30,999 bases of DNA, from positions 1 to 30,999 of IMG/VR virus record IMGVR_UViG_3300032285_001053; one strand, 5' to 3'. The DNA is from a virus. The notes beneath the pieces were generated by a model. That model was not told the DNA's origin. It made no database searches and worked only from the letters and a program-made list of their open reading frames with translations. The translations under genes were made by a program, and so were the position numbers. Numbering within the stretch: position 1 is the first letter of the stretch; every line of letters starts with the position of its first letter. Shown piece by piece: positions 1 through 30,999 of the stretch.

Positions 1-3000
1 AGAGTACCTGCATCGTTAATAGCAACTACTTGTCCAAAAGATGACAATGCGTCAGGAGTGATAAATTTTATCGCAGTACTAGCAGGTATGTTAGTAGTAG
101 ATTGCGTAATAAGTGCTCCACTATTATCATAAGCATATGATAATTTTGTTACGTTGGAATTAAATGTTGCGCCGCTGATATGCCATGCTGTGACGTAATA
201 AAATAATCCATTGTATTTTATTATAGTACCTGGCCTGTAAGTCGTGCTTGGTTTCCACACTACGGCAAATTTAAACTCGGAAATAATATTGTCTTGGTTT
301 ACTATTTCACTTCTTGTATATGCTTGTGTTAGTATCCAGTTTGCCCATTTACCAGTTCCGTCGTCGTCGGTCCAGATCTTGTCGCCTACCTCAGAATGTT
401 TTTTAGTTAATACATTGGCATTATCGATACTGTCAATTCTAACCGATAAGAATAAAAATAATACAATATCTGCCTGTCCTGTGAATGGGGCAAAATTAGT
501 AATGTTTGGAGCATCTACACCTATTATATTATCAACCACTGATAATACTTTATAGAATCCAGGATAACTGTATCCTCCTATTCCTATATAATCACCTTCA
601 TATACATCTTGTACTGTGTGTGCAAGTATGATATTCAACTGTCCAGTATCTTGATTAAAATTAAGATCTAAAACTCTAAAATGACTATTTGTAAATCGAT
701 ATATGTTCCAAGATGTTTTTTCGAAAGTTGTCCAAACATAAGTACCATCTTTAAAAGAAGAAATACTATAGTCTAAAACATTAGCTAACGATGAAAGTTC
801 TATTATGTCTGTAGATGCCTGTACATATCCTGGAGTTCTTAGTTCAGGATAGAAATTAGAACCTACAGGGAACGGGTTTGAATCGTAACCGGTAGGAGCT
901 AGATAAACATCGGTCGGTGAAACATTAACATTAAAGTTAGAAACAGTATTTTCTGGCCTTGGCACTAGATGGAATCCTTGCGGATTTCTAGTAGAATTTG
1001 TTTCGTCTATTAAAAATTCGATATTTTCAAAAGCGTTGCTAGCACCATACTGTCCAACTCGTATTGCCCACTCTTCATAAAATTTCAAACTTTCTTTATT
1101 ATCTGCGCTTAATACATCGAACAATTTATTAAGACTATTTTGAGTTCCTTTTTCTCGTATGAATCCTTGATAGAACTGGAATTCACTAGTCTTATCTTGC
1201 ACAATATTATCAAGATATGTCCTATCTTGATAGCCTATCAAGTGCTGGGCTATCTGTTGTTGACCTGTGTCGAAATTATCATTGTCTAAATCATAAAAAT
1301 CTGTAAATTGTCCAGCCTTATAACTCCAGTTAGGCATTAATTCTTTACTAGGTTTGGCAATCTGTACCCACTGGGTTGGATTGAATTTATCAGATCCTGG
1401 AGTAAATTTATTTGCACTATAATATAATCCTTGATACTGTACTATATCAGCGATAGCATAATCAGTATGGGCTTTCCATTGTGCAACATCTGCCCTGTCG
1501 AATATAAAACCAGGTGCTTCAAAGCCGCCGAACCACTCTGTTGCAACGAATCCTGAAACTTTAATACGTTCCTGTCTATATCCACTTGTTGGACTATAGA
1601 TGATATCATTAAACATCGTTGTATTATTCAATACAACAACCTGTTCTTTCTGTACTAGATAAAAACTAGCATTATAGATTGCTTTATTATTTGCAGGTAT
1701 GTAACTTATGATATTGCCCTGGCGGATGCTTTCTAGGTCCATGCTGTGGATAGTTGTACCATCGACATTAAGCATTTCGTATCTATTGAATGGATTAGAT
1801 ATGTCATCTACCACCGACATATCCGCGACAAATGTTACCTTGTTTGCGGCTGGACTTAGACTAATAACAGGATTTCCTGTAGTATCTAAGCTATCTAGCT
1901 TTTGATAATCTCCTCGGATAAAAACTGCCGATGCAGGTTGTACTATTAAAGTCTTGTAAAAATCGCCATTGAACCTTACAATAGTTCCAGCAGGTACTTG
2001 TTGATTTGGTTGCCAATCGACATACTTAGGAGAATTGTTCCAGTTCTGTGTCGTCCAGAACATGAATTCTTTAGCACTCGTTTCCCAATTAGCAACTCCT
2101 TGCAGATTATCATTGTAATCTTCAAAAACGAATCCTTGTCCTTTTAGCCACTCGCCGTATCCAGTCAAGAAATCAACTACAGATTGTACTGTAGGCAACA
2201 CAGTTCCATAAGGAACTGTGTTTACAACATCTGTATCCCATGATATTCTAAAGTCAGCTTCAACACCGCCGGAAACAGGTAGCGATGATAATTTTTGGAA
2301 TGATGACAAATTAAATGTTTCGCCGGACAGAGTAGCAGTTTGCGCTCTATAATATATTCCATTATATGAGATTATCTGTCCTGCAATGTAATTCTGATTA
2401 GATGCCCATTCGGCATAAGGACTACTGATGCCGCCAACATTGATAGCACCTTGGCTTTGCACCCATGGATGATAAGAGAAATAAGGACTGCTTATACTAT
2501 ACCCTTTAACCTCAAATCCTTGATCGACTTTGGTAATAATTACACCGCTGTAAGAAATCTTCTTAACAGTGCTTGAACTATTATAAACTATCGAATAATC
2601 TTCAGGAGGCACAAAAATACTACCTGTTGCCGCAGGATTTTTACTATCTAATAAAAGATTAAAATTTGCCTTTGTTGTAAAAGACCCAATCCTGTAACTT
2701 ATCCTTGTATCTAGATTAGATAGATCATAAAGGTATTGATTGTAATAACTTAAATTATCGTGTACTAACTGATCAACTAGATAGTTGACGATACCACTAG
2801 TTTGTATCCTATTGGTACTTGTGTATATACTTGGAACAAGCATATCAAATGGGGAGATTCTTAAACCAGTTTCTGTATAAACCAACTGTCCTGCAAGATT
2901 CCTAACCATTCGAGAAACGTCGAAACTCGATCCTAATGTATAAGATGGTTTTAACACTATAAGTGCAGATATAACACTAAACGGATAATAACTGCTTTTC

Positions 3001-6000
3001 CTCCAAGCGGCTTCTGCAGGACTTCCGTCTCCAAATTTATAGTTTAAATTTATATCAGCAGTTAGAGGTCCTGAAGCCACATTTGCCATCAACGGATTTT
3101 TTAAACTACCATTTTCATCTACGGGTATATGGCTTGTTAAGAAAGGTTTTGCAAAAAATGTACGATAAGCTACTGGCTTGCCTGGTTCTTTGACCGCGCC
3201 CATCGCAATATCAGACCACATGATTTCATTATTAATTGTGTAAGGTGCAGGACCATAAACCGATGTCCACCAAGATGGTTCTTCGGAGAAACCTAAAATT
3301 TCCCAAGGAGCATTATTTGGTCTTTCGGTGTCATACATCCATTTAAATATTCCTCTCCAATAACCTGGAACACCTCGTCCATCAGGAGCACTATGACCAG
3401 AATAATTGTATGTGAATGCATTCTCTAAATTAAAACCTATAGGAATTGTAAAATCTTGTCCTGCTAAATCGACCCAGCTGTAAAATGCAGGTGCTAATGT
3501 CTTATTAAATTCATCTAAAGAATATTCTGTTTTTCTAGAATAACCCGGAAGCTGAGATAATGGATCAAATATTTCTTCGTTGTATGAAACTTTTATATTA
3601 TTATAGATCCTCTTCTCTAATTCTAATATTAGACCGTCTCTATAGTCACCGTAAGACAAAATCAAAGAACCATCGTGCCCTTGTATCATTGTACGAGGTG
3701 TAATAAATGTTGTATCTAGATAAATTTTTGGAGTATATTTAGGCCACAAACCTAACTTTGTAGGTGTCGATGGGACATAACAACCATCAGTGCTATCATA
3801 TTCGTGTATTACTAGATTGTCGATACCTAGTTCTAGATCGATTAGTAATTTTACATAACCGTCTGAAGTAAATGTATATTCTCTGCCATAAAGTAATTGA
3901 GTTCCTTTATAGTATATCAATACTGCTTTATTAGACAAGGATTCATTTGAAAATATATTTGACAGCGGATATGTTTTTATACCATCATTTACTATAGAAT
4001 AAGTCGATACTTTTTTACCACCAAATGGTACCATATCACTAAAGTAATACGGAGCTAATTTTGATTTGTTTGAAATCATCTTTTTAAGGATAGCATCGAC
4101 CATAGAAACCGTATCTGTTTCTATTCCAATATTTTCTGCTGTTGCTAAAAATGATCTCTTAAACTTGCCGTAGTCGTCCCTTGCTTTTTCCAAAGCCTTA
4201 ACAATGTTGTTAGATTCAGATGTAATATGATATAATCCAAGACTTCCCGGACTACTATGCTGTATAAACTTTGTACCGTAAACAGTTATATTACCTAAAT
4301 CTCTTAGGTTATTGCCGCCCGGGAAAGTTCCAACAAATGTATTTTGTAAATTATCTATGATACTGTTTACATGGTCTGACACTTCGCCCAATGTAAAAGA
4401 CGACATGTCCTGATTTAAAGGATTATTTTGTAAGTTAATTGGTAATTCATAATAACCATTTTGATTTATCGGTTGGGCACTAAAAGCACGTATAGTTAGA
4501 ACATCTGTTAATGCTATGTCTGATATAAGTTTTATCACTTTATAGTTTGACGAGTCTACAAGACTCCAGTGTTGCTTATCTAAACGTATACCATTGATAT
4601 AGATCCTAACTTCAAGATCTAATAAATTCATCCGATTATCGAAGATATCTAATGGAAAATTATTAACACGGCCTGAATTTTTATAAATTCTAACTGCCGG
4701 CTGATATTTTGTTACTTTGCTGATTTCCCAACCGTTGGCATAAGTTACATCGCCGGTGTATCCCAATTTTGCTAAAAAGCCAGTCTTTATATATTTTTTA
4801 AGTAATACGTTAGGCTCTTTGTATTCAAAATAATCCGTTGCAAGATTAAAATCAAATTTTATATCTCCAATGTTGTTAATATTTTGATAGCTTAGTGGAA
4901 ATCCCAATATAGTATCGTTAGACCCAGATCCGATAGCATAGGAAAAAATCTTTGTACCCGAGAATGTAGAACCTGGATATATGGTTGCATCCGAGAAACT
5001 ATCTCCGTTTGCATCTACCATATCAAACAAAGGAGCTTGATTAGTGGATATCTTTTCCTGTGCAAGAGACCAAGTTCTAAGCGATTCACTATACCAATAA
5101 GTTGTTCCTTGATTTTTTAATCCCTGTCTTATTATCACACAGGTATTGTTAACAGCAGGAGCAGTATATTCTAAATGTATTTGCGGAATTCCAGGCCCTG
5201 AATTTTCTATATTAATAAAACGAACAGTATAGATATTATTCGCAACTAAGGGATCCTTATCAGCAAGGAAGATTACCTTCATACCTGCTACCAACTGTAC
5301 ATTGTCTATATTATATCCTATCGATCCTTCTATTGTACTAAATGCATCTTTTGTAAAATTATCTATGAGATCGACATCTGGCCCAGCAGTTTGTCCAAAA
5401 TTATGTAATTTTAAATTTGGTTCAAACTCTATAATAGGGCGAGTGGCTCGGGCTGTCTGATCTAAATCTAATGTATTCCCATTATAGATTGCTGATGCCG
5501 CAACTACATCTTTATGGAACCATCTATTGTATCGACTCCACGGATTCTGATCCTTACTGCCTCTATTAATCACTACATAATCTTTTTCGATGGCATAAGT
5601 TGTAGCTTCTTGCCAAGGATAAACATCGAATGGTGTTTCATCATAGTAAATTGTTTTAATCTGTGTATACGGAGATATGACTTCCATCATATCTGTCGGC
5701 ACTAGAAATATGGAAGATCCTACACCCTCTACATAAAACTCTCCGCTTGCATATTTCTCAGGTGTAACATTACCACCAAACGATACCTTCATGCCGTTGC
5801 TTAACGATAATCCGCTAGATAATTGATAAGTTTTTTTACCTATCAGATCGTTTTCTACATCGATATAACTGTTTTCATTAATATCATATATCTGTATCAA
5901 CCCACCTAGGTCTGGATTGTTTTCGCTTACATAAAATAATATGTCAGGAGCATCGTGAGGAACAACAAAAGTAACAATGCCGTCTGTTACTGCAAAATTA

Positions 6001-6692
6001 CTTACTGCTTTGGTCTGATCTATATATCGTTCTTGTGTTCCAAGAGTTCTTTGAGTTTTAATACTAAAAGGTTCTCCTGGACTATTGATAGAAAATTTGT
6101 AAGTTTGTCCTCTATATAATTTTATAGCAGGATTTCTAGTCAATCCGTTTGGCGTGAACACATATTCCTTCTCGCCTAAAGCCATATCTATAACAACAGT
6201 GTATGTGCTGATTACATCTTTCTGCTGGCCAAAGACTTCAATAGTTTCAGGCCCGTATGGGAGCCAGTAGTACTGTTGAAAATTAACAAATTTGTCCCAG
6301 TCGATGTGTGGATTCCAACTATAGAATTCCTGTTGGTTCATACGCTGATGGTTAGATACGTCGCCGCCAAATGCTTTTAACTGATTAATGTAATCGATAT
6401 AGTCTTTAAAGAAGGTTACATTATTTTGCTTGTCTGAGATTACAACCGCAGGTTCCAACTGATAGTTTTGTCTTGTAGCATCGATTGCATCTATAAAAAC
6501 ATCGTTTCCTTTTACAGATTTTGCATTCTTTCTGCCTATGAATCCGGATATTTTTCTAGTAGATCCCTTCTGAACCAGTTGATCAATTGTCGACTGTATA
6601 AATCTGACGTTGTCAAGACTTTGATAGAACTTTGGAATTAAATCTACTGCTGTTTGCGAAGTAGAACCTGTTGGATTTGTATTATCAGCCAT
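1..6692 (-). CDS. Giant baseplate/tail structural protein, gp7 position (partial, C-terminus off the window)
   Basis: An uninterrupted minus-strand frame of at least 2230 codons starts at ATG 6692 and is still open at base 1. The start shares its A with the stop of the gp6 gene (TAATG), so translation is probably coupled. The N-terminus begins MADNTNPTGS. Around residues 115-145 lies an FVNFQQYYWLPYGPE segment of a type I associate with giant virion proteins of marine T4-like phages. A later FYEEWAIRVGQYG segment, coded near 1050-1100, is of the same type. Between about 2414 and 183 there are four W...Y..G.I..YNG.YY modules, listed separately. In T4 the gene after 6 is wedge gene 7 (1032 residues), so by position this is a wedge or peripheral baseplate protein at least twice as long. 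The virion role is confident; exact equivalence to gp7 is inference. Confidence 0.8.
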   Translation of the reverse strand, partial: MADNTNPTGSTSQTAVDLIPKFYQSLDNVRFIQSTIDQLVQKGSTRKISGFIGRKNAKSVKGNDVFIDAIDATRQNYQLEPAVVISDKQNNVTFFKDYIDYINQLKAFGGDVSNHQRMNQQEFYSWNPHIDWDKFVNFQQYYWLPYGPETIEVFGQQKDVISTYTVVIDMALGEKEYVFTPNGLTRNPAIKLYRGQTYKFSINSPGEPFSIKTQRTLGTQERYIDQTKAVSNFAVTDGIVTFVVPHDAPDILFYVSENNPDLGGLIQIYDINENSYIDVENDLIGKKTYQLSSGLSLSNGMKVSFGGNVTPEKYASGEFYVEGVGSSIFLVPTDMMEVISPYTQIKTIYYDETPFDVYPWQEATTYAIEKDYVVINRGSKDQNPWSRYNRWFHKDVVAASAIYNGNTLDLDQTARATRPIIEFEPNLKLHNFGQTAGPDVDLIDNFTKDAFSTIEGSIGYNIDNVQLVAGMKVIFLADKDPLVANNIYTVRFINIENSGPGIPQIHLEYTAPAVNNTCVIIRQGLKNQGTTYWYSESLRTWSLAQEKISTNQAPLFDMVDANGDSFSDATIYPGSTFSGTKIFSYAIGSGSNDTILGFPLSYQNINNIGDIKFDFNLATDYFEYKEPNVLLKKYIKTGFLAKLGYTGDVTYANGWEISKVTKYQPAVRIYKNSGRVNNFPLDIFDNRMNLLDLEVRIYINGIRLDKQHWSLVDSSNYKVIKLISDIALTDVLTIRAFSAQPINQNGYYELPINLQNNPLNQDMSSFTLGEVSDHVNSIIDNLQNTFVGTFPGGNNLRDLGNITVYGTKFIQHSSPGSLGLYHITSESNNIVKALEKARDDYGKFKRSFLATAENIGIETDTVSMVDAILKKMISNKSKLAPYYFSDMVPFGGKKVSTYSIVNDGIKTYPLSNIFSNESLSNKAVLIYYKGTQLLYGREYTFTSDGYVKLLIDLELGIDNLVIHEYDSTDGCYVPSTPTKLGLWPKYTPKIYLDTTFITPRTMIQGHDGSLILSYGDYRDGLILELEKRIYNNIKVSYNEEIFDPLSQLPGYSRKTEYSLDEFNKTLAPAFYSWVDLAGQDFTIPIGFNLENAFTYNYSGHSAPDGRGVPGYWRGIFKWMYDTERPNNAPWEILGFSEEPSWWTSVYGPAPYTINNEIMWSDIAMGAVKEPGKPVAYRTFFAKPFLTSHIPVDENGSLKNPLMANVASGPLTADINLNYKFGDGSPAEAAWRKSSYYPFSVISALIVLKPSYTLGSSFDVSRMVRNLAGQLVYTETGLRISPFDMLVPSIYTSTNRIQTSGIVNYLVDQLVHDNLSYYNQYLYDLSNLDTRISYRIGSFTTKANFNLLLDSKNPAATGSIFVPPEDYSIVYNSSSTVKKISYSGVIITKVDQGFEVKGYSISSPYFSYHPWVQSQGAINVGGISSPYAEWASNQNYIAGQIISYNGIYYRAQTATLSGETFNLSSFQKLSSLPVSGGVEADFRISWDTDVVNTVPYGTVLPTVQSVVDFLTGYGEWLKGQGFVFEDYNDNLQGVANWETSAKEFMFWTTQNWNNSPKYVDWQPNQQVPAGTIVRFNGDFYKTLIVQPASAVFIRGDYQKLDSLDTTGNPVISLSPAANKVTFVADMSVVDDISNPFNRYEMLNVDGTTIHSMDLESIRQGNIISYIPANNKAIYNASFYLVQKEQVVVLNNTTMFNDIIYSPTSGYRQERIKVSGFVATEWFGGFEAPGFIFDRADVAQWKAHTDYAIADIVQYQGLYYSANKFTPGSDKFNPTQWVQIAKPSKELMPNWSYKAGQFTDFYDLDNDNFDTGQQQIAQHLIGYQDRTYLDNIVQDKTSEFQFYQGFIREKGTQNSLNKLFDVLSADNKESLKFYEEWAIRVGQYGASNAFENIEFLIDETNSTRNPQGFHLVPRPENTVSNFNVNVSPTDVYLAPTGYDSNPFPVGSNFYPELRTPGYVQASTDIIELSSLANVLDYSISSFKDGTYVWTTFEKTSWNIYRFTNSHFRVLDLNFNQDTGQLNIILAHTVQDVYEGDYIGIGGYSYPGFYKVLSVVDNIIGVDAPNITNFAPFTGQADIVLFLFLSVRIDSIDNANVLTKKHSEVGDKIWTDDDGTGKWANWILTQAYTRSEIVNQDNIISEFKFAVVWKPSTTYRPGTIIKYNGLFYYVTAWHISGATFNSNVTKLSYAYDNSGALITQSTTNIPASTAIKFITPDALSSFGQVVAINDAGT
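183..2414 (-). repeat. Four dispersed carbohydrate-binding-like modules inside the giant protein
   Basis: Four short copies of one pattern occur in the giant protein, coded near 2338-2414, 1942-2027, 1405-1497 and 183-263. They read approximately EWASNQNYIAGQIISYNG/IYY, DWQPNQQVPAGTIVRFNG/DFY, QWKAHTDYAIADIVQYQG/LYY and VWKPSTTYRPGTIIKYNG/LFYY. Shared positions are an early Trp, a Tyr about 7 residues later in three copies, then Gly or Ala, Ile-Val, Tyr/Phe-Asn/Gln-Gly and a terminal aromatic pair. This is the usual look of chitin-binding type 3 (CBM5/12-like) modules, which bind polysaccharide through exposed aromatics. The copies are diverged at DNA level, so they are old duplications. Glycan binding is inferred from pattern only. 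Confidence 0.6.
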
Positions 6693-9600
6693 TAGTTACT
6701 CGATCCGTATGATGCGCTTGTTAGTGTTTGTGTAGATATCACATTGCTCGTAGTTGTTACATTACCGATACTGTTAATAACAGTAGGTGTTATAGTAGTA
6801 ACGATGTCAACATTATCAACAGTTGCGCCACTAATGAAAATCTCATCAGGGCCTGCTACTATTTCAAATAGACCACCAAATGATAACGTGTTGCCCGAAG
6901 GAACAATCACAAAATTAGTTATACTTGGAGTCAATGTATTCATGACATAAGTTGCCAGCTCTGTAAAATAAAATGTATCACCAAAATCAAAATTACCTAA
7001 TTCAAAAAACTTATTAATTGCGGCAATGACCTGTGTCTTAACATCGTTAGAACTTATTACTACTGTGGAATTTACTATAACTTTAAATTGTGCTTGGAAC
7101 TGAGGCGCAGCCTTTGCTCCAAATAAAACTTTATACTTGACAGGATGATAAATTATTTCATCACTGATGGTTTTTATTAGATTCAACTGAGGTGCCATGA
7201 GATTATAAAGCTCGTCACTGCTAGGAGGCAATGGTTTCGATGAAGATACTCCCGATAACCATAATCTAAAATTAGTATCGTACCCTATAGTAAGGACATA
7301 GACATCCATCAAGTTGCTCACTCCTGGATCTATCCTTGTCTGATCATCTGCACTATGAGTGTATTGAAATTTTAAATTTGATCTTCCAATGTAGACTTTA
7401 TAATCTAGACTAGGAATTAGTGTGCTGGTTGCCTTGTTTAATTTTACAACAACATCAGAATCTGTAAAATAAAAATACTGACCATCTACATAACTGCTAA
7501 GGGCATTTACTGTTCCAGCATTAGCTGTAATTATTACAAGATTTTCTGAATTATCAACATATCTGTAATCTTGCTGTCCTTGTTCTACCGTATACAATTC
7601 TAGAATAATGTACGAAGGTGATGTTATTGAATCGTATACTAAATTTTTAAACCCGTCAGGATCTTGTACGACAGAAGATCCTGTTTTATCACCAAATGTG
7701 ATAATAATTTTCTTAGTATCGATATATCCGTCCATTCCTACAAATGTAGAAACTATTTTAAATTCTTGGTCGAACGTAAATGGTATAGACAGATTTGGTT
7801 GTGTATTAATGCTTAAAACTTTTACGGTATCGTATACGATTTGTTTTTTTGTAGTATCATAAATGCGCTGAGTACTATCAAAAAAGAATCTTAATTGCTT
7901 GTCGCTTTCAAAAACATATCTTAATTTTCTAGTAGTGACAGTATATGATATTGTATCTGTAATAAACAATAACAACCAGCTAGAATCTAATTTTAAGTTT
8001 GTCTTATCACCTGCATGGTTTAAACTGAAACTATTAAGCTGGTCTAGATTCGATTGGAATACTATTTGCCAAGTTTGTGTTGTTGTATCATAGCGAAGTC
8101 CAAAAGGATCGTTATTTGATATCAGATCCAACATAGTTGTAACAACGCTAGAAGTTATAGTAGTGTTCCATGCCGGAATGATCTGGCTTAATATCGCTGT
8201 TGACGGTATGATATCGTTAAGACTAATAGGTCCAAGACCACTAGTTAATATTCCAAGTCCGCCGGCAGTACCATCGTTTACTATGCCTGTTACTTCAGTC
8301 CAAATATAATTGCTTGTGTTAGGTTTAGTTGAAATGCCTTCGACCAATACATTCCTATTATTTCTATCAAAATAGTATCCGCTAGGCGCTGTAAATTTTA
8401 ACAAAGATCCCACTACTAGGAATTGCAAATCCGTGCTAGTATATGTAGAAACTGCATAGGGTTTTGCATCCGATGTTGCACTACCAACATAACCTGTAGA
8501 ATAACCAGAATCTGTTGTTTTGCTGTACCACACTGTTCCAAGATTAGCAGTGTTTACACCGCTGAATTTACTATAATAAAAATTTCGCAAATCACTGTCA
8601 TCTAATATTGAAAAAATACTATTATAGATAATATTTTCAATCTGTACTCGACTCGAGTTTGTAAAATTAAACAGTGTAGAAAATTCTTGCTGATATATAA
8701 TGCCATCATCAGCAAATAAATTAGTTGTGCTGTATTTTCCTGTAGGATCTACTAGATCAAAATATCGACTAATCCCACTGCTTGATCTGTTAACTGCTTT
8801 AATTTTAGCAATTTGCTGGCTTACTGCTAACGGATTTATATTATAATCTTCTCCAGTAACCATTCTATTTTGTGTATAGTATGTTGCAGGAGCATTAGCT
8901 TTAACACTATCGTTAGTCTCGCTAGCCGATGCATTAACAACACTGCTTTGGAGGCCCAAAGTAATAGTCAAAGTTTCTGCTTGGTTAGTCTGGCTTACAT
9001 ATGGTATGCTTAAAACTATTCCTCGGATATCAGCAGGATTGATTGTATAGGCTTGGCCATTACTGATCCTGTAATATGTCCTAAAGGTACCCAACGGTAT
9101 TGTTCCAAACGTACCGTCGCTGAAATTAACGCTGATCTGATCACCAGCTTTAGTTGTTACACTATAGATATTTTTAATCGCTTTATTAATGCTATTATAA
9201 ATGATGTTGTTACCAGTTAGGGCTGGAACTTGAGTCCATAGCTCTGTTTCTAATCCATTAGAATCTAACCTATAAAGCCACACATCGGTATTGTTAATAT
9301 TATTACTTGCAAGATCTATGCTTTGATTGGTAGTCGGCTGTGTGATAGTAAATGTACCTTGATTTAAAACACCCTGTGTGAAATTAAAAAAGAAACCTGT
9401 ATCGGCACTGCCATTTCCTTGGCCGTCTGTTCTATAAACACACGCCATCTTCCTACCTAGCAACGGAGGTTCTTCGTACATGTAATTTTGTCCGTTGAAT
9501 GTAGTACTAGTAACTTCAAAATCCATACTGCTACCATTTACAGTCTTATTAAAACTGTAGATAGGAATATTACCATTACTTGCATTAAATCTATATTGTT

Positions 9601-10153
9601 CCGAATACACGCCACCGATAGTGCCGCTGTCGCTTGGAGAACCAAATTGTTGTGTGCTCTTAAAAGCGGCATTCATTACAGCTATAAACTGGTCATACCA
9701 GTTACTATTAGTAGTATCATTCCACTGTATGACTTGATTAGAAAGATTCTTTCCATTGTTGTCATAGACATTCTCAGTAGTAGAAACATTAGAAAATTTC
9801 AACAGTCCTTTACTAGGAACATTCCTTTTAGCATTATAGCCCAACAGTCTAGCTAGACGTAGCACACTGTCTCTGCGACTTGCTAGCTCTAAGAAATTCT
9901 CACGAGCATTCAAATCGACACGGAATGCTATGCCCTGTCCTACATAAGCGATAAGATCAATTAGAGCAAGATATTCGCTAGATTCAATGTAATCGTTGAA
10001 ATTTTCTGGAAAATTTTGACGGATATAATCGATCATTGTACGACGTAGGTTTTCAAAGTCATAGCTTTGGAAATCTGCATTGCGGAACGACTGATAAACC
10101 TTGGTCCAGTCTTGATTTATAAGCAGTTTATTTTGTCTATCAGTTGAGCTCAT
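6692..10153 (-). CDS. gp6: Baseplate wedge protein gp6
   Basis: The 1153-residue product forms part of the baseplate wedge; in T4, gp6 dimers make the continuous ring of the baseplate. The first 120 residues are diagnostic: DWTKVYQSFRNADFQSYDF, then FPENFNDYIESSEYLALIDL, NARENFLELASRRDSVLRLA and a GYN. The C-terminal part (about 980-1100, YNLMAPQLNLIKTISDEII then HPVKYKVLFG) looks like the gp6/gpJ-type domain. T4 gp6 is 660 residues, so this homologue is nearly twice as long, with the extra beta-rich Ser/Thr/Asn material roughly at residues 480-970. The ATG at 10153 has an AGGA 8 nt upstream and its own late promoter at 10173-10180. The stop overlaps the next start as TAATG. Confidence 0.95.
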   Translation of the reverse strand: MSSTDRQNKLLINQDWTKVYQSFRNADFQSYDFENLRRTMIDYIRQNFPENFNDYIESSEYLALIDLIAYVGQGIAFRVDLNARENFLELASRRDSVLRLARLLGYNAKRNVPSKGLLKFSNVSTTENVYDNNGKNLSNQVIQWNDTTNSNWYDQFIAVMNAAFKSTQQFGSPSDSGTIGGVYSEQYRFNASNGNIPIYSFNKTVNGSSMDFEVTSTTFNGQNYMYEEPPLLGRKMACVYRTDGQGNGSADTGFFFNFTQGVLNQGTFTITQPTTNQSIDLASNNINNTDVWLYRLDSNGLETELWTQVPALTGNNIIYNSINKAIKNIYSVTTKAGDQISVNFSDGTFGTIPLGTFRTYYRISNGQAYTINPADIRGIVLSIPYVSQTNQAETLTITLGLQSSVVNASASETNDSVKANAPATYYTQNRMVTGEDYNINPLAVSQQIAKIKAVNRSSSGISRYFDLVDPTGKYSTTNLFADDGIIYQQEFSTLFNFTNSSRVQIENIIYNSIFSILDDSDLRNFYYSKFSGVNTANLGTVWYSKTTDSGYSTGYVGSATSDAKPYAVSTYTSTDLQFLVVGSLLKFTAPSGYYFDRNNRNVLVEGISTKPNTSNYIWTEVTGIVNDGTAGGLGILTSGLGPISLNDIIPSTAILSQIIPAWNTTITSSVVTTMLDLISNNDPFGLRYDTTTQTWQIVFQSNLDQLNSFSLNHAGDKTNLKLDSSWLLLFITDTISYTVTTRKLRYVFESDKQLRFFFDSTQRIYDTTKKQIVYDTVKVLSINTQPNLSIPFTFDQEFKIVSTFVGMDGYIDTKKIIITFGDKTGSSVVQDPDGFKNLVYDSITSPSYIILELYTVEQGQQDYRYVDNSENLVIITANAGTVNALSSYVDGQYFYFTDSDVVVKLNKATSTLIPSLDYKVYIGRSNLKFQYTHSADDQTRIDPGVSNLMDVYVLTIGYDTNFRLWLSGVSSSKPLPPSSDELYNLMAPQLNLIKTISDEIIYHPVKYKVLFGAKAAPQFQAQFKVIVNSTVVISSNDVKTQVIAAINKFFELGNFDFGDTFYFTELATYVMNTLTPSITNFVIVPSGNTLSFGGLFEIVAGPDEIFISGATVDNVDIVTTITPTVINSIGNVTTTSNVISTQTLTSASYGSSN

Positions 10154-10172
10154 CGATATATCCTAGTATTCA

Positions 10173-10180
10173 TATTTATT
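10173..10180 (-). promoter_or_regulatory. Late promoter (AATAAATA) for gp6 and the giant protein
   Basis: On the minus strand the octamer reads AATAAATA, one base from the T4 late consensus TATAAATA that gp55 recognises. It lies 19 nt upstream of the gp6 ATG, leaving room for the AGGA ribosome site. Nine bases further upstream is TACGCACATA (10199 to 10190), which occurs at exactly the same distance before the other baseplate promoter. The 51-nt gap between gp25 and gp6 holds nothing else. Confidence 0.7.
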
Positions 10181-10204
10181 GTTTTTAATTATGTGCGTAC
10201 TTTA

Positions 10205-10651
10205 TTAAAAGATTGCATTGGTTACTAAACCGTTGTTTTGATCAAACTGCAACTGCATACTCTGGCTGATATTGTATGGCAAATATGTTAATGTACACTC
10301 TATTTGTATACCGCTTTCATATGTGGTTACTATCACATTTTTAGCAACAAGTCGAGGATCGCTGTTTATAATCTCATTGACATCTTGCACTATCTTTGCT
10401 TTAAGATCTTCGGTCATAGGCTCGAACAGATTGTCCCATATGATAGTACCCCACTTAGGGTTCATAAGACGTTCGCCTTTCCTTACGTGGAAATAATTGA
10501 TTAAATCTTGCTTGATTAACTCGTAATCGTATAAAGAAAAGTTCTGTCCAGCACTGTTAATAGTGCTAAAACCCTTATACATTTTAACAACCGGTATGCT
10601 AGTTTGCTTTACTGCCGGAATAACTATTCTATTGTAGAGTTTGTTGGACAT
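10205..10651 (-). CDS. gp25: Baseplate wedge protein gp25
   Basis: The 148-residue product is a gp25-like (GPW_gp25 family) baseplate component; in T4-like and related contractile systems it sits in the inner wedge and joins the wedge to the sheath. Visible family features are the central GERLMNPKWGT segment, where the Arg and following Pro-Lys-Trp-Gly mark the family, then IIWDNLFEPM and the helix LKAKIVQDVNEIINSDPR, followed by a beta hairpin with YESGIQIECTLTYLPYN. Length fits the family (T4 gp25 is 132 residues). The ATG overlaps the stop of the upstream gp5 gene as TAATG, so coupled translation is likely. It lies immediately before gp6, as in many T4-like cyanophages. Confidence 0.92.
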   Translation of the reverse strand: MSNKLYNRIVIPAVKQTSIPVVKMYKGFSTINSAGQNFSLYDYELIKQDLINYFHVRKGERLMNPKWGTIIWDNLFEPMTEDLKAKIVQDVNEIINSDPRLVAKNVIVTTYESGIQIECTLTYLPYNISQSMQLQFDQNNGLVTNAIF

Positions 10652-12141
10652 TATTTTTTACCTTGTTTGAATGTATCTGCTGGAGCAGTATACGTATCGT
10701 AGAATTTTGGAACAGTGGTATTTTTTTCTTTTGATTCCCTGTTGGTCTTATCTGGAGTATGTCTGCTTGGATCTAAATTTTCATGCCCTATCCAAGGTTC
10801 TCCCATAGGAACTCTACCAGCTACTGTGTCACCCAGTGTTTCTGCTTCTGCGGCACTGTCGGCGGCTGTAGCACTATTCATGTATATCTTTCCGCCTGCT
10901 GTTTCTGCATGAGCTCCGCCACTCTTGATACTAGTTTTACCAGCGGCTTCGAATCTGTTTTCTTGAGATTTAAAATTCATGACGCCTTTGGTTGTTATGA
11001 ATCCATCTGCCCCTACTTTTAAGCTCAAGTTAGCTCCAGATTCTACTTGTACTTTGCTATCGCCTTTTATATTAACATTATTTTTAGCATGAAGGTTTAT
11101 GTCCCTATCTGCTGTAAAATTAAGATCGGTAATAGCATGTATGCTAACACTGTCGCCTGCATAGATATCGACTTTGCCGTTAGCCGTAAATTCAATCCAT
11201 GCAGTGCCAGCGGCGTTGGCTATGTAGATTATACCTTCACTATCATGCAATAATATCTGGTGTCCTGTTCTAGAACGTAACCTTATTAACTCATTGTGAG
11301 GTATGTTAGCTTGCCCTTTTGATATTCCAGTTACATATTCAGGCGGTGCTTCTCCCGGTTTACCTTTACGAACAAATTTTTCATCACCGTCGTCCATAAC
11401 AAAACTATGACCGCCTAATCTACTAACGGCCGCCGTTCTTGAATTGTTTTGTTCTCCGATCTTTCCAGACGGTCCTTTCCTGTCTACTGGCCCTGGTGTG
11501 CTAATACCAAACACTCTGCTGGGACTTTCTCTTCGAGCACTGCTAGATGTTATACCTCTAACATCATCGTTAGTAAGACCTTGTTGTTTTAAAGTGTCAT
11601 ATTGATAATTGTGTACAGGTTTGATAGCATTGGTTGCCATATCGCCTGCTTGATCATTTGTCTTGGCATTGAATTCACCTACAGGCAATCTTGTCTTTTT
11701 ATCTTTATGATTCAAAGCTGTGGCAGCAAATCCAGGAACACTGAAATTTTTATATTGGTGAGGCACACAACCTATACAATACCCTTGGTTTGCCATCCCT
11801 TCTGCAAAGGCAACTAGTACATGGCTTCCTATATCTGGAGCCGGTGACCACATACCATAACTCTTTTGTGTGTCGTCATAAGTATTGTTTTTTCCCAGAT
11901 AAGCACTGCTAGTTGTCCCAAAGAAAGGACTAGCAAAACTAGCCCATGCTAATTCTCCCTCTGTAGTTTTTCCGTTAGCACCTCTGTGTAAAATCTGAAC
12001 ACGTATCTTACCCATGTATTCCGGATCAACACCGCTCACAACCTTAGCAAGAAACGGGCCAGGTTTACCGTTAGGTAAATCCTGTGCTGAACGTCTGCTA
12101 TCTATCGCCTGATTTTTATCAACTGAACTTGGATCTGACAT
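10651..12141 (-). CDS. gp5: Baseplate central spike/hub protein gp5, without a lysozyme domain
   Basis: The 496-residue product is the spike under the tail tube. Residues about 25-165 form the N-terminal OB-fold seen in gp5/VgrG proteins (GPFLAKVVSGVDPEYMGKIRV, continuing to GSHVLVAFAEG and GYCIGCVP). Residues about 240-310 contain RLGGHSFVMDDGD, IRLRSRTGHQILLHDSEG and IYIANAAGTAWIEF, typical of the VgrG-like entry to the beta-helix. After that, about 310-410, come regular short beta repeats (VDIYAGDSVSIH, INLHAKNNVNIKG) expected of a triple-stranded beta-helix. The C-terminal tail carries EPWIGHENLDPSRHTP. T4 gp5 has a lysozyme domain between OB-fold and helix; the matching stretch here (about 165-240) is short and polar and shows no lysozyme. 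An AAGGA lies upstream of the ATG. Confidence 0.9.
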   Translation of the reverse strand: MSDPSSVDKNQAIDSRRSAQDLPNGKPGPFLAKVVSGVDPEYMGKIRVQILHRGANGKTTEGELAWASFASPFFGTTSSAYLGKNNTYDDTQKSYGMWSPAPDIGSHVLVAFAEGMANQGYCIGCVPHQYKNFSVPGFAATALNHKDKKTRLPVGEFNAKTNDQAGDMATNAIKPVHNYQYDTLKQQGLTNDDVRGITSSSARRESPSRVFGISTPGPVDRKGPSGKIGEQNNSRTAAVSRLGGHSFVMDDGDEKFVRKGKPGEAPPEYVTGISKGQANIPHNELIRLRSRTGHQILLHDSEGIIYIANAAGTAWIEFTANGKVDIYAGDSVSIHAITDLNFTADRDINLHAKNNVNIKGDSKVQVESGANLSLKVGADGFITTKGVMNFKSQENRFEAAGKTSIKSGGAHAETAGGKIYMNSATAADSAAEAETLGDTVAGRVPMGEPWIGHENLDPSRHTPDKTNRESKEKNTTVPKFYDTYTAPADTFKQGKK

Positions 12142-12150
12142 TTATTTTCC

Positions 12151-14403
12151 TTAGAATATCTTACCTAATAGTGAAGGTATAGTATTATTAATGTTAAACG
12201 AAACATTACCAGTATCTTCTGGACTCAAAGGACGCTTCAATGCTTTAAGAGTCTGTGTAAACTGCCCTTCTTTGAAATCACTTTGTATTTCTTGTACTTT
12301 ATACAATCCAGTATATTGTCCTGCGGCAGCGGCCGCATTTAAATTTACTAGTCCTGTGCTCTGATCTAAATCAGACGGTGTCCTAAAATTTAAATAAAAA
12401 TCAACTTCTCCGTTGTAAGGATTAACATCTTTATCTGTCGACACATTACTGTACTGGCTTTCACCTGCCATATAGTTTCCGCTGCCACTACTAGTAAACC
12501 AGTAAGGATCTCCTACAATAGTCATCTGTAGTTCTGCCAATGCTCGGCCATACATCATAGTGTCGAAGAATGTTCTGGCTGCTCGATGTGCTTCTGTTTC
12601 TTCACCGCCGCCACCTTTCTGGTCAGTTCCTGCAAATGTTCCAATAAAAGATACACGATTGACAAGACCTTTAATTGCCGATGTAAATATTCCACCGATA
12701 GTAGGCAAGATATCTGTAAAACTATCGACCTTAGAATTATTGTCCGGTGCTTCTAATACGTCTTGTGCTCTTTTATTAGCATCGGCTGGTAAGATTAATT
12801 GGAATGTTGGATTAATCTTGATATCTAAATTAATAATATCCGAATTCTTTCCAGTATACAGGTATTCATATCTTTTAGCTGTCTGGTTGAATAAACTTCT
12901 AAACACACTGCCTGATCCGGCGCCTGGTATCGGCATATTGGCAATACCATTAGCTTTATAAGGATATACCTTGAATACTAATAATTTTGGTTTTCTTCCT
13001 GTACCAGCTGATATAGAACTTACATGATACACTGACGGGATAATAGTCCACATCGTCCTCATACCTTCGCCATCAGGTTGACCTTTTAATACATTAGCGG
13101 CATATTCGCTAGACAACAAAACTTGATTTATAGCATTGATAATTGTAGAACCTTGACTTATACTAAAACTACTAGCGGCCGCATCTTTAGTAATCTTAGA
13201 CTGATCGAATTTTTTTTCTTTTTCATCATAAGAATCGGCGCCTGGGCTGACGGCCATGCCTTCTCGAGTAGGCCCATAACCCATCTTTGACTGTCCTAAT
13301 TCATTTGTTCCTGCCGAAGAGATTAATCCGCCCGCTGGGTTACTGCTTAGACCTAACGATCCTAGAACTTTTGTGGCGGCGCCGGCAGCAAGATTTGTTA
13401 CTGTTGGCAGAACATTGAGTTCTGGGCTAAATCCTGGCAGAGATCCTGCCAGATTACTTCCGCCACCCAGATCTGTAGGAAACGTAATAGCTATCTGATC
13501 AGGTTCATTTGCAAAACCGTTGTCTTCGGCTATCTCTTTTAGTCTCATATTGTAAACAGCAGTTAGACTTTCTTTTCCTGACTGCAATACTTCTTCTACT
13601 GTCTTTCCTGAAAAAGAAATATCACTAGTAATTTTTATACTAGAATGACGCATAGCACTTTCTGAAACTGTAATACACTTTACAGAATATTTGCTACCGC
13701 TATCGGTTACTGTCATTTCAACATTCTGTAAAAGTAAACAAAAATATTTTGTTGTATTAGGTACACTGGTCATAGAACCGTCTTGGTTATATCCCATAAA
13801 TTGTACCATGAGGCAGAAAGGACATTCGGTGTAAGTGTTATATCCCATCTTATAAGCGGCACCTTGCAATGCCAGGATGAAACCTCCCATACTATAAGGC
13901 TCAACTACTGTAAAAGATGCGCTCTGCGCTACACTATTTCCGGTTTTTCCGTTGAATCCCCATAAACTTTTGATACTAACATCATCTATATAATATTCCT
14001 GTTTACCAATAGCCGTACTAATCCTAGACGTAGGAGAGCCACTGCCGCTTCGACATACTACTGGCAAACCTGGATAGTAAGTTCCTATAGGATTGTTTAA
14101 AGATTCCGAATTCATAGAATACAATGTAAAGATATAATTGTAACTAGAAAATGTATGGAGTGGATTTTTCATAGGCAAGGATAGACCGCCTATATTAAAG
14201 ATCTTAGTTGCGAGGCCTAATGCTCCTGATAGCACACTACCTATACTTAATCCGCTCGCACTGCTACTATCTACAGAAGTTTTAGTTTCAGCTGTATCTG
14301 TATTAGTAGTAGTGCTTGAATTTTCTTCAGTATCACCGTAGCCGTCACCTGGTTCTACTACTTTTTTAGCGGCATTAGTATCTTTATCACCCGGTCCTGC
14401 CAT
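12151..14403 (-). CDS. Probable baseplate hub protein (gp27-like by context)
   Basis: This 750-residue protein is not recognised with certainty. Residues 1-75 are polar and low complexity (Thr/Ser/Glu rich). From about 80 it becomes a beta-rich structural protein (MKNPLHTFSSYNYIFTLYSM, continuing to YYPGLPVVCRSGSG), with a CPFC pair near residue 200. A second block around 410-435 contains STIINAINQVLLSSEYA, a helix I associate with hub proteins of marine T4-like phages. It lies between gp53 and gp5 with 1 and 9 nt gaps. T4 has a gp27 trimer seated on gp5, and adjacency to gp5 suggests the same job here. T4 gp27 is only 391 residues, so this would be an enlarged or fused version. A virion baseplate role is likely; gp27 identity is inference. 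Confidence 0.55.
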   Translation of the reverse strand: MAGPGDKDTNAAKKVVEPGDGYGDTEENSSTTTNTDTAETKTSVDSSSASGLSIGSVLSGALGLATKIFNIGGLSLPMKNPLHTFSSYNYIFTLYSMNSESLNNPIGTYYPGLPVVCRSGSGSPTSRISTAIGKQEYYIDDVSIKSLWGFNGKTGNSVAQSASFTVVEPYSMGGFILALQGAAYKMGYNTYTECPFCLMVQFMGYNQDGSMTSVPNTTKYFCLLLQNVEMTVTDSGSKYSVKCITVSESAMRHSSIKITSDISFSGKTVEEVLQSGKESLTAVYNMRLKEIAEDNGFANEPDQIAITFPTDLGGGSNLAGSLPGFSPELNVLPTVTNLAAGAATKVLGSLGLSSNPAGGLISSAGTNELGQSKMGYGPTREGMAVSPGADSYDEKEKKFDQSKITKDAAASSFSISQGSTIINAINQVLLSSEYAANVLKGQPDGEGMRTMWTIIPSVYHVSSISAGTGRKPKLLVFKVYPYKANGIANMPIPGAGSGSVFRSLFNQTAKRYEYLYTGKNSDIINLDIKINPTFQLILPADANKRAQDVLEAPDNNSKVDSFTDILPTIGGIFTSAIKGLVNRVSFIGTFAGTDQKGGGGEETEAHRAARTFFDTMMYGRALAELQMTIVGDPYWFTSSGSGNYMAGESQYSNVSTDKDVNPYNGEVDFYLNFRTPSDLDQSTGLVNLNAAAAAGQYTGLYKVQEIQSDFKEGQFTQTLKALKRPLSPEDTGNVSFNINNTIPSLLGKIF

Positions 14404-14404
14404 A

Positions 14405-14707
14405 TTATAGTCCTAAAGATTCTAGCAAACTACTGCCTTTAGGCACATATATCTGCGTGCCTGGTACAAAATCAAAGATAGGATCTTGTATAACATCCAT
14501 ATTTCTCTGTATAAACACCCACCAAAGCTCTGCGTGTCCATACAGATCATATGCCAACAGATCCGGACGCATATTATATTGCGGAGTAATAGTAAAAAGA
14601 ACATCGTCGCTAGCCGAACTAACTGGTCTTATCTTTAAAATATTAAGATAGTTCTTTGTTATAGGTGTAGCATAGTAAGGACTAAAACTGTTATAGTTAG
14701 CTGGCAT
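14405..14707 (-). CDS. gp53: Baseplate wedge protein gp53
   Basis: The 100-residue product matches the gp53 family, whose members bind gp6/gp25 in the baseplate wedge. The core is the segment around residues 47-92: RPDLLAYDLYGHAELWWVF, QRNMDVIQDPIFDFVPG and QIYVP. The paired Trp, the Asn after Arg, the DP and the final IYVP are family marks; this C-terminal part resembles a LysM-like fold. T4 gp53 is 196 residues, so this is a short version of the kind seen in marine relatives. It is separated by 1 nt from its neighbours on both sides, so it belongs to the same transcript and is probably translationally coupled. Confidence 0.9.
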   Translation of the reverse strand: MPANYNSFSPYYATPITKNYLNILKIRPVSSASDDVLFTITPQYNMRPDLLAYDLYGHAELWWVFIQRNMDVIQDPIFDFVPGTQIYVPKGSSLLESLGL

Positions 14708-14708
14708 A

Positions 14709-15683
14709 TTAATAGAATCCTGTTGAACCGTTCATATATCCACCAGTGACAAACTGATCTAAACTGAATTTTCTCATCGAGTTTCTACTGTATGCTGGTG
14801 CTAATGTTACTACTATCTGACTCTTTGTCGGAACATGTGTTACTCCGCCACTGACAGTTCCGCCGATACCAAAAGATCCTAGCATACCTGCCACTTGTCC
14901 TACTGCTCCAAAGATATCACTTAGTCCTCCTAGACCAAATGCATCTGCTAAATCCCCTAGTCCGTCAGCCATACCTGCAACTGATCCTGTACCTGTACCT
15001 ACAACATTACATCCAATATAATCAACGTCGTTAGGCAATGTAAGCGCAACACTTGTAACTACGACCGGTACATCTCTAAAAACATAATTTCCATAGGCAT
15101 TAAATTTAACAACTGGTGGTGGTGTTCCAGCTTTTGGATCATTTCCGTTAAACATCTTAGTTGCGGCTCTTAAATACATCAAGGCAGCGATCCAATACAG
15201 TGCTTGTGCGCTGTCTTCTACATAAAAGGGTGCGGTAACTGTTATTTTCCCCGGATCAGAATTCTTATATGCTCGGAACACATGATTACTATGTACTAAT
15301 GGTACTTCATTATATGTTGCCGTTTCTGTTACTGCAACTGTTGGTGTATAGGGAAATATTAATCCACCAGATTCTACCAGTGGTTTCAATACTGCACTTT
15401 TTCTAAAACTAGGCCATGTAGGGAGACTTAATCTGACACGCCAATCATTACTAGGAGCATCTCCTCCACCGAAAGATGCTACTGCGCTCATAATGTCACC
15501 TACTAGTTCACCGCCAGACGATAAACCGCTCGATGCTAGTCGTAGTGCCGACATGCTATCTGCGGCATTGAGTGCCGACTTAAGGCTTGTAGCAACATTG
15601 TTAGCATCTGTAAGAATACCAAATGTGCTTTGTATAGCACCCTTAGTACTGTTCATGCCTTGGCTCGAATTAAATAGACCCAT
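14709..15683 (-). CDS. Baseplate-tail tube junction protein (gp48/gp54-like)
   Basis: The 324-residue product is the first gene of the minus-strand baseplate operon. Residues 1-80 are helical and Ser/Ala/Gly rich. From about 82 a compact beta domain begins (WRVRLSLPTWP, then FPYTPTVAVTETATYNEVP and ITVTAPFYVEDSAQALYWIA). A glycine-rich linker follows near 230-265, and a conserved-looking end reads THVPTKSQIVVTLAPAYSR then FSLDQFVTGGYM. This resembles the tube-initiator proteins of T4-like phages (gp48 or gp54), which share the tail-tube fold and cap the baseplate. The choice between gp48 and gp54 is not possible by eye. The ATG at 15683 is preceded by AGGAGAACC and a late promoter 20 nt upstream. 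Confidence 0.65.
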   Translation of the reverse strand: MGLFNSSQGMNSTKGAIQSTFGILTDANNVATSLKSALNAADSMSALRLASSGLSSGGELVGDIMSAVASFGGGDAPSNDWRVRLSLPTWPSFRKSAVLKPLVESGGLIFPYTPTVAVTETATYNEVPLVHSNHVFRAYKNSDPGKITVTAPFYVEDSAQALYWIAALMYLRAATKMFNGNDPKAGTPPPVVKFNAYGNYVFRDVPVVVTSVALTLPNDVDYIGCNVVGTGTGSVAGMADGLGDLADAFGLGGLSDIFGAVGQVAGMLGSFGIGGTVSGGVTHVPTKSQIVVTLAPAYSRNSMRKFSLDQFVTGGYMNGSTGFY

Positions 15684-15703
15684 TTTTGGTTCTCCTGATA
15701 CTC

Positions 15704-15711
15704 TATTTATT
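15704..15711 (-). promoter_or_regulatory. Late promoter (AATAAATA) for the baseplate operon
   Basis: On the minus strand this octamer differs from the T4 late consensus by one base and lies 20 nt before the first baseplate gene. As at 10173, the decamer TACGCACATA lies exactly 9 nt upstream (15730 to 15721). The octamer shares base 15711 with the -35 box of the divergent early promoter, so occupancy of one should interfere with the other. Confidence 0.75.
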
Positions 15712-15739
15712 TGACTTTAATATGTGCGTAGTTTATAAT
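15711..15739 (+). promoter_or_regulatory. Early sigma70-type promoter for gp55-gp47-gp46
   Basis: TTGACT (15711-15716), a 17-nt spacer and TATAAT (15734-15739) match the host sigma70 consensus almost perfectly. Transcription should start near 15746, leaving a short leader with AAGAGGA 7 nt before the gp55 ATG. This is the best host-type promoter I can see in the window and suits genes needed before late transcription. Confidence 0.8.
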
Positions 15740-15760
15740 GTAAGATAAGAGGACTCTTTA

Positions 15761-16594
15761 ATGACAGCGAAAATTAATTACTTAAACAACAAAGATATGC
15801 TTTTGGAAATACATAGGTCCAAAAGCTCATATTGTAGTTTTACCAAACCAGAATACCACCAATACGACATAATCTTACCAAATATCAATAAGATCAATAT
15901 CAGGACTATAGCAGAAGCCAAGAGAAATAAAGCAAAACGGCTGGGAGATTTGGATTATCAAACACGCAAAAAGTCCGGTGAGAAAGTTAAACAAGCAGAT
16001 TGCGAAGTAGATTATAAGAAGATAACCAAACAAGAACTGGTTTTTCGTATAATGACCTATGATCATATCCCGCTTAATACTACTAGAAAGAAAAATCCTA
16101 AAACTACGGCAGATGGTAGAGATAAGGTTAACTTTCCTCCATTCCAGCATTGGAAGTTTAACGACGAAGATGAACTAGTATGTGTCGGAAAGAGCCATTG
16201 GAAGGGCAGTTTAGAGAAAGGTAAGTTTGACAAAGATGCTGGACAGATTACACCCACTCTAGCTCGTATGATGATTAAACTATGCGAACGATATGCTACA
16301 CGCGGCAACGTCCGTGGATATACTTACAATGATGAAATGCGCGGACAAGCTATCCTACAGCTAACACAGGTAGGACTACAGTTTGACGAAAGCAAATCCG
16401 ATAACCCATTTGCTTACTTTACAGCGGCTGTTACTAATAGCTTTGTACGTGTAATCAATATCGAGAAGCGTAATCAGAACATTCGTGATGATATCTTAGA
16501 AATGAATGGCATGAATCCTAGTTACAGTAGAACTGGCGCCGGAGAACATGAAGCAGCCATCAAGAGATATAATGAAGGATCTACTAATGAGTAA
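15761..16594 (+). CDS. gp55: Late-transcription sigma factor gp55
   Basis: The 277-residue product is the phage sigma factor that directs host RNA polymerase to the TATAAATA-type late promoters. The recognisable region is residues about 165-258: LARMMIKLCERYATRGNVRG, then YNDEMRGQAILQLTQVGLQF, NPFAYFTAAVTNSFVRVIN and the ending DILEMNGMNPSYSR. The pattern corresponds to sigma region 2 (core binding and -10 recognition). T4 gp55 has 185 residues; the extra N-terminal part here (about 1-120, Lys-rich, with QTRKKSGEKVKQ) is typical of longer homologues in marine phages. The start is supported by AAGAGGA 7 nt upstream and the sigma70 promoter. The gene overlaps gp47 by 8 nt. Confidence 0.93.
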   Translation: MTAKINYLNNKDMLLEIHRSKSSYCSFTKPEYHQYDIILPNINKINIRTIAEAKRNKAKRLGDLDYQTRKKSGEKVKQADCEVDYKKITKQELVFRIMTYDHIPLNTTRKKNPKTTADGRDKVNFPPFQHWKFNDEDELVCVGKSHWKGSLEKGKFDKDAGQITPTLARMMIKLCERYATRGNVRGYTYNDEMRGQAILQLTQVGLQFDESKSDNPFAYFTAAVTNSFVRVINIEKRNQNIRDDILEMNGMNPSYSRTGAGEHEAAIKRYNEGSTNE

Positions 16595-17600
16595 TTTGTT
16601 CAAGAAAGTAGCTTGTTTCACAGATATCCACTTTGGATTGAAGTCTAATTCCAACGTACACAATCAAGATTGTGAGGATTTCGTGGAATGGTACATCAAG
16701 AAAGCAAAGGAGGAAGGTTGTGATACAGGTATCTTTATGGGCGACTGGCACCATAATCGTAATAGCCTTAATGTTACTACAATGGATTATAGTCTTAGGG
16801 CCTTGGAGAAGTTGGGTAAGGCGTTCGATCAGTTCTTTTTCTTTCCTGGTAATCATGATCTATATTATAAAGATAAACGGGATATCCATTCTGTTGAGTT
16901 TGGAAAATATATACCTGGTATCACTATGGTTCATGAGCCTGTTACTATTGGAGATGTCACGCTGTGTCCCTGGCTTGTCGGTGACGAGTGGCGTTCAATC
17001 AGTAAGAAAGGTGGAAAGTACATCTTCGGACACTTCGAGCTCCCCAGCTTCTTTATGAACGCTATGGTGCAGATGCCAGATCACGGTGAAATACAACTAG
17101 ACAGTTTTCAAAATTATGAACTGGGCTTCAGCGGACACTTCCATAAGCGTCAACAACAGAAGAACATGATCTATATCGGCAATGCATTTCCGCACAACTA
17201 TGCAGACACATGGGATGACGAGCGTGGAATGATGATTCTAGAATGGGGCAAACAGCCAGAATATCATAAATGGCCTAAACAACCTACGTTCCGTACTCTT
17301 AAACTGAGTGAATTAATCGACAGGGCAGATGAAATTATCTTGCCCAAGCAACATCTTCGTGTTACACTGGACATTGATATCAGCTTTGAAGAAGCTAGCT
17401 TTATCAAAGAGAAGTTTATCGCAGATTATGACATCCGCGAGCTTACTTTGATCGCAGAACGGAGAGAAACAGAGATCAATACCAATATAGATGTGCAGTC
17501 TTTTGAAAGCGTAGATCAGATTGTTAGCAGTCAGATCGTAAACATCGACAGCGACACATATAACAAGAATACGCTATTGGAGATCTATCGAGGCCTATGA
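16587..17600 (+). CDS. gp47: Recombination endonuclease subunit gp47 (Mre11/SbcD-like)
   Basis: The 337-residue product is a calcineurin-type metallophosphoesterase that pairs with gp46 to resect DNA ends for recombination-dependent replication. Metal-binding motifs are visible in order: TDIHFG (D13, H15), MGDWHHN (D53), FPGNHD (N89, H90, D91), FGHFELP and a late SGHFHKR. I chose ATG 16587 rather than the upstream in-frame ATG at 16548. It gives MSNLFKKVACFTDIHFG, with the first metal motif at the usual distance from the start, and GAAGGA lies about 8 nt upstream. The stop overlaps the gp46 start as ATGA, so the two subunits are coupled. Confidence 0.95.
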   Translation: MSNLFKKVACFTDIHFGLKSNSNVHNQDCEDFVEWYIKKAKEEGCDTGIFMGDWHHNRNSLNVTTMDYSLRALEKLGKAFDQFFFFPGNHDLYYKDKRDIHSVEFGKYIPGITMVHEPVTIGDVTLCPWLVGDEWRSISKKGGKYIFGHFELPSFFMNAMVQMPDHGEIQLDSFQNYELGFSGHFHKRQQQKNMIYIGNAFPHNYADTWDDERGMMILEWGKQPEYHKWPKQPTFRTLKLSELIDRADEIILPKQHLRVTLDIDISFEEASFIKEKFIADYDIRELTLIAERRETEINTNIDVQSFESVDQIVSSQIVNIDSDTYNKNTLLEIYRGL

Positions 17601-19375
17601 TTAAACTGAAAGAACTAACAGTTAAAAACTTCATGAGCGTAGGTAATACTACGCAGGCAGTTAACTTTGCCCAAGAAAACCTCACACTGGTACTAGGAGA
17701 GAACTTGGATCAAGGCGGCGATGACAGCGGATCACGTAATGGTACAGGTAAAACTACCATTGTCAACGCACTAACTTTTGCCTTATATGGGCAAGCACTG
17801 ACAAACATCAAGCGCGACAACTTGATCAACAAGATCAACAACAAGAACATGCTGGTTACACTTGCGTTTGAAAAGAACGGCGTCGAATATCGTATTGAAC
17901 GAGGACGCAAGCCTAGCATTATGAAGTTCTTTGTTAACGACCAAGAGCAAGATGCAGACGAAACAGATGATAGCCAGGGAGATATGCGTGAAACCCAGAA
18001 GGATCTAGACGATATCCTGGGCATGAGTCACGATATGTTCAAGCATATTATTGCGCTTAACACGTATACCGAACCATTCCTAAGCATGAGGGCTAATGAT
18101 CAGCGTGTGATCATCGAGCAACTGTTGGGCATCACACTGCTAAGTGAGAAGGCAGAAGCATTGAAGGAACAGATCAAGCTGACCAAAGATGCTATCCAAC
18201 AGGAAAATGCTGACATCGAAGCCGCAAAGAAAAGCAATGATAAGATACAGCAGAGTATCGATGGACTATTAGTACGACAGAGTGCTTGGAAGAATCAACA
18301 TGCATCTGAAATCGAAAAGATCGCCCGTGCTATCGTAGAACTGGAAAGCGTAGATATCGAAGCTGAGCTTGCGAAGCACAGCGAGCTAAAACTTTTCGAA
18401 GAAAAGTCAGCAAAGCTGAAAAGCCTGAATAAGGAACGGGCTACGTTAGAAAGCGCGATAGCGCAAGCGGAGCGAAGCGTAAAAAAATACGCCAGCGAAC
18501 TGGAAAGTCTGGCTAACAAGACCTGCCATGCTTGCAATCAGCAACTGCATGACCATAAGCACGAGGAGATGACTGCTGAAGCGGAAGATAACTTGCTGGA
18601 AGCCAACCGTTACTTTGAAAAGGTACAAGCTGACCTTGCCAAGATTACTAAGGACATCGAAGCACTTGGAGAAGTTAAACAGCGTCCCAAGACCTATTAT
18701 GAAACTGTGGAGCAGGCACTCAAGCATCAGAACAATCTCAAGACGCTGGAAACCAATCTCACTATCAAGGACGGCGAACGGGATCCTTACGAAGAACAGA
18801 TAGAAGAACTGCGCATGACTGCTATGCAGACTATCTCATGGGATGCCATGAATGAGATGACCAAGCTGAAAGAACATCAGGAGTTCTTGCTTAAACTGCT
18901 GACCAGCAAGGACAGCTTTATACGCAAGAAGATCATCGATCAGAATCTAGCTTACTTGAACAACCGCTTGACCTACTATCTAGACAAGATGGGCTTGCCG
19001 CACACAGTGGTATTCAAGAACGACCTGTCTGTAGAGATCATGCAACTGGGTCAGGATCTAGACTTTGACAACTTGTCGCGCGGTGAACGCAATCGTCTGA
19101 TACTGGGACTCAGCTGGAGCTTCCGTGACGTGTGGGAGAGCCTATATCAGCAGGTCAACTTGCTGTTCGTAGACGAACTTATCGACAACGGACTTGACGC
19201 ATCGGGCGTCGAAGCCGCACTGGCAGTGCTCAAGAAGATGACACGCGAGCGCAAGAAGAACGTGTTCTTGATTTCGCACAAGGATGAACTGCAAGGGCGT
19301 GTCAACAACGTGCTCAAGGTCATCAAAGAAAACGGATTTACTTCATATGCAACGGACTTGGAGGTAACTGACTAG
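17597..19375 (+). CDS. gp46: Recombination endonuclease subunit gp46 (Rad50/SbcC-like ATPase)
   Basis: The 592-residue product is the ATPase partner of gp47. The N-terminal lobe has Walker A at about residues 45-54 (GSRNGTGKTT) and a QDADETDDSQGD insert. A long coiled coil from about 180 to 430 is broken by a zinc-hook CHAC (C310, C313). The C-terminal lobe has the ABC signature LSRGERNRLI near 494, Walker B LLFVDE (D526, E527), and LISHKDEL as switch histidine. T4 gp46 is 560 residues, so length is normal. Base composition in the distal half is clearly more GC-rich than the flanking structural genes. The stop overlaps the next start (TAGTG). Confidence 0.95.
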   Translation: MIKLKELTVKNFMSVGNTTQAVNFAQENLTLVLGENLDQGGDDSGSRNGTGKTTIVNALTFALYGQALTNIKRDNLINKINNKNMLVTLAFEKNGVEYRIERGRKPSIMKFFVNDQEQDADETDDSQGDMRETQKDLDDILGMSHDMFKHIIALNTYTEPFLSMRANDQRVIIEQLLGITLLSEKAEALKEQIKLTKDAIQQENADIEAAKKSNDKIQQSIDGLLVRQSAWKNQHASEIEKIARAIVELESVDIEAELAKHSELKLFEEKSAKLKSLNKERATLESAIAQAERSVKKYASELESLANKTCHACNQQLHDHKHEEMTAEAEDNLLEANRYFEKVQADLAKITKDIEALGEVKQRPKTYYETVEQALKHQNNLKTLETNLTIKDGERDPYEEQIEELRMTAMQTISWDAMNEMTKLKEHQEFLLKLLTSKDSFIRKKIIDQNLAYLNNRLTYYLDKMGLPHTVVFKNDLSVEIMQLGQDLDFDNLSRGERNRLILGLSWSFRDVWESLYQQVNLLFVDELIDNGLDASGVEAALAVLKKMTRERKKNVFLISHKDELQGRVNNVLKVIKENGFTSYATDLEVTD

Positions 19376-19617
19376 TGTACCAAGACGAAGAACTGCATGA
19401 TCAGTTGATGCATGCGTTCCGCGAATACTTCAAGGCCAATCAGCGATGGTTGGCAAAAGGATCGCGACGTGCGGGCATGGATGTCCGCTTTTGGTTGGGT
19501 CAGATACGCATCATAGCACGTGATCGCAGGATGAAGATACAGGAATGGCGTCATGAACTTGACGCAGTCAAGGCAGAAAAGAAGGCTCAAAAACAAGGCA
19601 AAGGCACCGAGGACTAG
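19375..19617 (+). CDS. Small basic helical protein downstream of gp46
   Basis: The 80-residue product is highly charged and helical, with AFREYFKANQRWLAKGSRRA and GMDVRFWLGQIRIIARDRR, ending in a Lys/Gln/Glu-rich tail. It starts with GTG sharing its G with the TAG stop of gp46 (TAGTG). A perfect GGAGGT lies 11 nt upstream inside the gp46 coding region, so it is a coupled gene and not a chance frame. Similar small proteins with an RxWL..IR pattern follow gp46 in some marine T4-like phages, to my recollection. No function can be assigned. Co-expression with gp46/gp47 suggests an accessory to recombination or DNA processing, which is inference. Confidence 0.75.
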   Translation: MYQDEELHDQLMHAFREYFKANQRWLAKGSRRAGMDVRFWLGQIRIIARDRRMKIQEWRHELDAVKAEKKAQKQGKGTED

Positions 19618-19629
19618 ACTAACTAGTTG

Positions 19630-20058
19630 ATGTCCTGGATTTACAATGGTGAAACTGTAGAAGCACTACCTGAAGATTGCGTAGGGTTCGTCTACCTCAT
19701 CACAAACACATCCAACGGGCGCATGTACATAGGCAAGAAACTAGCCAAATTTAAAAAAACCACTTATAAGACTGTAAAACTCAAGAACGGCACTAAGAAA
19801 AAGCAACGAATAAGAAGCAAGATCGACAGCGACTGGCAGACATACTATGGGTCCAGTGATGAATTGCTGAAGGATCTCGAGCAGTTAGGCGCAGATACGT
19901 TTACAAGAGAGATACTTTTCTATTGTAAAAGCAAGGCAGAATGCAGTTATATAGAGGCTAGAGAGCAGTTTTCGCGCAGGGTCCTGGAGTCAAAAGACTA
20001 TTATAATGGCCAGATTTCTGTGCGTGTACATGGCTCGCATATACTCCGACTCCAATAA
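19630..20058 (+). CDS. GIY-YIG family nuclease
   Basis: The 142-residue product has the GIY-YIG nuclease core. The first strand pair is GFVYLITNTSNGRMYIGKK (residues 19-37, with VYL and YIG replacing GIY and YIG). A Lys-rich insertion follows, then SDWQTYYGSSDELLKDL, TFTREILFYC and a helix with SYIEAREQF that supplies the likely catalytic Glu near residue 109. No obvious DNA-binding tail (NUMOD or zinc finger) is present, so it is a stand-alone compact nuclease and not a classic long homing enzyme. An in-frame TTG three bases earlier is a less likely start. It closes the early operon. It may be a homing-type endonuclease or a repair or processing enzyme; the sequence does not decide. Confidence 0.85.
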   Translation: MSWIYNGETVEALPEDCVGFVYLITNTSNGRMYIGKKLAKFKKTTYKTVKLKNGTKKKQRIRSKIDSDWQTYYGSSDELLKDLEQLGADTFTREILFYCKSKAECSYIEAREQFSRRVLESKDYYNGQISVRVHGSHILRLQ

Positions 20059-20546
20059 AACTAGGCCCTAAACCACCAAATTAAGCCCGCACTGGCGACT
20101 GTTCGAGTGCCCAAAATCCGTTCTGATGTGTGACGGTAAGGTATTTCTGCTTGGTGGCAGATGCAGGAATCACTATCCTTTACCGGACGATGATGGGATA
20201 CGCCTACAACTAACCCGTTTGATTTCTAAGAGAAAAATTGATCTATTAGGCTAAAAGAAGGGAGAAAAACCCTAGGTTATTGCGCAGGGTAGCGAATGTG
20301 CAGTAATTGCCGTCATAACAAAGACATGGCTCGAGGTACAGGATGACCGCCTCTGTAATGCCATAACGCTACGTGAACTGTTCGACTCAGATAATGTTCA
20401 ACTTTTGCCCGCAAGGGCAAAGTGTGACTGAACGATCTAGATAATAGCTTAACTGCTTCGCAGTTGATAATACCTATAGTTGTTAGAAACTAGAAAAGTT
20501 CGAGCGCAAGCGAAGAACAGATGAACGTAGTTCATCTCACAAGAGC
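20059..20546 (+). other. Gene-poor 488-nt region with broken reading frame and hairpins
   Basis: No gene with a normal start and ribosome site is visible on either strand. One forward frame is unusually open: 20072-20251 up to TAA (including a 42-codon ATG frame at 20126 beginning MCDGKVFLLGGRC), then TAG at 20273, then 20276-20428 up to TGA (containing TWLEVQDDRL and TLRELFDSDNVQLLP). Both halves look protein-like and lie in the same frame. This suggests a decayed gene, though chance is possible. The last 140 nt hold a chain of hairpins, listed separately. I saw no tRNA cloverleaf and no convincing group I intron core. No terminator with a T-run follows the nuclease gene. Confidence 0.4.
20396..20537 (+). 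repeat. Cluster of four hairpins upstream of the membrane-protein gene
   Basis: Four inverted repeats follow one another. H1: TTTGCCC (20404-20410), loop GCAA, GGGCAAA; it is extended by ACT/AGT with one bulge, and by outer arms GTTCA (20396) and TGAAC (20429). H2: AACTGC (20451-20456), loop TTC, GCAGTT. H3: GTTC (20498) to GAAC (20515) around a GC-GCAA-GC core. H4: AGATGAAC (20519-20526), loop GTA, GTTCATCT (20530-20537). None has a following T-run, so they are not ordinary terminators. GTTC/GAAC arms recur in three of them. The late promoter of the next gene starts 9 nt after H4. Confidence 0.6.
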
Positions 20547-20554
20547 CATAAATA
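20547..20554 (+). promoter_or_regulatory. Late promoter (CATAAATA) for the membrane protein
   Basis: CATAAATA differs from the T4 late octamer at the first base only. It ends 5 nt before the ATG at 20560. With T4 spacing, transcription would start at about that ATG. Confidence 0.65.
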
Positions 20555-20559
20555 CACAT

Positions 20560-21390
20560 ATGAAGATCCTTGACATTATATCCGAACAAACAATTCCTTC
20601 TGCAGGACCTCCTACAGATCCTGAAGGATTTCTCAAGTGGTATATCAAGAACAAACCTCCTGGTGTCACTGTTATAGAAGAACCCAAGGGATCTTGGTTT
20701 GCTAAACAGAAACATCAATATGAACAGTTCGATGATATCTATAAGAAGAAATGGGGAGCCGGACTATACAAGGCATTTGCTGCCGCAGGTATAGTTGTTG
20801 CTGTATTGCAATATCACGGCACTATGTTGCTGATCAACGATGCTTTGGTCAAGAAATCTATCAGCCCTGAGGACGCAGTAAAATTCCGCAATCAAGTAGC
20901 TGGTTGGTGCGTTATCAGTGTAATTGTTCCTCGATTGATCGCCAGCCTTGCCAGTGGATTAGCAGGCATGCTGATAGGAGCACTGCTGGAATCTATTGCG
21001 GCTTTGGGCGGCAGAGCTGGTGCAAAAGCCAAGCTGATACTGGGTCTAGGAGTTGCAGGCGTCAATGTGATAGTTACCTACATAGTCAGCAGTCCTACTG
21101 GACAAAAATACATGGCTGAAAGCATATTCTTGCCTATCATAGCAGGTGGTATAGGCGAACCTATACTGCAAGCATGGGACTGGATGTGGAATTCTGTGCG
21201 TGATAAATTACCGCCAGAAGCACAGCAAAAGATGGATTCGATATCGGGTACTCCTGAGCTGGATCAAGCAGAACGAGATGTCAAAGCATCTCAACAGGAC
21301 ATAGATTCAGCAACACAGGGATGGCAAGAACGTAAGGCCGCAGAACGTGCTAGGAATTTAGATTGGTTGCGTAAGACAGCAGAACCTTAA
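20560..21390 (+). CDS. Late multi-spanning membrane protein, function unknown
   Basis: The 276-residue product starts MKILDIISEQTIP. I prefer ATG 20560 to the in-frame ATG at 20521, because the latter lies inside a hairpin and upstream of the late promoter. Residues 1-68 are soluble and Pro/Lys rich. Hydrophobic segments lie at about 72-93, 113-149 (long, Ala/Gly/Leu rich, possibly two passes), 158-177 and 188-204. The C-terminal 70 residues are charged and helical, with many Gln, Glu and Arg. I do not recognise a family. A late promoter and its place among tail genes suggest a virion or assembly role, or a membrane role at entry or lysis; none is shown. The stop overlaps the stop of the convergent frameshift frame by 4 bases. 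Confidence 0.8.
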   Translation: MKILDIISEQTIPSAGPPTDPEGFLKWYIKNKPPGVTVIEEPKGSWFAKQKHQYEQFDDIYKKKWGAGLYKAFAAAGIVVAVLQYHGTMLLINDALVKKSISPEDAVKFRNQVAGWCVISVIVPRLIASLASGLAGMLIGALLESIAALGGRAGAKAKLILGLGVAGVNVIVTYIVSSPTGQKYMAESIFLPIIAGGIGEPILQAWDWMWNSVRDKLPPEAQQKMDSISGTPELDQAERDVKASQQDIDSATQGWQERKAAERARNLDWLRKTAEP

Positions 21391-21620
21391 AGCAAGGGCA
21401 TTTGCGCGGCCTTGGTCGATTCTATATTTTCTTTGATAATTTCATACATAAGCTCGATATCCTCTACGCTGTAACGATCGAACAGATCGTTAGCAGTGAC
21501 TCCACCTCGCATGTACCAGCTGACTCTATAGATGCTGGTCTTGAAATTCTTAACTTGTTTGTCTAGCCTAACTAAGTATTCTTCGATCTCAGAGTTAGAG
21601 AGTCTAGTTAGGCTTTGGCG
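21387..21620 (-). CDS. -1 frameshift extension of the gp26-like protein (77 codons)
   Basis: Immediately after the slippery site, the -1 frame is open for 77 codons. It reads RQSLTRLSNSEIEEYLVRL, then NFKTSIYRVSWYMRGGVTA, DLFDRYSVEDIELMYEII and a tail ending QMPLL. The composition is clearly protein-like: amphipathic helices and the WYMRGG block. Between the last upstream in-frame stop (near 21667) and the WYMRGG methionine there is no ATG, GTG or TTG, so the full frame cannot be started on its own. The simplest reading is that it is made only as a fusion of about 349 residues (272 from the gp26-like frame plus 77). The internal ATG would give only about 40 residues. Confidence 0.75.
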   Translation of the reverse strand, partial: RQSLTRLSNSEIEEYLVRLDKQVKNFKTSIYRVSWYMRGGVTANDLFDRYSVEDIELMYEIIKENIESTKAAQMPLL

Positions 21621-21638
21621 AAAAAACGCGACTGCTCC
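21565..21638 (-). promoter_or_regulatory. Programmed -1 ribosomal frameshift signal
   Basis: On the minus strand the codons CGT TTT TTC contain the heptamer T TTT TTC (21626 to 21620), a classical X XXY YYZ slip site. Upstream by 8 nt is GGAG (21638 to 21635), which could act as an internal SD stimulator as in dnaX. Downstream by 5 nt begins a perfect 10-bp stem, AGCCTAACTA (21614 to 21605) pairing with TAGTTAGGCT (21574 to 21565) around a 30-nt loop. The zero-frame stop TAA lies inside the 5' arm. Confidence 0.8.
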
Positions 21639-22435
21639 ATCAGCAGTGTAGTTTCTTCTTCGTGCTCACAACTAGGACATTTGACAGGAATACGCGGCAC
21701 ATCGAAATTGCTACGATTAGCTTCAATCTGTTTGCGCACTCTTTCAAAAATTTCTTGATCCACATTCTTTAGCCATTCGTCGATGTAAGAACGTTCTTCT
21801 ACTAGACCTTCGGAAATTTCAACGCCTTCGATCTGTGCTATCATCAGATCTCTCTGTAGCATGGCCATATCTTCCATGGCTTTTCTGACTTCGTCTATAT
21901 GATCGTCGGGATTTTCCAAGGCGGCTAGCTGTAGCAGTGTTCTCTGCAGATTAAAATTGCGTATCTGGAACGCTGTGTATTCTTTAAACGTTAAAGGACG
22001 TATCTTGACTGTGAATTCTTTAGCCGGAACACTGCTTTCAAATTTTGCGCTGGCAAAATGTTTAATGATATTGCCCAGATCGATTTCGTAGTCGTTTAGT
22101 TCTTGGCAAGCACTACAAGTGTGTTTGATCTCCATCTCGTTGCCATAGGTAGCGATCCTTATAGCAGCCATGATAAATTCTAGATCTAGTATGCTGAGGT
22201 CTGACGCATCAGTAATATTGGGCATACAGCTCTGTATGATACGCATAGTGCTTTCTCCCGACAGCAGTGCGTCCGGAGTCTTGCTGATAATTTCATCCAT
22301 GCCGGTCATACCATATACTGGTATTTGCACAGGATCTCCTAAGATAGTTCCGGGACGGTTAAACGCACCTTTGCTAGGTAAGTCGACATATATCTTAGGT
22401 TGCCTAAAATATTTTTTTAATGGGTTTTCTGCCAC
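21608..22435 (-). CDS. gp26: Baseplate hub assembly protein, gp26-like (T4_baseplate family)
   Basis: The 275-residue zero-frame product starts with GTG (MAENPLKKYFRQPKIYVDLP). The N-terminal YVDLPSKG, then VYGMTGMDE and TPDALLSGESTMRIIQSC, followed by IMAAIRIATYGNEMEI, fit the gp26-like hub proteins of T4-type phages. Two CxxC pairs (C107-C110 and C253-C256) could form one zinc site bringing the ends together. GGAGA lies 6 nt before the GTG, with a consensus TATAAATA further upstream. The 3' end carries a frameshift signal, so a longer form is expected. It is the only minus-strand gene in the right half, lying back to back with the probable tape-measure gene. T4 gp26 acts with gp51 and gp28 in hub assembly; the same role here is inferred. 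Confidence 0.8.
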   Translation of the reverse strand: MAENPLKKYFRQPKIYVDLPSKGAFNRPGTILGDPVQIPVYGMTGMDEIISKTPDALLSGESTMRIIQSCMPNITDASDLSILDLEFIMAAIRIATYGNEMEIKHTCSACQELNDYEIDLGNIIKHFASAKFESSVPAKEFTVKIRPLTFKEYTAFQIRNFNLQRTLLQLAALENPDDHIDEVRKAMEDMAMLQRDLMIAQIEGVEISEGLVEERSYIDEWLKNVDQEIFERVRKQIEANRSNFDVPRIPVKCPSCEHEEETTLLMEQSRFFAKA

Positions 22436-22447
22436 GGTTTATCTCCA

Positions 22448-22455
22448 GATAAATA
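22448..22455 (+). promoter_or_regulatory. Late promoter (GATAAATA) for the tape-measure-like gene
   Basis: GATAAATA, one base from consensus, lies 42 nt before the ATG at 22498. With T4 spacing, the start site would be about 22461. It lies inside the leader of the divergent gp26-like gene. Confidence 0.6.
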
Positions 22456-22465
22456 TTACTAAGCA

Positions 22466-22473
22466 TATTTATA
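22466..22473 (-). promoter_or_regulatory. Late promoter (TATAAATA) for the gp26-like gene
   Basis: The minus strand carries a perfect TATAAATA, 30 nt before the GTG start at 22435. The predicted start site is about 22460, next to that of the opposing promoter, so each promoter sits inside the other transcript. Confidence 0.7.
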
Positions 22474-22497
22474 TACGCAGATTTCCTGGAAAAAATA

Positions 22498-24477
22498 ATG
22501 GCAGAAATATCACAAGCTTCGATTGATAAACTAAACGCTACCTTAGATAGACTAGCTGGAACTGATAGCAGTTACGCCGGAGGCGGTCCGCTACTACCTG
22601 GCGGTTCTAACAACAGTGCCATAGGAGATGCGTTGGCACGTTTTGGTATCGATTTCGGTAGGCATGTTGGAGAATTTGGCAATAAGGTCATGATGTTCAA
22701 CGCTACCTTGCCTGATCTAGTTGCAGGTTTGAAAGATCTAGGCAAATTAGCAGGACCGCTTGGTATCGCTGCCGCTGAGATAAGCCAATTTGGCGCGGGT
22801 GTTGCACAGCGATTAGTTAATCAACTACAGACTGGTGCCAATATAGGATTAGGTGGAACTGGAAATGCAGTATCTTTTAATCAGACACTGGCTGGTCTCA
22901 GAGTAAATCCTGAAGAAGCTATCAAATTCCTAGATCAGTATGCTAACTACCTAAGAGAGTTAGGCCCTGATCAGAGAGCAGTTGCAGATAGATTCTCGGA
23001 GATGTCGCAAGCCATTGCTAATGGTGATGACGGTGTCTTGAAACGACTCACTGACATGAATGTCACTACTGAGCAATTTAATATTTTGCTAGCACAGACA
23101 GCAAAGCGTTATGGTACAGTAGATGCTCTAAACAGAACTAATCAACAACAGTTTGGCGAAGAGATGGTCAAGATGGCTGTTACTTTGAAAGAAAATACAG
23201 CATTGTTTGGTACTTCTGTCAATAAACAATTAGAATCTACAAAAGAACAGACAGATTCAGCAGAAGTTTTTGCTAAAACACAGATGCTACGGTCGCAACC
23301 CGGAGGTGAAGCTAGAGCCGCCGACTTAGAAAAGACCTTGGCCATTACTGCTGGTATGCCAGCAGTGCTACGTGATGCTGTTAATCAAGCACTGACACGT
23401 CAAGGCGGCATGATAGTTGGCCCAACAGCTGAAGCTATTAACTCGCTTAATGGCCGTGCGCTGACAGAAATGATGCGTTTAGGACGCATTATGCAGACTG
23501 GAAATGATGCAGAACGTCAAGCGGCTATGGCTGAGTTTAGAAAACTTCCGGCTATGTTTGATAATAAATTGACACAGAGTTTTGTAGCTAACAGACAAGT
23601 TAGTCCCGAAGCTAGACAACTTTATCAAGAACTAGTACCATTGTTTAGAGGTTACAATCAATCAAGAGCTGCCGCTCCGGGTGTAGATCCTTATAGAAAT
23701 ATTACCGAAACTCAAAGACTTCAAAGTGTAGGAATTGCAACTACTCCGCAACAAAATGGAACACAACCGGGTCAATATGATCAAGGTAGGGAAACTACAG
23801 TCCTAGTTAACCAAATCAACAATGCTCTTAAACAAGCTGGAGTTGGCGCAGCCGATGCTATCGGGGAAGTCAACAAGCAGATGACCAAGTTAGGCGGTAC
23901 TATAGACAAGATGGTAAACAGTGAAGTGATGCAGAATCCATCCTACTTGTCGGATAAGATTAAACAGTATGTTCGAGAGCAGACAGCGGCAGGTGTAGCT
24001 GGCGGACAGATATTACAGGATTTGTCATCACAAGATGCTTTAAAACGCATTTTTGGTATACAGAGTAGAGCAGATACAACATTTGGTGCTACGGGCGATC
24101 CGTTTGAATCTGGTTCGTTGGTATCGTCTATCAACGAAAATCCATCAGGGAAAAATAGAGAAGGCGTATTTTCTCAAGGACAGATCGACAGTATAGTTAG
24201 AACAGCACTTATTTCTGGAGATGCTACAAAAAATGGAGCACCGTCTATTGGAGAAATTGGAAAAGTTGCTACTAAGATAAGCGACGCTGTATCTAGTGCA
24301 ATGCCTACAAATAATGAACAGGCTTTTACTGGTACAAAGACTCAAGATGATGTCGTATCTGCTTTAGACGGGTTAAATAAGACAGTATCAGAATTAGTAT
24401 CATTGCAAAGACAGAGTAATAAGATTACAGAATCTGGATTGAATAAAGTCGCTGACGCTAATAGCGTCTATGGTTAA
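22498..24477 (+). CDS. Probable tail tape-measure protein
   Basis: The 659-residue product is almost wholly helical, with a Gly-rich N-terminal linker near 25-40. A hydrophobic Ala/Gly/Leu stretch lies at about 80-120 (LGKLAGPLGIAAAEISQFG and following). Long Gln/Glu/Ala/Arg helices run to the C-terminus, ending VSELVSLQRQSNKITESG. This is the usual look of a tape measure, and the segment QTGANIGLGGTG then LRVNPEEAIKFLDQY resembles tape measures of marine T4-like phages as I recall them. T4 gp29 has 590 residues for a tail of about 100 nm, so 659 residues would suit a similar tail. The neighbour on the other strand is gp26-like, and in T4 gene 29 is in the same hub cluster. It could be another internal virion protein. 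Confidence 0.55.
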   Translation: MAEISQASIDKLNATLDRLAGTDSSYAGGGPLLPGGSNNSAIGDALARFGIDFGRHVGEFGNKVMMFNATLPDLVAGLKDLGKLAGPLGIAAAEISQFGAGVAQRLVNQLQTGANIGLGGTGNAVSFNQTLAGLRVNPEEAIKFLDQYANYLRELGPDQRAVADRFSEMSQAIANGDDGVLKRLTDMNVTTEQFNILLAQTAKRYGTVDALNRTNQQQFGEEMVKMAVTLKENTALFGTSVNKQLESTKEQTDSAEVFAKTQMLRSQPGGEARAADLEKTLAITAGMPAVLRDAVNQALTRQGGMIVGPTAEAINSLNGRALTEMMRLGRIMQTGNDAERQAAMAEFRKLPAMFDNKLTQSFVANRQVSPEARQLYQELVPLFRGYNQSRAAAPGVDPYRNITETQRLQSVGIATTPQQNGTQPGQYDQGRETTVLVNQINNALKQAGVGAADAIGEVNKQMTKLGGTIDKMVNSEVMQNPSYLSDKIKQYVREQTAAGVAGGQILQDLSSQDALKRIFGIQSRADTTFGATGDPFESGSLVSSINENPSGKNREGVFSQGQIDSIVRTALISGDATKNGAPSIGEIGKVATKISDAVSSAMPTNNEQAFTGTKTQDDVVSALDGLNKTVSELVSLQRQSNKITESGLNKVADANSVYG

Positions 24478-24491
24478 GGACCGCATATAAT

Positions 24492-26237
24492 ATGAGTTGG
24501 AAGAAATTTTTTACACCAGTGCCTATGGGTTCTACTCAGAGCAGATCAGCCGTGGGCAGTGGTTTAACTACTGGCGGTGTTGGGCCAGCTAGAACTAACT
24601 ATTCCAGCTACTTACCGGATGTTTATAGCGGTAGTCCAAATAGGATAGAGCGTTATAATCAATATGAAACAATGGATAGCGACCCAGAAGTTAATGCGGC
24701 ATTGGATATCTTAGCAGAGTTTACAACTCAAAAAGAAAAATCAGGACACAGTGCATTCAGCATCGATTGGCGAAGCAAAGCTACTAATGCTGAGGTTAAG
24801 ATCTTAACAGAATATCTTAATCAATGGAGCAAGCTACAGCAGTTTGACACACGTATTTTCCGTATATTGCGCAACACATTTAAGTATGGCGACAGTTTTT
24901 TCATCCGCGATCCAGAAAATCAAAAATGGTACTACATAGATCCTAATAAGGTTGTAAAGATCATTGCTAATGAAAGCGAAGGCAAGAAACCTGAGCAGTA
25001 TATCATACGTGATTTGAACCCAAATTTTATGAATCTAGTGACTACTGCTATTAGTCCTAATGTACGTGATTATAACAAAGGTGGTACGCAGAGTCAAACA
25101 GGGCAAGGTGGCGGAACTGCCGCACGTGGTATGAGCGGAGTATTTTCTGCAACAAGCAGTGGTCGATTTGACAAGAAAGACAACGAGTATGCCATCGACT
25201 CTGAGCACGTTATACACCTAAGTCTAAGCGAAGGTTTGGATAATAACTATCCATTTGGTAATAGCCTTCTTGAAAATATTTTTAAAGTCTACAAGCAAAA
25301 AGAATTGCTCGAAGATGCTATCTTAATCTATCGCATACAACGTGCTCCGGAGCGACGAATATTCCATATCGACGTGGGAAATATGCCCAGCCACTTGGCT
25401 ATGGCGTTTGTAGAACGTGTAAAAGATCAGATACACCAACGACGTATTCCAAGCCAGAACGGCGGTGGACAAAACGTCATCGACAGCGCATACAATCCAT
25501 TAAGTATCAACGAAGATTACTTTTTCCCCAAGAGTGCAGATGGACGCGGCAGCGATGTAACTACGCTTCCAGGTGGTACAAACCTTGGCGAAATTGATGA
25601 TTTAAAGTATTTTACCAACAAGCTATTCCGTGGTTTGCGAATTCCTAGTAGCTATTTGCCAACAGGCGCAGACGACAGTCAAAGCAGTTATAACGACGGT
25701 CGCGTAGGCACAGCTTACATACAAGAGCTACGTTTTAACAAGTATTGCGAACGTTTGCAAGCCCTAGTTTGTAAGGTTTTTGACGAAGAATTTAAACGTT
25801 ATATCTATACAAGAGGAGTTAATATTGACTCTACATTGTTTGATCTTAAGTTCAATCCTCCGCTAAATTTTGCAAGTTCAAGACAAGCAAGCCTTGATGC
25901 AGAACGCATTGCCAGCTTTACACAAGTCGCGGCATTGCCGTATGTTAGCCATAGATTTGCACTAAAACGCTTCTTAGGATTGAACGAAGACGAGATGGCA
26001 GAAAATGAACGCATGTGGGCTGAAGAACAAGGAACAGGACAAGCTACTGGTACAGATAGTGCTGGAGAATTGCGCAGTGCTGGCTTGAGCGCAGGCGGTA
26101 TTGCCGGCGACCTGGGTGACGAAGGCGACTTATCTGCACCTGATGATATGTCAGAACTTGCTCCAGAACCTGGAGCAACACCTAGTCCAGGAGGAGCGGC
26201 AGCGGCAGCGCCTACAACTCCACCGCCAACGGTATAA
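24492..26237 (+). CDS. gp20: Portal vertex protein gp20
   Basis: The 581-residue product is the T4-type portal, forming the dodecameric ring through which DNA is packed and the tail is joined. Diagnostic segments are RIERYNQYETMDSDPEVNAA and LDILAEFTTQ near residues 50-85, RILRNTFKYGDSFFIRD at about 125, YPFGNSLLENIFKVYKQKE near 255, and ILIYRIQRAPERRIFHIDVG near 280. FTNKLFRGLRIPSSYLP and ELRFNKYCERLQ follow at about 380-420. T4 gp20 is 524 residues; the extra length is a Gly/Gln-rich insertion near 197-222 and an Asp/Ala/Pro-rich tail. AAGGA overlaps the previous stop and precedes the ATG by about 12 nt. A late promoter for the next gene overlaps its stop codon. Confidence 0.95.
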   Translation: MSWKKFFTPVPMGSTQSRSAVGSGLTTGGVGPARTNYSSYLPDVYSGSPNRIERYNQYETMDSDPEVNAALDILAEFTTQKEKSGHSAFSIDWRSKATNAEVKILTEYLNQWSKLQQFDTRIFRILRNTFKYGDSFFIRDPENQKWYYIDPNKVVKIIANESEGKKPEQYIIRDLNPNFMNLVTTAISPNVRDYNKGGTQSQTGQGGGTAARGMSGVFSATSSGRFDKKDNEYAIDSEHVIHLSLSEGLDNNYPFGNSLLENIFKVYKQKELLEDAILIYRIQRAPERRIFHIDVGNMPSHLAMAFVERVKDQIHQRRIPSQNGGGQNVIDSAYNPLSINEDYFFPKSADGRGSDVTTLPGGTNLGEIDDLKYFTNKLFRGLRIPSSYLPTGADDSQSSYNDGRVGTAYIQELRFNKYCERLQALVCKVFDEEFKRYIYTRGVNIDSTLFDLKFNPPLNFASSRQASLDAERIASFTQVAALPYVSHRFALKRFLGLNEDEMAENERMWAEEQGTGQATGTDSAGELRSAGLSAGGIAGDLGDEGDLSAPDDMSELAPEPGATPSPGGAAAAAPTTPPPTV

Positions 26238-26240
26238 ATA
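26233..26240 (+). promoter_or_regulatory. Late promoter (TATAAATA) at the end of gp20
   Basis: A perfect T4 late octamer overlaps the last portal codons and the TAA stop. It ends only 4 nt before the next ATG at 26245, so an RNA from it would start at about that ATG. Confidence 0.75.
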
Positions 26241-26244
26241 TAAG

Positions 26245-26487
26245 ATGATCCTAAGAGAATTATTCTATATCGATTCTAATACTCGCCACATAGCCAATGA
26301 TCTGCGCTATAATCCCATGCGAGATCAGAGTCAAATGCACAGAAAAGACACGAGAAAGACTCGTCTTACGCTGTCGCAGATCAATGAATTAAGAAAATCT
26401 AGTGAAGCACATATACTAGAACAAGAAACAGAGCTAGATTTCATACACAAGATGTATGCCAAGCCACCTGAGCAACCAGCCACTTAA
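26245..26487 (+). CDS. Small basic protein between portal and core genes
   Basis: The 80-residue product reads MILRELFYIDSNT at the N-terminus, then a basic middle (MHRKDTRKTRLTLSQ) and a helical, Glu-rich end (SEAHILEQETELDFIHKMY). The frame is open further upstream inside gp20, but ATG 26245 is the sensible start because it follows the portal stop and the late promoter. No SD sequence precedes it. T4 has genes 67 and 68 here, coding small prohead core components; this gene holds the first of those positions. It is not clearly homologous by eye. A role in prohead assembly is inferred from position only. Confidence 0.7.
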   Translation: MILRELFYIDSNTRHIANDLRYNPMRDQSQMHRKDTRKTRLTLSQINELRKSSEAHILEQETELDFIHKMYAKPPEQPAT

Positions 26488-26537
26488 GACCAAATCACTC
26501 GATTTTAGGGTATTATAGCACTATTTTATCAATATAG

Positions 26538-26545
26538 TGTAAATA
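26538..26545 (+). promoter_or_regulatory. Probable late promoter (TGTAAATA) for the acidic core gene
   Basis: TGTAAATA differs from the late octamer at one base. It would give a leader of about 37 nt carrying AGGAGAAA before the ATG at 26588. A 6-bp inverted repeat (CACTAT at 26519, ATAGTG at 26534) overlaps its upstream edge. The 100-nt gap holds nothing else. Confidence 0.5.
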
Positions 26546-26587
26546 TCTTACAGCCTTGTATAACCAATATCACAGGAGAAACAAACA

Positions 26588-27610
26588 ATGACTGACCGTT
26601 CACAATTTGAAGCCATGCTTGAGGCTTTGATCAATGAAGATCAAGAAACAGCAAAAGAATTATTTCACAACATCGTAGTTGCTAAGTCACGCGAAATCTA
26701 TGAAGAACTTCTAGAGTCTGATTTTGGTAAACCAGAAGAAGATAAGGAAGATGATTCAGCAGAAGATGACAGCGATGCAGATGACAGCGATGCAGATGAC
26801 ATCGGCGGTGATGCTACTGACGATCTAGAATCAGACGTTGATGCAGACATGGGCGGCGATGATGACGAAGCCGGTGGCGAAGACGAAGATATGGAAGATC
26901 GTGTGCAGGATCTAGAAGATGCACTAGAAGATCTAAAAGCAGAATTTGAACAGCTAATGGCTGGAGAAGAAGGCGAAGAAGAACACGGCGACATGTTTGG
27001 CGGTGAAGAAGAGCCAGATATGGGCGGTGAAGAAGAGCCAGATATGGGCATGGATTCCGATATGGAAGATGAAAGCATGGGTAGCGACAATGTAACACAT
27101 GTCGTACATCACAATGCTAATGACACAGATATGCCATATGAATCATATGCTAGCGACGAAGATTTGATCCGTGAATACGTAGAAAAAGTAGGCATGGACT
27201 GGGATAAAGCCGCTATTGGACAAGAAGGCAAGCCAGTTGGCGCTGCCGCTGGTTCAGTAACTGGTTCAGTTAATACTAAATCTATCGTAGACAATATGAA
27301 GAACGATATGGGCGGTACTGTTGCTAATATTGCACAAGGTCACGTAGAAGTACACGGTGACGCTGGTACAAAGAGCAAGGTAGAAGGTCCAGGCGTAATG
27401 AAGCCAAGCGTTGTTCCAAATCCAGATGCTAAGGGCAATATCAATGTTCCAGGCGGAAAAGCTGGTAAGACTGGTTTCAAGACCCAAGTAAAGGGTGGCG
27501 GAATCGATCGTCAAGCCGGATTTAATCAACCAGGCAAGCAAGTAGGTGCAACTGATTCTAGTGGACGTGGCGAAAGCAACACCAAGAGTATCGTTAAAGC
27601 ACGTAAGTAA
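26588..27610 (+). CDS. Acidic prohead core protein (gp67/gp68 position)
   Basis: The 340-residue product has three parts. Residues 1-48 are a helical head ending SREIYEELLESDFGK. Residues about 49-165 are extremely acidic, with Asp/Glu runs, DSDADD repeats and two EEEPDMGG units. Residues 166-340 are Gly/Lys/Val rich and basic, with NTKSIV occurring twice (near residues 230 and 333). Position between portal and protease matches T4 genes 67/68, whose products are acidic scaffold-core components cut by the gp21 protease. The length is far greater than T4 gp67 (80 residues). AGGAG precedes the ATG by about 9 nt. Core function is inferred from position and acidity. Confidence 0.65.
   Translation: MTDRSQFEAMLEALINEDQETAKELFHNIVVAKSREIYEELLESDFGKPEEDKEDDSAEDDSDADDSDADDIGGDATDDLESDVDADMGGDDDEAGGEDEDMEDRVQDLEDALEDLKAEFEQLMAGEEGEEEHGDMFGGEEEPDMGGEEEPDMGMDSDMEDESMGSDNVTHVVHHNANDTDMPYESYASDEDLIREYVEKVGMDWDKAAIGQEGKPVGAAAGSVTGSVNTKSIVDNMKNDMGGTVANIAQGHVEVHGDAGTKSKVEGPGVMKPSVVPNPDAKGNINVPGGKAGKTGFKTQVKGGGIDRQAGFNQPGKQVGATDSSGRGESNTKSIVKARK
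26768..26800 (+). repeat. 15-bp tandem repeat (2.2 copies) in the acidic gene
   Basis: GACAGCGATGCAGAT occurs twice back to back (26768-26782 and 26783-26797), followed by GAC. It encodes the DSDAD repeat and keeps the frame. Confidence 0.9.
26999..27046 (+). repeat. 24-bp tandem repeat (2 copies) in the acidic gene
   Basis: Two identical 24-bp units lie at 26999-27022 and 27023-27046 and encode GGEEEPDM twice. Perfect identity indicates a recent duplication. Confidence 0.9.
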
Positions 27611-27632
27611 TTAAGAAGAGTACATAGAAAAT

Positions 27633-28262
27633 ATGTCACTATACCTCCGAGAGAATCTCAGTTTCAACGAAGCACAGATGATCGTTGAATCTGATGACAA
27701 AGAAGGGAAGAACTTGTACATGTCGGGTATCTGCATCCAAGGCGGTATTCGAAATGCAAATCAACGAGTCTACCCTGTGAGCGAAATTGGCAAGGCTGTC
27801 AAAACCCTTAACGATCAGATTCAAAACGGTTACAGCGTTCTCGGAGAAGTAGATCATCCAGATGATCTAAAAATTAACCTGGACCGTGTCAGTCACATGA
27901 TAGTCAATATGTGGATGGACGGTCCAAATGGTTACGGCAAATTGAAAGTTTTGCCAACCCCTATGGGACAACTAATACGCACGATGCTGGAAAGCGGAGT
28001 TAAGTTAGGCGTTTCAAGTCGCGGATCCGGAAACGTCAAGTCTGACGGATCCGGTGAAGTATCGGATTTTGAGATTATCACAGTAGATATGGTAGCTCAA
28101 CCTAGTGCTCCGGGAGCATACCCAACACCAATTTATGAACACCTTATGAATAATAAGGGAGGATTAAATGCCTTACGCATAGCGCAAGAGGTCAAGGGAG
28201 ATCCTAAAGCACAGAAATATCTCAAAGAGAGCTTATTATCGATAATAAGCAGACTCCAATAA
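27633..28262 (+). CDS. gp21: Prohead core protease gp21
   Basis: The 209-residue product is the serine protease that matures the T4-type prohead by cutting the scaffold, core and capsid proteins after a small-residue-Glu pattern. Family marks are GICIQGGIRNANQRVYP near 32-48, the catalytic-His block LGEVDHPDD (H75) and the catalytic-Ser block KLGVSSRGSG (S128/S129). ITVDMVAQPSAPGA follows near 149. Length is close to T4 gp21 (212 residues). Its first residues, MSLYLRENLSFNEAQMI, look like a pro-segment. The ATG has only a weak purine-rich site (AAGAAGAG). It lies between the acidic core gene and the scaffold gene, as in T4. Confidence 0.95.
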   Translation: MSLYLRENLSFNEAQMIVESDDKEGKNLYMSGICIQGGIRNANQRVYPVSEIGKAVKTLNDQIQNGYSVLGEVDHPDDLKINLDRVSHMIVNMWMDGPNGYGKLKVLPTPMGQLIRTMLESGVKLGVSSRGSGNVKSDGSGEVSDFEIITVDMVAQPSAPGAYPTPIYEHLMNNKGGLNALRIAQEVKGDPKAQKYLKESLLSIISRLQ

Positions 28263-28277
28263 CAAGGAGAATCATAT

Positions 28278-29387
28278 ATGTTGGATGCACTAAAACAGTT
28301 ATTTGAAAACAATGTGATTTCTGAAGAGATCCAAGAGTCAATTCAAGCCGCTTGGGATTCAAAATTAAATGAAGCCCGTAGCGAGTTGACACAACAACTA
28401 CGCGAAGAATTCAGCAGAAAATACGAACATGATAAAGGTGTTATGATCGAAGCCGTCGATAAGATGATTTCTGATCAACTAGCAACTGAAATCGTTGAGT
28501 TTGCTGAAGATCGCAAGCAGTTGGCAGAGATGAAAGTCAAAGCCGCTAAGAAAGCTAAACAAGATGCCAAGATGATGAAGGAATTTGTCACTCGTCAGCT
28601 AGCTAGCGAAGTACTAGAACTGCACGAAGATCAGAAGGTAATGGCAAATAAATTTGCTACACTAGAAAAATTCGTAGTTGAAGCTCTTGCTCAGGAAATT
28701 GCAGAGTTTTACAAAGACAAGCAAGACCTTGCTGAGACCAAGGTACGTCTAGTCCGTGAAGGACGTGAACAGCTTGCTAAGGTAAAAGAACAGTTTGTAC
28801 AACGTGCGGCATCGATGGTTGATCAAGTTGTGACAGAAGGACTACGTTCCGAAATGTCTAGCTTGAAAGAGGACATCGAGGCAGCTCGTCGCATAGACTT
28901 TGGTCGTAAGATTTTCGAAGCTTTTGCTAGCGAATATCAGACCAGTTACTTAAATGAGAAATCAGAAACTGCAAAATTGCTCAAGGTCATAGATCTAAAA
29001 ACCGCTGAACTTACAGAAGCGCAAGCCCATGTAGTAATGGCACAAAAGGTTATAGAAAGCAAGAAAGCAGAAGCTCATAAGCTACATGAAAGCATTGAGC
29101 GTCAGAAGGTCATGAATGAATTGTTAGCTCCTCTAAACAAGGAACAACAAAACATTATGAGTGAACTGATGGAGACTGTAAAGACTTCAAGACTTGTAGA
29201 AAGTTTTGACAAGTATCTACCAGCTGTAGTGGCAGGTAAGGCTCCTCAGAAACAAAAAGAAAATCAAAGACAGGCACTAGTAGAGGCTAAAGAGATAACA
29301 GGGAACAAGGTTTCCAACACCACACGTAGCAGCGAGAGCGACAGCAATATCATCGATATACGTCGTTTAGCTGGACTAAAAATTTAA
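28278..29387 (+). CDS. gp22: Prohead scaffold protein gp22
   Basis: The 369-residue product is nearly all charged helix and should form the internal prohead scaffold. It begins MLDALKQLFENNVISEEIQ. From about 70 to 190 there are imperfect repeats of an AxEIxEFxxDxxxLAExK pattern (IVEFAEDRKQLAEMKVK, VLELHEDQKVMANKFAT and IAEFYKDKQDLAETKVR). A further coiled coil follows, and the protein ends IIDIRRLAGLK. T4 gp22 is 269 residues. AAGGAG lies about 8 nt before the ATG. The order protease, scaffold, capsid is the T4 order, and the gp21 protease should destroy this protein during maturation. Confidence 0.92.
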   Translation: MLDALKQLFENNVISEEIQESIQAAWDSKLNEARSELTQQLREEFSRKYEHDKGVMIEAVDKMISDQLATEIVEFAEDRKQLAEMKVKAAKKAKQDAKMMKEFVTRQLASEVLELHEDQKVMANKFATLEKFVVEALAQEIAEFYKDKQDLAETKVRLVREGREQLAKVKEQFVQRAASMVDQVVTEGLRSEMSSLKEDIEAARRIDFGRKIFEAFASEYQTSYLNEKSETAKLLKVIDLKTAELTEAQAHVVMAQKVIESKKAEAHKLHESIERQKVMNELLAPLNKEQQNIMSELMETVKTSRLVESFDKYLPAVVAGKAPQKQKENQRQALVEAKEITGNKVSNTTRSSESDSNIIDIRRLAGLKI

Positions 29388-29398
29388 GGAGAAATTAA

Positions 29399-30571
29399 AT
29401 GTCAGAACTACTAAACGGACGTTGGCAGGAAACTAAAGAAGCACTTTTAGAAGGCCTACAAGGCACTAAAAAGTCAGTAATGTCGGTCACACTAGAAAAT
29501 ACTCGCAAGTATTTGATGGAGTCCCCAACTGCTGGTGCTACTTCTGCCGGTAACGTCGCAACATTAAATCGCGTGATTCTTCCAGTAATCCGTCGCGTTA
29601 TGCCAACAGTCATTGCTAATGAATTGTTAGGCGTACAGCCAATGACTGGTCCAGTTGGTCAGATCCACACTCTACGTGTTCGCTATGCAGACACTTCGAC
29701 TGGTTCTGGTGTAACAGCTGGTGAAGAGGCACTAAGCCCATTCAAGATTGCAGAAGCCTATTCTGGTAACGCTTCAGCCACAGCTAAGGCAGCTTCAACA
29801 GCTACCCTAGAAGGCCAAGCTGGTAACAGAATGAGCATTCAAATCTTGAAACAAACAGTTGAAGCTAAGACACGTAAGCTATCAGCTCGTTGGACTTTTG
29901 AAGCCGCTCAAGATGCTCAAGCACAACAAGGCATCGACGTTGAAGCAGAAATCATGGCAGCTCTTGCTCAAGAAATTACTGCTGAAATCGACCAAGAAAT
30001 CCTAGCTAGCTTGTTAACACTTGCTGGTTCAGATACAGAGACTTATAACCAAGCCGCTGTATCAGGTACTGCAACATTCGTTGGTGACGAACATGCCGCA
30101 TTGGCAATTCAGATCAACCGCGTTGCTAACTTGATCGCTCAACGTACACGTCGTGGTGCAGGTAACTGGGCAGTTGTTTCCCCATTTGCTTTAACCATCC
30201 TACAATCTGCTACTACTAGCGCATTTGCTCGTACTACAGAAGGTACGTTCGAAGCTCCAACTAACACTAAGTTCGTTGGTACATTGAACAATGCGATGAA
30301 GGTATATGTTAACTCATATGCTCAAGATTCAACATCTATCCTAATTGGATATAAGGGTGCTAGCGAGTCTGATGCTCCTGCATTCTACTGCCCATACATC
30401 CCATTGATGTCAAGCGGTGTTGTTCTTGACCCAACAACATTCGAACCAGTCGTTTCATTCATGACACGTTATGGTTACGTAGAACTAAGCAACACTGCAT
30501 CGTCTCTAGGCAATGCGGCTGACTACTTAGGTCGTGTTGGTATCACTAACGCAAACGTAAAATTCAGCTAA
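29399..30571 (+). CDS. gp23: Major capsid protein gp23
   Basis: The 390-residue product is the T4-type HK97-fold capsid protein. The core RVILPVIRRVMPTVIANELL, then GVQPMTGPVGQIHTLRVRY near 60-100, is diagnostic, as are QDAQAQQGIDVEAEIMAAL and GNWAVVSPFALTIL further on. A gp21 cleavage site is visible at KYLME/SPTAGATSAG (after E41), agreeing with the (L/I)xE rule known from T4. Removal of the first 41 residues would leave about 349. T4 gp23 is 521 residues, so this is a short form that probably lacks the T4 insertion domain. AAGGAGAAA precedes the ATG by about 6 nt. A strong terminator follows. Confidence 0.95.
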   Translation: MSELLNGRWQETKEALLEGLQGTKKSVMSVTLENTRKYLMESPTAGATSAGNVATLNRVILPVIRRVMPTVIANELLGVQPMTGPVGQIHTLRVRYADTSTGSGVTAGEEALSPFKIAEAYSGNASATAKAASTATLEGQAGNRMSIQILKQTVEAKTRKLSARWTFEAAQDAQAQQGIDVEAEIMAALAQEITAEIDQEILASLLTLAGSDTETYNQAAVSGTATFVGDEHAALAIQINRVANLIAQRTRRGAGNWAVVSPFALTILQSATTSAFARTTEGTFEAPTNTKFVGTLNNAMKVYVNSYAQDSTSILIGYKGASESDAPAFYCPYIPLMSSGVVLDPTTFEPVVSFMTRYGYVELSNTASSLGNAADYLGRVGITNANVKFS

Positions 30572-30598
30572 TCAGCTGTTTTATACAGACGCAATGCG

Positions 30599-30625
30599 AA
30601 AGGGCTCTTCGGAGCCCTTTTTCAT
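30599..30625 (+). terminator. Rho-independent terminator after gp23
   Basis: AAAGGGCTC, loop TTCG, GAGCCCTTT form a perfect 9-bp stem with a stable UUCG loop, followed by TT and a T-rich tail. It starts 28 nt after the capsid stop and closes the capsid transcript. Confidence 0.95.
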
Positions 30626-30630
30626 TTATA

Positions 30631-30638
30631 GCTAAATA
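30631..30638 (+). promoter_or_regulatory. Probable late promoter (GCTAAATA) for the last gene
   Basis: GCTAAATA follows the terminator directly. It keeps TAAATA but differs from the T4 octamer in the first two bases; CTAAATA-type late boxes are known in cyanophages. It would give a leader of about 85 nt. Confidence 0.55.
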
Positions 30639-30647
30639 CAAAGTACG

Positions 30648-30705
30648 GTTCACAATGGTGTGAACTTTATGCGGAAATCCAACCGCGTACGGCCTAGAAC
30701 GCCGT
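30648..30705 (+). promoter_or_regulatory. Structured 5' leader of the last gene
   Basis: Three stems follow one another. GTTCACA (30648-30654) pairs with TGTGAAC (30659-30665) over ATGG. GCGG (30671) pairs with CCGC (30683). ACGGC (30689-30693) pairs with GCCGT (30701-30705), followed by a run of four T, like a weak attenuator. The ribosome site AAGGAGAA lies beyond them. No known riboswitch class is evident. Confidence 0.5.
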
Positions 30706-30728
30706 GTTTTCATAAGGAGAAAATAAAA

Positions 30729-30999
30729 TGGGACGTCCTCTTAATCACAGATATTTCGGTGACCTAAACATCTTTGCTTCAGGTTTAGACCTAGGCGGAG
30801 AAGGCATTGACAGTATTACACTAGGCGCGGCAAACAATTCATCAGGTTACACCGCAGGTGCAACACAGATTAGTATTGCGGCTCCAGCTATTGCAGGCGG
30901 TCGTACAGCAACAGCGGCTCTAGTAGTAGGCCCAGCAGGTGCATTGTTAACTATTGCGGCTGGTACATCTGGTACTAACGTAACAACATTAACTGGTTC
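30729..30999 (+). CDS. Virion-type protein, Gly/Ala/Thr-rich (partial, C-terminus off the window)
   Basis: The frame opens with ATG 30729 behind AAGGAGAA and stays open for 90 codons to the window edge. It begins MGRPLNHRYFGDLNIFASG and continues with small-residue, beta-prone sequence (ITLGAANNSSGYTAGATQI, then GGRTATAALVVGPAGALL). The MGRPLN(H/K)RYFG opening is, as I recall, typical of structural proteins following gp23 in marine T4-like phages. Function is not known; a capsid decoration or tail-associated protein is possible. It has its own late promoter and structured leader after the capsid terminator, so it is expressed separately from gp23. Confidence 0.75.

Follow-up and report, generated by a model that had tools for sequence, protein, structure and literature searches.

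The minus strand of a 30,999-nucleotide stretch of DNA from a bacterial virus (IMG/VR record IMGVR_UViG_3300032285_001053, positions 1 to 30,999; the whole stretch is called the window in the following) carries a gene resembling gp26 of phage T4, which ends shortly after a run of T, and a second, protein-like frame shifted by -1 begins at this run. This raises the question whether both frames are joined by programmed frameshifting into a longer protein, and what the role of the short and the long form might be. An earlier note, made from the letters of this DNA alone, had proposed such a frameshift, and all coordinates it gave for GGAG, T TTT TTC, spacer, stem, TAA and -1 frame were borne out on the minus strand (Table 1). 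In the zero frame the heptamer is read as cgT TTT TTC (R-F-F), with GGAG 8 nt upstream, and a shift by -1 at this place would give a fusion of 270 + 79 = 349 aa.

Table 1. Positions of the elements of the predicted frameshift locus and of its surroundings in the window
Feature	Position	Strand	Remarks
T4-type late promoter TATAAATA	22466..22473	-	upstream of the gp26-like gene
TAC-N, gp26-like zero-frame gene	21608..22435	-	275 aa, GTG start, RBS ggag; PF12322 / phrog_150
SD-like GGAG	21635..21638	-	in 1/35 loci
Slippery heptamer T TTT TTC	21620..21626	-	exact in 33/35 distinct loci
Spacer between heptamer and stem	21619-21615	-	5 nt
Hairpin 5' arm AGCCTAACTA	21605..21614	-	kept in 10/10 clade members
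Zero-frame TAA, end of the short form	21608..21610	-	9 nt 3' of the heptamer
Hairpin 3' arm TAGTTAGGCT	21565..21574	-	arm codons low in synonymous change
TAC-C, -1 frame extension	21387..21626	-	79 aa from FF, stop included; dN/dS 0.25
Stop of the -1 frame	21389-21387	-	
659-aa protein	22498-24477	+	divergent from the gp26-like gene, just before the portal-like gene

The slippery heptamer among relatives

Relatives were collected from annotated phages and viral contigs, which after removal of duplicates gave 35 distinct loci, the window included. The window's own clade has ten members and was used for the dN/dS, hairpin and synonymous-change tests. Within the window, the heptamer is no more common than expected by chance (9 observed and 9.25 expected from shuffling), so the case rests on the comparison among relatives. 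In 33 of the 35 distinct loci, down to an identity of about 20%, the homologous site has an exact T TTT TTC, and a related -1 open reading frame comes after it. The heptamer of these loci falls on the final FF codons and lies 3-33 nt ahead of the zero-frame stop, and the -1 frame that follows has 71-79 codons. The residue preceding FF is variable (R, N, S, H, Y, G), and its third base is constantly T. Given the amino acids and the pooled observed codon usage, the chance of finding the heptamer is 0.11-0.17 per locus; multiplied over the loci this gives about 10^-29, which was not taken as a probability because shared ancestry is ignored in the product. LR756511, a huge phage of 595 kb, likewise combines T TTT TTC with a -1 frame that is open. 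The exceptions among the 35 loci are Xanthomonas phage XacN1, in which T TTT TTT replaces T TTT TTC and the -1 frame is still open, and Bacillus phage SP-15, in which a frame other than -1 is open downstream.

A T6 run might also be a place where RNA polymerase slips instead of the ribosome, so that mRNAs coding for the fusion would be formed. The homopolymer run and the phase would be the same in this case, and the run of seven T in XacN1 would agree with it. However, the run is fixed at six T followed by C in 33 of the 35 loci and was not lengthened, the phase of T TTT TTC is exact, and the hairpin lies at a spacing typical of ribosomal shifting. Moreover, six T is a short run for bacterial transcriptional slippage. 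Polymerase slippage is thus considered improbable, and we infer that it is the ribosome that slips on T TTT TTC.

Coding capacity of the -1 frame

Across the ten-member clade, the -1 frame had a median dN/dS of 0.25, whereas the two remaining frames gave 0.87 and 1.59. The -1 frame is free of gaps throughout the clade, and variation is found mostly at its own third positions. Judged by these substitution patterns, it is under purifying selection in the window's clade. Identity to the window amounts to 53-72% for the C domain versus 44-50% for the N domain. With the 79-aa -1 peptide alone as query, tblastn located the corresponding site of Agrobacterium phage Atu_ph07 (E 0.01), and that of Phosso was matched weakly (E 0.2, above the usual cut-off). 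On the evidence of the alignments, the -1 frame truly codes for protein and is not a product of chance.

A coding region at this place could also be a small gene in its own right, whose translation is coupled to that of gp26 or re-initiated past its stop, and no fusion would then be made. In some records the open reading frame is indeed annotated as a gene of its own, and in the distant relatives 121Q, Phosso and Atu_ph07 an ATG of the second frame lies across the stop or next to it, so that coupled re-initiation is possible there; the heptamer is kept in all three. As the earlier note had suggested, homologues were checked for a start or ribosome site of their own and for loss of the heptamer, and the heptamer turned out to be kept and nearly the whole clade to be without a start. 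In the window there is no ATG, GTG or TTG within the first 30 codons of the -1 frame, and nearly all clade members likewise lack these codons before -1-frame residue 30, the exceptions being L021, whose codon 15 is ATG, and L030, which has two TTG ahead of the slip site. In addition, the -1 frame keeps its FF-R junction, located 5' of the stop (F1 F2 R3 invariant in the alignment), and a separate gene leaves the conservation of the heptamer unexplained. A separate small gene is accordingly very improbable as an alternative to the fusion. An overlap that is decayed or without function, or one gene split by an error in sequencing, might be suspected from a single contig with a zero-frame stop near the end of the family profile, but the same arrangement occurs in dozens of independent assemblies and isolates and the -1 frame is under purifying selection, which leaves this explanation with a practically negligible probability.

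RNA structure around the slip site

The stem downstream of the heptamer is a perfect 10 bp. The stem region was calculated to fold with -16.5 kcal/mol (z = -2.9), and none of 200 shuffles was as stable. Each of the ten clade members has a hairpin at a distance of 5-9 nt, and 90% of the hairpin cells were paired over the 10 sequences, versus 14-52% when the partner was slid. Changes within the clade comprise one compensatory exchange (U-A/A-U) and several G-U pairs. Covariation was a weak control, with the score matched by 50 of 500 shuffles of the 10 clade sequences, and it barely exceeded shuffling because the arms hardly vary. Synonymous difference was 0.15 in the arm codons versus 0.47 elsewhere (Mann-Whitney p = 5e-4; 7 vs 62 codons), so that the arms are under more constraint than the protein imposes.

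Other strong hairpins were found in Atu_ph07, Phosso and XacN1. In RaK2-type phages the hairpin is mostly weaker or absent while the heptamer persists, and thus the hairpin may be helpful only. Alignment of the homologous loci, which had been proposed in order to see whether slip site, stem and -1 frame go together, showed that heptamer and -1 frame are kept together; the stem is kept with them in the clade, and in RaK2-type phages it is not at the same place. Of the three stimulating elements that had been claimed, heptamer and hairpin are conserved. The third, the SD-like GGAG, was not confirmed as such, and since it is not conserved it is probably incidental. Stimulation of the dnaX kind by an SD-like motif was rejected for the same reason.

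Programmed -1 frameshifting, with a predicted fusion of about 349 residues beside the 275-residue form as the earlier note had it, is strongly supported by the conserved heptamer, the selected -1 frame and the hairpin of the clade. Most ribosomes would stop at TAA and release the short form, whereas a minority would slip by -1 on T TTT TTC, aided by the hairpin 5-6 nt downstream, and produce the 349-aa form.

Identity of the short and long forms

In a Pfam profile search, the 275-aa product matched PF12322 with an E value of 4.7e-18, which is over the curated cut-off, and a PHROG search gave phrog_150, 'baseplate hub', with an E value of 2.5e-22. Fold matches in BFVD were likewise gp26-type 'baseplate hub' proteins. 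The AlphaFold model of the short form is well folded (pLDDT 86). C107/C110 and C253/C256 are invariant in 14 diverse homologues, and these two CxxC pairs suggest a zinc site. Comparison of the model with solved chaperone structures gave no significant PDB match, and such an absence proves nothing. In a fold search among predicted structures, the short form resembled uncharacterised proteins of 450-550 aa from other giant phages, namely Special G, RSF1, RP12, PS1 and Eowyn, with 10-14% identity; on these models it is possible that they are chaperones as well.

The extension was predicted by AlphaFold to be a helical domain (mean pLDDT 84). A search of solved structures returned only common helical arrangements, none of them convincing, and when the window's C domain was compared with Pfam and PHROG, only weak or chance names came up. 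The C domains of 7 relatives are covered by phrog_18291, to which no function is assigned.

In some relatives, the surroundings of the gene speak for a role in tail assembly. In SP-15, LIS04 and Mel-JY01, the relatives are located directly after the tail tube gene. The next long gene in SP-15 and LIS04 encodes the tape measure protein according to PHROG match and annotation, and the gene order of these two phages equals the lambda V-G-GT-H layout; in Mel-JY01 a long unnamed open reading frame comes next after the gp26 relative, which apparently has the same placement. In the window, the gp26-like gene does not lie between recognised tube and tape measure genes, and its neighbour is the divergent 659-aa protein. 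This protein had no match in phage records, in Pfam (above cut-off) or in PHROGs, nor, when considered as a tape measure protein, did it match RaK2_00088, and its detected clade relatives are only about 22-25% identical over the length. It is possible that it is the tape measure protein. The late promoter motif TATAAATA precedes the gp26-like gene in 8 of 8 clade loci checked; over the whole window it is no more frequent than chance, and therefore its conservation is the evidence. Elsewhere in the window, a 143-aa open reading frame on the plus strand (19627-20058), which contains GFVYLITNTSNGRMYIGKKL, looks like a GIY-YIG endonuclease.

The gp26-like product fits better as a tail assembly chaperone than as a baseplate hub component, and the evidence supports reading the name 'baseplate hub gp26' in this sense. 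Very probably, the locus is a tail assembly chaperone of the lambda G/GT type, with TAC-N (275 aa) and a frameshifted TAC-NC (349 aa) encoded on one late transcript. TAC-NC would gain an extra C-terminal domain, helical in the model. On the model of lambda G/GT, a coat of many TAC-N and few TAC-NC copies would form on the tape measure protein, and tail tube subunits would be drawn in by the C domain before both forms leave the tail.

Relation to known systems

Frameshifting of the lambda G/GT type is textbook knowledge. In T4-like phages, frameshifting is reportedly kept in several groups, and T4 is said to use genes 26 and 51 instead, with gp26 as TAC-N and gp51 as TAC-NC. T4 gp26, T4 gp51 and the window's protein all match PF12322. 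The difference lies in the long form: T4 has a second gene for it, gp51, in which the N domain is repeated, whereas the window has one gene and a -1 shift. Beyond its match to PF12322, T4 gp51 has about 48 extra C-terminal residues, as would follow if the long form had a gene of its own in T4. Homology of this tail to the -1 domain, proposed by eye (FKLLVNPDEI vs FRxxLLxxxPEEI), was rejected because 260 of 1948 shuffles scored as well; hhalign of the T4 gp51 tail with the -1 domain was also negative.

A 2016 review excepted T4 from lambda-type G/GT frameshifting (PMC5009743). The statement of the earlier note that no frameshift had been described in T4-type gp26 genes needs correction, as one was published by Vladimirov, Gautam and Davidson in 2022 (Virology 566:9-15), to judge by the papers that cite this work: PMC12846349 does so for poly-T -1 signals in the TAC-N genes of T4-like phages, and PRFect (PMC10885494) for the solution with two genes that some T4-like phages use. 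Since the same frameshift trick is known in related phages, the window represents a clear new example and not a new phenomenon.

With lambda gpG/gpGT, the locus would by analogy share an abundant short form and a longer form made by a -1 shift near the gene end, and in members of the family (SP-15, LIS04) the gene is likewise placed between tail tube and tape measure. Differences are the slip site (G GGA AAG in lambda, T TTT TTC in the window), the larger N domain with two CxxC pairs, and the position of the window's gene outside any recognised tube-chaperone-tape measure operon. The combination of a heptamer and a downstream hairpin is also found in dnaX, but there shifting leads to a shorter product and the upstream SD is a real one, whereas the SD-like motif of the window is not conserved. 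In the chaperone gene of phage Adele (Vandenendeviridae/Andersonviridae), TAC-N ends in a poly-T -1 site that is conserved, and in every genome the -1 frame remains open (PMC12846349); the motif there is GTTTTT, compared with TTTTTTC in the window.

Possible other recoding modes in the family

At the 3' end of the gp26 homologues of SP-15, LIS04, SagM-GXN1, LR756508 and Mel-JY01, a C-like domain lies in the -2/+1 frame, which suggests that recoding works differently there or that the domain has a start of its own. In LIS04 an ATG is present in the frame of the C domain upstream of the stop, and a separate start is therefore possible there. A tentative reading, in which we have less than even confidence, is that one chaperone family reaches its long form by at least three routes: a -1 shift on T TTT TTC in the window's clade and most of the jumbo phages seen, a -2 or +1 shift in SP-15, LIS04, SagM-GXN1, Mel-JY01 and LR756508, and gene duplication in T4.

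Implications

The phage records that were examined leave the shifted domain without annotation, truncate it or enter it as a hypothetical gene of its own, and the long chaperone is therefore absent from their gene lists. The strongly conserved T TTT TTC in giant T4-like phages offers a simple annotation rule, and the site lends itself well to use as a reporter of -1 shifting at runs of U. If the three or more routes to the long form are true, the family would be a natural series for studying how the mode of recoding changes while the product is kept.
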